Source: Candidatus Saccharimonadota bacterium (lineage in GTDB: Bacteria > Patescibacteriota > Saccharimonadia > Saccharimonadales > Saccharimonadaceae). From it: 64,000 nt of DNA. Positions within the stretch are counted from its first letter, which is position 1. The number at the start of each line of letters is the position of its first letter. The DNA is taken from contig JAFRKC010000007.1 in the NCBI GenBank assembly GCA_017431955.1, positions 53,870 through 117,869 of the forward strand, in the 5' to 3' direction. The translations under genes were made by a program, and so were the position numbers. The notes below the pieces were generated by a model. The model ran no database searches and was not told the DNA's origin. It worked only from the letters and a program-made list of their open reading frames with translations. Shown here piece by piece: positions 1-64,000 of this stretch.

Positions 1-461
1 ATCTGTACTTTTCTCACCGGCATTTCCACGTCCACACCCTTCCTCGCCAGCTTATAAGCCCTCTCGCCATTAATCTTCACCGCCGAGAAATTCGGCACTC
101 TCTGCTCAATCTCCCCCACAAACCCTTGAACGGCTCTTTCCACTTCGGATGAATCAATTCTCGGCGCATTTCGGAGGCTATTGCCGATAATTTCTCCTTC
201 CGGATCCCCCGTCGAAGACGTTACCCCCAGCCTAATCGTCGTTTCGTACCACTTATCCAGCTTCAAAAACTCATTCGAACGTTTAGTTCCCTTACCAGTT
301 AGAAGAATCAGAAGCCCAGTTGCAAAGGGATCTAACGTGCCCGTATGACCCACTTTTACCTTGTGTCCAGCCTTTTCAGACAAAACTCGGCGCACTCGCG
401 CCACCACACCAAACGACGTCATCCCCGCCGGCTTATCAATCAACAAAAAATTATCATCCAT
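1..461 (-). CDS. truB: tRNA pseudouridine-55 synthase TruB, N-terminal part (cut by window edge)
   Basis: First 153 residues of the enzyme that converts U55 of the tRNA T loop to pseudouridine; the rest lies beyond the left edge. The translation opens MDDNFLLIDKPAGMTS. It carries GHTGTLDPFATGLL at residues 38-51, whose Asp44 corresponds to the catalytic Asp of the family, and then a KWYET segment typical of TruB. The start is the ATG at 461. A TATAAT box on the minus strand ends six bases before it, so the message is probably leaderless. The next gene upstream on the same strand is a DHH-like protein, the usual neighbour in rbfA-nrnA-truB clusters, but hairpin element 541-688 separates the two. 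Confidence 0.95.
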   Translation of the reverse strand, partial: MDDNFLLIDKPAGMTSFGVVARVRRVLSEKAGHKVKVGHTGTLDPFATGLLILLTGKGTKRSNEFLKLDKWYETTIRLGVTSSTGDPEGEIIGNSLRNAPRIDSSEVERAVQGFVGEIEQRVPNFSAVKINGERAYKLARKGVDVEMPVRKVQ

Positions 462-467
462 ACCACG

Positions 468-476
468 ATTATACCA
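468..476 (-). promoter_or_regulatory. Extended -10 box of truB
   Basis: Reads TGGTATAAT on the minus strand and ends six bases before the truB ATG, which implies a leaderless transcript. No clear -35 box is needed with an extended -10. Confidence 0.6.
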
Positions 477-540
477 AACACATCATAATAAACTAATTCC
501 TGTCGCATTCCGGAGGTTGCTTTTGATAGGCTAATTTCGA

Positions 541-688
541 TGAATCTAGTAATTTGCTTTTGAGACCGTTCGGAGGCTACGGCCGAGAAAGAGCGCGGCT
601 CGCCCGTAACGACCGCCCCTTGGGACGTGGAAGACCGAAGGTCTACGGGCCGAGCCGACGCGTGTCTCAAAAGTAAATTACTGATTCA
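541..688. repeat. Long palindromic element (family 1), between truB and the DHH-like gene
   Basis: Outer arms 541-566 and 664-688 are inverted copies differing at about two positions. The GC-rich interior contains GGAGGCTACGGCCGAG and CCCGTAACGAC, motifs that recur in the elements at 23403, 31925 and 38979. An inner hairpin AGACC-GAA-GGTCT lies at 631-643. A 13-base block at 615-627 is repeated exactly at 33668-33680. An open frame crosses the element (440-670, minus) but looks like nothing and is taken as chance. Confidence 0.75.
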
Positions 689-698
689 CTAAATGTGT

Positions 699-2423
699 TT
701 ACATCCCTGGTATCTGGAAAGCCCCCGCATCAGCAACCGGCTGCGCTTGCGGCTGAGCTGGTTGTTCTGGTGCTGGTTGCGCCTGCACTTGTGGCAAAAC
801 TGGCATACCACCTGCCATTTGTGGCTGAGCTGCCACTGGTTGTGGTTGAACTGGTTGTTCTACTACTGGTTGTGCTGGCATCGCCGCTGGTTGTTGTTCA
901 ACTGGCGCCGCTGCTGGCTGTGCTTCTACTGCAGCAAAATCAACTGTTGGCGGAGTCGGAGGTAAAGTTCCGGCATCCGGCATCGGCAAAGTCGCCTCTG
1001 CTGGTGGCTGTACAACTGTCTTTGGCGTTTCTACTAGATACGAATCATTTCCCATCGCCGCAGGTTGCGGACTATTATCAATAATTCCATTATCATACGG
1101 AATTTCTGGCACGTTATTTACCTCTGGACCTGCTGGCACTTGTGGTGCCATCGTAGCTGCTGGATTTGCGTCAAGTGGTATTTCTATCGGCTGCGCCGCA
1201 GCTTGCGTTTGATCAACATTTGGTTGAACTACCTCTCCAGGAAGTGGCTCCGCCAAAGCTTCATCAATCATCTTGGCATAATCTTTTTCACCAGTTTCTG
1301 TCACTGGAGCTACTGGCTGCACTTCTGCTACCTGAGGACTTTCTAACACCACCTGATTTGGCGCTTCAGGACCACTCACATTACCAGCCGGAGCCGCAAA
1401 AGCCTGCAAAGATTCAGCTGTCTGCGCCAACTTATCATCTTCAGTCATTGGTTGATTCGCTGGACTTGCTTCTGCTGCATTATTACCACCTCTTAGGTCT
1501 AACCCAGCATCCCCACTTTGCGCCCCAGCATTTTCGTTTCTTTCAATCACCATATTTCCGTCATTACTCGCAGGTGCTTCCGCCGCAGGATTATTAGTAA
1601 CAACTTGGCCCTTGTTGCTAGTTTCTACATAACCGTTAACTTTCTTTGTAGATTCATCGCCTACCAAATTAGACGCAATTAGCTGTGGATCAGCTCCAGA
1701 TCCCATCAACTTGGCCGCGAGTATCATCGTGTCGCTACTGGTTCGTTCATTCGAAAAGCGATTCGTCGAAGCCACAATACCAGTCAAGAACGCCGTAGCC
1801 GTTTCCTTTTCTAATTCGCCTTTTTCGCTTAAAGCATATGCGAGGCTTGCAGCCATCTCAGATACCGAGCTCGCTACAATATTACTCCATTCAATTTCAC
1901 CAAACTTCCCTGGTGGATTGGTCGTAATGTTAATTGACGAAGCGTCATGCATAATTCTACCGTGTTCTCGGAGCGCACCATCAAGGTCCGTTGCGGCCAT
2001 TACATTAAGTGCAATCACAAGATCAACGTTAAAATCGCCATGTGAAAATTCAAGATCAGACTCAGACAAAGTTGTACGATACGGAGTAATATAAATCTTC
2101 ACAAAATCGCCATCCACTTTATAACGCAAATGGTCGGCTTTCTCCTTATTAAGAGCAATAATAAAATCTTGCAAACTATTCGTATTTGGCTCAAAAGTTT
2201 TTCCTGGGTCCAAAAACTCCAAGGCGTTCGGCGTTGTGCCAGAGTAAATCGCCGTAGCGTGCTTCCCCATTTTATCTAAAAATAAAGTAAGCCCTAACGC
2301 TGCCGACATTTCGTCTACAGATGGATCGCTAGTGAGTGCAACCAAAATATTCTCTGCGCCCTTAATTTGAGAAATAATTTTCTCAGAAATTTTTCCTTGT
2401 TGTTCTGTTTTTTGTTCTGCCAT
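699..2423 (-). CDS. Degenerate DHH-family-like protein with long Pro/Ala/Gln tail
   Basis: 574 residues. Residues about 20-255 look like the N-terminal alpha/beta domain of DHH phosphoesterases (NrnA type). The position upstream of truB is where nrnA usually sits. The motifs that bind metal in active members are changed: the region expected to read HxxPDxD reads TSDPSVDE, and the expected DHH reads HDASS. The protein is therefore probably not a normal nanoRNase or pAp phosphatase. From about residue 270 to the end it is low-complexity, rich in Pro, Ala, Gln, Val and acidic residues, with a QPxAAQPQ-like pattern near the C-terminus. No signal peptide or membrane segment is visible. Function is not known; a scaffold or binding role is possible but unsupported. 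Confidence 0.7.
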   Translation of the reverse strand: MAEQKTEQQGKISEKIISQIKGAENILVALTSDPSVDEMSAALGLTLFLDKMGKHATAIYSGTTPNALEFLDPGKTFEPNTNSLQDFIIALNKEKADHLRYKVDGDFVKIYITPYRTTLSESDLEFSHGDFNVDLVIALNVMAATDLDGALREHGRIMHDASSINITTNPPGKFGEIEWSNIVASSVSEMAASLAYALSEKGELEKETATAFLTGIVASTNRFSNERTSSDTMILAAKLMGSGADPQLIASNLVGDESTKKVNGYVETSNKGQVVTNNPAAEAPASNDGNMVIERNENAGAQSGDAGLDLRGGNNAAEASPANQPMTEDDKLAQTAESLQAFAAPAGNVSGPEAPNQVVLESPQVAEVQPVAPVTETGEKDYAKMIDEALAEPLPGEVVQPNVDQTQAAAQPIEIPLDANPAATMAPQVPAGPEVNNVPEIPYDNGIIDNSPQPAAMGNDSYLVETPKTVVQPPAEATLPMPDAGTLPPTPPTVDFAAVEAQPAAAPVEQQPAAMPAQPVVEQPVQPQPVAAQPQMAGGMPVLPQVQAQPAPEQPAQPQAQPVADAGAFQIPGM

Positions 2424-2533
2424 TTTTTATTTTTTATAGTTTGCATCCCCATATTATCATAAGTATTTTAAAATTGCAAGCTTTTTTTAAGAGTTTTTTA
2501 CCTTATCTACTTTACTTTTTTTCCAAGATAATG

Positions 2534-2539
2534 TATAAT
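2534..2539 (+). promoter_or_regulatory. -10 box of rpsT
   Basis: TATAAT about 42 bases before the rpsT ATG, giving a leader of roughly 35 bases that contains the AT-rich dyad ATTAAATTAATTTAAT. Confidence 0.5.
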
Positions 2540-2581
2540 CGCAAAAAGTTATTAAATTAATTTAATTTTATAGGAAATCTA

Positions 2582-2995
2582 ATGCCGATTATCAAATCTG
2601 CTAAAAAAGCAGCCCGTCAAACTACCAAACGCAATAAGAAAAACGAGCAAATCAAAAAAGCTATTAAAACTGCTCTTAAAACTTTTAAAGCTAATCCAAC
2701 TCCAGAAAACCTATCTAAAGCTCAATCCGAATACGACAAAGCTACCAAAAAAGGTCTCATCAAGAAAAATACCGCTTCCCGCCGCAAAGCTGCTCTAGTT
2801 AAAATTGCCAAGGCCAAAAACATCAAGCCAATCGCCAAAACTGCTAAAATCGCTAAAAAGCCAGCAGCTAAACCAGCCACCAAGGCTCCTGCCAAAAAAG
2901 TAGTCGCCAAACCAGCCGCCATCAAAAAAGCTACTCCAGCGAAGAAACCCGCAGCAAAAAAGACTTCAAAAGGAGCCAAGGCTGCGTCGAAGTAG
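2582..2995 (+). CDS. rpsT: 30S ribosomal protein S20 with a Lys/Ala/Pro-rich C-terminal extension
   Basis: Residues 1-85 are a normal S20, a helical protein that binds the 5' domain of 16S rRNA. It begins MPIIKSAKKAARQTTKRNKK and includes GLIKKNTASRRKAAL. Most S20 proteins are about 87 residues; this one has 137. The extra 50 residues are repeats of AKKPAAKPATK type, resembling the tails of H1-like bacterial proteins. The last 65 bases overlap the 3' end of holA on the other strand. The rpsT-holA pairing is common in bacteria and supports both calls. Confidence 0.95.
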   Translation: MPIIKSAKKAARQTTKRNKKNEQIKKAIKTALKTFKANPTPENLSKAQSEYDKATKKGLIKKNTASRRKAALVKIAKAKNIKPIAKTAKIAKKPAAKPATKAPAKKVVAKPAAIKKATPAKKPAAKKTSKGAKAASK

Positions 2996-3545
2996 ACCTC
3001 ATTTTAATATCGATATTAGAGAGTTCTTCTAGGACTCTCTTTTCTTTTTGTCCATTTGGATTTCTCTCAAATCTCGAAATCGCTTGAGTGGCTAAAAGCC
3101 CAAAGAACATATATGGGTCCTGCTCGTTCTCGATTTTTTCAATCATCCTCACGGCCTTTTCACCATTGTAAAGTGCCACGTTAAAAACATCCAGCACCAT
3201 TTTCTTATCAACATTTTCCAGTACTTTAAATTCTTTCATTTTTACTTTGGCTTTTAAAAGCGCCTTGTACGTGCTTGTACGTTTATCAAACTTAGACTCC
3301 CACACAATCACATCGTTTTCCGAATCAATAAAATCTGGCAACTTTTTATAAAGCTCATCGTTCTCACTCAAGTCCTTAATCAAAATCTTGCGCTTCTTCG
3401 CAAAAAGCGAAGCGCCTCGAAATATCCCTGTCAAGGCCGGCAAAGTCAGGTTTTCACCCTCAAAAACTTCGTAATCATTACCTAGCACCATTTTGATTGC
3501 TGCCTGCGTTTTTACTCGATCATCTCCATAAAAAATCTGTATCAT
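2931..3545 (-). CDS. holA: DNA polymerase III delta subunit (clamp loader), short form
   Basis: The 204-residue protein starts MIQIFYGDDRVKTQAAI, which matches the N-terminal strand and helix of HolA, although members are usually 320-340 residues. It loads the DnaN clamp within the replisome. The ATG at 3545 shares one base with the stop codon of mutM (TAATG), so translation is probably coupled. An in-frame start at 3572 exists but lies inside mutM and is less likely. The 3' end overlaps rpsT by 65 bases tail to tail. Sequence identity to known HolA is weak by eye; neighbours make the call firmer. Confidence 0.75.
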   Translation of the reverse strand: MIQIFYGDDRVKTQAAIKMVLGNDYEVFEGENLTLPALTGIFRGASLFAKKRKILIKDLSENDELYKKLPDFIDSENDVIVWESKFDKRTSTYKALLKAKVKMKEFKVLENVDKKMVLDVFNVALYNGEKAVRMIEKIENEQDPYMFFGLLATQAISRFERNPNGQKEKRVLEELSNIDIKMRSTSTQPWLLLKSFLLRVSSLE

Positions 3546-4390
3546 TATTTTTCCTTTTGACACTTTGGGCAAATGTGCGTACCTCTCCCCGCTACTCTAA
3601 TTTTAACAATTTCCGCACCACATCGTCCACATTTCTTTCCTTCCCTACGAAAAACTTCCGCAAACTTTTCTAGATAATCGCCCTTCGTGCCATCCGCTTT
3701 TACATAAGTCGCCATGGTCGAACCGCCAGATTCTATCGACGCCGTCATCACTTTTCTCGCCCCCTCCAAAATCATCCTAACTTCCCTTTTACTCAGCTTT
3801 CCCGCCTTAGTTTTAGGATGCACCTTGGCATAATATAAAGACTCATCCGCATAAATATTCCCGAGCCCAGCGACGTTTTTCTGATCCAAAATCACCGCTT
3901 TAATCGGTGAATTTTTGTGCCTTTTGACAATCTCGTAAAGTTCGTCCGCCGTCATCTGCCACGGTTCTTTCGCGAGACTAGCGATAAACGGCTCTTCTTC
4001 AACCTTCTCCGTATCTAAAACTTTAATAAACCCAAATTTTCTCTGATCATTAAAGAACAAAATACCATTTTCAAATTTCAATATCACCCTAGTTTGTTTG
4101 TTTGGCAGCTCCGCCGTAAAATTCTCGCTCGGATGCCCCGCCGCATAACGTTCTTCACCCTGCCAAATCATCTGCCCCGTCATCCTAAGATGTATCATCA
4201 GAGATTTTTTATTGTCAAAATCAATCACCAAAGCCTTGCCAAATCGCCTCAGCTCCGTCACTTTCGCCGCAAAATCAAGCGGGCCAATCCAACTCTTCTC
4301 ACAAGAAACTTCCACCCCCACCATTTTCTTATTCAAAATATATTTTAAGAGTCCTCGTCGAATCGTCTCTACTTCTGGAAGTTCCGGCAT
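3545..4390 (-). CDS. mutM: Formamidopyrimidine-DNA glycosylase
   Basis: Removes oxidised purines such as 8-oxoguanine from DNA and nicks the abasic site. The mature N-terminus PELPEVETIRRGL carries the catalytic proline and glutamate. The C-terminus holds a CGRCG...CPKC zinc finger preceded by the GGSTMATYVKADG segment. 281 residues is normal for the family. The ATG at 4390 was chosen because the proline must follow Met directly. It overlaps the TGA of the upstream RhuM-Doc gene (TGATG), and the stop overlaps holA, so three genes form a tight operon behind polA. Confidence 0.97.
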   Translation of the reverse strand: MPELPEVETIRRGLLKYILNKKMVGVEVSCEKSWIGPLDFAAKVTELRRFGKALVIDFDNKKSLMIHLRMTGQMIWQGEERYAAGHPSENFTAELPNKQTRVILKFENGILFFNDQRKFGFIKVLDTEKVEEEPFIASLAKEPWQMTADELYEIVKRHKNSPIKAVILDQKNVAGLGNIYADESLYYAKVHPKTKAGKLSKREVRMILEGARKVMTASIESGGSTMATYVKADGTKGDYLEKFAEVFRREGKKCGRCGAEIVKIRVAGRGTHICPKCQKEK

Positions 4391-5379
4391 CAATCCTCCA
4401 ACATCTTACAAATTAACGCAATAATCAAACCTTTTTCTTCCGGCTCACTTTCCGCAATCAAAAGTGCCAAGGCTGTCAAAGCCCTATCTGATATTTTCGT
4501 TTCCCCATTATCCGCCAAATGAAAATCATTAATGGTCAAAAACACCACAAAGAGTAGCGCTCCAATTCTCTTATTTCCGTCATAAAACGGGTGGTCCTTA
4601 ATCACTAAATACAACAAATTCGCTGCTTTTTCCGCCACCGTTTTATACACGTCTTTACCCTCAAACGTTTGGTAAATTGCACCAAGACTGGCGCCAAAAG
4701 ATTTTCCCCTAAGCTTTCCAAAATATACGTCATCCTTTACACTCTTTCTTAATTCCTCTACAATCTTTAGGCATTTTTCTTCATCCAAAATCTGTTCGGC
4801 TTTTTTTGATTTCTTAAAAACAATATGCCCAGCATCATACTCTTCCAGAGTTTTAAAGCTTTTATTGTATTTAGAAATCACCTCCAAAACCCCGTTTGCC
4901 TCAATCGCCGACAGCTCATTTTTTTCAATTAATCTTTTCACCACGCCTAACGCGCCCTCAATTTCGTGCAATTTTTTCACTGGCAACTCGTCTAATCTCT
5001 GTCTATTAACAGCTGCCCCATTCACTATATAATTTTTCAAAACTTTCGTTGCCCAAATCCTAAAATCCGTCGCTTTTCTAGAATTCACTCTATATCCGAC
5101 CGAAATAATTACGTCCAAATTATAAGTCCTCACCACGCGCGACACCGCACGCCCACCTTCAAGCCGAACTTGTGCATTTTTTGCACAAGTTGCCTCCTCA
5201 CTCAACTCTCCATCTCTGTAAATATTTCGAATATGGCGATTTATCACCGAACGGTCCACACTAAAAAGCTTTGCAATTTGTTCTTCCGAAGCCCAAATCG
5301 TTTCCTTCGTTTCATCAACATCAAAAACCACTTCGCCATTTTGAATTTTGTAGATTTCTATCTGTTTTTCTTTATTCAT
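4390..5379 (-). CDS. RhuM-type domain fused to a Doc-type Fic domain
   Basis: 329 residues. The N-terminal half resembles RhuM (IWASEEQIAKLFSVDRSVINRHIRNIYRDGEL, then VRLEGGRAVSRVVRTYNLDVIISVGYRVNS, split here by other residues). The C-terminal half is a Doc/Fic fold with HPFYDGNKR at residues 263-271. The Doc-type NKR ending, rather than the Fic GNGR, suggests a phosphotransferase like phage Doc. The ATG at 5379 is preceded by GGAGG. No separate antitoxin gene is adjacent: polA lies 36 bases upstream and mutM overlaps downstream. A role in toxin-antitoxin or phage defence is an inference from the domains. Confidence 0.85.
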   Translation of the reverse strand: MNKEKQIEIYKIQNGEVVFDVDETKETIWASEEQIAKLFSVDRSVINRHIRNIYRDGELSEEATCAKNAQVRLEGGRAVSRVVRTYNLDVIISVGYRVNSRKATDFRIWATKVLKNYIVNGAAVNRQRLDELPVKKLHEIEGALGVVKRLIEKNELSAIEANGVLEVISKYNKSFKTLEEYDAGHIVFKKSKKAEQILDEEKCLKIVEELRKSVKDDVYFGKLRGKSFGASLGAIYQTFEGKDVYKTVAEKAANLLYLVIKDHPFYDGNKRIGALLFVVFLTINDFHLADNGETKISDRALTALALLIAESEPEEKGLIIALICKMLED

Positions 5380-5415
5380 TTTACCTCCAACTTGTGCAGC
5401 AAACACACGTTACCA

Positions 5416-7731
5416 CTACAACTCTCCCCAATTATTCCCCACCGAAACATCAACCATTAGTTTCACTTTAAGTTCTGGCGCAATATTTTCCATATCTCTC
5501 TTCAAAATCGCACTCACTTCATCTACTAAATTCTCATCACACTCTACGATCAACGAATCGTGCACCTGCATCACCAGCGTCGCGCCAGCTGGAAGCTCTG
5601 CATCTACTTTAACCATCGCTTTTTTCATCAAATCCGCTTCAGTTCCCTGAATCGGCATATTCTGCGCCGCTCTTTCCGCTGCACTTCGCACCAAGAAATT
5701 ACTCGATTTCACATCTGGAGTCGGGCGCTTTCTGCCATAAAATGTCTGTACATAACCCTTTTCTCTGGCATCCTTCAAAATCTCCTCCAACTTATCCTTC
5801 ATCGGCTTTCTCAGCTCAAAGTATTTATCAATAAACGTCTTCGCTTCCATAACTGTCATCCCGGCCGCATCCGCCAATCCTTTCGCACTCATCCCATAAA
5901 GCACACCAAAGTTAATCACCTTGGCCGCTCGCCTCTGTGCTTTTGTTACCTTATCAAATGGCACGCCAAACGCTTCAGAAGCTGTCTTGGTATGAATATC
6001 AATGCCAGCGTTAAAGTCTTTAATCAGGTTTTCGTCACCAGATAACACCGCCGCAAGCCTTAGCTCAAACTGTGAATAATCCGCCGAAACCAGCTTTTTG
6101 CCCTTATCAGCCACAAAACCTTCTCTAATTCTTCGTCCTTCCTCTGTACGCACCGGAATATTCTGTAAATTCGGAGACAAAGATGACAACCTGCCCGTCG
6201 CCGTCACGTTCTGCGTAAAGGTCGTATGAATACGATCGGCCTCATCCCTTAGCTCCAGCATCGGAGTAATATAAGTAGAGAGCAGTTTCGCGGTCTCACG
6301 ATATTCCATCAAAACATCTATCACCGGATGCTCGCCACGTAGTTTCTCCAGTTCTTTCGCTCCTGTAGAATAGCCTCTGGCGGTCTTTTTCACACCCTTT
6401 GTCGAGAGTTTCAAATCAGAAAACAACACTTCCGAAAGTTGCACTGGAGAATTAATATTAAAATTTTTACCAGACAACTTCCAAATTTTTTCTTCCAAAC
6501 TCTTAACTTTTTGCTCAAATTCCGCCTTTAATTGTTCAAAATATTTAACATCCACGAGCATCCCCACCTTCTCCATCTTGTATAAAACAGGGGTAAGGGG
6601 CTGATCAAATTCCTTAAAAATCTTATACAATTCTGGCTCTTTTTCGAATTCTTTCTTCTGGCGCCAGAACTCAGTGGCTCTATCTCCGATTTCTTTTTCC
6701 CTATTTAGCGGGTCCAACAAAAACTTTCCTTGCCCAAGATCCCAAAACTCTGCGCCCATCAAAATCTTCGCCGCAACCGCCTTATCTTCGTGCATCAAAC
6801 TCTTCACATCAGCCGCTACAATCACATCTTTTGGCAGCCCCCTCTTCTCTACCACTTCTTTTTCCTGCCCCATTTTCAAACCAAACTTAGAAATCAACGA
6901 ATAAAATTCCAGTTTCTTTAGCGCCGCCACCACCTTATTTTCGTCTAATTCAAACGGTCCCATTTCTTCTAATTTCACCGGCGCATCAAACATAATCTTA
7001 GCGAGCTCCTTAGACATATAAGCCGATTCTTTCCCAGCCTCGAGTTTTGTCTTTATTGCGCCCGAAATCTTATCAATATTGGCATAAATCCCATCAAGAT
7101 CGCCAAATTCGTTCAAAAGTTTCACCGCACCCTTCTCGCCAATCCCCGGCACCCCTGGAATATTGTCCGAACTATCCCCTTTCAGCGCCTTAAGGTCCAA
7201 GAATTGCTTCTTTAAAATCCCATATTTTTTCTCTACCGCCGCCACATCCACCTCTTCAAGCTCCGAAAATCCCTTCAACAATCGATACATCCTCGTATTC
7301 TCATCCACCACCTGCAGCATATCCAGATCCGAAGATATAATATATGTATCCCAATTCTTTAAATCATCAGCTCGTTTCGATAAAGTCCCAATGATATCAT
7401 CAGCCTCGTAGTTATCACACTCCACAAAATTCCAATTTAGCGCCTCTACCAACTCTTTTAGAAGCGGTATCTGCGCATAAAAATCTTCTGGCGGTTTTAC
7501 TCTTCCCGCCTTATAATCCTTATAAATCTCTTTTCTCTTCGCCGTAGAAGTCTTAGAATCCCAAGCTACCACCACTACATCTGGCTTTATGCGGTCAATC
7601 AGCTCCATCGCAATCGCGGCGAAACCATAAACTCCCCCTGTTGGCGTACCATCTTTAGTGGATAGCGCCCCCATTGCATAATACCCCCGATAATAAACAC
7701 TTTTCCCATCAATAATCGCCAACTTTCTCAT
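5416..7731 (-). CDS. polA: DNA polymerase I
   Basis: 771 residues. The 5' nuclease domain is at about 1-290 (LAIIDGKSVYYRGYYA; GDSSDNIPGVPGIGEKGA). A shrunken middle region at about 300-375 shows no DEDD proofreading residues. The polymerase domain has motif A (SADYSQFELRLAAVL), motif B (RRAAKVINFGVLYGMSA) and motif C (MQVHDSLIVE). It fills gaps and removes RNA primers. The protein is shorter than the 928-residue E. coli enzyme because the 3'-5' exonuclease is missing. A TGATATACT box ends six bases before the ATG, so the message is probably leaderless. Confidence 0.97.
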   Translation of the reverse strand: MRKLAIIDGKSVYYRGYYAMGALSTKDGTPTGGVYGFAAIAMELIDRIKPDVVVVAWDSKTSTAKRKEIYKDYKAGRVKPPEDFYAQIPLLKELVEALNWNFVECDNYEADDIIGTLSKRADDLKNWDTYIISSDLDMLQVVDENTRMYRLLKGFSELEEVDVAAVEKKYGILKKQFLDLKALKGDSSDNIPGVPGIGEKGAVKLLNEFGDLDGIYANIDKISGAIKTKLEAGKESAYMSKELAKIMFDAPVKLEEMGPFELDENKVVAALKKLEFYSLISKFGLKMGQEKEVVEKRGLPKDVIVAADVKSLMHEDKAVAAKILMGAEFWDLGQGKFLLDPLNREKEIGDRATEFWRQKKEFEKEPELYKIFKEFDQPLTPVLYKMEKVGMLVDVKYFEQLKAEFEQKVKSLEEKIWKLSGKNFNINSPVQLSEVLFSDLKLSTKGVKKTARGYSTGAKELEKLRGEHPVIDVLMEYRETAKLLSTYITPMLELRDEADRIHTTFTQNVTATGRLSSLSPNLQNIPVRTEEGRRIREGFVADKGKKLVSADYSQFELRLAAVLSGDENLIKDFNAGIDIHTKTASEAFGVPFDKVTKAQRRAAKVINFGVLYGMSAKGLADAAGMTVMEAKTFIDKYFELRKPMKDKLEEILKDAREKGYVQTFYGRKRPTPDVKSSNFLVRSAAERAAQNMPIQGTEADLMKKAMVKVDAELPAGATLVMQVHDSLIVECDENLVDEVSAILKRDMENIAPELKVKLMVDVSVGNNWGEL

Positions 7732-7737
7732 ATCTCT

Positions 7738-7746
7738 AGTATATCA
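7738..7746 (-). promoter_or_regulatory. Extended -10 box of polA
   Basis: TGATATACT on the minus strand, ending six bases before the polA ATG. Confidence 0.6.
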
Positions 7747-7776
7747 CTTCTCCCCCATCTAAAAAGCACAGCCCTA

Positions 7777-7806
7777 TTAAAAACGACCCTTACGGGCCGC
7801 ACTTTT
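7777..7806 (-). terminator. Terminator after the small kinase gene
   Basis: On the minus strand GCGGCCC-GTAA-GGGTCGT is followed by a run of T, directly after the stop codon at 7807. Confidence 0.6.
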
Positions 7807-8373
7807 TTAGAACTTAATTTCTTTCAGTATTTCTTCCAGTCTTTCGTGTATCTCTTTAACTGGACCATTATTCAATATATAATAGTCTGCCATTGCAATC
7901 GGACCACCTTTTTCAAGATTCTCTACTTCGCTACGGTCTCTTTCTTGAATCTCCTGCGTGTTAAATGGGCGTTCCGGCCTTGTCGCCACCCTCTTATGAC
8001 GTATTTTCTTATCTACGACGATCGCTACAAATGTTAATTCTCCCGGAAATTCATGTTTCAAAGTCCTATATTCCGTCCAGGAATATACCCCATCAAGCAC
8101 TATTCTCTTCTGCCCTGCTTCTATCAGTTTATGTGTTTCTTCAATTACTTGCTTTACGACCCAATCCTTCCCTTCCGTTTCACGAATCATCTCCCTAAAA
8201 TGCTTCTCGCTCTCACCATCTTCTGTGCGCTCAATTCCACGCCTTTCCATTTCCTTGTAAATCATTCCCCCAAAATACACTTTCGGCACGCCTTTTTCCG
8301 TTAAATAATCTACCGCGACCGATTTACCACTTCCGCTCATTCCTACAATCGCTATAATTTTTACGTCCTTCAT
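7807..8373 (-). CDS. P-loop nucleotide/nucleoside kinase, dephospho-CoA kinase-like
   Basis: 188 residues with Walker A GMSGSGKS at 11-18 after a short beta strand, and a lid-like segment KRVATRPERPFNTQEIQERDRSE around 130-153 (split here by the loop). This layout fits the CoaE/adenylate-kinase-like group; the ending MADYYILNNGPVKEIHERLEEIL resembles dephospho-CoA kinases. The substrate cannot be fixed from sequence alone. The gene stands alone with its own promoter (TGGTATACT ending seven bases before the ATG) and its own terminator. Confidence 0.7.
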   Translation of the reverse strand: MKDVKIIAIVGMSGSGKSVAVDYLTEKGVPKVYFGGMIYKEMERRGIERTEDGESEKHFREMIRETEGKDWVVKQVIEETHKLIEAGQKRIVLDGVYSWTEYRTLKHEFPGELTFVAIVVDKKIRHKRVATRPERPFNTQEIQERDRSEVENLEKGGPIAMADYYILNNGPVKEIHERLEEILKEIKF

Positions 8374-8380
8374 AGAATCT

Positions 8381-8389
8381 AGTATACCA
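8381..8389 (-). promoter_or_regulatory. Extended -10 box of the small kinase gene
   Basis: TGGTATACT on the minus strand, seven bases before the ATG at 8373; back to back with the promoter at 8411-8419. Confidence 0.55.
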
Positions 8390-8410
8390 TGAACCTTTCA
8401 CAAAAAATAA

Positions 8411-8419
8411 TGTTATAAT
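8411..8419 (+). promoter_or_regulatory. Extended -10 box of the phosphotransferase gene
   Basis: TGTTATAAT ending 11 bases before the ATG at 8431, so the leader is only about five bases. Confidence 0.55.
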
Positions 8420-8430
8420 AGCCATATTCT

Positions 8431-9243
8431 ATGAACACATTTTTTACCACCAAAGATCCACTTGATAAAATTATCTCTGAAACTATCCCTGATAAAGAAA
8501 TCTTGGAGAGCAAACATATTATCACCGGCTGGACTAATATTGTGATCGAGGTCACCACCAAAGACAGTGCTTTCTTCTTCCGTTTTCCACGCAATCCATT
8601 TTGGTCCAGAATGATCGTGAAAGATGCCAAAGTCTGCAACTTTGTCGAAGGTAAAACTAGTTTTTATACTCCGCAAATGAAGCTCTGTTATGATTCCAAA
8701 AACCGCCCTTTTTCTATGCACAAAAAAATCGAGGGCTACACCCTCGGCGACAGAATTTATCATCTCTCCCATACCACTCTCACTGCTTCCGCCTACAGTA
8801 TTGCCAAATTTATCAAAGAACTTTCTAGTATCGACCTCACCAACGCCCCAGATGAAGTCAAATACCCTCTTTCTAAATTCTTAAAAGAATTAGATGATTT
8901 ACACTACAAAAATCACCTTCCAGAAGACCACAAATATATCTCCAAAACCGAACAGCCAAAGCTCGTCCATGGCGACCTTAACCTCGGCAATGTCCTTTTA
9001 AATGACAAAGACGAAGTCATCGGCTTTATCGATTTTTGCTTCGCCGGCACCGGTAATCCTAACATGGATGTTTCTCGTATCCTTTCCCGTCCTACCCCAG
9101 ACAATTTCCGAGAGGCCATGCTAAAAGAATTCGGCGACGCAAACGAAATCGACCAAATGAAAAACATCTGGCAACGTATTGATGCCGGCTACGCTGACCA
9201 CATTCGCACCAATTTCCCAGAAATCACCTTACCTACGCTCTAG
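8431..9243 (+). CDS. APH/choline-kinase family phosphotransferase
   Basis: 270 residues with the catalytic loop HGDLNLGN at 180-187 and the metal-binding IDF at about 200 (GFIDFCFAGTGNPNMDVSR). These mark the aminoglycoside phosphotransferase/choline kinase superfamily. The substrate could be choline, a sugar, an amino acid or an antibiotic; nothing here decides. Transcribed divergently from the small kinase. Its last 11 bases overlap the convergent gene 9233-10039. Confidence 0.8.
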   Translation: MNTFFTTKDPLDKIISETIPDKEILESKHIITGWTNIVIEVTTKDSAFFFRFPRNPFWSRMIVKDAKVCNFVEGKTSFYTPQMKLCYDSKNRPFSMHKKIEGYTLGDRIYHLSHTTLTASAYSIAKFIKELSSIDLTNAPDEVKYPLSKFLKELDDLHYKNHLPEDHKYISKTEQPKLVHGDLNLGNVLLNDKDEVIGFIDFCFAGTGNPNMDVSRILSRPTPDNFREAMLKEFGDANEIDQMKNIWQRIDAGYADHIRTNFPEITLPTL

Positions 9244-10039
9244 CTTTAAAATATTTTTTCTTTGCTTCCCTTATCTCAGCCTCATCATATTCTTCTGGAA
9301 TTTCATCAATCACCATATATTTTCGCCAAATTTTTAGAGCATCCTTAATCTTGCCATCAAAAATCGAATCTTTACTCCACACATTCCACATCACGACATT
9401 CATTTCGCCGAAGTTATTTGCATAAAATTCTAAAGCAACTTGTGTAGCGCGCACAAATTCCTCTTCTGTCTCTTTCGTATGACGCCATTCCCTCTTTTCC
9501 AAAAAACGTGCTGTTATCTCTGGAGAAACCGCAATCAAGCTCATCCAAAAACTATACTTTTGCTCTAAAAGCATCTTCATTAAGATTGCTTCCATCTTTG
9601 GATCAAGCAACGTCACGTCCAAAATCAAATCACACCGGAGAGAAATCAACCCTTTAATCACCAAAAACATCATAATCGTAGCAAACTCATCTGTCATTTT
9701 CCTTAAATCTTTTTCACCATATTCTGCCACAATCTCTTTAAAATGCGGATGATATTCTACAAATTTTCTCGCTGCCACCAACACTGGGCGAGCTTTTTTT
9801 GCTTTAAAGTACTCTTCTACCGCCGGCAAAAGCTGCGAAGTTTTACCCGATCCGGATTGCCCTGTAATACGCACAAATTCTCCACCAAAAGTAGCATCTT
9901 TACTCCATTCAAGCACCACTTTTTTTGCAATTTTCTCATATTCGGCCACCTCAACCTGCCACTCCTTTTTCACCTGACTCGGCCAATGCGCTCGCATATA
10001 AGCCACAATTTGTGCTAAATCTTCACTATCTCCAGACAT
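9233..10039 (-). CDS. P-loop ATPase/kinase, zeta-toxin-like
   Basis: 268 residues with Walker A GQSGSGKT at 60-67, followed by LLPAVEEYFKAKKARPVLVAARKF and a DLILDVTLLDP segment. The arrangement (short helical N-terminus, P-loop, then a basic helix and an Arg-rich EKREWRHTKETEEEFVRATQ stretch) resembles zeta toxins and related small-molecule kinases. No epsilon-type antitoxin lies next to it, so a toxin role is doubtful. It overlaps the 3' end of the lipid kinase gene by 25 bases and is probably translated from the same message. Confidence 0.6.
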   Translation of the reverse strand: MSGDSEDLAQIVAYMRAHWPSQVKKEWQVEVAEYEKIAKKVVLEWSKDATFGGEFVRITGQSGSGKTSQLLPAVEEYFKAKKARPVLVAARKFVEYHPHFKEIVAEYGEKDLRKMTDEFATIMMFLVIKGLISLRCDLILDVTLLDPKMEAILMKMLLEQKYSFWMSLIAVSPEITARFLEKREWRHTKETEEEFVRATQVALEFYANNFGEMNVVMWNVWSKDSIFDGKIKDALKIWRKYMVIDEIPEEYDEAEIREAKKKYFKARA

Positions 10040-10917
10040 TTTTCCGCCTTTCTTATCTCAATTTTCTTCACATTTTTAAGCCTCACATACTCACCCTCAG
10101 CTTGAATTTCTACCTCGCCCGGCTCCACAAATTCCAAAACATCGCCCTTCGTATCTTTCCCTGGCACTTTATACAAAATACTCTTTGCCATCAAGCCAAA
10201 CAAACGCCAAAAACTGCCCAGTCTTGCCGTTGCACTCTGAAAAACCTGTCTTTTCAAATACCAATCTCTCCCCTTCATCACGCCAGCCATCGATTTACCA
10301 TTGAGCGCTACATAATCTGTAGTTTTTTCCGACATCTCCATGCCATTTAACAAAAACTTTGGTATAAAAGTCCTAATATTTTTATTTTTAAAATACCAAT
10401 TCGCCAGTACTTTCCACGAAAAAACTGGCGTCTTCTTCCCGCCTTGCAACTTTTTCCTAGTTTTTTTATCATCAAAAACCTCTGTCGCTTCTGCAAAAAG
10501 CCCTATCGTTACATAACCGATCGAATAGCGCCAGTGTTTCCCATCCACAATTGTTTCAAGCGGCCAAACTTTCACCGGTTTTCTCTCTAAAATATCTTCT
10601 AATTTCTTAACTTTAAAAATCTTGGCTAGATCATTAAAATTACCATACCCAAGTATGCCAAACTTAATCTTCCCGCCAAATTTCATCGCCGCATTTAGCG
10701 CAATCGCCGAAGTTCCATCTCCGCCAGCCGAAGCTAAAGTATCTCCATCTTGCAAAATTTTTGCTAAATCATCAGCATTCTTATCTAAGCCAATCGGTTT
10801 AACTTCATATTTGCCAATCGTCCAACCCTTCAAATCATGCACTTTATTTAGCACATCCTTTTTAACCTGCCCAAATTTTGAAGATCTCGGATTGTAAACA
10901 AGAATCAATCTTTGCAT
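10015..10917 (-). CDS. Diacylglycerol kinase catalytic-domain protein
   Basis: 300 residues of the DAGK/YegS lipid kinase type. An N-terminal VYNPRSSKFG strand and loop is followed by the nucleotide motif AGGDGTS at 64-70 and GYGNFNDLAKIF (the usual GTxNDxA is altered to GNFNDLA). The C-terminal beta-sandwich region ends in a basic KNVKKIEIRKAEKC segment. Expected to phosphorylate a membrane lipid on the cytoplasmic side. Its ATG follows directly after the stop codon of the pilin-like gene, so the two are cotranscribed. Confidence 0.85.
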   Translation of the reverse strand: MQRLILVYNPRSSKFGQVKKDVLNKVHDLKGWTIGKYEVKPIGLDKNADDLAKILQDGDTLASAGGDGTSAIALNAAMKFGGKIKFGILGYGNFNDLAKIFKVKKLEDILERKPVKVWPLETIVDGKHWRYSIGYVTIGLFAEATEVFDDKKTRKKLQGGKKTPVFSWKVLANWYFKNKNIRTFIPKFLLNGMEMSEKTTDYVALNGKSMAGVMKGRDWYLKRQVFQSATARLGSFWRLFGLMAKSILYKVPGKDTKGDVLEFVEPGEVEIQAEGEYVRLKNVKKIEIRKAEKCLEIVKI

Positions 10918-11310
10918 TTAGTTGATGCCGCCTGGAATCAATAGGAATTGCAAAACTACATACATCACAGCATAGACAATCAGACCAATCACCACCTCAA
11001 GAATACGCCTTCTAGCCTTTGCTGCCTGCGCCTCATTGTCTCTTGCAGTAAGATATTGAATACCGGAAATCACAATGCCAAGCACCCCACCAACACCTAC
11101 ACCATACGTCAATATTTGCAAAATCAAACTCAGTATTGCTTTCATTGCACTACCATTGCCGTCATCACAGACCGTACCAAAAATATTTGTCTCAATTTCT
11201 TCAGAACCACTACCTAAATCGCAAGCGGCAAAAACTCTATTTGGTAACACGGCCGTCAAAATTCCGCAGCTCGCCACAACTCCAATTACTATTCCCAAAA
11301 TTTTCTTCAT
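10918..11310 (-). CDS. VirB2/TrbC-like pilin-type membrane protein
   Basis: 130 residues with a signal peptide ending near VFA-AC, a short acidic Cys-containing stretch, and two membrane segments (about 57-80 and 103-125). The cytoplasmic loop between them reads YLTARDNEAQAAKARRRILEVVIGL. The layout is the same as in the pilin-like genes at 40485-44243, about 30 kb away. AGGAGG precedes the ATG. It sits eight bases behind rpoD, an unexpected place for a secretion gene. Function inferred from family resemblance only. Confidence 0.75.
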   Translation of the reverse strand: MKKILGIVIGVVASCGILTAVLPNRVFAACDLGSGSEEIETNIFGTVCDDGNGSAMKAILSLILQILTYGVGVGGVLGIVISGIQYLTARDNEAQAAKARRRILEVVIGLIVYAVMYVVLQFLLIPGGIN

Positions 11311-11318
11311 CTCTCCTC

Positions 11319-12290
11319 CTATTTCAAATATTCGTGTAATTTTTTCATGTCTTTGTGCTTGCGAAGTTTCGATAAGGCCTTTGCCTCAATCTGACGAATA
11401 CGTTCCCTTGTCACCGAAAACTCTGCGCCCACTTCTTCCAAAGTGTGCGAGCGATCACCACCAATGCCAAAGCGCATCTTAATAATTTTTTGCTCTCTTT
11501 CCGAAAGCGTAGAAATAATTTCTGCCAGTTGTTCTTTCAAAATCTTTGTTGCTACTGAATCTTCTGGCGATTCCCTTTCTTCGTCCTCTACAAAATCACC
11601 CAGCACCGAATCTTCATCATCACCATCACGTCCCACCGAAGCATCAAGTGAAGCAATATCCTGCTTAATCTTCATCACATACTCAACTTTTTCAACTTCC
11701 ATATCTAATTCTTTAGCGATTTCTTCATTAGTCGGCTCACGGTTTAGCTCGGTAGTGAGTTTGCGTGTAGTTCTAAGTACTTTGTTAATTGTCTCTACCA
11801 TATGCACTGGAATACGAATCGTTCTAGCTTGATCCGCAATCGCGCGCGTAATTGCCTGGCGAATCCACCAAGTAGCATAAGTTGAAAACTTAAAGCCTTT
11901 TTCTGGATCAAATTTTTCTACTGCGCGGAGTAACCCGGTATTTCCTTCCTGAATCAAATCCAAAAAGTCCAATCCTCTACCCGAATAGCGTTTTGCAATC
12001 GAAACAACGAGACGCATATTGGCTTCCACCATTTTGTCTTTAGCTTTTTTATCACCTTTTAACACCCTGTGAGCTAAATCCAACTCTTCCTCTGGGCTAA
12101 GCAAAGGGATTTTGCCTATCTCACGAAGATACAGACGCACCGAGTCATCTGCAAAAGCGTCAACATTATCAACCGTAATCTCGAGATCTTCATCCGAGAG
12201 TTCTTCTTCATCTTCTAGTTCGTCCATACCAGGCTCTAACGGCTCTAATACGGCACTATTTTTTAAGTTTTCGTCTTCTTCTAAATCCAT
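11319..12290 (-). CDS. rpoD: Primary sigma factor of RNA polymerase (sigma-70)
   Basis: 323 residues, a compact RpoD. An acidic N-terminal region (about 1-48) replaces region 1.1. Region 1.2 begins [18 protein letters not shown]. Region 2 includes [37 protein letters not shown] and [17 protein letters not shown]. Region 4 has the helix-turn-helix [20 protein letters not shown] near the C-terminus. It directs RNA polymerase to the TGnTATAAT-type promoters seen throughout the window. It follows dnaG, as in the classical rpsU-dnaG-rpoD operon. It also has its own -10 box eight bases before the ATG. Confidence 0.98.
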
Positions 12291-12298
12291 TGCTTAAA

Positions 12299-12304
12299 AG
12301 TATA
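12299..12304 (-). promoter_or_regulatory. -10 box of rpoD
   Basis: TATACT on the minus strand, eight bases before the rpoD ATG; no extended TG. Confidence 0.45.
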
Positions 12305-12347
12305 ACTAAATTTCTCAAAAAATCAAGCAAACAAAGCGCTTACTTTT

Positions 12348-13961
12348 CTATTTCTTCTCTGTTTTTTGCAAATCTTGTATTTTTTGCAAAATTTCATTAA
12401 CTTTATCTTCTTCGTCATCGCTAAGACTACTGAGTTTAGCCTTAAGCTCCTCAATTTCTATATCCACAATTTTATCTTTAGCTTTCTTATTTAGTTCCTC
12501 AAACTCAATCTCTAGATTCTCCTTCGTCCAGCCATTATAAAACTTCTCAAAAACCATCTCTAGTTCTGCCAACTTATCTTTTTCTTTTGGAATTTCAAAA
12601 TCCTCAGCATCGCCCACCTTGCCATAAATCAAAATCGCCAAAATTCGATCCAAAATCCCATCATTTTTCCTGCCATTTCCTGTTATTTTTATTTCTTTTA
12701 ATCTCCTTTTGGCATCTCCTTTAGCTTCGCTAAGATCGCTCATTTCTACATTCAGTTTCTCCGCCACCAACTGTCTATAATGTCGTTGTCGCACCTTCGG
12801 TAAATATTTCAAAAGCTCCATCGCAAGATCCGAATATTCTTGCTTCCCATCTGCTGTTTTAAGATCAAATCTCTCTTCATATTTTTCTAACAACCAATCT
12901 ACCGCCGGCATTCGTTTCTCTACCGCCTTCATCCACAAATCTGCGCTTTTTTGAATCAATTCATCCGGATCCTTCGCTCCACCATAATCCGAAATCACAG
13001 ACAGCTTAATCCCTAAATCACCCGCCATTTTAATCGCTCGTTCTGTAGCTTTTACCCCTGCTTCATCACCATCATAAGCCAGCCTAATATCATCAGTTAA
13101 CTTAGACAAGGCCTTAAGATGCATCTCCGTCATTGCCGTTCCGCTTGTCGCCACTGCTTCTCTCACCCCAGCCTGATGGCTAGATATTACATCCATGTTC
13201 CCTTCCACAATTACTACAAAACCATTTTTCCTGATTGCTTCCTTCGCCTGATAAAATCCAAAAATAAATCTTCCCTTATTAAAAAGCAAAGTTTCTGGCG
13301 TATTTAAATATTTTGGTTCAGACTTGTCGAGCACTCGCGCCGTAAAACCAATCACATTCCCAGTTGTATCGATAAATGGCACCATCATTCTCCCCCTAAA
13401 CATGTCGCCATTGAAACGATTGAGCAGCCCCGCATCCGCCATTTCCTGTCTCGAAAAACCTTTTTTCATCAAAAATTCTACCAAGGCTTTTCCTTCTTTT
13501 GGAGAATAGCCAATCCTAAAATCTTTTACCGTCGCACGATTCAAATTTCTCTTATAAAACACATACTCACAAACTGGCTTATTTTTCGCCAAGCATACCT
13601 GATAATACTTACAGGCAAGCTCCAGTGCTTCTTTTGCCCGCGCTTTTTTCTTCGAAACCTCTTTATCACCACCCTTATACTTAGATAAATCCACCCCCGC
13701 CTGCGCCGCCAATTTTTCTAATGCCTCTCTAAAAGAAATCCCCTCAACTTCCATCACAAAAGAAAAAATATCGCCGCCTCTATTAGCCGAAAAATCATGC
13801 CAAATTCCCTTTTCTGGTGACACCATAAAGCTAGGCGTCTTGTCCACGCCCCAAGGAGAATGCCCTTCAAAAGTCCTTCCTTTACGCTTCAGCTCGATAT
13901 ATTGCCCAACTACATCTTCAATTGCCAACCGCGCCCTAATTTCCTCCTTCGCGTCATTCAT
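12348..13961 (-). CDS. dnaG: DNA primase DnaG lacking zinc ligands
   Basis: 537 residues. It synthesises RNA primers for the replication fork. The N-terminal CHC2 zinc domain is present in outline (RKGRTFEGHSPWGVDKTPSF), but the Cys/His positions are replaced: CPFH has become SPWG, and CFGCG has become DFSANRG. All four zinc ligands appear lost. The Toprim core is intact, with VIVEGNMDV near residue 250 and AYDGDEAG near 294. The C-terminal helicase-interaction part is highly charged. The ATG at 13961 has a TGATATACT box six bases upstream. Confidence 0.95.
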   Translation of the reverse strand: MNDAKEEIRARLAIEDVVGQYIELKRKGRTFEGHSPWGVDKTPSFMVSPEKGIWHDFSANRGGDIFSFVMEVEGISFREALEKLAAQAGVDLSKYKGGDKEVSKKKARAKEALELACKYYQVCLAKNKPVCEYVFYKRNLNRATVKDFRIGYSPKEGKALVEFLMKKGFSRQEMADAGLLNRFNGDMFRGRMMVPFIDTTGNVIGFTARVLDKSEPKYLNTPETLLFNKGRFIFGFYQAKEAIRKNGFVVIVEGNMDVISSHQAGVREAVATSGTAMTEMHLKALSKLTDDIRLAYDGDEAGVKATERAIKMAGDLGIKLSVISDYGGAKDPDELIQKSADLWMKAVEKRMPAVDWLLEKYEERFDLKTADGKQEYSDLAMELLKYLPKVRQRHYRQLVAEKLNVEMSDLSEAKGDAKRRLKEIKITGNGRKNDGILDRILAILIYGKVGDAEDFEIPKEKDKLAELEMVFEKFYNGWTKENLEIEFEELNKKAKDKIVDIEIEELKAKLSSLSDDEEDKVNEILQKIQDLQKTEKK

Positions 13962-13967
13962 ATCTAA

Positions 13968-13976
13968 AGTATATCA
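13968..13976 (-). promoter_or_regulatory. Extended -10 box of dnaG
   Basis: TGATATACT on the minus strand, six bases before the dnaG ATG. Divergent from the promoter at 14007-14015. Confidence 0.6.
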
Positions 13977-14006
13977 TAGCTAACTCCACAATTTTTTCAC
14001 ACTTTA

Positions 14007-14015
14007 TGCTACAAT
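14007..14015 (+). promoter_or_regulatory. Extended -10 box of the 14022 gene
   Basis: TGCTACAAT ending six bases before the ATG at 14022. Confidence 0.55.
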
Positions 14016-14021
14016 AAAACC

Positions 14022-14663
14022 ATGAACAATTTGGATTACTTGAATCAGATTTCTGCTTCCACCACTCCTCAGCCACAACAAAAATCTACTGGTGGACTTT
14101 TTTCCAAAAAATTCATCTTTATCATGGTTGGATTAGTTGTCCTTGCTATTCTTATCATGATTTTAGGCAGCATTCTCGGAAAGTCCAACCACAAAGATAA
14201 AGACGCCGTGGAGCGTGTCAGTACCCGCATTACTAATCTCATGACCATCACTCAAGACTACGGGCGAATCACTAAATCATCAAATCTACGTTCTCTTAAC
14301 GCATCTCTTTACAGTACGCTAAACAATACTTCCGTCAATCTTTCTCCTGTCATGACAACCGTATACGAAATAAACGAAGAGACCGCCAATGCCGACATCG
14401 CCGCCGAAGAAGAAGAAAACCTAAATAGCCTAAAATCCAATCTTGATTACGCCAAGCTCAACGGCCTTCTCGATCGTACTTATTCCCGCGAAATTACACT
14501 CCAAGTTAGTCTGCTCCTTTCTCTCGAAGCAGAAGCCTCCGAACGCACCAAGGATACAAACATCCAAAACATCCTCAACGAATCATACAGCAACCTTTCA
14601 ACTCTCTACACCAAATTTTCCGAATATTCTGAAGCCTCTGGCAACGTTCGCAGTTCCAACTAA
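14022..14663 (+). CDS. Unknown single-span membrane protein
   Basis: 213 residues, family not recognised. A Gln/Thr-rich cytoplasmic start of about 30 residues is followed by one strong membrane helix (FIFIMVGLVVLAILIMILG, about 31-49). The outside part is predicted to be mainly helical and rich in Ser, Asn and Glu, with no Cys. It is transcribed away from dnaG and is followed by mscL, which has its own promoter. Confidence 0.8.
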   Translation: MNNLDYLNQISASTTPQPQQKSTGGLFSKKFIFIMVGLVVLAILIMILGSILGKSNHKDKDAVERVSTRITNLMTITQDYGRITKSSNLRSLNASLYSTLNNTSVNLSPVMTTVYEINEETANADIAAEEEENLNSLKSNLDYAKLNGLLDRTYSREITLQVSLLLSLEAEASERTKDTNIQNILNESYSNLSTLYTKFSEYSEASGNVRSSN

Positions 14664-14680
14664 TCTCTTTCTGATTTTTG

Positions 14681-14689
14681 TGCTATAAT
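14681..14689 (+). promoter_or_regulatory. Extended -10 box of mscL
   Basis: TGCTATAAT ending six bases before the mscL ATG at 14696; a textbook leaderless arrangement here. Confidence 0.65.
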
Positions 14690-14695
14690 TGCCTC

Positions 14696-15163
14696 ATGGA
14701 AAAAGCAACTGATAAACTCAAAAAAATTACCAAAAAAGAACATCCTATTTTAAAGGAGTTCAAAGAATTTATTAACCGTGGTAGCGTCGTAGATCTCGCC
14801 GTAGGCATGGTCGTTGGTGCCGCTTTCACCGCCATCGTCACTTCCCTCGTCAACGACGTCGTTATGCCAGTCATCTCAATGATCATTGGTGGTTTCGATT
14901 TCACCAATCTACAAGTCACCATCCCAGCCTATGTAGACGGTATCGAACCAGCAACCATTAAATATGGTAACTTCATCCAAGCAGCTATCAATTTCCTCGT
15001 TATCGCCTTTGTTATCTTCATGATGGTTCGCATTATCAACAAACTTAATCGCAAAAAATCCGATAAGCCTCAAGAGGTTGTCGATAAAACCGCCGAAAAA
15101 CAAGAAGACGAACAAATTGTTATTCTCCGCGAAATCCGCGATTCTCTCAAAAAGAAAAAATAA
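14696..15163 (+). CDS. mscL: Large-conductance mechanosensitive channel
   Basis: 155 residues. MscL opens under membrane tension to release solutes during osmotic downshock. The N-terminal helix and first membrane span read EFKEFINRGSVVDLAVGMVV, matching the family signature, with VTSLVNDVVMPVIS continuing it. The second span is about residues 98-120 (FLVIAFVIFMMVRIINKL). A charged C-terminal bundle follows. The ATG at 14696 was chosen over an earlier in-frame ATG at 14678 because the -10 box (14684-14689) lies between them. Confidence 0.97.
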   Translation: MEKATDKLKKITKKEHPILKEFKEFINRGSVVDLAVGMVVGAAFTAIVTSLVNDVVMPVISMIIGGFDFTNLQVTIPAYVDGIEPATIKYGNFIQAAINFLVIAFVIFMMVRIINKLNRKKSDKPQEVVDKTAEKQEDEQIVILREIRDSLKKKK

Positions 15164-15174
15164 CACAAGCTTTA

Positions 15175-15243
15175 TTGACAAAAAGCATAAGCTGTGCTAT
15201 AATAAAAAAATACCTCTAAATCCCTACCTCCTGTAGGGATTTA
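15175..15243 (+). ncRNA. Consensus promoter firing into a short hairpin; possible tiny RNA
   Basis: TTGACA (15175-15180), a 17-base spacer and TGCTATAAT (15195-15203) make a near-perfect sigma-70 promoter. Only about 35 bases of possible transcript follow before AAATCCCTA-CCTCCTG-TAGGGATTT (about 15219-15243) and a T-rich stretch. No start codon with a frame of any length follows, and the next gene converges from the right. Either a very short RNA is made or the hairpin controls read-through. Confidence 0.45.
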
Positions 15244-15543
15244 TTTTTCCATCTCTTTTGTCAAATTGTAACTTAATCTCACTAAGTCGGCTATTTCGTT
15301 ATCACTTAATTGCCCGCTCATCACAATTTCAATCCCACCTTTACCAAAATATCTACTTTCCATCACAGACTCATACTTCCCGCTTAGCAATCTACCTAAT
15401 TTTTCGTCTGTTCTCACCTCTATTGTATTTGGCCCTACTATCAAAAATACTCGACCTTCCGGCACTGAATAGAGCGCACCTCGTCTCTCGTTTTTCTCAA
15501 CAAACTCGCCGATTCCACTTACTTCATGAATGTCAAATACCAT
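15241..15543 (-). CDS. Small protein, MmcQ/YjbR-like
   Basis: 100 residues. The pattern VFLIVGPNTIEVRTDEKLG, then GGIEIVMSGQLSDNEIADLVRLSYNL at the end (split here), resembles the C-terminal half of MmcQ/YjbR DNA-binding-fold proteins, whose last helix reads DEELxxLIDxSYxL. Role unknown. The start overlaps the 3' end of orn by 25 bases, so the two genes share a message. Alternative: an unrelated small alpha/beta protein. Confidence 0.55.
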   Translation of the reverse strand: MVFDIHEVSGIGEFVEKNERRGALYSVPEGRVFLIVGPNTIEVRTDEKLGRLLSGKYESVMESRYFGKGGIEIVMSGQLSDNEIADLVRLSYNLTKEMEK

Positions 15544-16043
15544 TTCAACTCCTCAATCGAGCCATTAATATCGTCTAGCGCTCTGTGCGCTTCTTTTTTT
15601 ACGAATTTTTTACCTAGCGCGCCTTCAAAATAAACCTTCCACGCCGACACATCAAGCATACGATAATGAAGCGTTTTAGATAATTCTGACCATTCTTTAT
15701 CAATAAACTTACGGTCTTGATGTATCGAATTACCAGCCAATATCACTTCTTTTGAAAAATACTTTTTTACAAATTTCAAAAGCTCTTTTTCAACCTTACC
15801 CACTTCTTTTCCATCCGCATTTTGCGCCATCAACGCATCGCGCGATTCTGCGTTTTTCTCCCAAAACTCCCCCACCATACGCTTTTTTATTAATTCTTCC
15901 GACACTTTTACCACTGCCGTATATTCTGCAATCTGATTAAATTTAAAATCCGTGGCAATTGCTGCTACTTCCAAAATGCGATCTTTCTCTGGCGAAAGCC
16001 CTGTCATTTCTAGATCTACCCACAAAAGTTTTGCTTTTTTCAT
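15519..16043 (-). CDS. orn: Oligoribonuclease
   Basis: 174 residues, a DEDDh 3'-5' exonuclease that degrades 2-5 nucleotide RNAs and pGpG. Exo I WVDLEMTGL is at residues 8-16. Exo II is LAGNSIHQDRKFIDK. Exo III HRALDDI lies near residue 153. Length is normal. Its ATG overlaps the TAA of argS (TAATG), so expression is coupled. The DHH-like protein at 699-2423 has lost its catalytic motifs, so Orn may be the main nanoRNase here; this is an inference. Confidence 0.96.
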   Translation of the reverse strand: MKKAKLLWVDLEMTGLSPEKDRILEVAAIATDFKFNQIAEYTAVVKVSEELIKKRMVGEFWEKNAESRDALMAQNADGKEVGKVEKELLKFVKKYFSKEVILAGNSIHQDRKFIDKEWSELSKTLHYRMLDVSAWKVYFEGALGKKFVKKEAHRALDDINGSIEELKWYLTFMK

Positions 16044-17689
16044 TACATTTCCTCCGGAATTTCAATACCAAGGAGCTTCAAACCATGCTCCATTATCTTG
16101 TAATAAGTTTTCACAAAACCACCGCGCTCCACCTCAAACTCGCTTCCCGCTACCTGTACGTTCTCATAAAATCTGCTAAACTCTTGTGACAAACTATAAA
16201 GATAGTTACAAAGCGTATGTGGCGACATACCGTCCACTGCCTCAACTAAAACATCCTTGTATTGAGCTACTTTTTTCGCCAATTCTTTCTCGTGCTCGCT
16301 CATTTCAAATACGCCATTCACCTCTTTACCAAAATCAATTTTACTTAGAATCTTCTTCGCCCTTACCGCCGAATACAGCAAATACACACCAGAGTTTCCG
16401 GTCATCGACACTGATTCTTTTGGATCAAATATGATATCGCCGCCAAGTTTACTTTTTAGGAACGAATATTTCGTTGCCGCCAGCACAACTTTTTTATCCG
16501 CTTTGTCCTTCATTTCGGCCAAATTATTCGAAATCATTTCTAGCACGTCGACCGCTTTAAGGAAGTTTCCTTTTCTAGAAGACATCTTCACATTCCCTGG
16601 CAGTTTCACCATTCCGTGTGTCAAATGGCTCGTCTTCTCTACCAAATCAGGCGCATATTGCTCCACCGACTTCAAAACTACCTTCATATAATCAAGCTGT
16701 TCATTGCCAGTGATCATAATTGATTTGTCAAAATGATAATCCGCCCATTTCGTAAAAATCAACCCCACATCCTTAGCTTCGTAAGTTGGCACACCCTCAT
16801 TGTTGATAAATACGCGCGTATGCAGGCCGAACTTCTCGCCGTTAAACACCACCGCACCGTTAGACATTTCATAAACACCTTTATCAAGCTGCTCCTTCAC
16901 TTTCGAAAGCCCAAGATCAGACACCGATGATTCTGGATAATATTTATCAAACTTTACGCCAATTCCTGCATAAAAATCATCAAAATATTGATAAGAAAGC
17001 TCTCTTCCGCGCCAATAAATCTCCGCTACCACCCCCTCGCGAATGTTTTCTTTGTTAATGCGATAAATTTCTTTATTTAGCTCGGTAATTTCCTTCTTCG
17101 CTTTCTCATCCTCTTCATACGCTCTCGTCCCTTCAACGTACGCCTTCGCAATCTTCTCAATCGTCAGATTTTCATTATTGCCTTTTCTTAAAATATAAAC
17201 CGTCTTTGCTACGTGCAACCCCACATCTCCACCAAAATTCGCCCTAATGACCTTCGCTCCAGCGTATTCATAAAGCCTCGAAATCGAATCTCCCACCACC
17301 GACGTATAAAGATGCCCCACATGTAAAACTTTAAATGGATTCGGATCAGAGTATTCGCAGATAATATTTTCGTTTAAATATTTATCACACGATATTTTTT
17401 CGTCAAAATTATTGCTATAATCCTTAATAATATTCACAAAATATTCATCTGGTGATATAAAATTCAAAAAACCTGGCCTCATAGCCACCGCTTTAAAATC
17501 ACTCATTTTTTCGGCAATTTGTTCAGCAATCTCAAACGGTGCTTTGTGCAATTCTCTTGCCATTTGCATTGCTACGTTCGAAGAAAAATCCGCCTCAACA
17601 TTGCCTGGCGCCACAGTCACCTCTGGCTCCACGTCAAAATTAAATGATTCTTTAATTACTTCTTTCAAACGATTTTTTACATCTTCCAT
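16043..17689 (-). CDS. argS: Arginyl-tRNA synthetase
   Basis: 548 residues, class I. It attaches arginine to tRNA-Arg. The N-terminal tRNA-binding domain reads VEPEVTVAPGNVEADFSSNV. The HIGH-equivalent sequence is HVGH in DPNPFKVLHVGHLYTS near residue 115. The second signature is MSSRKGNF. The C-terminal DALR domain ends EHGLKLLGIEIPEEM. The family needs tRNA to activate Arg. TGTTAGAAT ends seven bases before the ATG. Confidence 0.97.
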   Translation of the reverse strand: MEDVKNRLKEVIKESFNFDVEPEVTVAPGNVEADFSSNVAMQMARELHKAPFEIAEQIAEKMSDFKAVAMRPGFLNFISPDEYFVNIIKDYSNNFDEKISCDKYLNENIICEYSDPNPFKVLHVGHLYTSVVGDSISRLYEYAGAKVIRANFGGDVGLHVAKTVYILRKGNNENLTIEKIAKAYVEGTRAYEEDEKAKKEITELNKEIYRINKENIREGVVAEIYWRGRELSYQYFDDFYAGIGVKFDKYYPESSVSDLGLSKVKEQLDKGVYEMSNGAVVFNGEKFGLHTRVFINNEGVPTYEAKDVGLIFTKWADYHFDKSIMITGNEQLDYMKVVLKSVEQYAPDLVEKTSHLTHGMVKLPGNVKMSSRKGNFLKAVDVLEMISNNLAEMKDKADKKVVLAATKYSFLKSKLGGDIIFDPKESVSMTGNSGVYLLYSAVRAKKILSKIDFGKEVNGVFEMSEHEKELAKKVAQYKDVLVEAVDGMSPHTLCNYLYSLSQEFSRFYENVQVAGSEFEVERGGFVKTYYKIMEHGLKLLGIEIPEEM

Positions 17690-17696
17690 TGCTCAT

Positions 17697-17705
17697 ATTC
17701 TAACA
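17697..17705 (-). promoter_or_regulatory. Extended -10 box of argS
   Basis: TGTTAGAAT on the minus strand, seven bases before the argS ATG. Confidence 0.5.
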
Positions 17706-17830
17706 TATTTACCTCTTTTTTTCACCATCCAACTTTTACGAAAAATTACCGTTTTAATGCTAGAACACAGCCATGGATATAAGCTAGCCCCTGGAGTTTA
17801 TCAAAAATTCATGTTATAATAGCCCCGCGC

Positions 17831-17920
17831 GGAAGTGTGTCCGAGTGGTTTAAGGAGCACGCTTGGAAAGCGTGTGTGCGGGCAACCGTACCGGAGGTTC
17901 GAATCCTCTCGCTTCCGCCA
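17831..17920 (+). tRNA. tRNA-Ser(GGA)
   Basis: Class II tRNA with acceptor GGAAGTG/CGCTTCC, discriminator G and encoded CCA at 17918-17920. Anticodon loop CTTGGAAAG gives GGA (reads UCC/UCU). A long variable arm lies before T loop TTCGAAT. A run of seven T follows at once and can end transcription. Pieces of its 3' end recur at 19168-19176 and around 19240 and 19295. Confidence 0.97.
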
Positions 17921-17925
17921 TTTTT

Positions 17926-19113
17926 TTATTTGATTTTCGTTCGGATGATTAAGCCGGACATGATGACCACAGAGACGGCTACGATAATAAACATTGTATT
18001 GATTGCAATTGAAATTACGCCGGATAGGGCTAGGATCATGAGGGCTAAGTAACCGAGTATTCTGCCGGCATTTAAAAATATTTCTCTGAAAGTAAAATAC
18101 TCTGTATTGCACCGGCTTTTGTAGATGCCTTTAGCAGAATAATTAAACAGATTTAGGCTGGAAACTTTTTCTATCAAATGTAAGAATACTTCGCAGGAAA
18201 TATTATAGAAGACTATGGCCATGAAATTCGGGGAGAGAATCACTAGAATAGTTGAGATTGAAATAATTAAAGTAGACAAAATAATTACTAGACTCTGGTA
18301 GTTCTTCTTGTAGAATTTTGCGAAAAGGAGCATCGCGACAGTGCTGAGAAGGGCAAAGACCGACGACCAATCACCGATGGCAGTATCGTTTGTGAGCGCC
18401 CTTATGATAACAAGCGAAGCGACCAAGTTCATTACGCCATTGCGGTTGAATCCTTTAAGAAATTCTATAACATAAAGTTTCCAGAGGGTTTTATCTTTTT
18501 TAAATTTATTGAAAAAACTTCTTAAGTTCAATTTTTCGGTAGTTTTGTTCTTTGATTTTAGGAAGAAACTGACTAAAAGTTCTAGAATCGTGATGACAAT
18601 GATTGGCACAGCGGTGGCTGTGTAGCTAGTCTCAGTAATGTACCGTCCAATAATGAGCGGAGCGATGATACTAACTATGCCGGTCAAAGCATTGCCATAG
18701 CCGAGATATCGGATTCTTTCACCGTTAGTGATATTTTCTGATTCAATCATGTTGAATGGGAAGCCATTGGTAGCGGTTGCGATACCATCTAAGATACCTA
18801 GAGAAACGACGTGGTTTGTGATGCCTTGTCCCAAAATTAAAATTATGAAAGCATAAACCGCTTTGATAATTATGCCGACACGGTAAAACCAAATTTTATC
18901 TTTGCGTTTGATGATGTCTGCTAGAAAAATGGCACCGATGGTTGCAAAAACCCAGCCAACTACGTTATAGAGCGCAAGTTGAAACACATACTCTTCAGAA
19001 ATTTTATATAGATAAGCTGAAAGAAATATCCCTGAAAAAATTGAAAAAATCTTGCAAAGAATGTTATCTAAGATTAGAACTTTGGTCGGGAATGATAGTT
19101 TTTTGTTTTTCAT
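17926..19113 (-). CDS. MFS-like multi-span membrane transporter
   Basis: 395 residues with 10-12 hydrophobic segments spread evenly and a basic central loop (FFLKSKNKTTEKLNLRSFF), the usual outline of the major facilitator superfamily. The substrate is unknown. The gene sits directly behind tRNA-Ser, and fragments of that tRNA lie beyond its 5' end. Its base composition differs: line 18601-18660 has 19 G and 12 C on the plus strand, while neighbouring regions are C-rich. Transfer or inversion at a tRNA site is therefore plausible. TATAAT on the minus strand lies 18 bases before the ATG. Confidence 0.75.
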   Translation of the reverse strand: MKNKKLSFPTKVLILDNILCKIFSIFSGIFLSAYLYKISEEYVFQLALYNVVGWVFATIGAIFLADIIKRKDKIWFYRVGIIIKAVYAFIILILGQGITNHVVSLGILDGIATATNGFPFNMIESENITNGERIRYLGYGNALTGIVSIIAPLIIGRYITETSYTATAVPIIVITILELLVSFFLKSKNKTTEKLNLRSFFNKFKKDKTLWKLYVIEFLKGFNRNGVMNLVASLVIIRALTNDTAIGDWSSVFALLSTVAMLLFAKFYKKNYQSLVIILSTLIISISTILVILSPNFMAIVFYNISCEVFLHLIEKVSSLNLFNYSAKGIYKSRCNTEYFTFREIFLNAGRILGYLALMILALSGVISIAINTMFIIVAVSVVIMSGLIIRTKIK

Positions 19114-19167
19114 GGTTTATCTGGTTACATTATACCATATTAATTTTGTTCGAACTTCGTCCAGACA

Positions 19168-19302
19168 CTTCCGCCAGGAAGATTTGAAAAAATGGCCCTT
19201 GCGGTCATTTTTTAAATCTTTTCGTCAGAAAAGTCGAGGATTCGAGCCCAGGTTCGGCGCCCTCTTGAGATGGCGAAAGCGCGAAACGCCTAATCCTCTC
19301 GC
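19168..19302. repeat. Hairpin and tRNA-Ser 3'-end fragments upstream of the transporter
   Basis: CTTCCGCCA at 19168-19176 equals the last nine bases of tRNA-Ser (17912-17920). A hairpin with arms 19179-19197 and 19203-19220 follows, with a five-base loop. Then an inverted pair resembling the tRNA T arm: AGGATTCGAGCC near 19238 (minus sense GGCTCGAATCCT) and AATCCTCTCGC near 19292. The latter matches 17902-17912 of the tRNA. Looks like the scar of an insertion at the tRNA. Confidence 0.5.
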
Positions 19303-19307
19303 CTAAT

Positions 19308-20222
19308 TTATTTCCCAGTCCTCTGCGAAATACCCTTAATCGTACTCACTAACCATCCGAATTTATCCGTCGTTACCACAAAGCGGCAATATGGACACTC
19401 GGTCGTCTTATTAATGTTAATCTTGCCGCCACAGTTTGGACAACGCTGCTCCGAAGTCCCGTCTTCCGTTGTAGTTGTCACGCCAGTCGTGCGTTCCAAA
19501 CTCCATTCATATTCCATAAATTTCTCAACTTTATCGCTACCTTCCACAATCTTTCCTGTTTTATCGTCCACTACATAATCAGTAATCCTTGTGCGCACTC
19601 TCGCCACAATTTCATCCTTGCCATTATTTTGTCTAAAGCCTTTGAGATCCACACTCATCACTGCAATCTTTTCGATTTTATTCGTGCGCTCAGCTTTACG
19701 ATATTTATCCAGCTGTCTATCATATTGCCCATAAGCCACATCAGTAAGATATGGACGCAACGGATCCAACTTCTTCGCCTGCCAAGCATTCTGGAATTTT
19801 ACATAGAGATTTGATACTTTCTCGCGGAAGGCATTTTCATCAAAGTCCGGATCAATAGTTTTATACTCTTCCATTGAACGCAACACCGGTTTTACCGCTG
19901 GAGAACTATAAACAGCAACGCCACTACTCTTTTTACGCCCGACACTGCCAATCGCAGCTCCTATAAAAATCCCGAGCATTAAGCCAAATATAAACCCCGC
20001 GCCACTCAGATCTCCCCCTGAAGAAGAGTAGCTAGATCCACTGCTATAGCTACTAGAACCACCATAATCATAGTCATAATCGTCGTAATCAAAGTCGAAA
20101 TCAAAATCCGAGCCACCCGAAAAATCACCAAAATCGGCATAAGAATCGCCGCCAAAGGCCAAAAACAGCCCCAAAACTCCTACCAGAATAGCTGCAATTA
20201 TTACTAAATGCTTACGTTTCAC
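19308..20222 (-). CDS. Membrane protein with Tim44-like domain and zinc ribbon
   Basis: 304 residues. An N-terminal helix (about 5-24) is followed by an Asp/Tyr/Ser/Gly repeat region (FDFDFDYDDYDYDYGG) and a second span (GFIFGLMLGIFIGAAIGSVG). A Tim44-like region at about 115-245 (ENAFREKVSNLYVKFQNAWQ) comes next. A C-terminal zinc ribbon reads CPNCGGKI...CPYC. Proteins of this layout occur in several bacterial phyla; their role is unknown. The start codon is GTG at 20222, supported by TGATATTAT ending six bases before it. Confidence 0.8.
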   Translation of the reverse strand: MKRKHLVIIAAILVGVLGLFLAFGGDSYADFGDFSGGSDFDFDFDYDDYDYDYGGSSSYSSGSSYSSSGGDLSGAGFIFGLMLGIFIGAAIGSVGRKKSSGVAVYSSPAVKPVLRSMEEYKTIDPDFDENAFREKVSNLYVKFQNAWQAKKLDPLRPYLTDVAYGQYDRQLDKYRKAERTNKIEKIAVMSVDLKGFRQNNGKDEIVARVRTRITDYVVDDKTGKIVEGSDKVEKFMEYEWSLERTTGVTTTTEDGTSEQRCPNCGGKININKTTECPYCRFVVTTDKFGWLVSTIKGISQRTGK

Positions 20223-20228
20223 ATCTCT

Positions 20229-20237
20229 ATAATATCA
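20229..20237 (-). promoter_or_regulatory. Extended -10 box of the Tim44-like gene
   Basis: TGATATTAT on the minus strand, six bases before a GTG start; a leaderless GTG candidate. Confidence 0.5.
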
Positions 20238-20329
20238 CACATTTTTTCACAAAAACGCCATCAGATACCGAAAAAATATACCACGCCATGAAAAACGCAA
20301 AAAACAAGGCTACCTCCCCTGTAATTTTC

Positions 20330-20338
20330 TGTTATAAT
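20330..20338 (+). promoter_or_regulatory. Extended -10 box of the ABC exporter operon
   Basis: TGTTATAAT ending eight bases before the ATG at 20347. Confidence 0.6.
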
Positions 20339-20346
20339 TGTCATCA

Positions 20347-21102
20347 ATGACGGGAAAAGGACATCCAATTATCGAGCTCAAAGGGCTCACTAAACGCTAT
20401 GGCTACGGCGACACCGAGTCGTTCGCTCTTAAAGATTTTGATCTCACCGTAAAACGCGGCGAATTTATCATGATCATGGGCCCATCCGGCTGTGGCAAAA
20501 CTACACTCTTAAATATCATCGGTCTTCTAGACCAAGCCACTTCTGGCAGTTACAGCTTAAATGGCGAATCGGTCGAAAGCATTTCCAAACGCCGCCAAGC
20601 TCGCCTCCGCGCTCGCAAAATTGGTTTTATCTTCCAAAATTTCAACCTCATTTCCGATCTCAGCGTCATCGAAAACGTCGCTCTACCTCTAGTTTATTCC
20701 GGCTATTCCAAAACTCACCGCCTCACTCAAGCTTCCAGTACCCTCGGCCGTTTTCATCTTAAAGAACGCGAATATTACATGCCGTGGCAACTTTCCGGCG
20801 GCCAACAACAGCGCGTTGCTATCGCTCGCACCATCGTTTCCGACCCAGAAATCATCCTCGCCGACGAACCAACCGGCAACCTCGATTCCCGCTCCTCCCA
20901 CATCGTTATGGAAGAGCTCAAAAACATCCATCTCGAAGGCAACACCATCATTATGGTCACCCACAACCCAGCTCTCACCACTTATGCCACCCGCGTTATC
21001 AACATGCTCGACGGCCACATCGACACTGATATCAAAACCGTCGCCGACCGCGATCTTCCTCAGCCAATTTCCGTTCGCTTTAACAAAAAGGAGGCTAAAT
21101 AA
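20347..21102 (+). CDS. ABC transporter ATP-binding protein, MacB/LolD type
   Basis: 251 residues with Walker A GPSGCGKTT, Q-loop FQNFNL, signature LSGGQQQR, Walker B ILADEPTGNLD and switch His in VTHNP. The DEPTGNLDS form is typical of the MacB/FtsE/LolD group, which drives mechanotransmission rather than solute passage. It pairs with the permease that overlaps it by one base (TAATG). The ATG at 20347 was preferred over a TTG at 20338, which overlaps the -10 box. Confidence 0.96.
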   Translation: MTGKGHPIIELKGLTKRYGYGDTESFALKDFDLTVKRGEFIMIMGPSGCGKTTLLNIIGLLDQATSGSYSLNGESVESISKRRQARLRARKIGFIFQNFNLISDLSVIENVALPLVYSGYSKTHRLTQASSTLGRFHLKEREYYMPWQLSGGQQQRVAIARTIVSDPEIILADEPTGNLDSRSSHIVMEELKNIHLEGNTIIMVTHNPALTTYATRVINMLDGHIDTDIKTVADRDLPQPISVRFNKKEAK

Positions 21103-22331
21103 TGTCACTTCTTCTCCGCACTCACTACAACTTAGCTAAAGCTTCCTTAAAGCAAAATCGCACTCGCAGTTTCCTTACCTGCCTTGGCATCGCCATTGGC
21201 GTCGCCAGCATTATCCTCATTCTCTCTCTTATGGGCAGCATCAAAAACCTCATTTCTAACCAAGTCAGCTCCATCGGCTCAAACCTCATTGTCGTTCGCC
21301 CCACCACGCACAAAGATACCGTTTCTAGCATCATCGAAGAGCTCACCTCTTCCAGCCAATACGCCAAATCCAGCCTTACCCTTTCCGACGTCGACACTAT
21401 CAAAAATCTAGACAACATCTCCGCCGTCGCTCCAATCGCCGTGTCCAACAACACCATCCACGGCGACAATACCGTTGATTCTGGCACCATCGTCGGCACC
21501 AACTCAGATTTCATTAATATCCAAAATTTCTCAATCAGTTCTGGTTCCTTCTTAGATAAAACTTCCCCCGAAAATGCCGCCGTTGTCGGTTACTCACTAG
21601 CCATAGATCTCTTCGGCTCTCCAGACAACGCCATTACCAAATCCTTCTCCATAAGGGGACAAAAGTTCATCGTCACTGGTGTTCTCGAAAAAATCGAAGA
21701 CCCAATTAACTTCAACAATGTCGATTTAGACGGCGCTGTTTTAATCAAAGCCGATATGCTTCATTCCGTCGATAATTCTATCCAAATCCAACAGATCAAC
21801 ATCAAAACCGCCACTACCGACACCATCGCCGACACCGCCAATCAAATCAATGACGCTCTAATCAAAGCCAAGTCTGGCGACAACAATTTCTCTGTCGCCT
21901 ATGGCGATCAAATCACTCACCCAACCGGTTCACTCATTACCATCATCTCTGGTATTCTCGCCATGGTTGCCAGCATTTCTCTCGTCGTCGGCGGCATCGG
22001 CGTCATGAATATTATGCTCGTTTCCGTCTCCGAACGCACTCACGAAATCGGCATCCGAAAAGCCGTTGGCGCATCAAACTCCAATATTCTCCTTCAATTC
22101 CTTTTCGAATCACTCATCCTTTCCCTTCTTGGCGGCATTTTTGGCCTCTTCCTTGGCTACGTCATTGCTTTCTTCATCTCCCTTATCACCCCATTCTCTC
22201 CTTACATCAGCCTAGAAATCCTCGCCATCACCATCCTTACGTCTCTTATTGTTGGTATTATCTTTGGTCTTTACCCAGCTCTCAAAGCTGCCCACAAAAA
22301 CCCAATCGAATCCCTCAAACATTATCGCTAG
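21102..22331 (+). CDS. ABC transporter permease, MacB/FtsX type
   Basis: 409 residues. The first membrane helix is near residue 20-42. A large extracytoplasmic domain (about 45-280) precedes three C-terminal helices with the signature VGGIGVMNIMLVSVSERTHE and the coupling segment EIGIRKAVGASNSNIL. Together with the ATPase it should export peptides or lipids, or signal across the membrane. AAGGAGG lies seven bases before the ATG. No adaptor (MacA-type) gene is adjacent. Confidence 0.95.
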   Translation: MSLLLRTHYNLAKASLKQNRTRSFLTCLGIAIGVASIILILSLMGSIKNLISNQVSSIGSNLIVVRPTTHKDTVSSIIEELTSSSQYAKSSLTLSDVDTIKNLDNISAVAPIAVSNNTIHGDNTVDSGTIVGTNSDFINIQNFSISSGSFLDKTSPENAAVVGYSLAIDLFGSPDNAITKSFSIRGQKFIVTGVLEKIEDPINFNNVDLDGAVLIKADMLHSVDNSIQIQQINIKTATTDTIADTANQINDALIKAKSGDNNFSVAYGDQITHPTGSLITIISGILAMVASISLVVGGIGVMNIMLVSVSERTHEIGIRKAVGASNSNILLQFLFESLILSLLGGIFGLFLGYVIAFFISLITPFSPYISLEILAITILTSLIVGIIFGLYPALKAAHKNPIESLKHYR

Positions 22332-22346
22332 TCACCTCTATAAATA

Positions 22347-22375
22347 TTGACTTTTTATACTTATTGTGCTATAAT
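22347..22375 (+). promoter_or_regulatory. Promoter of the 22419 gene
   Basis: TTGACT (22347-22352), 17-base spacer, TATAAT (22370-22375) with extended TG. The transcript should start near 22382 and have a leader of about 37 bases with an SD. Confidence 0.65.
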
Positions 22376-22418
22376 AGAAAGATGCTATCTGTACATTAAT
22401 TTTAAAGGGGGAACAGAA

Positions 22419-22967
22419 TTGAAAAGGGTAGCTGATTATTCTGCATTCGCAAAAACAATCACCGTCGTAATATTGTCTTTAGCACTTATTGCTATCTGTT
22501 TATTGTCTTTTAATTATTACAAAGACGTCCAAGCTGAAGAAGCCCTGGCGAAACGTTCGGCAATCCCAGCCAGTGAGACCGCTTCGGTCGCAGAAATGCT
22601 CGAAAACCTCGGGATTTCACATTCCGTTTCCGAGCCAAAAATTGAAGTCACCGTAAGCAAAATCACCGACAAAATTCATACCTACAGCACCGGTGATATT
22701 AGCCTTTATAAAAACTTTAATCGGCAAATCGCGACCATCGCGCTAAATCCTCTGGACAGCACTTTATCTAAAGATGACGCTTTTAATATCGCAAACGTCA
22801 GAGTGGAATGGCAAAAAGGACAATCCACGATTCGTCTTGAAGGTGACGCTGATGGTTGGAAGACTATCACCTGGAAATCTCCAGAGCGTGTTCTAACCGA
22901 AGAAATCCAAAATCACCCCAAGAACTTTACCCTAAAAATGGCCGAAAACCACAAATTTTCAGCTTAG
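22419..22967 (+). CDS. Unknown membrane-anchored protein (TTG start)
   Basis: 182 residues, family not recognised. TTG at 22419 is preferred because AAAGGGGGAA lies about eight bases upstream and the promoter -10 box at 22370 excludes the earlier in-frame start at 22347. A membrane helix at about 13-33 (TVVILSLALIAICLLSF) is followed by an outside domain of mixed alpha/beta character with DGWKTITWKSPERVLTEE. A terminator follows the stop codon at once. Confidence 0.7.
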   Translation: MKRVADYSAFAKTITVVILSLALIAICLLSFNYYKDVQAEEALAKRSAIPASETASVAEMLENLGISHSVSEPKIEVTVSKITDKIHTYSTGDISLYKNFNRQIATIALNPLDSTLSKDDAFNIANVRVEWQKGQSTIRLEGDADGWKTITWKSPERVLTEEIQNHPKNFTLKMAENHKFSA

Positions 22968-22992
22968 GAGCGCTCTTCCGGCGCTCTTTTTT
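22968..22992 (+). terminator. Intrinsic terminator after the 22419 gene
   Basis: GAGCGC-TCTTCCG-GCGCTC followed by TTTTTT. Confidence 0.85.
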
Positions 22993-23005
22993 CTTCCCTA
23001 AAATA

Positions 23006-23014
23006 TGGTATAAT
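23006..23014 (+). promoter_or_regulatory. Extended -10 box of tsaD
   Basis: TGGTATAAT ending seven bases before the tsaD ATG at 23022. Confidence 0.6.
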
Positions 23015-23021
23015 AATTTCG

Positions 23022-24314
23022 ATGAAAATCCTTGCTATCGAGAGTTCTTGTGACGAAACCGCTGCTGCAATTGTTGAGGATGGCACCAAAATTCTCTCTA
23101 ATGTTGTGGTTTCTCAAATCGATATCTTCGCTGAATACGGCGGAGTTATTCCTGAAGTTGCCGCCCGCTCCCATCTCGAAGCTATTCTCCCTGTTATTCA
23201 CAAAGCTTTAAAAGAAGCCGGCGCCACCTGGGACGATGTCGATGCAATCGCTGTCACCCACACTCCCGGCTTACTTGGCTCCCTGTTAATCGGCACTCTT
23301 ACCGCCCGCACCCTCGCTATTTTGCACCACAAACCTCTCTACGCCATTCATCACCTCAAATCTCACATCTACGCCTGCTGGCTAGAGAATGCATGTTCTG
23401 AACAGCCGGGCCATCTTCTTTCGAGGGGCATCCGCAGTCACGACGAGGACGAAGCGACGAGCCCCGTAACGACGGGAGCGAGGAGCGTCCCGAGAAAGAA
23501 CGTGGCCCAGCTGGACGAACCTACCTTTCCTCTTCTTGCCCTCGTTGTCTCTGGTGGCCACACCCAAATCCTCTACATGAAGCAGCACAATCACTTCGAA
23601 ATTATCGGCACCACCCACGACGATGCCGTTGGCGAATGTTTCGATAAAATCGCCAAAATCCTTGGTCTTCCCTATCCTGGCGGCCCATCCATCGCCAAAC
23701 AAGCCGAAAATGGCGACGAAAATCGCTACAAATTCCCTCACCCAAAGGTTAATGATCTCGATTTCTCTTTTTCCGGCCTCAAAACCGCCGTTCTTCGCGC
23801 CATCCAAAAAGAGGTTGGGGTGCCAATTTCCTACCCTTCTCATCAGCTCGCCGAACTCTTAACCGAAAAGCAAAAATCTGACTTCGCCGCCAGCTTCCAA
23901 AAAACCGCCGTAGACATTCTCTTGGAAAAACTTAATCTTGCCAAGGCAAAATACAAAGAGGCAAAATCCATCGTCATCGCCGGCGGCGTCTCCGCCAACC
24001 AAAAGTTGCGAAAAGAAGCTATTCAAAGTTTTGGAGGGAGTAAAAGCGTAGTGCAACCCAAAGAAAAAAACCAGGAAATGAACAAGGTATTTTTCTCGGG
24101 GCATCCGCAGCTGCTGCGAGGACGAAGTGAGGAGCCCCGTGAAGACGAGCGCGACGAACGTCCCGAGAAAAATACCTTGTCATTTCCGCAGTCGCGTTTC
24201 TCCGGCGACAACGCCGCCATGGTCGGCGCCGCCGCTTATTTCGAAATCAAATCTGGCGTCGAACCAACCGACCCTTATTCCCTAAACATCGCCCCTCGCT
24301 CCGACATCAACTAA
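23022..24314 (+). CDS. tsaD: tRNA threonylcarbamoyladenosine transferase TsaD with two palindrome-coded inserts
   Basis: 430 residues against about 340 in the family. With TsaB/TsaE it transfers the threonylcarbamoyl group to A37 of ANN-decoding tRNAs. The ASKHA core is complete: IESSCDETAAA at the start, the metal site HHLKSH around residue 110-115, LVVSGGHTQ at 175-183, DDAVGECFDKIAK, and SGDNAAMVGAAAYFE near 394-408. The excess is two hydrophilic inserts in frame, about residues 123-165 and 337-389. Each is encoded by a long palindromic element (23403-23513 and 24074-24187) and falls in a surface loop between conserved motifs. No stop or shift is introduced, so the protein is probably functional. 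Confidence 0.96.
   Translation: MKILAIESSCDETAAAIVEDGTKILSNVVVSQIDIFAEYGGVIPEVAARSHLEAILPVIHKALKEAGATWDDVDAIAVTHTPGLLGSLLIGTLTARTLAILHHKPLYAIHHLKSHIYACWLENACSEQPGHLLSRGIRSHDEDEATSPVTTGARSVPRKNVAQLDEPTFPLLALVVSGGHTQILYMKQHNHFEIIGTTHDDAVGECFDKIAKILGLPYPGGPSIAKQAENGDENRYKFPHPKVNDLDFSFSGLKTAVLRAIQKEVGVPISYPSHQLAELLTEKQKSDFAASFQKTAVDILLEKLNLAKAKYKEAKSIVIAGGVSANQKLRKEAIQSFGGSKSVVQPKEKNQEMNKVFFSGHPQLLRGRSEEPREDERDERPEKNTLSFPQSRFSGDNAAMVGAAAYFEIKSGVEPTDPYSLNIAPRSDIN
23403..23513. repeat. Palindromic element (family 1) inside tsaD, first copy
   Basis: Imperfect arms about 23403-23428 and 23488-23513 (GGGCCAtcTTCTTTC against the complement of GAAAGAACGTGGCCC). The core holds CATCCGCAG, CGAGGACGAAGCGA and CCCCGTAACGACGGGAGC, shared with 38979-39090. 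The reading frame of tsaD stays open through it and codes about 40 charged residues. Confidence 0.75.
24038..24059 (+). repeat. Fragment of family 2 element inside tsaD
   Basis: 22 bases starting GAGTAAAAGCGTAG are identical to the left side of the elements at 25528-25549 and 26016-26037. Here they lie just before the second tsaD palindrome and encode part of the second insert. Confidence 0.75.
24074..24187. repeat. Palindromic element (family 1) inside tsaD, second copy
   Basis: Arms 24074-24100 and 24162-24187 pair over about 26 bases with one bulged base. The core CATCCGCAG...GCGAGGACGAAG...GAGCCCCGT...GTCCCGAGA parallels the first copy. Translated in frame it gives an Arg/Glu-rich stretch such as RGRSEEPREDERDER. 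Confidence 0.85.
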
Positions 24315-24321
24315 TTCTTCA

Positions 24322-24330
24322 TGTTATAAT
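24322..24330 (+). promoter_or_regulatory. Extended -10 box of the FemAB gene
   Basis: TGTTATAAT ending six bases before the ATG at 24337. Confidence 0.6.
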
Positions 24331-24336
24331 CAAATT

Positions 24337-25275
24337 ATGCAAATTCCTCTTCAACAAACCAAAAAATGGCAAAAATTACAGCAAGATCTCGGTGAAAAAA
24401 CCTATTTTGAAGAAACTCCAGATTATACTTACCTTGCCATCGAAAAGCCAACCAAACTCGGAACTTATCTTTATTTACCATATGGCCCATGTCTCGGCAC
24501 CAAAAGTGGCGCCAAAAAGGCCCTAGAAAGCCTAAAAAAGCTCGCCGAAGAAAAAAGCGCTATCTTTATCAGAATTGAGCCTCAAGACGCTAAAAACGCC
24601 CAATTTTTGCTGAATTTACCTAATTGCCGCAAATCAACCGATCTAAACCCTAAAGAAACCTGGGTTTTAGACATCTCGAAAGAAGATTTTGCCGCCAAAA
24701 TCCCTTCTCGCCTTACCCGTTATCACCGTGGTGCCACCAAAAAAGGCCTAAAAATCACCACTTCCAAGAATCCCGAAGATATCAAATATCTCACTAAGCT
24801 TCAGAACGCTCTCGCCGATCAAAAAAATATCCAAACCTTCCCTGAAAAATACCTCAAAACCGAGCTAAAGCAGTCCTTTTCTACTCTTTATCTAGTGGAA
24901 TATCAAACTCCCGATACCAAAAAATCCGATATTGTCGCGGCGGGCCTAGTTTTTGACGATGGCGACACCAGATATAATTTGCAGGGCGCCCAAAACGACG
25001 AAGGCCGCAAACTTCATGCCACCGGCATTCTCACTGTCCAACTTATTTTAGACGCCAAAGAAAAAGGTCTAAAAATCTTCGATTTTTGGGGTATCGCCCC
25101 AGAAAACGCCAAGAAAAACCACCCTTGGGCTGGTTTCACCAATTTCAAAAAGACCTTCGACGGCTACGAAGTAGACTACGCCGGCACCTACGATATCATT
25201 TTCGACAAGTCCAAATATCGCCTTTACCAGATGCTCAGAAAAGCCAATCGTTTGAAGCGCAAAATCAAAAAATAA
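24337..25275 (+). CDS. FemAB-family peptidoglycan bridge aminoacyltransferase
   Basis: 312 residues with two GNAT-like halves. Proteins of this family move an amino acid from aminoacyl-tRNA onto the peptide stem of lipid II or onto other acceptors. Diagnostic stretches are TWVLDISKEDFAAKIPSRLT followed by RYHRGATKKGLK, and near the C-terminus DFWGIAPENAKKNHPWAGF then FKKTFDGYEVDYAGTYD. The basic tail RKANRLKRKIKK is common. Which amino acid is added is not visible. It fits the other wall genes here (murE, VanY-like, LytR-type). Confidence 0.93.
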   Translation: MQIPLQQTKKWQKLQQDLGEKTYFEETPDYTYLAIEKPTKLGTYLYLPYGPCLGTKSGAKKALESLKKLAEEKSAIFIRIEPQDAKNAQFLLNLPNCRKSTDLNPKETWVLDISKEDFAAKIPSRLTRYHRGATKKGLKITTSKNPEDIKYLTKLQNALADQKNIQTFPEKYLKTELKQSFSTLYLVEYQTPDTKKSDIVAAGLVFDDGDTRYNLQGAQNDEGRKLHATGILTVQLILDAKEKGLKIFDFWGIAPENAKKNHPWAGFTNFKKTFDGYEVDYAGTYDIIFDKSKYRLYQMLRKANRLKRKIKK

Positions 25276-25482
25276 TTACTTTTTATTGTATTTATCAAGG
25301 TTAAACAGCGGATTTTTATCTTTGTCGATAATTCCCTGCGCCTTTTTCATAAGCCTATTTAAGCCAACCTCAGTCTGTGCCGACCCCACGTGCACAGTTT
25401 TCACCACTTTTCCCTGCTCTTTATAGCAGACCTGCACGCCCGTCGCCCCCGACCCAGTCTTAAATTTTCTTATAAACGCCAT
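25276..25482 (-). CDS. Short protein resembling the N-terminus of a transposase; probable remnant
   Basis: 68 residues beginning MAFIRKFKTGSGATGVQVCY, followed by VVKTVHVGSAQTEVGLNRLM. This beta-hairpin plus helix pattern is like the first 60 residues of IS1634/IS4-type transposases, which in full are over 400 residues; no catalytic DDE part is present. It ends one base after the FemAB stop, tail to tail. The neighbouring gene-free stretch with hairpin elements fits a decayed mobile element. It could instead be a free-standing small protein. Confidence 0.5.
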   Translation of the reverse strand: MAFIRKFKTGSGATGVQVCYKEQGKVVKTVHVGSAQTEVGLNRLMKKAQGIIDKDKNPLFNLDKYNKK

Positions 25483-25508
25483 TACCACTATTCTATCACT
25501 AAAAGCTT

Positions 25509-25611
25509 AAAATATAATTATTCCTTAGAGTAAAAGCGTAGTGCAACCCGAGAAAAATGAGCAAAGCGAATTTTTCCCGGCATGTAACGCTCTAAGGAAT
25601 AATTATATTTT
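25509..25611. repeat. Palindromic element (family 2), copy 1
   Basis: Perfect 22-base outer arms at 25509-25530 and 25590-25611, AT-rich (AAAATATAATTATTCC...). The inner 60 bases differ from those at 26016-26080 by one base. A second inner hairpin CCCGAGAAAAATgagcaaagcgaATTTTTCCCGG is split by its loop. Confidence 0.85.
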
Positions 25612-25999
25612 AGCTATTGAGTATAGTATTACTGTGTAGGGCGCGAAGCGCCCGAAAAAATTTTTTTTGAAAAATCCACATTTTTTACACCAACTTTTCC
25701 CCACTTCCCTCCCCCACTTCAATGCTAATTCCCTTATGTTTAGCAACCGTTTGACTTAGCATCCCGCTTGTGATAAATTAAACTTAACAATTATCACGAG
25801 AGTGGTAATTGGGAGTTAAACGCTAAAAACATAAGCATGTCAATGCTTATTAAATATAAGCGTTTATAAATCAAGCTATTTCACGTGTTCCTTCACGCGG
25901 ACATCTATTTTGTTCCCAAAAACAGGGAACTATATTATTCTGAAGAGCAAAAACTAGGTAAAAAATAAACCATTTCTAAGGGTAAAAGATCACACAAAA
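25612..25999. other. Gene-free stretch with several small hairpins
   Basis: No frame of note. Visible structures: GGGCGC-GAA-GCGCCC then A6T8 near 25640; GTGATAA/TTATCAC at about 25769-25796; ATAAGCAT-GTCA-ATGCTTAT at 25831-25850; GTTCCC/GGGAAC at 25912-25930. A long-range pairing between CTTATGTTTAGC (25733-25744) and GCTAAAAACATAAG (25822-25835) is possible. It has none of the conserved blocks of tmRNA, RNase P RNA or SRP RNA that I could see. It may be a structured RNA or a decayed insertion. Confidence 0.4.
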
Positions 26000-26096
26000 A
26001 AATAACCATCCCGAAGAGTAAAAGCGTAGTGCAACCCGAGAAAAATGAGCAAAGCGAATTTTTCCCGGCGTGTAACGCTCTAAGGGATGGTTATTT
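26000..26096. repeat. Palindromic element (family 2), copy 2
   Basis: Arms 26000-26018 and 26078-26096 (AAATAACCATCCC...) pair with two mismatches. The core is nearly identical to copy 1, but the arms are different sequence. It ends 12 bases before the valS stop codon and may also end valS transcription. Confidence 0.85.
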
Positions 26097-26107
26097 TGTC
26101 TGTTAAT

Positions 26108-28702
26108 TTATTCTATAGCGTTCAACTCACCCTTCAACCTCTCAATGAGCTGTTCTTTTTCAGAGATCGCATCCCTGGTTTCTTTCACTAAGCTTGCTGG
26201 CGCTTTCTCTACATAATTAGGATTCATCATTCTGGCGTTTAAGGTGTCGAGTTCTCTCCCAACCGTCAAAATCCTCTCCTCAAGCGAATCTCGGTATTTC
26301 AGCACCACTTTCTCTGGAACATCAAGGTAAACTTCTTGATTTGCTAGGGCCAATCTAACCCCTCTTGGCTGCCCATTAGTCGAAGCAATCGAAGACACTC
26401 TGGTTAGAGCCTGAATCAAAAGGGAATTGTGCTCCACAAGGGAATCATCACCGTAAAGCAGGCCGTATTTTCTGCCGTCTGGAATCGCCGTCAAGATCCT
26501 TCGAACTTCGGACACGACTGTGATCAACCTTCCAAATTCTTCGGCCGAAATTGGGTCAAAATTGAGCCCAGAAGGCCATTTTTGGTTAATCACCATACCT
26601 TCAGTCCAAGACAAACTTTGCCAAATAGCCTCTGTTATGAATGGCGCAAACGCATGGAACATGATCAAAATACGTTCAAAGGTGGTCTTAATCAAAGCCA
26701 CGTTCTTGTAGAGTTTTTGGCTTTCAATAAACCAGTCCGCATATTTATCCCAGATCAGGGAATAAAGCGACTCCACCGCCTCAGCAAAACGGTAGCTCTT
26801 CATGTCTTTTTCGACTTCATTCAAGCAATCGTTAATCTCTCTACAGATCCAGTCTTCACCCATATTCTCGGTAGTATATCTAGCCGCATCGGCATCATTT
26901 TCATCCACCATCGTCTGGATAAATCTCGAGATATTCCAAAGTTTATTGCAAAGATTGCGCCCCGAAACCACTGCATTTTCCGAAAATGCCTGGTTCATAC
27001 CAGCCGAACGACCTCTTAAAATACCCAGCCTAAATGCGTCTGAGCCATATTTGGCCACGAGCTCAATTGGGTTAATCACATTCCCCTTAGACTTGGACAT
27101 CTTCTTGCCGTGCGCATCCAGCACCAATCCATGTAAATACACCTCGCGGAAGGGAACTTCACCGGTAACATAAAGCCCCATCATGATCATTCTAGCAACC
27201 CAAGCAAAGAGAATATCGGCCGCCGTCTCCATCACATTCAAAGGATAATAAGGATTTTCTTTACCCTCTACCCAGTCCGTACAAACAATTGGCCATTGCG
27301 AAGAAGAGAACCATGTGTCAAAGGTATCTTCGTCACGACGATATTTCACGCCACCCACTTCTATATCTGTTAAATTGACTCTGCTGTCAAAAATCCATTC
27401 TGGCGCATTCTCAGCTACATCGTCAATTTTTCTAAACATCGGAATGGCAATACCCCAAGGAATCTGCCTAGAAATATTCCAGTCCTTTAGCCCCTTAAAG
27501 TAATCGATCAAAACTTTCTTCTTATTCTCTGGATAAAACTTAATTTCGCCTGCTTCAAGGTGTTTAATTGCCTCTTTGGCCAGCTCTTTCACCTCTACAA
27601 ACCATTGCTCCTTCAAGGTTGGTTCAATCACCGTACCACACTTATAGCAATGTGCCACCGCATGTTTAATCTTATTTTTACCTCTAAGAAGCCCCTGTTC
27701 TTCCAGATCTTTCAAAACCTGTTTGCGGCATTCATCGGTGGTCATTCCAGCATATCTTCCACCTACAATTGGTAACATCCTGCCATCTTCACCAATCACC
27801 TGTACGCGCTCTAGATTATGCCTTTCGCCTACCTCAAAATCGTCAAAATCGTGTGCTGGCGTAATCTTTACCGCCCCTGTTCCGTATTCCATATCGGCGT
27901 GTTCGTCATATACAATCGGAATCTCTCTATCTGTCAAAGGCAATTTCACCTTCACGCCTTCCATGCCAGCGTATCTCTTATCTTCAGCGTTTACCGCCAC
28001 TGCCGTATCGCCAAAGAGCGTCTCCGGCCTAGTCGTCGAAATGATAATTTCTTTCTTAGAATCCACTACCGGATAAGCAATATCCCACAAAAAACCGTCT
28101 TCGTCCTTATGCACCACCTCAATATCAGCAAACGCAGTTTGATGTTTTGGACAGAAATTCACGAGCTTCTCACCCCTGTAAATCATTCCGTCTTTCCACA
28201 TTTTTTCAAACGTTTTATAAACTCTTGAAACCACGTTTTCGTCTAGGGCAAAAGTCAAATCTCTCCAAGCACAGGAAGCGCCCAGCGATCTGAGCTGAAG
28301 CTCCATGTTTCCTCTCTGTTGCTGCACGAAATCCCATACCTGCGCATAGAGCTCGTCGCGAGAATATTCAAAACGAGTGTGCCCAACCTTTTCTAGTGCC
28401 TTCTCATAAACCACCCAGGTTTCAAACCCAGCGTGATCCGCCCCTGGTATATACCAAGTCGAAAACCCTCTTAGTCTGTGGTAACGCACCAAAACGTCTT
28501 CCACCGCGATCGTGAGCCCGTGCCCAATATGCAAATTTCCGTTCGCATTTGGTGGTGGCATCACGATGCTATAAACATCCGAGGTATCACTTTCCTCCCC
28601 GTTATATTGCAAGATATTTGGCTGAAAAGCGTCGCTCGCCTCCCAAGCTCCGTAAATATCTGCCTCAAATTTTTCTGGTTCATAAGAAGTCACAAATTTC
28701 AT
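26108..28702 (-). CDS. valS: Valyl-tRNA synthetase
   Basis: 864 residues, class I. HIGH motif PNANGNLHIGHGL is near residue 51. An editing (CP1) domain contains TTRPETLFGDTAVAVN. KMSKS is present as GKKMSKSKGNVINP. A C-terminal coiled coil ends LIERLKGELNAIE. The ATG at 28702 (MKFVTSYEPEKFEADIYGAWE) was chosen over an upstream start at 28786 because it is where family members begin and because TGGTATAGT ends six bases before it. The upstream extension would also overlap the divergent promoter at 28743-28771. Confidence 0.97.
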   Translation of the reverse strand: MKFVTSYEPEKFEADIYGAWEASDAFQPNILQYNGEESDTSDVYSIVMPPPNANGNLHIGHGLTIAVEDVLVRYHRLRGFSTWYIPGADHAGFETWVVYEKALEKVGHTRFEYSRDELYAQVWDFVQQQRGNMELQLRSLGASCAWRDLTFALDENVVSRVYKTFEKMWKDGMIYRGEKLVNFCPKHQTAFADIEVVHKDEDGFLWDIAYPVVDSKKEIIISTTRPETLFGDTAVAVNAEDKRYAGMEGVKVKLPLTDREIPIVYDEHADMEYGTGAVKITPAHDFDDFEVGERHNLERVQVIGEDGRMLPIVGGRYAGMTTDECRKQVLKDLEEQGLLRGKNKIKHAVAHCYKCGTVIEPTLKEQWFVEVKELAKEAIKHLEAGEIKFYPENKKKVLIDYFKGLKDWNISRQIPWGIAIPMFRKIDDVAENAPEWIFDSRVNLTDIEVGGVKYRRDEDTFDTWFSSSQWPIVCTDWVEGKENPYYPLNVMETAADILFAWVARMIMMGLYVTGEVPFREVYLHGLVLDAHGKKMSKSKGNVINPIELVAKYGSDAFRLGILRGRSAGMNQAFSENAVVSGRNLCNKLWNISRFIQTMVDENDADAARYTTENMGEDWICREINDCLNEVEKDMKSYRFAEAVESLYSLIWDKYADWFIESQKLYKNVALIKTTFERILIMFHAFAPFITEAIWQSLSWTEGMVINQKWPSGLNFDPISAEEFGRLITVVSEVRRILTAIPDGRKYGLLYGDDSLVEHNSLLIQALTRVSSIASTNGQPRGVRLALANQEVYLDVPEKVVLKYRDSLEERILTVGRELDTLNARMMNPNYVEKAPASLVKETRDAISEKEQLIERLKGELNAIE

Positions 28703-28708
28703 AGTTAA

Positions 28709-28717
28709 ACTATACCA
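28709..28717 (-). promoter_or_regulatory. Extended -10 box of valS
   Basis: TGGTATAGT on the minus strand, six bases before the valS ATG. Confidence 0.6.
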
Positions 28718-28742
28718 CAACTCGCCTCCCCCGTAAACGCTC

Positions 28743-28771
28743 TTGACGCTAAAATTCAAACATGCTATAAC
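28743..28771 (+). promoter_or_regulatory. Promoter of the 28816 gene
   Basis: TTGACG, 17-base spacer, TATAAC; leader of about 38 bases with an AAGGGAGGA ribosome site. Confidence 0.55.
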
Positions 28772-28815
28772 AAAATTGTCAGCCATCTGAGTACTTTAAG
28801 AAGGGAGGAATCAAC

Positions 28816-29139
28816 GTGTCTTTTTGGCAAAAGAAAATTCCGCGTTTAACAGAGATCCTCTGGAAATTTCAAGACGACGAAACTGCAACTAAGCTCTTCG
28901 AAATCTTGATGTTTTCCGAACTTAGGATTCTCAACAGCGTCGATATCTTAGATCTCGACGTTAAAATTACGGGCAAATTAGAAGATTCGCCCAACACAAC
29001 GGAAGTGCAAGTAAAAGGCATGATCATCAACCCAGAACACAGCGAGCTCATCATCACGTCAGCAAATGAGGACAAATATTTTGTCAGTCTCAATGATTCC
29101 ATCGCTCAATTCGCCGAAAAGTTCTGGGACGAAGCTTAA
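28816..29139 (+). CDS. Unknown small soluble protein (GTG start)
   Basis: 107 residues, family not recognised. The GTG at 28816 has AAGGGAGGA seven bases upstream and lies downstream of a good promoter. The protein begins MSFWQKKIPRLTEILWKFQDD. It appears to be an alpha/beta fold without Cys, membrane segments or catalytic motifs. It has its own promoter and a hairpin at 29187-29211 behind it, so it is a single-gene unit. Confidence 0.75.
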   Translation: MSFWQKKIPRLTEILWKFQDDETATKLFEILMFSELRILNSVDILDLDVKITGKLEDSPNTTEVQVKGMIINPEHSELIITSANEDKYFVSLNDSIAQFAEKFWDEA

Positions 29140-29186
29140 TCTACTTCAACTATCCGTCTTTTTCATTATCCAATCTCCTTTCACCC

Positions 29187-29211
29187 AAACGGGGCCTCTA
29201 GGGTCCCGTTT
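29187..29211 (+). terminator. Hairpin after the 28816 gene
   Basis: AAACGGG/CCCGTTT stem with a 10-base loop and only a weak T tract; a probable terminator. Confidence 0.5.
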
Positions 29212-29234
29212 ACCCTATCTCATTCCCCTTATAC

Positions 29235-29263
29235 TTGACATTTTCCGACTTTTGTGCTACACT
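29235..29263 (+). promoter_or_regulatory. Promoter of the 29304 gene
   Basis: TTGACA, 17-base spacer, TGCTACACT; leader of about 34 bases. Confidence 0.6.
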
Positions 29264-29303
29264 GGGGTCATCAACCAATAAAAATAAACAAAGGAAAACA
29301 AAC

Positions 29304-29738
29304 ATGTCAGGAGAAAAAGTCCCACACGTAGCCCCAGGCACAGAATTTGGAGAAAATCCAGCTCTAGAAGCCGATGCTGACGCATTTCTAGCTGCTGCCG
29401 GTTATGACGAAACCGGTCGCAATCCAGCCGAAGAAAAGGCTCAACAAGAAGAGTGGCAAAAAATGGGTCTTGAAAAAGACGTCAATAATGTCTCGCGCAA
29501 TATTGCCGAAAAAGCCTACGATAATATGGCTGGTCCTGACTCTTCCACCTCTGAAGGTCGTGAATACCAAATTGACGCCGTAGAAAACACTGTTAAAGAA
29601 TCGGCTCCAAAAATCGCCGACGAAGCCTATAACGCCATGTCTTCTCCAAATCTCAGTATGGATAATCCTGAAGAGATTGGCAACAAAGCCGATGAAGAAA
29701 ACGGGGCCAACTTAGAGAACACAGGCACCGAAAGTTAA
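29304..29738 (+). CDS. Unknown acidic, probably disordered protein
   Basis: 144 residues rich in Glu, Asp, Ala and Asn, with no Cys or Trp-rich core and no membrane segment. Two related stretches are seen: NIAEKAYDNMAGPDSS and KIADEAYNAMSSPNLS, an internal repeat about 50 residues apart. The ATG at 29304 follows AAAGGA and a promoter. A terminator follows. Function unknown. Confidence 0.75.
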   Translation: MSGEKVPHVAPGTEFGENPALEADADAFLAAAGYDETGRNPAEEKAQQEEWQKMGLEKDVNNVSRNIAEKAYDNMAGPDSSTSEGREYQIDAVENTVKESAPKIADEAYNAMSSPNLSMDNPEEIGNKADEENGANLENTGTES

Positions 29739-29756
29739 TAATTCATATCTCTTAAT

Positions 29757-29785
29757 AAAATAGCCGTAAACTTTATGGCTATTTT
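29757..29785 (+). terminator. Terminator after the 29304 gene
   Basis: AAAATAGCC/GGCTATTTT stem with inner TAAA/TATA pairs; T-rich on both sides. Confidence 0.75.
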
Positions 29786-29788
29786 CTA

Positions 29789-29817
29789 TTGACTTTTTTA
29801 GCATTTTGTGCTATAAT
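29789..29817 (+). promoter_or_regulatory. Promoter of the 29853 gene
   Basis: TTGACT, 17-base spacer, TATAAT with extended TG; it begins inside the preceding terminator's T-rich tail. Confidence 0.65.
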
Positions 29818-29852
29818 GGAACTATGTCATCACTCAAAAAGGGGGTGTGAAG

Positions 29853-30230
29853 ATGACACGCATGCAAGCCTTTAATCTCGCAGAAGCCGAGATTAAAGAT
29901 TATTACAAATTACCGGTGAAAAAGGTGTGTTTGGACCTTCCGACAAAAGCTACCGAAGGAACGTTCTTTGCGTTCTTCGAAAATCCTGTCACGGGTAAGA
30001 TGCTTTGTCGCACCTACCTGTATGACAGAAAAGAAAAGTCTGTGAGTTTCGTAGAAGTATTAAATCCTCTATCTCTGAAGCTCAGAAATCCTGCTCTTGT
30101 AGAAGCGTACCTAGAAAACGGTAGTTTCCTTTATCGAAACACCATTTCTCACACTAAATTTGAAGAAGAGCATGGCGTCATATCCATGTTCAAAACCAAA
30201 ACAAAACTGATTTCAGCACCGCCGGTATAA
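29853..30230 (+). CDS. Unknown small protein
   Basis: 125 residues, family not recognised. The ATG at 29853 follows GGGGGTG. The protein starts MTRMQAFNLAEAEIKDYYKL and has an alpha/beta look with FFAFFENPVTGKMLCRTYLY. It is basic overall and has no membrane segment. Promoter in front and terminator behind make it a single-gene unit, the third in a row of this kind (28816, 29304, 29853). Confidence 0.75.
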   Translation: MTRMQAFNLAEAEIKDYYKLPVKKVCLDLPTKATEGTFFAFFENPVTGKMLCRTYLYDRKEKSVSFVEVLNPLSLKLRNPALVEAYLENGSFLYRNTISHTKFEEEHGVISMFKTKTKLISAPPV

Positions 30231-30234
30231 CCCT

Positions 30235-30260
30235 GCCCCGACCCCAGTCGGGGCTTTTTC
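30235..30260 (+). terminator. Terminator after the 29853 gene
   Basis: GCCCCGAC-CCCA-GTCGGGGC followed by TTTTTC. Confidence 0.9.
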
Positions 30261-30295
30261 TTTACATCAAAAAAACGCCCTTAAGGCGTATTTTA

Positions 30296-30370
30296 TGGCT
30301 GGACCGGCAGGATTCGAACCTGCGAATGCTGGGACCAAAACCCAGTGCCTTACCACTTGGCGACGGTCCA
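30296..30370 (-). tRNA. tRNA-Gln(TTG)
   Basis: Acceptor TGGACCG/CGGTCCA, discriminator G, encoded CCA. Anticodon loop TTTTGGT gives TTG. T loop TTCGAAT. Confidence 0.97.
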
Positions 30371-30383
30371 CCAATGCTCTATA

Positions 30384-30995
30384 TCATACCACCATTTGTC
30401 TTTTTTGCCTAGGGTGTTTTATCTCCCACTTTGCAAAAATCCGCCCCAAATCACCTTGATTATCCTCCAAAAAATCATACATCTCACTTATCAGCCCGAC
30501 TTCCCTTTCTAAAAAATCACCCCTAAAACGTCTTCTCGCCCACTCCTCCACTATCGCCATCACAAAATACACACAGATTTTCTCTAGTACCCTATCTGTT
30601 TCCCGCCCATAACTTCGCCAACCTCTTGTAATTAGCCTATTCATCTCTAGAATCATCTTCTTCAACAAAAAAATATCGTTTCTTTTCACCAAAACCGCGA
30701 AAAACCCCTTATTTTTATAAAGCGTCAACACAAATTTAAAGATTACCGTCTCTCGATTATCTCCTAATCCCATATGTCTGTGAAAATCACAAAGTATCCT
30801 ATTTTCTTCCCTAATTTTAATGTCAGTAATACACCGATAATGCCGCGAAAACGTCGCCCGAGACACCCTTGCACCACTATAAATCTCCACATTTTTGATA
30901 TCAATCTTACGCGCCTCTTTCCGCATTATTTCGTTGCCAAAATCACAAATCTTCTGGTCGCTTTTTTGATATTTCCGATCCTTTTTCTTTTTCAT
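30384..30995 (-). CDS. TetR/AcrR-like transcriptional regulator
   Basis: 203 residues. A Lys-rich start is followed by a helix-turn-helix with KNVEIYSGARVSRATFSRHY, matching the TetR pattern IADxAGVSRGTFYRHF. The following IREENRILCDF resembles the fourth helix. The rest is helical and Arg/Lys-rich, a divergent ligand-binding domain. The target is unknown; the neighbouring gene 31034 on the other strand, or its own promoter, are candidates. Confidence 0.75.
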   Translation of the reverse strand: MKKKKDRKYQKSDQKICDFGNEIMRKEARKIDIKNVEIYSGARVSRATFSRHYRCITDIKIREENRILCDFHRHMGLGDNRETVIFKFVLTLYKNKGFFAVLVKRNDIFLLKKMILEMNRLITRGWRSYGRETDRVLEKICVYFVMAIVEEWARRRFRGDFLEREVGLISEMYDFLEDNQGDLGRIFAKWEIKHPRQKRQMVV

Positions 30996-31018
30996 AACCC
31001 AACCTTCTCTCTATTATA

Positions 31019-31027
31019 TGTTAAAAT
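31019..31027 (+). promoter_or_regulatory. Extended -10 box of the rlmD-like gene
   Basis: TGTTAAAAT ending six bases before the ATG at 31034. Confidence 0.5.
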
Positions 31028-31033
31028 AACAGA

Positions 31034-32323
31034 ATGAAAAAAGGCACTGTTTTAACCGCTCATATCGACAAACTCATCCCTGGTGGGCAGGCTCTTGCTA
31101 CGCTCGAAAGCGGCCAGAAGGCCTTTATCTGGAATGCGCTCCCTGGAGAAGATGTCACTTTTTCTGTTACCAAAGCCAAATCTTCCTATGTCGAAGGTAT
31201 CGCCACCGAAATCAAAAACCCTAATCCTCACCGCATCGAGTCCAAAGACTCCTGTTATTTATCCACTTCCCCTTGGCAAATCATGGATTTTGACTACGAA
31301 TTAGCCCAAAAAACCGCTCTTGTCGCCGAATCTTTCCGCCAAGAGCACATCAATTTATCAGAGTTAAAACCTTGCGTTACTGACAACAACCCTTATCACT
31401 ATCGCAATAAGATGGAATACGCCCTTTATTGGGATAATGATGAGAAATGCGTTTATTTGGCCCTACACGCCCGCGGAAGCCACCGAAAAGAAAAAATAGC
31501 CATAAGTAGCTTAGAACACCCCAAAATCCTTCAGAGGGCCTTAGAAACGGTCTCAGAGCTAAATTCTCGCCACGAAGAAGCCCGTAAGTATCAATCACTG
31601 CTGCTTCGCTGTGATCAACAGGGAAACGTTTCCGGCGGTTTATTCGAAAACGGCAAACCACACCCTGTTTTTGATAATCTCACCGACGAGATTTTAGGAG
31701 TAAAATACTCCTATTCGCCTAACGGCTTCTTTCAAATCAATCTCCCAGTCTATGAACTAGCTCTAAAAGAGATCAAAAAACACATCAAAACCGATAATGT
31801 TCTCGATTTATATTCCGGTGTCGGCACCATCGGCCTCTCCGTCGCAAGAGACAAAAACCTCACCCTCGTCGAGTGCAACACCTCCGCTTACACCGAACTG
31901 GTCAAAAACTGCAAAATCACAGGTGATGAAGATATTTCTTTTCGGGAACATCCGCAGGCTACGGCCGAGGACGAGACGCCCGACACCCGCGACGGCGGGC
32001 TGGCGGGACGTCGTTTCCAGAAAGAAATATCTCATCCCTACATCACTCCTGTTTTGGCCAAATCCGAAGACGCCCTCGAATACATTTCCCCCGACCAAAC
32101 CGTCATTTTGGACCCTCCTCGCGCCGGCTGCGACAGGAAATTACTAGACAAACTCTTAGAACAAACACCTGAAGTAATCATCTACCTCTCTTGTAACCCC
32201 ACCACTCAAGCCCGAGACGTAGCCATTTTGCTACAAAAATACCGCATCAAAGATGTCACCACCTTCAATTTCTTCCCCCGCACTCCTCACATCGAAAACT
32301 TAGTTATTTTGGAAAAACTCTAA
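31034..32323 (+). CDS. RNA 5-methyluridine methyltransferase (RlmD/RumA type) with a palindrome-coded insert
   Basis: 429 residues. An N-terminal TRAM domain (GGQALATLESGQKAFIWNAL, PGEDV) is followed by a central RNA-binding part and the SAM domain LDLYSGVGTIGLSVA near residue 258. DPPRAGCD lies at about 360, and the catalytic Cys at 387 in YLSCNPTTQARD. It methylates a uridine in 23S rRNA or tRNA. Residues about 298-334 are an extra Arg/Asp/Glu-rich stretch encoded by the palindromic element 31925-32036, placed between the SAM strand VECNTSAYTELVKNC and the next conserved part. The frame is intact. The exact target base is not decided; the Cys cluster for an iron-sulfur site is not visible. 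Confidence 0.92.
   Translation: MKKGTVLTAHIDKLIPGGQALATLESGQKAFIWNALPGEDVTFSVTKAKSSYVEGIATEIKNPNPHRIESKDSCYLSTSPWQIMDFDYELAQKTALVAESFRQEHINLSELKPCVTDNNPYHYRNKMEYALYWDNDEKCVYLALHARGSHRKEKIAISSLEHPKILQRALETVSELNSRHEEARKYQSLLLRCDQQGNVSGGLFENGKPHPVFDNLTDEILGVKYSYSPNGFFQINLPVYELALKEIKKHIKTDNVLDLYSGVGTIGLSVARDKNLTLVECNTSAYTELVKNCKITGDEDISFREHPQATAEDETPDTRDGGLAGRRFQKEISHPYITPVLAKSEDALEYISPDQTVILDPPRAGCDRKLLDKLLEQTPEVIIYLSCNPTTQARDVAILLQKYRIKDVTTFNFFPRTPHIENLVILEKL
31925..32036. repeat. Palindromic element (family 1) inside the rlmD-like gene
   Basis: Arms 31925-31949 and 32013-32036 pair over about 24 bases (GATGA-GATATTTCTTT conserved). The core CATCCGCAGGCTACGGCC then GAGGACGAGACG matches the interiors at 541-688 and in tsaD. 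A nested CCCG/CGGG hairpin is near 31980-32000. Confidence 0.85.
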
Positions 32324-32694
32324 AACTTCAGCTTTTCGCACATCGCCTTCATCTCGTCCTCAGAAGGCTTTAAAGTCCTGCCATACTGCCAAGTTTCATC
32401 AAACGGCATCAAATGCACGTGCGCATGTGGAACATCTGTGCCAATCACTTTCATTAATGTCCTCTGACCAAGTACCTCTTCCATCCTAATTGCCACTTTT
32501 TTCACTGTGGCCATCAAAGCCTCATAATCTTCGTCCGATAGTTCGTAGACTTTATCAACTTCAACTTTTGGCACCACCAAAGTATGTCCCATCGACTCCG
32601 GCGCGATATCTAGAAACGCCAAAGTTTTATCATCTTCATAAATCTTGTAGCAGGGAATTTCTCCCGCAATAATTTTACTAAATACACTCGCCAT
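32320..32694 (-). CDS. HIT-family nucleotide hydrolase
   Basis: 124 residues. The triad motif HAHVHL is at about 91-96, and SKIIAGEIPCYKIYEDDKTL opens the fold as in Hint-type proteins. Members hydrolyse AMP from nucleotide conjugates. The ATG at 32694 follows AGGAGG. A longer frame to 32757 would enter tRNA-Ser and is rejected. It overlaps the rlmD-like stop codon by four bases, tail to tail. Confidence 0.93.
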   Translation of the reverse strand: MASVFSKIIAGEIPCYKIYEDDKTLAFLDIAPESMGHTLVVPKVEVDKVYELSDEDYEALMATVKKVAIRMEEVLGQRTLMKVIGTDVPHAHVHLMPFDETWQYGRTLKPSEDEMKAMCEKLKF

Positions 32695-32710
32695 AATTTC
32701 CTCCTTAGTG

Positions 32711-32800
32711 TGGCGGAAGCGGGGAGATTCGAACTCCCGAGACGCTTGCGCGCCCACACGATTTCGAGTCGTGCGCCTTCAACCACTCGGCCACGCTTCC
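32711..32800 (-). tRNA. tRNA-Ser(CGA)
   Basis: Acceptor GGAAGCG/CGCTTCC, G discriminator and encoded CCA. Anticodon loop CTCGAAA gives CGA. Long variable arm. Confidence 0.97.
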
Positions 32801-32834
32801 ACCTAATATTCTACCACAAAAACTCAGATCTTCT

Positions 32835-33482
32835 CTATTCTTCTACTCGTTCTTCAGCTTCAACTATCTTTTTGATATTATCAATTTCTAGAGCCGCCAC
32901 ACTTTGTTCATAACCATAAAGCTTCACGCCAACAGAGCGAACAGCTTTTTCGTATTGCTCGCGTTTCTCTACATCGTTATCCCTTTCAATACCGTCGAGA
33001 AACCTCTTCGTATTATCATTAAAATCCATAATTGTAGGATATTTTTCAACCACTTTTTTGACCTCGTTCGGCCCAGTGCTCCCACGTTCTGCCCAATCCA
33101 TGCCGGCCATATACCCCACCACCGACTTCTGATGCAGATCATTCCCCAGCTGTTTATACACAGTTTCTTCACCGCTAGTTGCTACCGCCGTAGAAAACTC
33201 GCCCAGTACTTCACGCCCTCTTTTTTCAATGTCAATTCCACCAGTCATCATTTCTTCCGCTATTTCTTTTTCGGCGTTCTCTTTAATTATTGAACTATCA
33301 TCCTGCCCCAAAACAGACAAATCCCCACTATAAAGCGCTGCTACGATTTTTCTTTCTAGTTTTTCCCGCTTTATATCTTCAGGGCTTTTTCGTCGCTCGT
33401 TAGCGAGAGCTGCGACTTCTTCCCATTCTCCCCCAGTGTTAGATGTTTCTTTTTTCCCCTTAAATCGTTCAAAAATACTCAT
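32835..33482 (-). CDS. Unknown helical, charged protein
   Basis: 215 residues, family not recognised. It begins MSIFERFKGKKETSNTGGEW and is mostly helical with many Glu, Lys and Arg, no Cys and no membrane segment. The ATG at 33482 is preferred over a start at 33527 because TACAAT ends six bases before it and the longer form would start inside the hairpin element 33527-33633. Confidence 0.7.
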   Translation of the reverse strand: MSIFERFKGKKETSNTGGEWEEVAALANERRKSPEDIKREKLERKIVAALYSGDLSVLGQDDSSIIKENAEKEIAEEMMTGGIDIEKRGREVLGEFSTAVATSGEETVYKQLGNDLHQKSVVGYMAGMDWAERGSTGPNEVKKVVEKYPTIMDFNDNTKRFLDGIERDNDVEKREQYEKAVRSVGVKLYGYEQSVAALEIDNIKKIVEAEERVEE

Positions 33483-33488
33483 AACCTG

Positions 33489-33494
33489 ATTGTA
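33489..33494 (-). promoter_or_regulatory. -10 box of the 32835-33482 gene
   Basis: TACAAT on the minus strand, six bases before the ATG; no extended TG. Confidence 0.45.
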
Positions 33495-33526
33495 TAATAC
33501 AAACAAAAAAGAGTCCAGGAGAATCA

Positions 33527-33633
33527 ATTAATTCGTAAGAAAAATCGGCTAGATTAGTGTTTTCTTCGAGTGAAACGCTATTATTGATAGAGTGAACGAG
33601 AAAAAACGCTAAAGTAGCCGATTTTGATACGAA
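33527..33633. repeat. Long palindromic element next to a tRNA-Arg fragment
   Basis: Arms about 33527-33570 and 33592-33633 pair with several mismatches: AATTCGTA..AAAATCGGCTA..TTAG.GTTTTCTTCG against its complement on the right. The middle holds GAGTGAAACGCTATTATTGATAGAGTGAACGAG. The right end touches the duplicated tRNA-Arg piece at 33635. Confidence 0.7.
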
Positions 33634-33634
33634 T

Positions 33635-33664
33635 TTGGTATGCCCGGCACGATTCGAACGTGTG
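33635..33664 (-). repeat. 30-base duplicate of the tRNA-Arg 3' end
   Basis: Identical to 33725-33754: encoded CCA, acceptor strand, T loop and part of the T stem of tRNA-Arg. The rest of a tRNA is absent, so this is not a gene. The following 33668-33680 block equals 615-627 in another hairpin element. Confidence 0.85.
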
Positions 33665-33725
33665 TTTGCCCCTTGGGACGCTGCACGCGTTCGACTGAGC
33701 GCTGAGATGTTAAATACGATTTTGT

Positions 33726-33802
33726 TGGTATGCCCGGCACGATTCGAACGTGTGACCTTCAGCTCCGCAAGCTGACGCTCTATCCAACTGAGCTACGGGC
33801 AC
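33726..33802 (-). tRNA. tRNA-Arg(GCG)
   Basis: 77 bases with acceptor GTGCCCG/CGGGCAT, discriminator A and encoded CCA. D arm TAGCTCAGTTGGATAGAGC carries A20, an Arg identity base. Anticodon stem TCAGC/GCTGA encloses loop TTGCGGA, so the anticodon is GCG. Most bacteria use ACG (inosine) for this box. Confidence 0.93.
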
Positions 33803-33811
33803 AAATGAGGA

Positions 33812-33946
33812 GAAAGAATAGAATTTATTCTAATTCTTTCGACGAATGCCGTGTCCGAAGAACGAAGTTCTACGGGCACATATAAAAAATTTCTCTTGGT
33901 GTGGAAGGGACTTAGAGAAACCTCTAAGTCTACATCCACCTAGAAA
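33812..33946. repeat. Cluster of hairpins behind the 5' end of tRNA-Arg
   Basis: Three palindromes in a row: 33812-33840 (GAAAGAAT-AGAAT... with its complement); 33857-33877, containing AGAAC-GAA-GTTCT then ACGGGC, a relative of 630-650; and about 33888-33946, with arms AAATTTCT..GGTG and nested CTTAGAG-AAAC-CTCTAAG. No gene lies in this stretch. Confidence 0.65.
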
Positions 33947-34004
33947 TTAAATGAGCATCACGGTTGCCCGTGACAAATATATTATACCACATATTTCAAA
34001 ACTA

Positions 34005-34013
34005 TGGTATATT
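34005..34013 (+). promoter_or_regulatory. Extended -10 box of the Mur-ligase-like gene
   Basis: TGGTATATT ending six bases before the ATG at 34020. Confidence 0.55.
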
Positions 34014-34019
34014 TATCTT

Positions 34020-34799
34020 ATGGAAAAGAGTACAAAACCCCCAAAAGCCCCAAAAAACCCAAAAACCAAAAAAACTACCAAAACCAGTCTTAAAACCCGT
34101 ACCCAAAGAGTCAAAGCTAGATTCCTTTCATCCTATTACGGCAATCCTACCCGCGACATGAAAGTCATTTGTATCACCGGCTCTACCGGAAAAAGTACCG
34201 TCGCCCATTTTGTACATCAAATTCTTACCGCATCTGGCAAACAAACTGCTATTTTTGCTTCTGAAAAACCGATCAAAACCGCCATGTTGCACAAATTCTT
34301 TAGCGACGCCTGGAAGGCCGGTTCATCTTACGTTGTTGTCACCTCTCCAGCCACTTCCTTGAAAAACAACGTTTTCTACGGCTTACCAATCCACGTTGCT
34401 GCGCTCACGGACTTCGTCCCAGCTTCTCTCAGTGATCTCAACCCTGAAGAGTACCTCAAAGAAAAATCCACTCTTTTCAACATGAAACCAGCCATCGTCG
34501 TTCTTAACCAAGACGATGCCTACTACCAAGAATTTTCTAAATTCAGTGGTACCGAAAGCACTCTCACCTACGGCTCTGATTTCTCCTGCAATATTCGTAT
34601 CGACAACACTAAACTCTACAAAAAGGGAATCGAAGCTAATCTCGCCTATGGTTCTTCTCGCTTCACCGTCGCTTCTTTCCTTACCGGTGAGCCAATCGCT
34701 TCTTACATGGCTTGCGCCTCTGCTATTGCTATCGCACTTGGCATCTCAACCGACACCATCGCTGATGGCATCGCAAACTACAACCCCGAAACAAAATAA
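34020..34799 (+). CDS. Mur-ligase-like protein with the central domain only
   Basis: 259 residues. A Lys/Pro/Thr-rich start (about 1-45) is followed by the Mur ligase ATP-binding domain with MKVICITGSTGKSTVAHFVH; in full Mur ligases this reads GTNGKT. The central strand-helix pattern continues to about 230 (PAIVVLNQDDAYY). The C-terminal ligase domain of about 130 residues and the N-terminal UDP-binding domain are both missing. It faces murE tail to tail across a shared terminator. It may be a regulatory or decayed paralogue. ATG at 34020 preferred over 33951 because of the -10 box. Confidence 0.8.
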   Translation: MEKSTKPPKAPKNPKTKKTTKTSLKTRTQRVKARFLSSYYGNPTRDMKVICITGSTGKSTVAHFVHQILTASGKQTAIFASEKPIKTAMLHKFFSDAWKAGSSYVVVTSPATSLKNNVFYGLPIHVAALTDFVPASLSDLNPEEYLKEKSTLFNMKPAIVVLNQDDAYYQEFSKFSGTESTLTYGSDFSCNIRIDNTKLYKKGIEANLAYGSSRFTVASFLTGEPIASYMACASAIAIALGISTDTIADGIANYNPETK

Positions 34800-34800
34800 A

Positions 34801-34829
34801 AAGAGCCCCGAAAGGGGGCTTCTTTTTTA
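34801..34829. terminator. Two-way terminator between the Mur ligase genes
   Basis: AAGAGCCCC-GAAA-GGGGGCTTC with A tract before and T tract after. Confidence 0.88.
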
Positions 34830-36071
34830 TTTCAAACCCTTCAAAACTTTCCTCGCCACTTTCAAATCTTCAAATGGCACTGGACCTTCTTTTCTTAAAA
34901 TCGTTTTTTCGTGACCTTTCCCAAGAAGCAGCACCAAATCACCCTTCTTTGCCATCTTTATTGCCATTTCAATCGCTTTTCCACGATCAATTTCCACAAA
35001 CAAATCTTTATCCATCTTCTTCCCAGCTTTTTTAGCACCCTCTACAAAGGCTGCTGCGATTTTTTCTGGATCCTCGTCCCTAGAATCATCTTCCGTTACA
35101 ATCACAATATCACTGTTTTTACCCAAAATCTCACCTCTTATCGGCCTGGTTGATTCGTCGCGCCTACCTGCACCACCATGTACAGAAATAATTCTACCTT
35201 TATGACCATTTACCGAATTGAAAACTTTCTCTAAAGCATCTGGCGTATGCGCATAATCTACAATCACCTCAAAATTCTGCCCTTCGTTTACTCTGTTCAT
35301 ACGTCCTTCAACTTCGGCCAGTGCAAAAATTCCTTTTTCAATTTCCTCTTTCGAAAGTCCGAGTTTCTCCCCCACACACATTGCCGCAAGAGAATTATAG
35401 ACATTAAAGTTTCCTGGGATCTGTGTTTTAATTTTCATTTCATCACAAACATATTCCACACCCGAAGCCGCAAGTGCAATCTTTTTCGCACGCTTTTCCC
35501 CACCATTTATACCGTAAGTAACATATTCCTTCACATCTTGTTTAAAGTACTTCGCACTCTTATCATCGGCATTAATCACCCCATATTTTGCCTTCTTGAA
35601 CAGCTTTCTTTTCGCATCGCGATATCTCTCAAATGTCTTATGATAATCCAAATGATCGTGCGTTACGTTCGTCATCACTGCAATCTCTACTGGTATGCCA
35701 AGCGTTCTAAACTGCGCCATCGCGTGCGATGTCACTTCTAACACCAAAAACTCCGCCCCTGTTTCTCTCACCTTTTCTATCCTAGAATTCAAAGTTTTAG
35801 AATCCACTGTAGTCATATGCTCAATCTGTTTTTGCAACTTGTCCACGCCCCAGGCCACCGTTGTGAGTAGCCCTGTCTTGTGCCCAGCCTCATTTAACAT
35901 CTTCCAAATCATAAAACAGGTTGTAGTCTTGCCGTTCGTTCCCGTCACCCCAATTACACGCATCTTTTTTGCCGGAAATTTATACTTTATCCCAGCCGCT
36001 GCCGCCCCTGCAAAATGATATGGCAACACCATCTGGTTGTAAAACGGTAATTTTTCCAGCTTTTCCTTCAT
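34827..36071 (-). CDS. murE: UDP-MurNAc-tripeptide synthetase, MurE type
   Basis: 414 residues. It adds the third amino acid to the peptidoglycan stem. P-loop GVTGTNGKTTT is near residue 41. Other matches are MTNVTHDHLDYHKTFERYRDAK, VDYAHTPDALEKV and GAGRRDESTRPIRGEI (split over two motifs). The position that reads DNPR in diaminopimelate-adding enzymes reads DDSR here (TEDDSRDEDP), so the added residue is probably not meso-Dap. The N-terminal UMP-binding domain is shortened. AAAGGA precedes the ATG. Confidence 0.94.
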   Translation of the reverse strand: MKEKLEKLPFYNQMVLPYHFAGAAAAGIKYKFPAKKMRVIGVTGTNGKTTTCFMIWKMLNEAGHKTGLLTTVAWGVDKLQKQIEHMTTVDSKTLNSRIEKVRETGAEFLVLEVTSHAMAQFRTLGIPVEIAVMTNVTHDHLDYHKTFERYRDAKRKLFKKAKYGVINADDKSAKYFKQDVKEYVTYGINGGEKRAKKIALAASGVEYVCDEMKIKTQIPGNFNVYNSLAAMCVGEKLGLSKEEIEKGIFALAEVEGRMNRVNEGQNFEVIVDYAHTPDALEKVFNSVNGHKGRIISVHGGAGRRDESTRPIRGEILGKNSDIVIVTEDDSRDEDPEKIAAAFVEGAKKAGKKMDKDLFVEIDRGKAIEMAIKMAKKGDLVLLLGKGHEKTILRKEGPVPFEDLKVARKVLKGLK

Positions 36072-36108
36072 CTCATCCTTTCAGGCTTTTACTATTTTCT
36101 TTTTCTAT

Positions 36109-36114
36109 TATACT
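36109..36114 (+). promoter_or_regulatory. -10 box of the VanY-like gene
   Basis: TATACT ending seven bases before the ATG at 36122. Confidence 0.45.
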
Positions 36115-36121
36115 AAAATAA

Positions 36122-37018
36122 ATGCCTCGGAGAAAAAAATTACCTAAGAAATACATCCTCATCCCAATCGTTAGCGTCCTTTCCGCTCTCATCATTTTTC
36201 TTATCTTATTTTCAATTCTAGGCCCTAAAAATCAAACAGTGCCAGATACTGAATCTGACGAATCCACTACCGCCACTTCAAGCACCCCTGAACAGCCTGA
36301 AAAAGTCGAACTCCCAGACATCGCTTCATCAGCCAACATCGAAACTAAATATAATTCCACCAACTGCACTACCGAATGGGGCAATCTCATGCTCATCAAC
36401 CCAAATTTCCAAGTCGATTCCAACTTTATCGCCACTAGAAGAACCGAACTTATCAACATCACCGCCACTTATGGCATTAGAGAGGGGAACGCCGGCAACG
36501 GCACCCCGCTTCTTGATCCCGAAGCCGCCTCTCATCTTAACGAGATGTTAAACGCTTACAAAAGCTATAATCCTGGCCACGAAATCACCACTCGCTCTTG
36601 TTTTCGCTCTAGAGGCACCTCTTGCGGCCGTCTCTGTGTTGCCACTGGCGGTTCCGATCATCACACCGGCCTCACCTGCGATCTTATCGACGATTCCTAT
36701 GGCGACTCGCTCGATACCAGCACCTACAGCAACCATCCCGAATGGCAGTGGCTCCGCGCCAATTCCTACAAATACGGCTTCATCGACCGCTTCCCAGAAG
36801 CCTGGGCCGGCGGGCCAATGTCGCAACCAGCCGTCATCAACTCCGAAGGTTCCACTGGTCTCTTCGAAACCTGGCATTATCGCTATGTCGGTATCACTGC
36901 CGCCACCGAAATCGCCACCGGTAAATACAATAATGGTGCCTACGATTCGCTCGAGCACTATCTCAAAGCCACCGGTAAAATTAAAAACTTAACCAATATG
37001 CCCGAATCTTGCAAATAG
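36122..37018 (+). CDS. D-alanyl-D-alanine carboxypeptidase, VanY/M15B family
   Basis: 298 residues. A basic start and one membrane helix (about 11-31) anchor it outside the cell. A Ser/Thr/Glu linker precedes the M15 zinc peptidase domain with SDHHTGLTCD near 178-187 and ETWHYRYVG near 249-257, supplying the zinc His/Asp/His ligands. It trims D-Ala from peptidoglycan stems. Transcribed divergently from murE. Confidence 0.92.
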   Translation: MPRRKKLPKKYILIPIVSVLSALIIFLILFSILGPKNQTVPDTESDESTTATSSTPEQPEKVELPDIASSANIETKYNSTNCTTEWGNLMLINPNFQVDSNFIATRRTELINITATYGIREGNAGNGTPLLDPEAASHLNEMLNAYKSYNPGHEITTRSCFRSRGTSCGRLCVATGGSDHHTGLTCDLIDDSYGDSLDTSTYSNHPEWQWLRANSYKYGFIDRFPEAWAGGPMSQPAVINSEGSTGLFETWHYRYVGITAATEIATGKYNNGAYDSLEHYLKATGKIKNLTNMPESCK

Positions 37019-37023
37019 CAAAA

Positions 37024-37050
37024 TTAGCACTCCATGCTTGCAAGTGCTAA
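37024..37050 (+). promoter_or_regulatory. CIRCE operator of groES-groEL
   Basis: TTAGCACTC, nine bases, AAGTGCTAA: one mismatch from the HrcA-binding consensus. It overlaps the -35 region of the promoter at 37038-37065. An hrcA gene is not in the window. Confidence 0.93.
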
Positions 37051-37065
37051 TTTTTGTGCTATACT
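37038..37065 (+). promoter_or_regulatory. Promoter of groES-groEL
   Basis: TTGCAA, 16-base spacer, TGCTATACT. The CIRCE repeat covers the -35, as expected for repression by HrcA. Confidence 0.7.
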
Positions 37066-37088
37066 CAAGATAGAAAAAGGAGAAAAAT

Positions 37089-37343
37089 ATGGCACTAAAA
37101 CCTCTTAAAGATCGTGTCGTAGCTGTTAAAGAGCAGCCCGTCGAAAAAACAAAATCAGGGATTTTACTCGGTGAAGCTAAAGAAACCCCAGTCTACGCCG
37201 TTGTCGAATCCGTTGGCCCAGAAGTAAAATCTGTCAAAAAAGGCGACAAAATTATTTACAAAGAATTCTCTACCACCGATGTTAAAATCGATGATACTGA
37301 TTACATCATTATTAAAGAAGAAGATGTCCTCGCGACATTATAA
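37089..37343 (+). CDS. groES: Co-chaperonin GroES
   Basis: 84 residues, slightly short. It begins MALKPLKDRVVAVKEQPVEK and has the mobile loop TKSGILLGEAKETPVY that contacts GroEL, then VKKGDKIIYKEFSTTDVKID. Caps the GroEL ring. Preceded by AAAAGGAG and the CIRCE-controlled promoter; groEL starts nine bases after the stop. Confidence 0.98.
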   Translation: MALKPLKDRVVAVKEQPVEKTKSGILLGEAKETPVYAVVESVGPEVKSVKKGDKIIYKEFSTTDVKIDDTDYIIIKEEDVLATL

Positions 37344-37351
37344 GGAGTAAT

Positions 37352-38971
37352 ATGGCTAAAAAAATCTACTACGAAGAAGAAGCTCGCGAAAAAATCCTTT
37401 CTGGTGCCAAACAGCTCTACGACGCCGTCAAAGTTACTTTTGGTCCTAAGGGCAAAAACGTCATTATCGAAAAATCCTACGGCGCACCAACCATCACTCA
37501 CGATGGCGTCACCGTTGCCGAAGCTGTTGATCTTGGCAGCACCGACGAAAATCTCGGCGAACAAATGGGCGCCAAGCTCATCAAAACTGCAGCTCAAAAA
37601 CTCAATAAGGTTGCTGGCGACGGCACCACTACCGTCACTGTTCTCACCTATAATATCCTCGCCGAAGCCAACAAACTCATCGCTGCCGGCGTTAATCCAA
37701 TGGAACTCAGAAAGGGAATTGAAAAAGCTGGCGCCGAAGTTATTTCTGGTATCAACAAAATGGCCGAAAAAATCGATGGCGATGATAAAAAAGTCGCTGA
37801 AGTCGCCACTATCTCCGCTGGTGATGCCGAAATCGGCAAACTTATCGCCGAAGTTATCAGCCGTATCGGCAAAGATGGCGTAGTTACTGTCGAAGCTGGT
37901 CAAGGTCTCGAAATGGAGCAGGAAATCGTCGAAGGTTTCTCTTATGATAAAGGCTACTCTTCTCCATTCTTCGTCACCGACGTCAATCGCCAAGAAGCTA
38001 TCTTTGATAAACCAGCCATTCTCGTTACCGACAAAAAGATTTCTGCCGTGAGTGACATCGTTCCTCTCCTCGAAAAATGCGCTAACACTGGCAAAAAAGA
38101 CCTCGTTATCATCGCTGAAGAAGTTGAAGGCGAAGCTCTCTCCGTATTGGTGCTTAATAAACTTAAAGGTGTGTTCAATACTCTAGTTCTAAAAGCCCCA
38201 GCTTTCGGTGATCGCCGCAAAGAAATCATGGAAGATATTGCCATTCTCACCAACGCTACCCTGGTTTCTGCCGACAAAGGCCTAAATCTCGAAGAAGCTG
38301 GTCTAGAAGTCCTCGGTTCTGCCGCCAAAGTTATCGCCACCAAAGATGAAAGCACCATCATCAAAGGCGCTGGTTCTGGCAAAGCCGTTAAAGACCGCAT
38401 CGCGCTCATCAAATCTCAAGCCGCACTTGCCACTTCTGACTACGAAAGGGAACAATTCGAAAAACGCGCTGCCGCTTTGCTTGGCAAAGTCGCTGTAATT
38501 AAGGTCGGTGGTGCTACCGAAACCGAAATCGACGAGAAAAAATTCCGTGTCGACGACGCTGTTGCAGCTACTAAAGCTGCCCTTTCTGAAGGTATCGTCC
38601 CTGGCGGAGGCGTCACTCTCGTTAACCTTGCTGGTGAGCTAAAAGATACCGATGCTGGCGCCAAAATCGTGAAAAACGCCTTGAAGAGTCCGTTCACTCA
38701 CATTCTAGAAAATGCCGGACTAAACTCTCAGGCGCTACTGGCTGAAGTTGAAAAAGCCAAACCAGGCTTCGGCATCAACATCATGACCCCAGAAAAAGGC
38801 CTTGTAGACCTTAAAAAGACTGGCGTTATCGACCCAGCTCGCGTTACTCGCGAAGCCGTTCAAAACGCCATCAGCATCGCTGCTACTACCATTACTATGG
38901 GTGCTTTAATCGTCGAAATCCCAGAGAAAGAACCTGAAAGCCCAGCCGGCATGGGCGGCGGAATGTACTAG
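37352..38971 (+). CDS. groEL: Chaperonin GroEL
   Basis: 539 residues, normal length. It folds proteins inside a double ring with GroES. The ATP motif GDGTTTVTVL is near residue 88. Other matches are KDGVVTVEAGQGLEMEQE, KAPAFGDRRKEIMEDIA and the C-terminal GMGGGMY tail. AGGAG precedes the ATG. Confidence 0.99.
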   Translation: MAKKIYYEEEAREKILSGAKQLYDAVKVTFGPKGKNVIIEKSYGAPTITHDGVTVAEAVDLGSTDENLGEQMGAKLIKTAAQKLNKVAGDGTTTVTVLTYNILAEANKLIAAGVNPMELRKGIEKAGAEVISGINKMAEKIDGDDKKVAEVATISAGDAEIGKLIAEVISRIGKDGVVTVEAGQGLEMEQEIVEGFSYDKGYSSPFFVTDVNRQEAIFDKPAILVTDKKISAVSDIVPLLEKCANTGKKDLVIIAEEVEGEALSVLVLNKLKGVFNTLVLKAPAFGDRRKEIMEDIAILTNATLVSADKGLNLEEAGLEVLGSAAKVIATKDESTIIKGAGSGKAVKDRIALIKSQAALATSDYEREQFEKRAAALLGKVAVIKVGGATETEIDEKKFRVDDAVAATKAALSEGIVPGGGVTLVNLAGELKDTDAGAKIVKNALKSPFTHILENAGLNSQALLAEVEKAKPGFGINIMTPEKGLVDLKKTGVIDPARVTREAVQNAISIAATTITMGALIVEIPEKEPESPAGMGGGMY

Positions 38972-38978
38972 CAAAAAA

Positions 38979-39090
38979 TATAGTCCCTTTGTCTCGGCAA
39001 TGTCCGGAGGTCACGACCGAGGATGAAGGCCCCGAAGCCCCGTAACGACGGGAGCAAAGGAGGCCGGTCGCCAAGACAAAGGACTATTTT
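38979..39090. repeat. Palindromic element (family 1) behind groEL
   Basis: Arms around 38980-38998 and 39071-39090 (TAGTCC.TTTGTCT.GG). The core has TGTCCGGAGGTCACGACC, CGAGGATGAAGG and CCCCGTAACGACGGGAGC, the last shared with tsaD copy 1. A run of T follows the right arm, so it can also end groEL transcription. Confidence 0.8.
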
Positions 39091-39096
39091 TTATCG

Positions 39097-39744
39097 TTAT
39101 TTCAATTCATCAATCGTCTTGATTAATCCCATCAAAGCATCTGCTTTGGTTTGCTCATCTGGAAGTTCTTCCGCGGCTTTCAAAACTGACCCAGCAACTT
39201 CGGCATTTTTCATCAAGCCGAACATCTCTTTATACATATCAAATTTTTGTACTGGATCGTCAATTTTTACTTTATCCATCAAAGGATAAAGAGCTTTAAG
39301 AGCTTCTTCGCGGGTCTTTTCAAAATCGCCACTAGGCTCTGTTGGTGCAGGTTCGCCTGCTGCTGGAGTGTCATTTTTGATAATCTCTGGTGTGGCTGGC
39401 GCCGCCTCAGGACCTGCTACTGGCGCATCTTCTGCCTTAGGAGCTTCTTCAGATGCTGCCTCTGGACCAGGAATAACTTCCTCTGGCTTATTCTCGACTG
39501 GTTTTTCCTCAGTTGGCGCACTCATATCAGTCACTGGTGGCACAGGAACTTCTGGTGCCGGAGCAAATGCTGGCTGCCCATCGTCCATGTCCGTACTAGC
39601 CGAAACAACTTTTCCGGCTGGAGCATTTTCTTCATTTTTCTTAACTAAATCATCAACTACCGAAGAAGAACCTCCGCTAGCCGCATCTTTTGTGATGTCG
39701 TCGATTGCTTTTTGCAATTCGTCGTCGTTAAATTGGTTATCCAT
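39097..39744 (-). CDS. Unknown acidic Pro/Ala-rich protein
   Basis: 215 residues, not recognised. A short helical start (DDELQKAIDDITKDAAS) leads into a Pro/Ala/Glu low-complexity middle (about 40-140). A helical C-terminal part follows, with ALKALYPLMDKVKIDDPVQK and a KFDMYKEMFGLM segment. No Cys or membrane helix. The middle resembles the tail of the 699-2423 protein in composition. AAGGTGGG precedes the ATG. Confidence 0.75.
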   Translation of the reverse strand: MDNQFNDDELQKAIDDITKDAASGGSSSVVDDLVKKNEENAPAGKVVSASTDMDDGQPAFAPAPEVPVPPVTDMSAPTEEKPVENKPEEVIPGPEAASEEAPKAEDAPVAGPEAAPATPEIIKNDTPAAGEPAPTEPSGDFEKTREEALKALYPLMDKVKIDDPVQKFDMYKEMFGLMKNAEVAGSVLKAAEELPDEQTKADALMGLIKTIDELK

Positions 39745-39794
39745 GACCCACCTTTTTTATAAATTACACTTACACCCAGTATAGCATAAATTTT

Positions 39795-40268
39795 TTATAT
39801 TCTCAAAAAATCTACAATTTTATCCAAAAAATCTAATTTCACTTCTTCCATTGGTAATCTATAGCCAAACGCGTCAACAATTGCCTCACCCTTTTCTTCT
39901 GGGAAATATATCTTTTGTCTCGGGGCAAAACGCTTACGCGGTGTCAAAACAATCGCAAAATGTTTTCCTTCTTTCAATACTCCAAAAGCCTTAAAATCCG
40001 CAAAACTATACAGTTTATTCCCCTCAGAAATCCCCTTATTACTAATCGAATAATGAAGCTCTCTTGGCGGCCTAACTGAGTATATTACCAAAACAACAGC
40101 ACATAGCACTACCAAAACCAAAAATGTATACTCCTGAATCCAGATTGCCAGTGCCGCAAGTGCCAACGTTATAATGGTTAAACCAACATACCAACCAACA
40201 TGTTTCTCTCTTAAAATATATTCTTTTGCGTCCCAGTTTATTACCGCTTCACTTTTTTTATTAACCAT
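39795..40268 (-). CDS. Unknown membrane protein with two spans
   Basis: 157 residues. Two membrane helices at about 28-46 and 49-66 (GWYVGLTIITLALAALAIWI; FLVLVVLCAVVLVIYSV) precede a cytoplasmic PH-like beta domain (ELHYSISNKGISEGNKLYSF). This layout is common in Gram-positive and CPR genomes without known function. TGTTATAAT ends six bases before the ATG at 40268; the longer form to 40337 would enter tRNA-Ser. Confidence 0.8.
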   Translation of the reverse strand: MVNKKSEAVINWDAKEYILREKHVGWYVGLTIITLALAALAIWIQEYTFLVLVVLCAVVLVIYSVRPPRELHYSISNKGISEGNKLYSFADFKAFGVLKEGKHFAIVLTPRKRFAPRQKIYFPEEKGEAIVDAFGYRLPMEEVKLDFLDKIVDFLRI

Positions 40269-40274
40269 AACTAT

Positions 40275-40283
40275 ATTATAACA
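40275..40283 (-). promoter_or_regulatory. Extended -10 box of the 39795-40268 gene
   Basis: TGTTATAAT on the minus strand, six bases before the ATG. Confidence 0.6.
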
Positions 40284-40323
40284 TATAGAAACAAAGAAAA
40301 AAATATGATAAAATACATCTATT

Positions 40324-40416
40324 GGAGGGTTACCCAAGTGGCTGAAGGGGACGGTTTGCTAAATCGTTAGACTGGGGAGACCTGGTGCGGGAGTTCGAAT
40401 CTCCCACCCTCCGCCA
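40324..40416 (+). tRNA. tRNA-Ser(GCT)
   Basis: Acceptor GGAGGGT/ACCCTCC, discriminator G, encoded CCA. Anticodon loop TTGCTAA gives GCT. A long variable arm GACTGGGGAGACCTGGTG is present. Confidence 0.96.
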
Positions 40417-40436
40417 GAATAGACATTTTTGCATTT

Positions 40437-40465
40437 TTATAAGCACTGTGCTATAATGCTTATAA
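40437..40465 (+). promoter_or_regulatory. Promoter with a perfect dyad, VirB2-like gene
   Basis: TGCTATAAT at 40449-40457 lies inside TTATAAGCA-N11-TGCTTATAA, a perfect nine-base dyad at 40437-40445 and 40457-40465. A repressor bound there would cover the -10 box. The ATG is 27 bases beyond the -10 box. Confidence 0.5.
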
Positions 40466-40484
40466 ATCTAATAAGAGAATTTTA

Positions 40485-40904
40485 ATGAAAAAAACTGCGA
40501 AAATTATAGCTCAAATCCTTACCGGCATTGCTGCTGCCGCCACTCTTTATGTTGGCAAAGCTTTGGCTCTCTCTTCCGCCCAAGAAGGCGCCGAGATGGC
40601 CCGTGCTGACGGCATGCCAGAAGAACTCTTTGGTGATACTGGTGTATTCACCAACATTACCAACACCGCTCTTGCAATCGTTGGTATTGTTTCGGTTATT
40701 ATGCTCGTTTGGGGCGGTCTTCGTTATGTCGTTTCTGGCGGCGATAGCAAAAAAGTCACCGATGCCAAAAACACCATTCTTTACGCTATTATTGGCCTAA
40801 TCATCGCCGTTCTATCTTACGCTATCGTCAATTTTGTCCTTAACTCTCTCGGAAGCGCTTCTTCCGACACTACTTCTCTTATCTTTACCTCTATTTACGG
40901 CTAA
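40485..40904 (+). CDS. VirB2/TrbC-like pilin-type protein
   Basis: 139 residues. A signal peptide (about 1-29, ending ALA-LS) precedes a short outside stretch with AQEGAEMARADGMPEELFGD. Two membrane helices are at about 57-78 and 97-117. The connecting loop GGLRYVVSGGDSKKVTDAKN is the family hallmark (GGxxYxTSxGDxxKxxKAK). Probably forms a surface pilus or channel with the VirB6/VirB4-like proteins encoded downstream. Its 3' end overlaps comF on the other strand by 93 bases. Confidence 0.82.
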   Translation: MKKTAKIIAQILTGIAAAATLYVGKALALSSAQEGAEMARADGMPEELFGDTGVFTNITNTALAIVGIVSVIMLVWGGLRYVVSGGDSKKVTDAKNTILYAIIGLIIAVLSYAIVNFVLNSLGSASSDTTSLIFTSIYG

Positions 40905-41537
40905 AACCACACCCATTATTTTTTCTGCACCACCTTTTTTCATTATTGTCGCTGCTTCTCTCATACTTGCCCCAGTAGTCCACACATCATCCAACAGCAG
41001 ATAATATTTGTCGCTATCTACTTTTTTATTCAATCTATATGCCTTTTTTGCCTGTTTTCTTCGCTCATCTCCACTCGCCCCTACCTGCACGCTATTCTTA
41101 TTTCGTACCAAACATTTCTCCATTTTCCAGCCCCGTCTTTTTGCTAATTTCCTTGTCAAAACCCCGATATGATCAAAACCCCTCTGTCTAATATGTGAAG
41201 TTATGGTTGGTAAGGGAACCAGGACAATCTCTTCGCTAAAAACTGGTAAAGCCCCATCCAAAAATTCCGCCAATACATCAGCGAGCGCCCTCACCGAATT
41301 GTATTTGTATTCCTTCACTAACTTACCAATTATGCCATCATGCCAACCAACCATAAAAATTTTCTCCAAAATTTCTGGGTCATAATCCAAATCATAATCC
41401 ATTTTCGTTATGCTTACGTAATTTTTACAACATTCACAAAAAATCGCCCCTATCTTGCCACAACCCCTACAGAAGTGGGGGCAGAAAAGGTCAAACACGC
41501 TACTTTTTGTTGTATTTTTTACACTAAAACCCGCCAT
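40812..41537 (-). CDS. comF: ComF-family phosphoribosyltransferase-like protein
   Basis: 241 residues. The N-terminal zinc motif is CPHFCRGCGKIGAIFCECC. The C-terminal PRTase-like domain has YLLLDDVWTTGASMREAA. ComF acts in the cytoplasm during uptake of single-stranded DNA in competent bacteria. Its place next to a type IV secretion-like locus is suggestive of DNA uptake but not proof. The C-terminal tail after NRG runs 93 bases into the pilin-like gene, tail to tail. Confidence 0.92.
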   Translation of the reverse strand: MAGFSVKNTTKSSVFDLFCPHFCRGCGKIGAIFCECCKNYVSITKMDYDLDYDPEILEKIFMVGWHDGIIGKLVKEYKYNSVRALADVLAEFLDGALPVFSEEIVLVPLPTITSHIRQRGFDHIGVLTRKLAKRRGWKMEKCLVRNKNSVQVGASGDERRKQAKKAYRLNKKVDSDKYYLLLDDVWTTGASMREAATIMKKGGAEKIMGVVLAVNRGKDKRSSVGRSASERVKDKIDDSVR

Positions 41538-41542
41538 ATCTA

Positions 41543-41571
41543 TTGATTTTAGACAGTCGAATAATTATAAT
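41543..41571 (+). promoter_or_regulatory. Promoter of the Hsp20 gene
   Basis: TTGATT, 17-base spacer, TATAAT; leader of about 32 bases with GGAGGA. No CIRCE repeat. Confidence 0.6.
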
Positions 41572-41608
41572 AAAGCATAATAGAATTAAGTGGAGGAGTA
41601 CAAAAGCA

Positions 41609-42100
41609 ATGGCTCGTACAAACAACGACGACATGCTGATGGACGACGAACTATTAGCTGCCTTCAGTAGCGAGGAAAATGCAGCTGTAGCTGAGGAACC
41701 GGAAGCTCAGCTTCCAGAAGAAACTGAAGAAGAAGCGTCGCCAGAAGAAGAGGAGTGGGCAGATAATTTTCCAGGACAACTCGCAGTAGATGTCTATGAA
41801 ACAGCAGACAAACTAGTAGTAAAAGCTCGCACTGCCGGCATTTCTAAGTCCGACTTAGATGTCAGCATCTCGGACAACATCCTTACTATTTCCGGCGTTC
41901 TAAGTGGCGGTGAAGACGAAAAAACCACCAACTGGCACATCCAAGAATGCTATTGGGGTGAATTCTCACGCACCATCGCTCTCCCAGTTGCTGTCAAAGA
42001 AGATGAAAACAGTGTCAAAGCCGAGTTGAAAGATGGCGTTCTAACCATCACCTTCGACAAGGAAAAGACCGAGGAACCAAAGAAAATCCAGGTTCAATAA
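41609..42100 (+). CDS. Small heat shock protein, Hsp20 family
   Basis: 163 residues. An acidic N-terminal part (about 1-52, EEPEAQLPEETEEEAS) precedes an alpha-crystallin domain with DVYETADKLVVKARTAGISK and the C-terminal signature VKAELKDGVLTITF. It holds unfolding proteins during stress. The ATG at 41609 has GGAGGA 11 bases upstream; an earlier in-frame start at 41543 lies within the promoter. The final IxI-type anchor reads KKIQVQ, slightly altered. Confidence 0.95.
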   Translation: MARTNNDDMLMDDELLAAFSSEENAAVAEEPEAQLPEETEEEASPEEEEWADNFPGQLAVDVYETADKLVVKARTAGISKSDLDVSISDNILTISGVLSGGEDEKTTNWHIQECYWGEFSRTIALPVAVKEDENSVKAELKDGVLTITFDKEKTEEPKKIQVQ

Positions 42101-42118
42101 TCCATCTATACGGAATTC

Positions 42119-42147
42119 AGAAGCTCCCTCGGGAGCTTCTTTTTTTA
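42119..42147 (+). terminator. Terminator after the Hsp20 gene
   Basis: AGAAGCTCCC-TC-GGGAGCTTCT followed by a run of T. Confidence 0.92.
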
Positions 42148-42161
42148 CTCACCCAACCAAC

Positions 42162-42187
42162 AAAAAACCGCCCGAAGGCGGTTTTTA
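42162..42187 (-). terminator. Terminator after the pilin-like cluster
   Basis: AAAAACCGCC-CGAA-GGCGGTTTTT, with the T run on the minus strand, just after the stop codon at 42198. Confidence 0.88.
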
Positions 42188-42197
42188 AAGCACTTGC

Positions 42198-42584
42198 TTA
42201 TTTTATATTTGCTAAAACAAAGTTTACAATTGCGAAAGCAAGAATTGCCACAATAAGACCAATAATACCATACATGATGGTGTCCTTTGCTTTTTTCACC
42301 TTGCCTGCATCACCGGCAGAAGTTGTATAAGTGATACCACCGATAATAATCATGATCACGGCTAGGAAGCCGACGATACCGATAATCACATTAATAACAG
42401 TGGTGAATGTATCGCTTAAGTTTTGGTCCTTATACTCTGCATTTTTATATTCAGGACAAGTACTCATATTTGTCGTTTGTGTACCATCAAGACAAGTCCA
42501 TGCTGAGACTGGAGCTGCCATAGCAAATGATGCAGCTACCGCCACTGCTAAACCTAACGTCTTTACTATATTCATTTTTTTCAT
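42198..42584 (-). CDS. VirB2-like pilin-type protein
   Basis: 128 residues. Signal peptide (about 1-28, cut near VSA-WT), an outside part with two Cys (CLDGTQTTNMSTCPEY), then helices at about 58-82 and 101-124. The loop GGITYTTSAGDAGKVKKAKD is almost the same as in the next gene upstream. One of a tandem set of four on this strand, probably recent duplicates. Confidence 0.83.
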   Translation of the reverse strand: MKKMNIVKTLGLAVAVAASFAMAAPVSAWTCLDGTQTTNMSTCPEYKNAEYKDQNLSDTFTTVINVIIGIVGFLAVIMIIIGGITYTTSAGDAGKVKKAKDTIMYGIIGLIVAILAFAIVNFVLANIK

Positions 42585-42646
42585 TATTGCTTTTCCTTTC
42601 TTATTGTTTTTAGTATACTATCATTTTTTTAATATTACAACTTTAT

Positions 42647-43036
42647 TTATAGGTTCCCGAGCACAAAGTTTACAATCGCGAAAGCCAAAATTGCCACTAC
42701 TAAACCAATCAAACCATAGATAATCGTGTCTTTAGCCTTCTTAGCCTTGCCTGCATCACCAGCAGAAGTAGCATACATAATACCGCCAACGATAATCATA
42801 ATTATAGTGATAAACCCGACAATACCAATAATTACATTAACAACATTTGTCATGGTGTTCATTAGTGCATTATCATCTGTAGTATCACCCGGACAATTAG
42901 CCTTACTATCCACCAGCTCACCCTTCTTGGGGCCCTCTGCGCAAGTGTAATAAGCGCTCACTTTTGGCGCCAATGCTACTACCGATAAGGCAACCATCGC
43001 TACTAATGTCAATATTACTAAAATTCTTTTCTTCAT
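42647..43036 (-). CDS. VirB2-like pilin-type protein
   Basis: 129 residues with the same plan: signal peptide ending VSA-YY, two Cys (CAEGPKKG..CPGD), two helices and loop GGIMYATSAGDAGKAKKAKD. The C-terminal helix ends AILAFAIVNFVLGNL, nearly the same as in the 42198 gene (ILAFAIVNFVLANI). The Cys pair probably forms a disulfide outside the cell. Confidence 0.83.
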   Translation of the reverse strand: MKKRILVILTLVAMVALSVVALAPKVSAYYTCAEGPKKGELVDSKANCPGDTTDDNALMNTMTNVVNVIIGIVGFITIIMIIVGGIMYATSAGDAGKAKKAKDTIIYGLIGLVVAILAFAIVNFVLGNL

Positions 43037-43084
43037 TTATTCTCCTTATGTTTATCCTACCACTTTAAAAAACTCTTCGCAAGC

Positions 43085-43468
43085 TTAAAACGCCCCTGCA
43101 AGCACAAAGTTCACCAACGCAAACGCCGAAAGCACTATCATTAGCCCAATTGCACTATAAAGTATCGTATCTTTGGCTTTCTTTGCTTTGCTAGGATCAC
43201 CAGATGACGTCGCATAGTTTATGCCGCCAATCACAATCATTAGCACCGCAATTATACCTATCACCCCAATTACCGCATTAATAATGCCTACGGCCACACC
43301 TGGAGCTTCCTTAGTGTTGCTACATCCAATCTCTTTCTTATATTTCGCATCAACATTACTGTCCCGGCAAATGCTTTCTTTCCAAGTCTCTTCCGCAAAA
43401 ACTGGGCTCATCGCACTCAAACAGCATATCCCCGAAAGTACCGCTAAAATCAAAAACTTTTTCTTCAT
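43085..43468 (-). CDS. VirB2-like pilin-type protein
   Basis: 127 residues. Signal peptide ends VFA-EE, followed by two Cys, helices and loop GGINYATSSGDPSKAKKAKD. The TGDP-like loop is closer to the double-domain gene upstream than to the other two. Its ATG is two bases beyond the stop codon of the 43470 gene, so the two are translated from one message. Confidence 0.83.
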   Translation of the reverse strand: MKKKFLILAVLSGICCLSAMSPVFAEETWKESICRDSNVDAKYKKEIGCSNTKEAPGVAVGIINAVIGVIGIIAVLMIVIGGINYATSSGDPSKAKKAKDTILYSAIGLMIVLSAFALVNFVLAGAF

Positions 43469-43469
43469 T

Positions 43470-44243
43470 TTACCCCTTCCAAGTCGTTGTTATTATTGCG
43501 TTATCTACGGCGTCGTCCACCGATCCCATTACAAAGTTCGTTATCACCGCCGCAGCCACTACTATCACTAACCCCACTGCCGCAAAAATCAAAGTCCTAA
43601 GGGCTTTTCTTGCTTTATCCGGACTACCGTTAGACGTAATATACGAGATCCCACCATACACGATAAATCCAACCGCCATAATACCACCAGCACTCAAGGC
43701 CTGCCCAAAAATATTAGCAAATATTGTCGCCCCTGCGTTCTCGTCGCTAGTACAGTTAGGTATCTTAACACCAGCTAATAAGCCGCTGCCAGAACAGTCC
43801 GAACCAGCAATATTTATCGTTTTTACCACTGTATCCACAATCACATTAGCTAGCAGCACCAAAATCAAACCGATTACCGCCGAAGTTAAAGTTTTCCTTG
43901 CTTTTGTCGCCTTACCCGGATCTCCGCTAGAAGTAATATACATATACCCGCCAAAGGTAATCAGTGCAATCGAAATGTACCCAATCGCCGCAAAAATATC
44001 ATGCAATACATTAAGTGCAATCGTCCATACAAAAGCTGGTGCATTTTCTTCGCTACCGATTCTCTTGCTGTCGGTACTTTGTAGCTGACATTTATCATCC
44101 ATATAAGCATCTAATCCATTCCACCAAGCGTTAAACCCCAAGAAAGACTTGTCACAGCTAGCAGCATACGCCTGTCCAGCTCCTACAAACACCCCCATAA
44201 GAATTGCTATTATCCCCCCAAAAATCAAAAGTTTTCTTTTCAT
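43470..44243 (-). CDS. Double-domain VirB2-like membrane protein
   Basis: 257 residues made of two VirB2-like units behind one signal peptide (ends AYA-AS). Unit one has loop GGYMYITSSGDPGKATKARK near 99-118. Unit two has GGISYITSNGSPDKARKALR near 205-224. Each unit has a helix on both sides of its loop, giving four spans. Cys pairs lie before each unit. Such a fusion may work as a pilus cap, base or channel adaptor rather than a main subunit; that is an inference. Confidence 0.82.
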   Translation of the reverse strand: MKRKLLIFGGIIAILMGVFVGAGQAYAASCDKSFLGFNAWWNGLDAYMDDKCQLQSTDSKRIGSEENAPAFVWTIALNVLHDIFAAIGYISIALITFGGYMYITSSGDPGKATKARKTLTSAVIGLILVLLANVIVDTVVKTINIAGSDCSGSGLLAGVKIPNCTSDENAGATIFANIFGQALSAGGIMAVGFIVYGGISYITSNGSPDKARKALRTLIFAAVGLVIVVAAAVITNFVMGSVDDAVDNAIITTTWKG

Positions 44244-44353
44244 ATACCTCTATGATACCATTATTTAATCAAAAAACACAAGCCGTCTCAAACCACCCAT
44301 ATTAAAAAACATAAGAAAAATATGTTATGCCTCTTGCTTTTTTCTCTTATGTG

Positions 44354-44384
44354 TGCTATAATAATAGATGCCCTGAGTGGGCAT
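44354..44384 (+). promoter_or_regulatory. Promoter and leader hairpin of the VirB6-like gene
   Basis: TGCTATAAT at 44354-44362 is followed by a leader with hairpin TGCCC-TGAGT-GGGCA at about 44369-44383, close to the expected 5' end. The ATG at 44399 lacks a strong SD, so the hairpin may influence stability or translation. Confidence 0.5.
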
Positions 44385-44398
44385 AATTAATCTCCACT

Positions 44399-47320
44399 AT
44401 GAAAACGAAATTACCGCTATTAAAACGTTTCGCATTATCCTTTTTTGGGGTTTTATTAGCTGTACTTTCTTTTTCATCAATCCTCCCATCCACCCCTGTT
44501 TTTGCTGACGACGAAGATACCACTACCTCCGAAGTGGTCAATCTAGACGATGCTGACGACGAAGAATCCGAAAACACCGAAGAGAGCACCGAAGAAGACA
44601 CCGAAAACAACGCTGAAAACAACACCGAAGACAACGCCGAAACCGCCGCTAGCACCTCCGCAACAGATTCCGACACCCACAACTCCTGTTTCGACCAAAC
44701 CGACGCTATCGGCTGGCTTATCTGTCCAACCACCGGTGTTATCGCTAAAGCCATAGATAACATCTATGGCATCATCGAAAATTTCCTCACCATCGATCCG
44801 ATTATCATGCAAGAAGACTCGCCCATCAGAATCGTTTGGTCCTACTGCCGCGACATCACCAACATCATCTTCATTATCTTCATTATCATTGTCGTTTACT
44901 CTCAAGTTACCGGTCTTGGCATTTCCAACTACGGCATCAAAAAGACTCTCCCTCGCATCATCATTGCCGCCCTCCTTGTCAATCTCAGCTTTATCATCTG
45001 TTCTGCCGCAGTAGACATCAGCAATATCATTGGTGGTAGCCTTAAAGGCCTCTTTACCTCTGTTCAAGAATCAACCATAGCTTCAAACGCTTCTCTCGGC
45101 GAAGTTGCCAAAGTTAGCTGGACCGACCTTACCGCCGTCTTCACTGGCAGCACTGCCGTCGCCGGCATTGCCATCGGTGCAGCTGGCGGCCTTAGCCAAT
45201 TCTTCTGGATGCTTATTCCGATTCTTCTAGGCGCTATCGTCTCCATTGTTATCGGTCTTATCACCATATCTCTCCGCCAAGCCATCGTCTTCTTGCTTGT
45301 CATGATTTCTCCACTAGCCTTCGTTGCTTATCTTTTACCAAACACCGAAAAATGGTTCACCAAATGGCGCCAACTCCTTACTCAAATGTTGGTCTTCTAC
45401 CCAATGTTTAGCCTTCTCTTCGGCGCTTCACAGCTCGCCGGTTGGATTCTGATGACCTCTATCGGCTCTGGCTTTGGGCTCATTTTAGGTATGGCCGTCC
45501 AGGTCTTCCCACTCTTCTTTGCCTGGTCTCTCATGAAAATGTCTGGTACTGTTCTCGGTAAAATCAGTAGCGGTCTCCAAAACATCGCTTCTCGCCCACA
45601 AGGCGCATTCGGTCGTTATGCCAACGAAAAACGCAATATTGCCCGCAGCGAGTACACAGCCAAACAACTAAGAAAACCATTCAATCCAATTAGTGGTGGC
45701 TCTTGGAACGCCCGCCTTGCTAGAAACCGCACCTTCCGTGCTGATCGCCAAAATCTTGCTAATGAAAACACCAAGCTTCTCTTAGACGAACAGCTCACTG
45801 CACGCAAAATCGGTAAGCGCATCATCAGTTACACCGATAGCGGCAAGCCAATTTACTCCTCTCGCCCAATTAGAGCTACTCGCGAACTAAGCCGTGAATT
45901 CGAAAACCGCGAAATGAAGCTCAGAAGCTCTGCTAACCATCTTGAACTCGACAACACCATGAGTACCATGGGCACTTACATCTCTCAGAACAAGCTTAAT
46001 AACTCCTACCTATCTGATCTTGCTGCTCGCCAAGCTCAAAACTATCTTGAATTCAGAACACAATCCGCCGCTGCTAAACGCAATGATCTTGCCGATAATC
46101 GCTTCTATTTTAACACCGTCAAAGAGGCATCTCTTAAACCTGGCAGCAAAGAGTATCATAATCTTATTGAGCGTGGCGCTGGTGCAGACTTTTATATCGA
46201 TCCTACCCTCGCAGGAACCAAATATCTTGAAGCCAAGAAGACCAGCAGCGATGCCGTTGTTTCTGTTATCGCCGATGCCTATGATAGTTTCGAGGCTGAA
46301 CGCGCTATTACCGTTAAGAAATACACCACCTACTTTGGCAAGCAGGTTACAAAAGATGTTCTTAAAAACTACAACGCTATGATTGATAATAAGAACATTG
46401 ATGGTATCGTCGCCGCACAAAATACTCTTGCTGTCCGTGGTGATTACGATAAAATCCACACTGGCCTTGCCAGAATCATGGACGATGGACAAGTTGAGCT
46501 CACTACCGATTTTGCTAACACCCTTGCCCTCAACCTTTTAAGTTTCAAAGATGCCGACCCGACCTTGGCTAGACTTGGTAAACACATCAACGTTGAAACT
46601 TGGAGTTATACCGATGGTAAACGTAAAGATAAATATGTAACCCTAGAAGAATTCTACACTGGTAAAACTAAAGTTCCAAACGCTAAAGGTGAATATACTA
46701 CGAAATACAACGTCCTCAGCCTCATGCAAGGTACCTCGCTTAACGGTATTGACCGTACCTTCTATGATGGCCTTCTAGCCGATATTAACACCTTCTATAC
46801 TCCTGAAAGGTTCGGTGGCGATGTTGAGAAGGCGGAGAAAGCTAAAGCCACTCTATTGAATAGCATGATGCCTCAACTCGTTAACGCCATCCCAACCTTC
46901 CAGTCCGGTTCAGAGCAAATCAATAACAGCATGGGCTTCCTATCTGGTCTTAAGAAAGAAAATGGCGTTTGGGAGCAAATTAAAAACAAAGGTTACTCGG
47001 ATAAAGAGTACTATGATCAGACTGTTGAATACCTCAAAGCCTTTGTCCCAAGCAACCTTGTTAATATGAAAACCGATGCCTTTGATTTTGTAATGCAAAG
47101 ATTGATGCTTAATCAAAAAGCCGAAGCCGAAGCAAGTGGTGTAAGAATCACAGACGAAGAAGCTCTTAAGAGAGCTAAAAAAGAATTCCGCGATATCTTT
47201 GAGGCAAAAGGCACTATCGACTCACTCTCTAATGCTGATGGTTCACCAAACACTACCGTCGTTAATACTATGAAAGATAGAATACGTGACGTTATCTGGC
47301 CGCCTGAAGAAAAAAAGTAG
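44399..47320 (+). CDS. VirB6/TrbL-like polytopic membrane protein with a large soluble tail
   Basis: 973 residues. Signal peptide (about 1-37, ends VFA-DD), then a Glu/Thr/Asn-rich spacer (about 38-90) and two Cys. About six membrane helices lie between 140 and 400, for example IFIIFIIIVVYSQVTGLGIS and LISLRQAIVFLLVMISPLAF-like segments. The remaining 560 residues are soluble, charged and helical with no known motif. In VirB6-type proteins the membrane part forms the inner channel. The gene is plus-strand, divergent from the pilin cluster. Codon use shifts from C-ending to T-ending codons after about 45600, near the start of the soluble part. Confidence 0.78.
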   Translation: MKTKLPLLKRFALSFFGVLLAVLSFSSILPSTPVFADDEDTTTSEVVNLDDADDEESENTEESTEEDTENNAENNTEDNAETAASTSATDSDTHNSCFDQTDAIGWLICPTTGVIAKAIDNIYGIIENFLTIDPIIMQEDSPIRIVWSYCRDITNIIFIIFIIIVVYSQVTGLGISNYGIKKTLPRIIIAALLVNLSFIICSAAVDISNIIGGSLKGLFTSVQESTIASNASLGEVAKVSWTDLTAVFTGSTAVAGIAIGAAGGLSQFFWMLIPILLGAIVSIVIGLITISLRQAIVFLLVMISPLAFVAYLLPNTEKWFTKWRQLLTQMLVFYPMFSLLFGASQLAGWILMTSIGSGFGLILGMAVQVFPLFFAWSLMKMSGTVLGKISSGLQNIASRPQGAFGRYANEKRNIARSEYTAKQLRKPFNPISGGSWNARLARNRTFRADRQNLANENTKLLLDEQLTARKIGKRIISYTDSGKPIYSSRPIRATRELSREFENREMKLRSSANHLELDNTMSTMGTYISQNKLNNSYLSDLAARQAQNYLEFRTQSAAAKRNDLADNRFYFNTVKEASLKPGSKEYHNLIERGAGADFYIDPTLAGTKYLEAKKTSSDAVVSVIADAYDSFEAERAITVKKYTTYFGKQVTKDVLKNYNAMIDNKNIDGIVAAQNTLAVRGDYDKIHTGLARIMDDGQVELTTDFANTLALNLLSFKDADPTLARLGKHINVETWSYTDGKRKDKYVTLEEFYTGKTKVPNAKGEYTTKYNVLSLMQGTSLNGIDRTFYDGLLADINTFYTPERFGGDVEKAEKAKATLLNSMMPQLVNAIPTFQSGSEQINNSMGFLSGLKKENGVWEQIKNKGYSDKEYYDQTVEYLKAFVPSNLVNMKTDAFDFVMQRLMLNQKAEAEASGVRITDEEALKRAKKEFRDIFEAKGTIDSLSNADGSPNTTVVNTMKDRIRDVIWPPEEKK

Positions 47321-47382
47321 TAACGACTCCAATAGTAACGCTTAAAACAAAAAATAACCTTCTGTATATTTCATAACATTTA

Positions 47383-47391
47383 TGCTAAAAT
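47383..47391 (+). promoter_or_regulatory. Extended -10 box of the PrgI gene
   Basis: TGCTAAAAT ending eight bases before the ATG at 47400. Confidence 0.5.
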
Positions 47392-47399
47392 AACCTTGT

Positions 47400-48389
47400 A
47401 TGGCTCAATACAAGGTCCCCCAAGACGTTGAGGCCGACGATAAACTTCTTGGACCGTTTACTTTTCGTCAGTTAATCTACCTTTTTATTACTGGTGGTTT
47501 AATTGCGCTAGCCGTTTTTCTTTTTCAAATTTTTGCACTTCTTGCCGTCATTCCTTTGCCTTTCATTTTCTTCTTCGCAATTTTAGCTCTACCACTCAAA
47601 AAAGATCAGCCGATGGAAACTTATCTTGCTGCTATTGTTTCTTTTCGTCTTAAACCAAACAAGCGTCTCTGGAATCCAGGCCAAAGGGAATCAACCATTC
47701 TCATCACGGCACCAAAAATTGTTGAGAAAGTCCGCACCAAAAACATCTCCGAAGAAGAAGCTAGCCACCGTCTATCTTTCCTCGCTAACATTGCCGACTC
47801 CGAAGGCTATGCCATCAACGATTCTAACCTTAGCGACACCTATGTTGCCGAAGCCCAATCCGCTCCGGATATTTTTGATAGCATTCAATCAAACAAAATC
47901 GACGAAACTCTTACTCAAGAAGTCACTTCTCGCCACGACGAAGCCGTTAATCAAATGCGCAATGCCATCGAGCAAGTCGAAGGCGCTTCTGCTGCTCCAC
48001 CAGAAATTCACAAATACGGCGATCACTATCAATATCAACCAGAAGAAAAATCCGCCGAGCTTCCTCAGGCCGGAAGCGAAAACATTGAACAAACCTCCGA
48101 CTCTTCTGTCATCGTTCAACCTACTATCCCAGAAGAAAAACCTGAGCGTGAACCAATTAACGATATCAATAATCAGCCTCCGGCTCCTCCTGAATCACCA
48201 ACTGACTTTATCAAGTCCGAGGAGCCAGCCGAGCCTGAAAAACCAGCCGAGCCCAAAGAGCCGCCCGCACCAAAACCAGAGCTCGTCGAACTCGCCAATA
48301 ACCCAGATTTCACAGTTGCCACTATTTCCAAAGAAGCTGAACGCGTAAAAAATAAAAAGGATGATGAAGTTTATATATCATTACATTAA
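47400..48389 (+). CDS. PrgI-family (VirB3-like) membrane protein with disordered tail
   Basis: 329 residues. Residues 1-100 match PrgI: QYKVPQDVEADDKLLGPFTF, two adjacent membrane helices (about 27-69), then LKKDQPMETYLAAIVSF. PrgI is the VirB3 counterpart in Gram-positive type IV systems and recruits the VirB4 ATPase. The other 220 residues are a Pro/Glu-rich tail (PAEPEKPAEPKEPPAPKPE) not found in short family members. The TraC-like gene starts nine bases after the stop. Confidence 0.88.
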   Translation: MAQYKVPQDVEADDKLLGPFTFRQLIYLFITGGLIALAVFLFQIFALLAVIPLPFIFFFAILALPLKKDQPMETYLAAIVSFRLKPNKRLWNPGQRESTILITAPKIVEKVRTKNISEEEASHRLSFLANIADSEGYAINDSNLSDTYVAEAQSAPDIFDSIQSNKIDETLTQEVTSRHDEAVNQMRNAIEQVEGASAAPPEIHKYGDHYQYQPEEKSAELPQAGSENIEQTSDSSVIVQPTIPEEKPEREPINDINNQPPAPPESPTDFIKSEEPAEPEKPAEPKEPPAPKPELVELANNPDFTVATISKEAERVKNKKDDEVYISLH

Positions 48390-48398
48390 GAGGTAAAT

Positions 48399-49250
48399 AT
48401 GGATCCAAGACAACAACAAATACCACCACAACAAATGCAACAAATGCCTGGAATACAACCAGGCATGCAACCAGGAATGCAGCCACAAATGCAAGGCCAA
48501 GCGCCAATTACAACGCCAAACCAACAAGCTGCAATCAATAACGTCACTCCGGATGTGCCCCTAGCTACCCAAACCACGCTTCTTATCTCTGAAATTCGTG
48601 ACAACATCGTCATTATGAAAGATGGTTCTTTCCGTGCAGTCATTGCCTGTCAGTCCATCAACTTCGACCTCATGTCCGAACAAGAACGCGAAGCGGTTGA
48701 GTATTCTTATCAGAACTTCTTAAACTCTCTCAATTTTACCACCCAAATCCTCATCCGTTCCCAACGTGTTGATATCGGTCCATATATCGACAAACTTTCT
48801 CAAATCCGTCGCAATAACGACAATATGCTCCTAGGTGTTTTAATGGATGATTATATCGACTTTATCGACATTCTTTCCCAAGAAGCCAACATTATGGACA
48901 AATCATTCTTCATTATTATTCCGTATTATTCCTCCCCAGATGCTGAAAAAATCCTTCAGCAAACCAAAAATATTTTCAAAAGCTTTAGCAAAGAAAAGGC
49001 GCCTGAAATCACTCGTATTGATCGCGCTACCTACGACAAAGCCAACACTGAACTCGCCAACCGCATCGATTCTGTGGTCTCCGGCTTACATCAAATTGGT
49101 ATTAATTCTATCCGTTTGAACACTAAACAACTTGGTGAATTATTCTACAACTTCAACAACCCAGATACTGCCGTCCGCGAACCACTCGTAGATTTCTCCA
49201 AGCTCGCAACAACTTATGTCAAGAAAGGAGCTCCAAATGCCAAACAATAG
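48399..49250 (+). CDS. TraC-like domain: separate N-terminal half of the VirB4-type ATPase
   Basis: 283 residues. A Gln/Pro/Met-rich start with QPGMQPGMQPQMQ repeats (about 1-50) precedes an alpha/beta domain, IRDNIVIMKDGSFRAVIACQ, and then a FITQILIRSQR-like strand (here FTTQILIRSQRVDIG). This matches the N-terminal domain that precedes the ATPase in TraC/VirB4 proteins. No P-loop. Its 3' end overlaps the ATPase gene by 14 bases, so the two halves are made together. Confidence 0.78.
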   Translation: MDPRQQQIPPQQMQQMPGIQPGMQPGMQPQMQGQAPITTPNQQAAINNVTPDVPLATQTTLLISEIRDNIVIMKDGSFRAVIACQSINFDLMSEQEREAVEYSYQNFLNSLNFTTQILIRSQRVDIGPYIDKLSQIRRNNDNMLLGVLMDDYIDFIDILSQEANIMDKSFFIIIPYYSSPDAEKILQQTKNIFKSFSKEKAPEITRIDRATYDKANTELANRIDSVVSGLHQIGINSIRLNTKQLGELFYNFNNPDTAVREPLVDFSKLATTYVKKGAPNAKQ

Positions 49251-51063
49251 ACAACTTTCTCCAGCAGAAATTGCTGCTCAGACTCAAACTAGGGAAGATG
49301 CGGAAGTTCAGCGCGCTTTTGAGCAGGGCATTACCACCCTTCGCGACCTAATCTCTCCATCCTCGATTGAGTTCTTCACCGACCATTTCCGTCTTGGCAC
49401 CAAATATGGCCGCACTCTCTATGTCTACGGCTATCCTCGTATGCTTTTCACCGGCTGGCTTTCGCCAATCATTAACATCGACGAAGTCCTAGATGTTTCC
49501 ATGTATATTTATCCAGTAGATACTGGTGTAGTTATGAAAAACCTCCGCAAAAAAGTCACTCAGCTTGAAGCTTCTATGGATGTTAATGCCGAACGTGGTA
49601 AAGTCCGCGATCCAGAGCTCGAAGCCGCCATCTCCGATGCTGAAGAGCTTCGTGATCAACTCCAAGTTGGCGCCGAAAAATTCTTCCGTTTCGGGCTTTA
49701 TGTTACGCTTTGGGCAGATTCTTTAGACGAGCTTCGCTTTGTTCAGCAAAAAATCGAAACTATTTTCGGACAACTTATGGTCTTTTCAAAGGTCGCTAGC
49801 AGCCAGCAAGAGCAAGGTATGAATAGCACCCTTCCACAATGTACCGATCAGCTCCAAATCCGCCGCAACATGAACACCGGCGCTATTTCTACCAGCTTCC
49901 CATTCACTTCCGCCGACCTTACCCAAGATAATGGTATCTTATATGGCGTCAATATGCACAACAACGGCCTTGTCATCTTCGATCGTTTCTCTCTAGAAAA
50001 CGCCAACATGGTTGTCTTCGCTAAATCTGGTGCGGGTAAGTCTTTCACCGTTAAGCTCGAGTGTCTCCGCTCTATGATGATTGGCTCCGAAATTATCATT
50101 ATCGACCCAGAAAACGAGTATCAAAAGCTCAGCGACGCCGTTGGTGGCTCTTATATCCGCCTTTCTCTCAATTCCGACGTTCGTATTAACCCATTCGATC
50201 TTCCGAAAGTCGTCGACAACGAAGAAGCCAACGATTCTTTGCGTGCTAACCTCGTTACTTTGCATGGTCTTTTCCGTCTCATGCTCGGTGGCAATCAGGT
50301 CGCCGCTAACGGCCAAGTGGTCCCAGCTCTTACCGCCAACGAAGAGGCCGATCTAGACCAAGCCTTAATCGATACTTATGCTCGCGCCGGCATCACTTCC
50401 GATCCGCTCACTCACCAGTCCACCCCTCCTACTATCATGAATTTATACGATACGCTTCTCCATATGGAAGGAACCGGTCCACAGCTCGCGCAGCGTCTTC
50501 GCAAATACACCACCGGTACTTTTGCTGGTATCTTCTCCCAACAATCCAACGTAGATATCAATAATCAGATGGTTGTATTCAATATCCGCGATCTCGAAGA
50601 TGAGCTTCGTCCGGTCGCTATGTATATTGTCTTGTCCCACATTTGGAATGTTGTTCGTGCTCAACAGAAAAAACGCTTACTCGTAGTAGATGAAGCCTGG
50701 CAGTTAATGAAATACGATGACTCCGCCAACTTCCTCTTCTCACTTGCTAAACGCGCTCGTAAATATTATCTCGGTCTCACCACTATTACTCAGGACGTTG
50801 AAGATTTCATGAGCAGCAAAATGGGCCGCGCAATCGTGGCTAACTCATCCATGCAGCTCTTACTCAAACAATCTCCGTCTGCCGTTGATGTTTTGTCAGA
50901 CGTCTTTAAACTAACAGACGAAGAAAAGAAACGTCTCGCCAACTTCCCAGTCGGCCAAGGCCTATTCTTCGCCGGTCCAAACCACGTCCATATTCAAATC
51001 ATCGCCTCTGATACCGAAGAAAAACTCATCACCACTAATCCAAGCGAAAAAAGCACCCAATAA
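49237..51063 (+). CDS. VirB4-like type IV secretion ATPase
   Basis: 608 residues. Walker A AKSGAGKSFTVK is near residue 263. Walker B LLVVDEAWQLM is near 480, followed by the arginine-containing KRARKYYLGLTTITQDVEDF. It powers pilus assembly or substrate transfer. The ATG at 49237 follows AAAGGAG with a six-base gap and is preferred over 49216. A VirD4-type coupling protein is not in the window. Confidence 0.94.
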   Translation: MPNNRQLSPAEIAAQTQTREDAEVQRAFEQGITTLRDLISPSSIEFFTDHFRLGTKYGRTLYVYGYPRMLFTGWLSPIINIDEVLDVSMYIYPVDTGVVMKNLRKKVTQLEASMDVNAERGKVRDPELEAAISDAEELRDQLQVGAEKFFRFGLYVTLWADSLDELRFVQQKIETIFGQLMVFSKVASSQQEQGMNSTLPQCTDQLQIRRNMNTGAISTSFPFTSADLTQDNGILYGVNMHNNGLVIFDRFSLENANMVVFAKSGAGKSFTVKLECLRSMMIGSEIIIIDPENEYQKLSDAVGGSYIRLSLNSDVRINPFDLPKVVDNEEANDSLRANLVTLHGLFRLMLGGNQVAANGQVVPALTANEEADLDQALIDTYARAGITSDPLTHQSTPPTIMNLYDTLLHMEGTGPQLAQRLRKYTTGTFAGIFSQQSNVDINNQMVVFNIRDLEDELRPVAMYIVLSHIWNVVRAQQKKRLLVVDEAWQLMKYDDSANFLFSLAKRARKYYLGLTTITQDVEDFMSSKMGRAIVANSSMQLLLKQSPSAVDVLSDVFKLTDEEKKRLANFPVGQGLFFAGPNHVHIQIIASDTEEKLITTNPSEKSTQ

Positions 51064-51073
51064 CCAACGTGTA

Positions 51074-51082
51074 TGCTATAAT
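51074..51082 (+). promoter_or_regulatory. Extended -10 box of the wall hydrolase gene
   Basis: TGCTATAAT ending eight bases before the ATG at 51091. Confidence 0.55.
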
Positions 51083-51090
51083 ATAATCAT

Positions 51091-53082
51091 ATGCGTCATA
51101 TTAGAGTTAGGTCGTATTTACTTCTGATTCTCGCAATCTTTTTTGCGCTCTCAGGCCCAATCTCGTCTGTTACTCTCTTTTCCCAAAACTCTTCCGCTAT
51201 AGATGACACCACTCTCGACATCTTCGCCGAAAACAACATTATGTTCTACGACCCAGATGAACAAAAGATGCCAGATTGTAATTCTACTCTAGGTTCTAAA
51301 CCTTCCGGCAATCAAATTACTTGGATTGGTGATAGCTATACAGAAGAGGCAAAAAACATCATCGAGGAAAAGCTGTCCGGAGTTGATTTATATTATCAAG
51401 TAAGTAAAACTGTTTCAGGTAACAACCCAAACAATAGGTCTGGGCTAACAATTCTAGACGAGCTAGTACAGGCTAATAATCTGCGCCCATACTTGGTATT
51501 TGCACTTGGTACAAATAGTGGGTGGACAGATTCAGATATATCAGAACTCAAAAGATTAGCCGGCTCCGAAACTAAAGTCATCTTGGTAACTTCCAGAACA
51601 GAAAACGGGACTGATTATATTCAAAGCAATCTACGCATCAAGACATTAACCGAAAATAACGATAATATCTATTTAGCAGACTGGGCTAGTGATTCGGTCT
51701 ATAAAGCAGAATATTATGCAAGCGATCCCGAAAAAATCCACCCTTATGCTGATGGCGGATTTAAAGCATGGTTTAATGTTATTTATAACGCTATTCCTGG
51801 AGGCTCCGCAAAATCGGTATCAGGAGAAAATTCAGTCGAAATAATATGGGGGTATCTTGCCAACACTGGTCTATTCACTAGTGAGCAAATTGCTGGTATT
51901 ATCGGAAATGCCTTAGTAGAAGTCGGCGGCTATTGGCAAGACGGTATGGATATAGACGATAATATGTTGAATTTGAACCCATTATCCACAGACCCAAACT
52001 ATGTTTATTTGTTCCAATGGTATAGATCAACCAACAAAGAAAAGCTCGACGCCGCATTATCGTCTTATAACAAATATCTAAACGATTCCTATTATAGAGA
52101 ATCATCCTCGAGTATCCCGATTAGTGATCGTAAAGGAATAATAGAGATCCTTTTAAAATACGCTCTTGAAGTTGGAGGAGGCGCAGACTCAGCAGAGATA
52201 TGGATTAAAGAAGTCCAAGCTCAAACTACCGTCACCGCCGCAACAGAAGCCTTTCTTGTTAGCTTTGAAGGCGCAGCAGGAAGCACAAAATACCCCGGCG
52301 ATCCAATTCAAGAATACACCGGCCTAACCGACTCAAATAAACGCCGCGTGCAAAACAAAAATGCTGACGGTTTTGGCTATCAAAGAAGAAACATAAGAGT
52401 TTCAGCCGCAAACAAAATCTATGAAATGTATCAGGGTTATTCCGGCAGTAGTACAAATTGTAATCCAGCTAATGCTAACCCAAGCGATGCCCTAGCCTTC
52501 CTTCAACAATACGTTAGAGATATTAACTATGTTTATGGCCAAAACAACCCAATTCCGCAATCTTCCGATTATTATAATGGATCAAACCCAAACACATATA
52601 CGAAGATAACCGACAGCGCTGTTTCCGCAGATACTACAAAGCTTAATGGACTCGTGTCCTCCACAATGAATAGATCTCTAGCTGGTGGTTCTTGCTTTGG
52701 CGGGACGTATTGTGGACAATGTACGGCCCTTTCGGGATGGTTTATTATGACCTTTACTTCATATGATCTCAAGAAAAATGCCAGTGTGTCTGGAAATGGC
52801 GCCGATGTAGTTAATAATTTGTCTGTAGCCAACAACTTATCAATCTCAACAACACCAACCCCTTGGAGTATATTCTCTTACTCAGATGGCGGAGCTGGAC
52901 ACGTCGGTATAGTTATAGGAGTTGAAGGAGATAATATCATTACACTAGAAAATAACTTAGCCAGAGATAATAGGCTAGCCATACGTAAATATAATCCAAG
53001 TACCAGTGGTTACACCTACTCTTATGTTGACATAAAAAACGGCATCGATTTTAGTCATTTAGGAACTACCTATGGAGAATAA
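51091..53082 (+). CDS. Secreted three-domain wall hydrolase (SGNH-like, lysozyme-like, CHAP)
   Basis: 663 residues. Signal peptide at about 1-35. An SGNH-like domain (about 65-230) has WIGDSYTEEA, FALGTNSGW and KIHPYADGG, the blocks of serine esterases. A middle domain (about 245-400), IIWGYLANTGLFTSEQIAGI followed by GNALVEVGGYW, resembles phage-tail lysozymes. The C-terminal CHAP domain has CFGGTYCGQCTALSGW with the catalytic Cys, and GGAGHVGIVIGV with the His. It should open peptidoglycan for the secretion channel, like VirB1/CwlT. Codons are more A/T-ending than in the ATPase gene. Its 3' end overlaps the next gene by 11 bases. Confidence 0.83.
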   Translation: MRHIRVRSYLLLILAIFFALSGPISSVTLFSQNSSAIDDTTLDIFAENNIMFYDPDEQKMPDCNSTLGSKPSGNQITWIGDSYTEEAKNIIEEKLSGVDLYYQVSKTVSGNNPNNRSGLTILDELVQANNLRPYLVFALGTNSGWTDSDISELKRLAGSETKVILVTSRTENGTDYIQSNLRIKTLTENNDNIYLADWASDSVYKAEYYASDPEKIHPYADGGFKAWFNVIYNAIPGGSAKSVSGENSVEIIWGYLANTGLFTSEQIAGIIGNALVEVGGYWQDGMDIDDNMLNLNPLSTDPNYVYLFQWYRSTNKEKLDAALSSYNKYLNDSYYRESSSSIPISDRKGIIEILLKYALEVGGGADSAEIWIKEVQAQTTVTAATEAFLVSFEGAAGSTKYPGDPIQEYTGLTDSNKRRVQNKNADGFGYQRRNIRVSAANKIYEMYQGYSGSSTNCNPANANPSDALAFLQQYVRDINYVYGQNNPIPQSSDYYNGSNPNTYTKITDSAVSADTTKLNGLVSSTMNRSLAGGSCFGGTYCGQCTALSGWFIMTFTSYDLKKNASVSGNGADVVNNLSVANNLSISTTPTPWSIFSYSDGGAGHVGIVIGVEGDNIITLENNLARDNRLAIRKYNPSTSGYTYSYVDIKNGIDFSHLGTTYGE

Positions 53083-53830
53083 ACTTTTACAAAATAAAAA
53101 ATTTCTACTTGCCTTATTAATTTTATTATCAGTTTTTCTTATTATTATATTTTACTTCGTATTTTCGCCACCACAAAATAATATCTTAATTATTGATAAT
53201 TTAGATAAACAAATCCATGAACTACCAGTATATCGAAAAGACGATCTCCAAAAAATATTATATTCTTATATCAATGAACAAAATAAAATCAACGGTATAG
53301 AAAACGAAAATGTCTATCATGGCATCATTAGAGATGGTTCTACAGAAACAGTTTCTACTAACATTACGGCCGATCTATACACTACAAGTTTCATTTTAGA
53401 CGTAGCTAAACTCCAATATTCTTACGAAGTTCAGTTTTCTTGGGTTAAAGAAGACTTATCGGAAGATCTAGATATAGGAATAGATTTAGGCTCTGCATCT
53501 ATTTATTGCCTTTCAGAAGAAGATTCCATTTACCCAGATTTTAATTGTGACAAAAACCCAATAATTTCTATCAAGACAGACCCTCTACTATCCACGAATA
53601 TGGTTATCAGTAAAGATTGCTGGATGAGTCCATTTTCATCAGTAGAATCAAAGAGTGGCTACGGTATTAATATTTTTTATCACCCAGTTGATGATGATTA
53701 TAAAAACAACACCATAGAGTCTTCTTATAATGCTTGTGTAGAAACCGCTAAGCAATCTTTGGTTTCAAATGGTCTCAATTTAAACGATTATAAAATTAAA
53801 AGCGAAATAAAATATTTCTATAATTATTAA
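53072..53830 (+). CDS. Unknown membrane-anchored protein of the secretion locus
   Basis: 252 residues, family not recognised. One N-terminal helix (about 12-33, LLALLILLSVFLIIIFYFVF-like) is followed by an outside domain with five Cys. AT-rich codons (ATA, TTA) match the upstream hydrolase and differ from the rest of the locus. Its start overlaps the hydrolase stop and its end overlaps recF by four bases, tail to tail. Probably works with the hydrolase. Confidence 0.75.
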   Translation: MENKLLQNKKFLLALLILLSVFLIIIFYFVFSPPQNNILIIDNLDKQIHELPVYRKDDLQKILYSYINEQNKINGIENENVYHGIIRDGSTETVSTNITADLYTTSFILDVAKLQYSYEVQFSWVKEDLSEDLDIGIDLGSASIYCLSEEDSIYPDFNCDKNPIISIKTDPLLSTNMVISKDCWMSPFSSVESKSGYGINIFYHPVDDDYKNNTIESSYNACVETAKQSLVSNGLNLNDYKIKSEIKYFYNY

Positions 53831-54822
53831 ATCTCATCCACGCTTGTCAGAATAATCTGATTATCTTTAAAATTCTTCACTAAACATTTTTGCCTCTTCT
53901 CGTCTAACTCCGAAAATACATCATCTAGTAAAATCACTGGTTTTTTGCCGAGTTTTTCATAATCAATCGTAGCCTCAATAAATTTTAGTGCTAAAACAAT
54001 ACTTCTCACCTCTCCTCTACTAGCCGAACCATCTGCTGTAACTTTATTAAATATAAACTTATAATCATCTTTCTGCACCCCATACGTCGTATGTCCAAGA
54101 ATTCGATCTCTTTCAAAACTACTCTCTAACTCCTTCAAATATTTGCTCTCATTTATATCTTCACCAACACCTAAATACTCTATAAAAACCTCGTCATCGT
54201 TATCCGCAATTGTTCGATAAACCTTTGTTAAATCCTTATTAACTTGCGCCGTCATCTCAAGACGCATTTTAAAAAGCTCACAACCATATTTAGAAAGCAT
54301 CACGTTCCAAGAAAACACATCCTCACTCTTTAAAAACTCAGATTTTAGTAGCTCATTTCGTTGTTTTAAGGCTTTATTATATTTAGATAGGGAAACACTA
54401 TGTTTTTCATCAATCTGACCAAACATTCGATCAAAGTATTCTCGTCTCCGACTCGGGCTAGAACTAATTAAATTTAAATCGCTCGGCTCAAATAATACTA
54501 TTGGATATCTATTTTTCTTCGGTAATCTCGCAGTTTTCTTATCTCCCACTATAAACGTCTTCTTTTTTCCATCAAAAACCACCACCACCTTTTCACCATT
54601 TATATAATCAAGTTCAACTCGGTAAAACTCCGCCCCCCGCCTCAAAATCTCGCTATCTACCGCCTTAAAAGACTTCCCCCGCATCGCTTCATATATCGCT
54701 TCAAGTACCGACGTCTTACCACACCCATTCTCACCCACAATCAGCGAAGTCTCCTTATGACACTCCAGTTTATAACTCTTGTGGATTCTAAAATTTGTTA
54801 GTTTTACCGATTTTATTATCAT
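53827..54822 (-). CDS. recF: DNA replication and repair protein RecF
   Basis: 331 residues, SMC-like ATPase that helps load RecA at gaps. Walker A GENGCGKTS at 30-38. The signature region ASRGEVRSIVLALKF and Walker B PVILLDDVFSELDEKR lie near the C-terminus. It begins right after the dnaN stop codon (TAG then ATG), forming a dnaA-dnaN-recF series. Confidence 0.97.
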   Translation of the reverse strand: MIIKSVKLTNFRIHKSYKLECHKETSLIVGENGCGKTSVLEAIYEAMRGKSFKAVDSEILRRGAEFYRVELDYINGEKVVVVFDGKKKTFIVGDKKTARLPKKNRYPIVLFEPSDLNLISSSPSRRREYFDRMFGQIDEKHSVSLSKYNKALKQRNELLKSEFLKSEDVFSWNVMLSKYGCELFKMRLEMTAQVNKDLTKVYRTIADNDDEVFIEYLGVGEDINESKYLKELESSFERDRILGHTTYGVQKDDYKFIFNKVTADGSASRGEVRSIVLALKFIEATIDYEKLGKKPVILLDDVFSELDEKRQKCLVKNFKDNQIILTSVDEI

Positions 54823-55929
54823 CTAGCCCTTAAGTGGCATAATAATATGCGTATAATCTTGCTTCTTATTATTTCTAATTACCACCGGAGAAAGTGCGCC
54901 CGAAAAGCCAAATCTTACCGTATTCTCACTAAGGGAATTGAGCGCATCTATTAAGAACCTAGAATTCAAAGTCACCTTATCGTCTTTTTCAATTTCCGCT
55001 TCTATCTCAGAATCATTCTCACCATATTCATTCGCAATCGAAGCCACCGAAAAGACCTTCTTATCCGCCTTAGCTTCACAAACAATCGAACCACCTACCT
55101 CTTTTGCAAACAAAGCGGCAAGCTTAGTTACCCTCATTAGCTCTTCTTTATTAAGTACCACTACTGAGCTATTTTCTTTTGGAATTAACTGTCTATAATT
55201 TGGAAAACTCCCATCAATCAACTTAGATGTAATCTCAGTCTCTCCCAATCTAAACCTCGCTTGAGATTCATCAAGTAGTACTTCAATTTCTTCCGTTTCC
55301 TCACCGATACAGCGCAAAACTTCCTGCAAGGAAGGGGTAGGAATAATTACTGCCACTTCATCATTAATCTTATCCACCAATTTCTTCTCAGCTAAGCGAT
55401 AGCCATCGGTAGCCGCCACAAATAATTTACCATCATTGGAGTTAAAGAATACACCAGTTAGCGCCGGCCTAGTTAAGTCATTACTACTCGCAATAATCAC
55501 CTGGTTAAGTCCGTTTTTAAATTCATCTGCAGAAATCTTAAATTTCACTGCTTCTTTTTCGTTTATATCTGGAAGTTCCGGAAAATCATCAGATAAACTA
55601 CCATTCATCACTGAAGAATATTTACCAGCTTCAATTTTCACCTTAGTATCTTTAGAAGATATTTTAATCACTTCACCCTTCGGTAAATTACTAATAAATT
55701 CCGCTAGTAGCCTTGCTGGTACCGTTATTTCACCATCTTCAGATTTACTAACTGGTAAATAATCTACCACCGCCATATCTAAGTTAGTAGTGGTAAGAGA
55801 AACTTTCTTCTTATTTACCTTTATTAATACATTATTAAGTATAGGCAAAGTATTCCTCGAACCCATCGCTACTCGACTTACAATATTTAATGCTTTTGCA
55901 AGCTTTTCTTGTGTAGTTTCGATCTTCAT
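54823..55929 (-). CDS. dnaN: DNA polymerase III beta subunit (sliding clamp)
   Basis: 368 residues, three repeated clamp domains. It begins MKIETTQEKLAKALNIVSRV and ends YTHIIMPLKG, both typical (usual end MPMRL/MPLK). Encircles DNA and tethers polymerases. GGAGG precedes the ATG at 55929. Confidence 0.98.
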   Translation of the reverse strand: MKIETTQEKLAKALNIVSRVAMGSRNTLPILNNVLIKVNKKKVSLTTTNLDMAVVDYLPVSKSEDGEITVPARLLAEFISNLPKGEVIKISSKDTKVKIEAGKYSSVMNGSLSDDFPELPDINEKEAVKFKISADEFKNGLNQVIIASSNDLTRPALTGVFFNSNDGKLFVAATDGYRLAEKKLVDKINDEVAVIIPTPSLQEVLRCIGEETEEIEVLLDESQARFRLGETEITSKLIDGSFPNYRQLIPKENSSVVVLNKEELMRVTKLAALFAKEVGGSIVCEAKADKKVFSVASIANEYGENDSEIEAEIEKDDKVTLNSRFLIDALNSLSENTVRFGFSGALSPVVIRNNKKQDYTHIIMPLKG

Positions 55930-56184
55930 TTTTTATCCTCCTTATTTATATTAGTAGTAATAGTAGGCTCTGTGGAAAATGTGTAAAACCCCGCTAGACC
56001 AGCACTATATACTGGGGTATTTTTGAAAAATAAACTTGCGTAAAACTTTTGGAAAACATGTGAAAAACGTGAGAAATTCCACCAAAAACCATTAAAAACA
56101 CCACAATTACAAAAACTTGTGTAAAATGTTCCACATTTTTTCACCAAACTTTTGCACAGACTATTCCACAAGTTATCCACATTT
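55930..56184. other. dnaA-dnaN gap with DnaA-box-like sites; candidate oriC
   Basis: 255 AT-rich bases with TTATCCACA (56173-56181, perfect DnaA box), TATTCCACA (56162-56170), TGTTCCACA (56127-56135) and several weaker TGTGGAAAA/TGTGAAAAA forms near 55970 and 56050. A frame of 88 codons on the minus strand covers it but has no family look and starts inside dnaA; it is not taken as a gene. Confidence 0.55.
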
Positions 56185-57540
56185 TTAGCCATAAATCTTC
56201 TCCCTAATTTCTTCTATTTGATCACGTAAACTATAATTAAATTTCAAATCACCCTCAATCTTTTTTACTCCATGCATTACTGTGGTATGATCTTTTACCC
56301 CAACCTCATAAGCAATCTTTGTGGTGCTCATCTGAAGTTCTTTAGATAATATATACATCGCCACCTGTCTAGCGTTCTTAATGTGCGAAACCCTACTCTT
56401 ACCACACATCTCCTTAACCGGTAGCTGATAATACTTAGCCACCTTTTCAACCACTTGTTTTGGCGAAACCGCGCGTACTCTTGTGGACTTATTAATATCA
56501 CTAATATAACCTTCATGTATTAACTCTAACGGTGTTTTACCACGGAAATCAGACATCGCAAGGAGTCTCTTAAATTCACCCTCAAGGTCGCGAATATTGG
56601 TTTTTACGTTTTCTGCTATATATTCTATCGCCTCATCCTCTATCTCTACTCCTTCAAACTCAGCCTTAGACTTTAGAATTGCACATTTATCCTCAAATTT
56701 TGGCATCTGTAAATCAATTGCTCCAGCCCAAGTTAGCCTCGAAGCAAGTCTAGTATCAACTTCTTTAATCTGGCTAGGTAAACGATCGCTCGTAACTATA
56801 ATCTGTTTATTTTTCTGATGTAGCTCATTAAAGATATTAAAAAATTCTTCCTGACTCTTTTCCTTACCGATAATCATCTGAAAATCATCAATAATTAAGA
56901 CGTCTAGCTTATAAAATTTCTGCGAAAATTCATCACCACGCTTATTTTTAATGGCGTTAATAAAATCTGAATAAAAACGGCTCATTGGTGCATAAAGAAT
57001 CTTTATCTTAGGGTTTTTCTTTAAGAGCTCGTTGCCGATTGCTTGCACAAGGTGAGTTTTACCAAGACCAGGACCACCATAAAGGAAAAACGGATTATAT
57101 TTTTTACCAGGATTATTGATTACATTCTCAGCCACACTTACTGCAAGGTCATTATTGGACCCCACCACAAAATTATCCATCGTGTAGTCTGGATTAAGAT
57201 TTGTCTTCGAAAAATCTGTTTCTATAGAATAACCATCTTTAGGGCGGGCAGTTTTTTCCTTAAACACCTGGACTATATTTCTATTATTAGTTTTAGGTTT
57301 GCTAGAAACCACCTCATAATTGATAGTATCGCACTTAATATTATTATTAATTAAAGCTTTCTTAATAATGTCATGATACTTTCTCTCGAGCTGTGTTTTA
57401 CTAAAAGGACTGTGTGTGCCAATCGTTACCACCCCATTTTCTGCTGAAACTAACTCTGTTTTGTCAAAAAAAGTCTTATAGTATATTGCAGGAATAGAGC
57501 GTTCAATCTCTGCCAAAACGTTTTTCCACACGTCGAACAT
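56185..57540 (-). CDS. dnaA: Chromosomal replication initiator DnaA
   Basis: 451 residues. Domain I is at about 1-80, and a short linker follows. The AAA+ domain has Walker A FLYGGPGLGKTHL near 150 and Walker B LIIDDFQMI. The box-binding domain IV has YEVGVKDHTTVMHGVKKIE. It melts the origin and recruits the helicase. GGAGG lies before the ATG. Confidence 0.98.
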   Translation of the reverse strand: MFDVWKNVLAEIERSIPAIYYKTFFDKTELVSAENGVVTIGTHSPFSKTQLERKYHDIIKKALINNNIKCDTINYEVVSSKPKTNNRNIVQVFKEKTARPKDGYSIETDFSKTNLNPDYTMDNFVVGSNNDLAVSVAENVINNPGKKYNPFFLYGGPGLGKTHLVQAIGNELLKKNPKIKILYAPMSRFYSDFINAIKNKRGDEFSQKFYKLDVLIIDDFQMIIGKEKSQEEFFNIFNELHQKNKQIIVTSDRLPSQIKEVDTRLASRLTWAGAIDLQMPKFEDKCAILKSKAEFEGVEIEDEAIEYIAENVKTNIRDLEGEFKRLLAMSDFRGKTPLELIHEGYISDINKSTRVRAVSPKQVVEKVAKYYQLPVKEMCGKSRVSHIKNARQVAMYILSKELQMSTTKIAYEVGVKDHTTVMHGVKKIEGDLKFNYSLRDQIEEIREKIYG

Positions 57541-57781
57541 TAGACCTCCTAATCAGTAAAAATCAGTAAACTTTCCTTAATTATACCAAACCAACCAGAC
57601 TTTTCCACAGTTTTTTATCTTGAAAAATATTGTATAGATATAAAAATAACTAACAGGGAAACTTTTTCCACAATACACGGCCCATATCAGATAAAAGTGT
57701 GGAAAACTTCTTGAAAATTGTGGAAATCTACGCTATACTAGAACAAATATTTGCAAATAATTAAACTATATAGGATTTTAT
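57541..57781. other. dnaA-rpmH divergent gap with DnaA-box-like sites
   Basis: 240 bases without a gene. Four box-like sites: TTTTCCACA near 57601 and 57665, its complement in GTGTGGAAAAC near 57698, and TGTGGAAAT near 57719. The rpmH promoter is TTGAAA (57711-57716), 17 bases, TATACT (57734-57739). DnaA may regulate its own gene here, or the gap may be part of the origin. Confidence 0.5.
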
Positions 57782-57919
57782 ATGCCAAAACGAACATATC
57801 AGCCACACAAACGCCAACGCAAAGTTGAACACGGCTTCATGAAAAGAAATGCCACCTCAAATGGTCGCAAAGTTCTAAAACGTCGTCGCATTAAAGGTCG
57901 CGCTCGCTTAACGGCCTAA
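57782..57919 (+). CDS. rpmH: 50S ribosomal protein L34
   Basis: 45 residues: [20 protein letters not shown], then [20 protein letters not shown]. Matches L34 throughout. Too short for many gene callers. First gene of the conserved rpmH-rnpA-yidC-jag series, divergent from dnaA. Leader of about 35 bases after TATACT. Confidence 0.98.
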
Positions 57920-57924
57920 GATGC

Positions 57925-58272
57925 ATGCTAGCTAAGAAATATCGTTTTCATTCTAGAGGGGGCGTAAGACACACCTATCAAAACGGGAAGACTATTCGCC
58001 GCCCGCAAATTTCTCTCATCTACGCTAAAAACGAGAAAGGTTTTTTGCGCTTCGGCGTAGTAGTTTCCAAAAAGGTTCTTAAATCCGCCGTTGGCCGCAA
58101 CCGTATTCGCCGCCGCATTTACGAAGCAATTCGTCTCAACCTGCCTCAAAACGCCAAGATGGACTATATCTTTATTGTCTATTCCAAAGACGTCAAAGAC
58201 ATGCCATTTTCTAATCTAGAAAAACAGGTACGTTCTCTTATTAAAGAAAGTATGATACAATCAACCAAATGA
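57925..58272 (+). CDS. rnpA: Ribonuclease P protein component
   Basis: 115 residues, basic. It helps the RNase P RNA cut tRNA leaders. FGVVVSKKVLKSAVGRNRIR holds the family signature (KAVxRNRIKR). The ATG at 57925 is used; an ATG at 57921 is out of frame and soon stops. Its TGA overlaps the yidC ATG (ATGA). Confidence 0.97.
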   Translation: MLAKKYRFHSRGGVRHTYQNGKTIRRPQISLIYAKNEKGFLRFGVVVSKKVLKSAVGRNRIRRRIYEAIRLNLPQNAKMDYIFIVYSKDVKDMPFSNLEKQVRSLIKESMIQSTK

Positions 58273-59351
58273 GTGTTAAAAAATATATAACTTTTGCTAT
58301 TATTCTTGCGATTATTGTCGGCAGCTTTTTAGTTGGCGGCCTATTTAACTTTATTGACATGATCATTGTCCGCCCAATCACCAACATCTTATTTATTATT
58401 TACAACTACGTTGGCGACTTTGGCCTTGCTATCATTCTCTTTACCATCGTTGTTAAATTCTGTATGTGGCCACTGGTTAAAAAACAGTTTCACCAAACCA
58501 AACTTATGCGCAAGCTCCAGCCAGAGCTCACTAAAATCAAAAAGAATTGCAACGGCAACAGACAACTAGAGTCTCTTCAGACTATGGATCTCTACAAGAG
58601 ATATAATGTTAAGCCATTCCGCTCCATCCTCACTCTATTTATCCAACTCCCAATCTTTATCGCTCTCTTTACCGCTATTCGTGTTATGGTACAACCAAGG
58701 CCAGACGACAACTTATCTATCAGAGCTTATCCTGGAATTAGCTCAATGGAAAAAATCGATAGCGTTATCAAGCTCCAAGAGCCATATCTAGCCGATCTCC
58801 AAAACGATGAAATTCCGGCCGAAGAAAAATCTCAGTACGATTTTCACCCCCAACTCTTTGGCTTAGTAGACCTAGACGTCAAACCAGGCTTTAATAGCGC
58901 CAGCGCAATTGCTATTTTATGTATTGCTCTTGCCGCGGCTTTAGTTCAATATATTAATACCAAACAACAAAATCCAACCGGCAAATCTGAAAAGAAAAAG
59001 AAATTCCGCGACCTTATTAAGGAAGCTTCAAATGGCAAAGACCCAGATCAGGCTGATATGAATGTTATGATGACAAACTCTATGTCTAAATTTATGCCGA
59101 TTATGATGCTTATGATCATGATTAATCTCCAGGGCGCCTTGGTGCTTTACTACTTCCTTACCAACCTAATCACCGTTGTTCAACAAAAAATTATCTTCGC
59201 TAAGAGTGGGGAAGATATGGAAATTGCCACCGACAAAGCGGTAGTTAAAGAACTCAATAAAATTCAAGAAGCCAAAGTTATTGAAAATAAAAAAACTGGA
59301 ACAAAAATTACTCGCATCTCCGCCAAAGATAATAAAAGGAGAAAGAAATGA
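58269..59351 (+). CDS. yidC: Membrane protein insertase YidC
   Basis: 360 residues of the short Oxa1/YidC1 type without the Gram-negative periplasmic domain. Helices are at about 7-27 and 38-65, with the conserved helix GLAIILFTIVVKFCMWPLVK. A cytoplasmic loop KLQPELTKIKKNCNGNRQ follows. Later helices lie near 135-155, 215-235 and 275-300. The basic tail KDNKRRKK binds ribosomes. An insert of about 50 residues (RPDDNLSIRAYPGISSMEKI onward) after the third helix is longer than usual. Confidence 0.96.
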   Translation: MSVKKYITFAIILAIIVGSFLVGGLFNFIDMIIVRPITNILFIIYNYVGDFGLAIILFTIVVKFCMWPLVKKQFHQTKLMRKLQPELTKIKKNCNGNRQLESLQTMDLYKRYNVKPFRSILTLFIQLPIFIALFTAIRVMVQPRPDDNLSIRAYPGISSMEKIDSVIKLQEPYLADLQNDEIPAEEKSQYDFHPQLFGLVDLDVKPGFNSASAIAILCIALAAALVQYINTKQQNPTGKSEKKKKFRDLIKEASNGKDPDQADMNVMMTNSMSKFMPIMMLMIMINLQGALVLYYFLTNLITVVQQKIIFAKSGEDMEIATDKAVVKELNKIQEAKVIENKKTGTKITRISAKDNKRRKK

Positions 59352-59387
59352 GTATAAAATCAAATCAACCACAAACAGGAGCACATT

Positions 59388-59849
59388 ATGAATAAAGATG
59401 AATCAGTGCGCTTTGCTACTAAATATCTAGAAGATTTATTGTCATTTTTTGGCATTAACGTAGCAGTTTATTCAACCCTAGACGACGAAGTTATCCAACT
59501 TTCCGTACCGTCTACTTCGCTAAACTCACTCTTAATTGGTAGAAACGCCGACAATCTTCGCGCCCTTCAACACGTAGTTTCCATGGCTCTCGTTGCGCGC
59601 GAAGCCGAAGTCACCCGCGTTAATGTCGACATTGCCGACTATAAACGCCAACGTGCCGATCGTATCGCTGAAAAAGCCGAAGGTTGGATTAAAAAAGTCC
59701 GCTCCACTGGTGAGCCAATGACTCTAGATTTAAACGCTGCTGATCGCCGCGTCATTCATAAACTCGCTGAAGATTACTCCGACATCACCACTCACTCCGA
59801 AGGAGAAGGGAAAGAGCGAAAATTAATTATCTCAAAAGTCCAAGAATAA
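59388..59849 (+). CDS. jag: Jag/KhpB-like KH-R3H RNA-binding protein
   Basis: 153 residues. A KH domain (about 20-85, with LLIGRNADNLRALQHVVSMA) is followed by an R3H domain ending RRVIHKLAEDYSDITTHSEG. The N-terminal Jag_N domain is missing, as in short KhpB forms. It binds RNA and influences cell division and elongation in Gram-positive bacteria. Preceded by AGGAG. Confidence 0.94.
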   Translation: MNKDESVRFATKYLEDLLSFFGINVAVYSTLDDEVIQLSVPSTSLNSLLIGRNADNLRALQHVVSMALVAREAEVTRVNVDIADYKRQRADRIAEKAEGWIKKVRSTGEPMTLDLNAADRRVIHKLAEDYSDITTHSEGEGKERKLIISKVQE

Positions 59850-59856
59850 AAAACAT

Positions 59857-59886
59857 AAAAATACCCCCAATAAGGGGTATTTTTTA
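59857..59886. terminator. Terminator after jag
   Basis: AAAAATACCCC-CAATAA-GGGGTATTTTT; works for both strands. An AT run (TA repeated) follows at 59893-59911. Confidence 0.9.
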
Positions 59887-59910
59887 TTACTTATAATATA
59901 TATATATATA

Positions 59911-61545
59911 TTATTCTGTTGTTGTGGTTCCACCAACAATCACTACGATATCATAACCATAGGTATTAACGCCAGCAGGTAACTCATCAGCATTATGAGT
60001 ATACACATCCGAAGCGGATAGAGTCTTTTCCAATGCCTTAAATGAGGCCGACATCTCGTCATTCAAAAGATAAATATGATAGCCTTTTTGTTCTATAGGA
60101 ATCGGAGAATCATCCGTGCCACCAACCGAGAAGTTTGCCTTTTCTAGCTTTTCTTTACACTCCGCTGCCACGCCAGCACCATCAGTGCCGTTTAGTACCA
60201 ATACGTTAGCTTCTTCTCTAAGCACCGGGTCACTAATAAGCTGTTGTGCAATATAAGCTTGGAGCTGTGAATAGTTACCAATGCCAGCAGAAGGGACTAC
60301 ATAAGAAATACCATTAATGTTTGCTGTGGTCATATAACTAATACCACGAGACCAATCCACCATTGGAATTTGACGGATATTATCAAAATCAAACTCGTCC
60401 AAAAGATGTGCACCGGTTTTCATCTCTTCTATCGTGAAGTTTGTGCGTAGGTTATCGCCAAGGGAATTCATAATGTTAATCGCATCGGTAATACCAAGTC
60501 CTTGGGCTTTAATCTTGTCTTTAATAGCAATTAATATCTTTTGCTGACTCGTCCCGCGCGAAAAATCACCGCCGGCCGTACCATGCCTTGCCCTAGCCAA
60601 CCCTAGTGCCTCAGCGCCATTAAGTTCGGTTGGCACCCCGGCAGGCACAACTGCATGGGTGTAATTATAGTCAGAAATATCCTCATCAAGAGTTACGGTA
60701 ATTCCGCCAATCGTATCGACTACGGTCACTAAAGCACCCCAGTTTACGTGGGCGTAATATTGGAAATCAATCCCCAGAATCTCCCCCACCTTTTCCATGG
60801 CAGCAGTAGCACCAGCCTCTTCATCGTCACCATATTGATTATTGCACCAATAAACCTCATTAATCTTACCAGTAGCCGTGCATGTAGCACCAGCCTTCAA
60901 ATCGCGAGGCAGGCTTGTCATAGCTACATCGCCATTTTCTTGGTCAATACTAATAATCATAATAGAGTCCGTAAGCTGCGCACCATCATGACCAGAGCCA
61001 CCCATGTCATATCCACTAGTACCAAGGGCGAGAATATTTGTGCGACCATTTTCATCAGTTTTTAATGGTTCGTAAGTTTCTGACACCAGGGAACCAATAG
61101 CGTCCCAAATATTAGAATTCCCACCAGTAATGCGCGCCAAAATATCATTGCCCCAGATAAAAAGCCAAACCACGCCGCCGATTAGTAATAAGAAAAATAT
61201 CAAAACCGCAATAAGAATCTTATGTTTCTTGCTATGTTTTTTCTTTTCCTTCTTTTCTTTCTTCTGCTTTTTGGATTCTTTCTTCATATCTTCGGACGTA
61301 AGATCGAAATCAAAAGATTTTACGGGCTCCAAAAACCCTTCTCTAGCACGATTCTTCTCGGCTTTACTCGGCGCAACATCATTAATTGCGCGAGTCCTTT
61401 TCTCAGGACTACTCTTTTTTACAGGTGCTCCAACCGGCTTCTTTACAACCTTTTTTGCCGGCTTTTTCTTTTTGTCATCAAAACCAATCTTACGGTTGGC
61501 ATTTCCTGATCGTCTGATTACTAATCCATCAATTGATTTGTCCAT
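59911..61545 (-). CDS. LytR-CpsA-Psr family wall polymer transferase
   Basis: 544 residues. A long basic cytoplasmic N-terminus (about 1-105, Lys-rich, KKQKKEKKEKKKHSKKHK) precedes one membrane helix (about 108-131). The LCP domain has DSIMIISIDQENGDVAMTSL followed by PRDL, and GLARARHGTAGGDFSRGTSQ near the active site. A C-terminal LytR_C domain (about 435-540, VLVLNGTDGAGVA) is present. It attaches polymers from lipid carriers to peptidoglycan. The ATG at 61545 is preferred over a TTG one codon earlier. Confidence 0.94.
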   Translation of the reverse strand: MDKSIDGLVIRRSGNANRKIGFDDKKKKPAKKVVKKPVGAPVKKSSPEKRTRAINDVAPSKAEKNRAREGFLEPVKSFDFDLTSEDMKKESKKQKKEKKEKKKHSKKHKILIAVLIFFLLLIGGVVWLFIWGNDILARITGGNSNIWDAIGSLVSETYEPLKTDENGRTNILALGTSGYDMGGSGHDGAQLTDSIMIISIDQENGDVAMTSLPRDLKAGATCTATGKINEVYWCNNQYGDDEEAGATAAMEKVGEILGIDFQYYAHVNWGALVTVVDTIGGITVTLDEDISDYNYTHAVVPAGVPTELNGAEALGLARARHGTAGGDFSRGTSQQKILIAIKDKIKAQGLGITDAINIMNSLGDNLRTNFTIEEMKTGAHLLDEFDFDNIRQIPMVDWSRGISYMTTANINGISYVVPSAGIGNYSQLQAYIAQQLISDPVLREEANVLVLNGTDGAGVAAECKEKLEKANFSVGGTDDSPIPIEQKGYHIYLLNDEMSASFKALEKTLSASDVYTHNADELPAGVNTYGYDIVVIVGGTTTTE

Positions 61546-61602
61546 CAAATATTCACACCCTAACTTCGCCAGAGGCGTTATCTTTAATTACTATAATGAT
61601 AA

Positions 61603-61611
61603 TGTTATAAT
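61603..61611 (+). promoter_or_regulatory. Extended -10 box of the LexA-like gene
   Basis: TGTTATAAT ending eight bases before the ATG at 61620; the surrounding TTATAAT-TATAA is a palindrome that the protein itself might bind. Confidence 0.5.
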
Positions 61612-61619
61612 TATAACAT

Positions 61620-61946
61620 ATGAAGCCAAAACTTACTAAAAAACAGACCTTAATTCTAGATTTTATTACGGACTTTACCAAGATGTACGATTACTCACCA
61701 TCTTATCGTGAAATTATGTCTGGAGTTGGGCTTTCTTCGGTTTCAGCGGTAGCCGAACATATAGATAATCTAGTTGAAAAGGGAGCAATCAAAAGAGTTC
61801 CTGGTGCTGCCCGTTCTCTCGAAATAATAATTGATAAAAATCCTGAAGCCACCAAACTTTTCAACGACAAATTAATCTCAGCCACCCCAGAAGAAACGGA
61901 AATTCTAGAAAAAGCTGCCAAGATTCTTGGCCTAGAGATCGATTAG
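61620..61946 (+). CDS. LexA-like DNA-binding domain without peptidase
   Basis: 108 residues. Residues 5-66 match the winged helix of LexA: LTKKQTLILDFITDFTKMYD, YSPSYREIM, VGLSSVSAVAEHIDNLVEKG. The S24 self-cleavage domain is absent, replaced by a short helical tail. It cannot respond to RecA by cleavage and is probably an unrelated regulator. Its target is unknown. Confidence 0.85.
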   Translation: MKPKLTKKQTLILDFITDFTKMYDYSPSYREIMSGVGLSSVSAVAEHIDNLVEKGAIKRVPGAARSLEIIIDKNPEATKLFNDKLISATPEETEILEKAAKILGLEID

Positions 61947-61949
61947 GGG

Positions 61950-61978
61950 TTTACAATTTTAACGTAAGCTGTTACAAT
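61950..61978 (+). promoter_or_regulatory. Promoter of the 61999 operon
   Basis: TTTACA, 17-base spacer, TACAAT with extended TG; leader of about 14 bases with AGGAG. Confidence 0.6.
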
Positions 61979-61998
61979 AAACTCAGGAGTAATATGCT

Positions 61999-62559
61999 AT
62001 GCCAAAAACAAACAGAAAAAACTCACGTCGCAGAACTCATCATCCAGTAGTGACAGTCGTCGTCATCTTATTATTGATTGGTGTTTCAATTTTTGTTTCA
62101 AAAATGTTAGCTAATCGTGCCACCGACGACGTAGAAAGTGATAAAAAAGACAACACAGAAACCACCAAGGTTGAAAAAGTTGAAAAGGTTCCAACCGACA
62201 CCACTACATCTTCAGACGAAACCGAGCAAAAAACTCCAATCCAAAACGATGGGGCAGACCCAAACACTAAAGATTCTCTCACCGGCGCTCTCACTATGGC
62301 CGAAGTCTCGGGCGATACTTTGCGCATCAGAGCGAATATCGATCAGTATCTTGCTTCTGGCGCCTGCACACTAAATATGTACTCTGATTTTAATACCGCT
62401 TTTTCAGATAGTGCAGCCATTATTCCGCTCGCATCTAACTCCACCTGCGAAGGCTTCGACATTCCTGTTTCTAACTTTGCTTCTGGACATTGGCATATTG
62501 TTATTGATTTAACGTCAGGCGATAAAATAGGCACAGTAACAGGGGAGATTAACCTATGA
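61999..62559 (+). CDS. Unknown membrane-anchored protein
   Basis: 186 residues, not recognised. A basic start (KTNRKNSRRRTHHP) precedes a helix (about 17-35) and a Lys/Glu/Thr-rich spacer (about 40-90). A beta-rich outside domain has GALTMAEVSGDTLRIRANID and one Cys pair (CTLNMYSD..STC). The domain looks like an Ig-type sandwich. Its stop overlaps the ATG of the ChW protein (ATGA), so the two work together or share a message. Confidence 0.78.
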   Translation: MPKTNRKNSRRRTHHPVVTVVVILLLIGVSIFVSKMLANRATDDVESDKKDNTETTKVEKVEKVPTDTTTSSDETEQKTPIQNDGADPNTKDSLTGALTMAEVSGDTLRIRANIDQYLASGACTLNMYSDFNTAFSDSAAIIPLASNSTCEGFDIPVSNFASGHWHIVIDLTSGDKIGTVTGEINL

Positions 62560-64000
62560 AATTAAAGCGCTCATTTCGCTCATACCTACCACTAATTTTA
62601 TTTATTTTCGTAGCCACAGCTACGTTTACATTCTTTGTTACTAAGAATCCAGAAGGTACTTCCGCTGCTTCGCTAGCCAATTTTAAACCAGGCAATATTA
62701 TCAGCGACTACACCATGAGCAACTACAACTCCATGAGCGAGGCCGATATTCAAAACTTCCTAAAGTCCAAAAACTCCTGCAACGACACCAGAATGTATCT
62801 CAATAGCCAATATCACCATGTTAAAGACGGGCATTTCGTCTGTCTTGCCGACGAAACTTTCGGCGATGGCGTCGATTATGGCGACAGCGCACCAAACGGC
62901 CAAAGCGCCGCACATATCATTTGGCAAGCAGCACAAGATTACAAAATCAACCCGCAAGTTTTGATCGTGCTCCTGCAAAAAGAGCAGGGCTTGATTACTG
63001 ATACATTTCCAAACTCTATTCAATATCGCTCTGCCACCGGTTATGGCTGCCCAGATACGGCTGCCTGTAACACCAAATACTATGGCTTCAAAAACCAAGT
63101 CAGAAACGCTGCCGCACTCTTCCGTACAGTGCTAAATGGCGGCTGGACCAACTACCCAGTAGGCAACAACTATATTCAATACAATCCAAACGCCGATTGT
63201 GGCGGTTCTGTAGTATATATCGAAAACTTAGCCACCTCTTCACTTTATCGCTATACTCCATATCAACCAAACGCTGGCGCACTTGCCGCTGGCTACGGCA
63301 CCGCCGCCTGCGGCGCCTACGGCAACCGCAACTTCTATCTCTATTTCAGCGACTGGTTCGGCGACCCAACCTCTGATGGCTGGCCTAGCCTAGCAAAAAT
63401 TTTATCCAGTATGAATAAGCCAAACAAAGAAGATTCCGAATTAAATCTTAAATATCACTCATATGTTCAGCACTATGGCTGGCTTGATTGGGCTGATGGC
63501 GGGGATACGAGCGGAACAACCGGTTACTCGTTAAGGCTAGAGGCGCTAGCTATGAAACTTCAAAATGAATATCTTGGAGGTATAGAATATAGGACTCACC
63601 TACAAAGCTATGGATGGGGAGAATATAAAAGCAACGGCGAAATTAGTGGAGCACCAGACGAATCATTAAGAATGGAGGCTGTACAGATTAGACTAACTGG
63701 AGATGCATCTAAACTCTATGATATCTATTACAGAACACACGTTCAAGGTATTGGCTGGATGGATTGGGCCAAAAATGACGAGATATCTGGAACTACCGGC
63801 CAATCTAAGCGCATAGAAGCCTTACAGGTTAAGATAGTAAGGAAGCATTCAAGCTATGGTCCAAAATACCTTACACATGTCCAAGGTATCGGCTGGATGG
63901 ATTGGGCCAAAAACGGTGAGACAGCCGGAACCACTGGTCAATCCAGACGTGTAGAAGCGATTGAAATTAAACTATCAGACGATTTAGCAAACAAATACAA
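62556..64000 (+). CDS. Secreted ChW-repeat protein with lysozyme-like domain (cut by window edge)
   Basis: The frame is open to the right edge, 481 codons. Signal helix at about 10-33. The next 230 residues contain SAAHIIWQAAQDYKINPQVL, then LLQKEQGLITDTFPNSIQYR and TGYGCPDTAACNTKYYGF; this block occurs in secreted wall-active proteins of Gram-positive type and looks lysozyme-like. Then come four ChW (clostridial hydrophobic W) repeats from about residue 300, each with a GW..W core as in THVQGIGWMDWAKNGE and GTTGQSKRIEALQ. ChW repeats are thought to bind surfaces. The repeat part has G exceeding C, unlike the N-terminal half. Confidence 0.85.
   Translation, partial: MKLKRSFRSYLPLILFIFVATATFTFFVTKNPEGTSAASLANFKPGNIISDYTMSNYNSMSEADIQNFLKSKNSCNDTRMYLNSQYHHVKDGHFVCLADETFGDGVDYGDSAPNGQSAAHIIWQAAQDYKINPQVLIVLLQKEQGLITDTFPNSIQYRSATGYGCPDTAACNTKYYGFKNQVRNAAALFRTVLNGGWTNYPVGNNYIQYNPNADCGGSVVYIENLATSSLYRYTPYQPNAGALAAGYGTAACGAYGNRNFYLYFSDWFGDPTSDGWPSLAKILSSMNKPNKEDSELNLKYHSYVQHYGWLDWADGGDTSGTTGYSLRLEALAMKLQNEYLGGIEYRTHLQSYGWGEYKSNGEISGAPDESLRMEAVQIRLTGDASKLYDIYYRTHVQGIGWMDWAKNDEISGTTGQSKRIEALQVKIVRKHSSYGPKYLTHVQGIGWMDWAKNGETAGTTGQSRRVEAIEIKLSDDLANKY

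Follow-up and report, generated by a model that had tools for sequence, protein, structure and literature searches.

Palindromic elements with locus-private arms read in frame in tsaD and other housekeeping genes of a Saccharibacteria genus

Why does the tsaD gene of this Saccharibacteria genome encode a protein of 430 residues, and what are the palindromes that it contains? The gene occupies 23022..24314 on the forward strand of the window, the whole 64,000-nucleotide stretch of DNA that was analysed, and is a single frame without a stop, matching TIGR03723 with an E-value of 9.9e-111. A sequence-only reading of the window had described this open frame and had placed two palindromes in it, both of which are found at those places. 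Insert 1 (23403..23513, +) lies at the position termed TsaD site 125 and insert 2 (24074..24187, +) at site 299. Both are palindromes with a class A core, matched at 23414-23504 (105.9 bits) and 24087-24177 (105.6 bits), respectively, by R1, a covariance model made from seven class A inserts, whose E-values are rough and which was applied to genomes that are mostly metagenome-assembled. On folding, the palindrome of insert 1 (about 23400-23516) has a z of -5.3 and that of insert 2 (24074-24187) a z of -6.6, and none of 200 shuffles was equally stable in either case.

The sequence-only reading had attributed the whole excess of TsaD to the two palindromes. The two inserts stand, but the extra residues before insert 2 belong to the 5′ half of a palindrome of another class, B (24038..24067, +), which adjoins the insert and, over 30 nt, has 90% identity with 25528-25557 and 26016-26045, with an exact 22-mer. 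Judged by its sequence, this half seems to be the remnant of an element overwritten by insert 2. Class B palindromes, with the core GAGTAAAAGCGTAGTGCAACCC, form a second family with two whole copies in the window: one at 25508..25612 (+; perfect 23-nt arms, z -9.2), crossed by no ORF of at least 100 amino acids, and one at 25999..26097 (+), outside long ORFs, with a similar-armed copy at L011:7704-7813. Fragments of this class are read in frame in der (locus L004) and in the tsaD of locus L032.

Further palindromes and repeats are present in the window. A long palindrome at 531..697 (+) is class A-like by eye only and has no R1 match at E 0.001, and a long, AT-rich palindrome (33530-33640, z -7.6), different in type, lies near a tRNA gene. 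A repeat of about 188 nt occurs three times at 42217-43291, spaced about 440 nt, a 105-nt repeat occurs twice at 63716-63958, 138 nt apart, and a promoter-like motif ending TGTGCTATAAT recurs at 14661, 22347, 29789, 40429 and 44334. Over a larger set of 863,706 bases, a palindrome census that allowed no G-U pairs counted 60 at a threshold of 13, where a Markov control had 3, and 123 against 59 at a threshold of 10; lower thresholds separate poorly. Two other forms of census were discarded, an ungapped palindrome search as too strict (20 elements) and local RNA folding with G-U pairs for too high a control (103 versus 227).

The alignment of TsaD from relatives, named beforehand as a test of the insertion claim, comprised 81 proteins of 339-458 amino acids: that of the window and those of the best 80 of 94 loci found. 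By title these 80 loci are Saccharibacteria, except one ‘uncultured bacterium’ and one Candidatus Nanosyncoccus, and many are from rumen or intestine. Extra stretches of at least 5 residues occur at three places only, and stretches of at least 20 residues between conserved anchors are found in 42 of the 81 proteins at site 125, in 8 at site 193 and in 15 at site 299. Because 29 of the 81 have no extra stretch of at least 5 residues and the native loop at the first site (125) is most often 7 residues long, the excess residues are insertions, in frame as had been claimed; relatives without the palindromes also lack the residues. By a scripted test, 58 tsaD inserts adding at least 40 nt show a long outer stem (only passing inserts were counted), and several core families are represented among the inserts listed for relatives. 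Inserts sharing a tsaD site are similar in direct orientation in 53 pairs and inverted in 2, both at site 125 and between more distant relatives. A larger palindrome family, often with a core of about 117 nt nested between two arm sets and without an R1 match, occupies site 125 in L034, L035, L036, L040, L051, L057, L061, L069 and L080.

The core is not confined to tsaD. The covariance-model search of the whole genome proposed earlier returned 14 R1 copies at E ≤ 0.1 (the weakest at 4.1e-4), with further copies across the genus. Given these copies, and relatives that have neither palindromes nor extra residues, neither of the two outcomes set in advance as refutations was observed. Twelve of the 14 lie inside ORFs, two each in tsaD and obgE and one each in mnmA, leuS, gatB, ileS, alaS, ligA and tatD- and rlmD-like genes; hosts, including der above, carry their best NCBIfam names, the scores being below curated cut-offs for TatD, RlmD and the typed fragments of gatB, ileS, alaS and ligA. 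The sequence-only reading had described the elements sharing the tsaD core as intergenic. Further copies do exist, but the one at 31930..32032 (+; R1 48.8 bits at 31934-32030) is read in frame inside an rlmD-like gene (31034-32317), an open frame of 428 amino acids whose best family is TIGR00479 (E 4.8e-47, below its cut-off). The class A element at 38985..39085 (+; R1 36.2 bits; L131) lies outside long ORFs, the longest flanking ones stopping 16 nt before it and beginning 14 nt after it.

Across the genus, scanned under tighter filters and with no more than 24 candidates scored in each genome, R1 matches are present in 155 of 175 genomes and in 99 of the 111 good ones; the model also matches inserts of relatives in the opposite orientation. 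In the phylum sample they occur in 7 of 379 genomes: the window's own, three of the genus, two of the family and one elsewhere. The last (G410:C32:5485-5602, L168) is a lone weak match (E 1.4e-5) in a distant genome and possibly reflects chance or transfer. Phages and plasmids, each searched with one 95-99-nt query, gave no match. Carriage by either was rejected as a candidate: with R1, none of eight exact pattern matches in viral contigs scores above 13.6 bits, and they look fortuitous.

After 14 second views of one place and one exact duplicate are removed, 137 R1 matches represent 122 elements. Of these, 105 are flanked on either side by 40 or more open codons in frame, 16 are not and one is at an edge; among the loci from whole-genome model scans (L121-L178), 57 of 73 elements are in open frames. 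The inserts encode a shared predicted peptide, EGHPQxLRGRSEEPREDGRDERPEE. Hairpin-forming elements inside essential genes might instead be removed after transcription or skipped in translation, by splicing or by bypassing of the kind that the available text of PMC6649704 mentions for Magnusiomyces mitochondria. The open frames through 105 of 122 elements, and through both core orientations in obgE described below, count against this because removal needs no open frame, and the tblastn segments keep to one frame in each of 84 tsaD-bearing loci, among which the window's own gene appears repeatedly. We consider removal or skipping highly improbable.

Compared across copies, the element is made up, in sequence, of a GC-rich core of about 70 nt that is predicted to form short hairpins, a partly shared inner arm of about 8-13 nt, and outer arms private to each locus. 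Insert 2 of tsaD and the copy in mnmA, for example, have near-identical cores and unrelated arms, and each pair of arms pairs. Among 39 tight class A copies, which include orthologous ones, the arms of one copy pair over about 23 nt on average and are unlike those of other copies: pairing is 0.74-1.00 at pairs 2-22 and 0.69 at pair 23, and 0.05-0.26 at pairs 8-23 when the partner arm is taken from another copy. The commonest arm base, counted without gaps and so lowered, is mostly above 0.5 at the inner pairs, reaches up to 0.74 at pairs 8-13 and is mostly 0.3-0.55 from about pair 14 outward.

Strong folds (z -5 to -9) and compensatory arm changes are what would be expected of hairpins kept as functional mRNA structures, such as processing sites, attenuators or regulatory RNA. 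The arm cells of 103 coding elements comprise 2368 Watson-Crick, 93 G.U, 95 A.C and 189 other combinations; as G.U is not favoured over A.C on the coding strand (p 0.94), pairing is kept at the level of DNA and not through RNA folding. The cores in tsaD also lie in both orientations (5 plus and 19 minus, counted from R1 matches, frame-based sense being loose where several frames are often open), and one core is inverted in situ in obgE. At gathering score, Rfam finds five tRNAs only in the window, and its best match at the tsaD inserts is a weak 25.5 bits against a 70-bit cut-off. A role as functional RNA is therefore very unlikely. Between tsaD inserts of similar sequence, 293 arm pairs have changed on both sides and remain Watson-Crick, where independence would predict about 40; a further 66 double changes destroy the pairing, and 296 changes are single; this count is descriptive, because the allele pairs overlap and are not independent.

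Turnover of the elements was followed in three close species pairs (G563/G564, G565/G566 and G567/G568) with 56 R1 elements. Twenty-four of these, at 12 sites, have a partner element at matching flanks; many elements are therefore simply inherited, a point against the reading favoured below. The other 32 were followed up. In G563/G564 and G567/G568, 18 sites were queried and 17 partner stretches, some of them outside genes, were read by eye: 2 are empty (L200, L228), 1 has an inverted core (L208), 1 is without a clear palindrome (L217) and 13 hold another or a hybrid insert. The eighteenth site (L190) has one weak flank match in the partner. The inverted case lies in obgE, where the 78-nt cores of L208 and L250 are identical at 75 of 78 positions as reverse complements, the direct orientation giving a broken alignment (44 of 59, with 38 gaps), and the flanks are identical at 106 of 117 and 99 of 117 positions. 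Both orientations are in frame, and 26 codons are inverted. L233 and L248 share their outer arms but not their core, and in L201/L243 a new element stands in place of half of an older core, resembling insert 2 over the class B element.

In G565/G566, L090 is empty at two sites that are filled in L033, and of 12 further sites the six whose spacing suggested an empty site were aligned. All six are indeed empty, shorter by 84-123 nt and always by a multiple of three; the frame is open in both alleles at five of them and not at L213. By family search the host fragments are of valS, priA, leuS and trmD, and that of L188 has no match. Taken together, the comparisons show, at the level of sequence, that in close relatives one site can keep its element, be empty, or hold another, a hybrid or an inverted core.

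Re-use of the same sites by many cores, and the one inversion and 13 other or hybrid inserts among 17 stretches, might point to adaptive switchable loops, with selection favouring inversion and exchange of cores as a source of protein variation. The named hosts, however, are housekeeping enzymes and not surface proteins, and no recombinase was found by a search for Y1 alone. Unused frames are no more open than in dinucleotide shuffles (0.510 versus 0.525), so that special stop avoidance is not supported and the cores are readable through their high GC, not through special design. We give selection for switchable loops very little credence.

Filled and empty pairs that resemble simple insertions, six of them differing by the lengths given above, would also fit a conventional miniature inverted-repeat transposable element (MITE), with a transposase in trans recognising the inner arm and moving the core, and the outer arms secondary. 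The core and the inner arm of about 8-13 nt are common to unrelated loci, and the inner arm could be the transposase end. The outer arms, however, are not common to the copies; Y1_Tnp, the one transposase family searched, has matches in 8 of the 172 genomes scanned for it in the genus and none in the window's own, against R1 in 155 of 175; and no clear target duplication was seen by eye in ten filled/empty comparisons (two at L033, L200, L228 and the six G565/G566 sites), a start-codon repeat at L228 being doubtful. Such an element is an unlikely explanation, although less so than those considered above.

The ten comparisons also bear on where the arms come from. Were each insertion to build its arms from the target, the empty allele should already contain an arm. 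This is clear in the tsaD of L033 and L090, where the empty allele has the 18-nt 3′ arm, of which the 5′ arm is an inverted copy. It is the one comparison of the ten in which the empty allele holds a whole arm; the other nine hold at most a few nucleotides of it, at flank identities of 75-94%. In the obgE of L092, L095 and L096, the palindrome extends at its 3′ side into conserved Ala-Asp-Leu codons, which the 5′ arm mirrors, and between L092 and L095 the 5′ arm tracks synonymous changes of those codons. Regressing the net length of tsaD inserts on the lengths of core and arms did not separate the addition of one arm from that of both. With an arm in only one of ten empty alleles, an inverted duplication arising at insertion deserves serious consideration but is not a finding; upkeep of arm pairing after insertion is the better supported of the two by the sequences.

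What the sequences show is in-frame copies, paired private arms, concerted arm change, no RNA signature and turnover at sites. The reading that we favour, with moderate confidence, is that these are mobile coding palindromes with a lifestyle like that of Rickettsia palindromic elements (RPEs), whose arms and cores are remodelled by template switching during replication. The agent that we infer is switching between the arms of the hairpin: copying of one arm onto the other would homogenise and lengthen the arms, a switch between the arms would flip the spacer, and a switch to the template of another element would replace the core. In yeast genes, template switching between inverted-repeat arms homogenises the arms and inverts spacers, according to the available text of PMC8604942. 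Arm homogenisation is present here as a sequence pattern, as template-switch remodelling predicts, and spacer inversion between intact arms has one clear case, L208/L250. Weighing against template switching are this single inversion among 17 partner stretches and the imperfect pairing of the arms (2368 Watson-Crick against 377 other cells). Persistence of the insertions may be explained by their being in frame and hydrophilic, by a high GC content that keeps them readable and by their position in tolerant places; they are probably selfish or neutral.

SbcD is part of a nuclease that cuts long palindromes, and loss of SbcCD was tried as a cause and rejected. SbcD exceeds its cut-off in none of 119 genus genomes and in only 8 of 192 genomes sampled from the phylum (12 and 27, respectively, have some match at E 0.001); as it is also rare in that sample, its absence would be permissive at most.

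Beyond remodelling by template switching, we tentatively raise the possibility that the elements are mobile DNA that spreads without a transposase. The core would spread by template switching at short homologies, the arms would be inverted copies of the target flank, and the hairpins would keep growing, flipping and swapping cores. If so, essential proteins throughout a bacterial genus would have their loops continually rewritten by an artefact of DNA copying.

In either form, the elements matter as a genus-wide in-frame invasion of housekeeping genes by palindromes. Private arms, DNA-level upkeep and the 26-codon inversion in ObgE between close relatives make the mechanism testable, and would offer a natural system for the creation of protein sequence by template switching. 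They also call for caution in annotation and in core-gene trees (tsaD, obgE, leuS, valS) of these bacteria.

To our knowledge, in-frame invasion of genes by palindromes is otherwise familiar only from Rickettsia, where the arms of the palindromic elements share sequence across family members. In the present elements, by contrast, the arms go on pairing beyond the stretch, from pair 8 to about pair 14, over which their conservation declines toward background. RPEs, as described in the available parts of PMC10969869 and PMC1950309, are palindromes of about 100-150 bp found in frame in many unrelated genes and belonging to several families; they are said in that of PMC6649704 to lose their repeat identity over time. 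The elements described here resemble them in being multi-copy palindromes of about that length (14 copies, folding) that lie in frame in unrelated genes (tsaD, mnmA, tatD-like, obgE, leuS, gatB and others) with a shared peptide and that fall into several families, and differ in the phylum of the host, in the in-place inversion of a core and in core exchange. RPEs were thus aptly named as the nearest parallel by the sequence-only reading, but the likeness is one of lifestyle and does not establish membership of the family, because the outer arms here are locus-specific and kept up at the DNA level.

Two other systems have actively maintained arms or inverted spacers in coding DNA. In nematomorph mitochondria, long inverted repeats lie in functional genes, their arms are actively kept identical and template switching has been proposed (available text of PMC6649704). 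As in the present elements, these are coding palindromes with maintained arms; there, however, the protein encoded by both arms is conserved and native, and no mobile core is described in the text at hand, whereas here a multi-copy core adds residues. In coding DNA of yeast, too, arms are homogenised and spacers inverted, there by template switching (PMC8604942, available text), but the yeast inversions change 2-5 bp, against 78 nt (26 codons) in an essential GTPase gene here, where the spacer is itself a repeat family. MITEs and REP/RAYT systems are likewise short, multi-copy inverted-repeat DNA without a gene of its own. The present elements differ from MITEs in having no conserved full-length terminal repeats, only an inner arm of about 8-13 nt that is partly shared, and no target duplication that was clear by eye in the ten comparisons, and from REP/RAYT in having no Y1 (RAYT) partner in their own genome. 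Among the matches listed from the open-access literature, to which subscription papers and bioRxiv do not belong, there is no report of such elements in Saccharibacteria or Patescibacteria, in line with the sequence-only reading, to which no description of in-frame palindromes in Saccharibacteria-type genomes was known. On sequence grounds, the elements are set apart from the known kinds by private arms with DNA-level upkeep, by core exchange and by an in-frame inversion of 26 codons.
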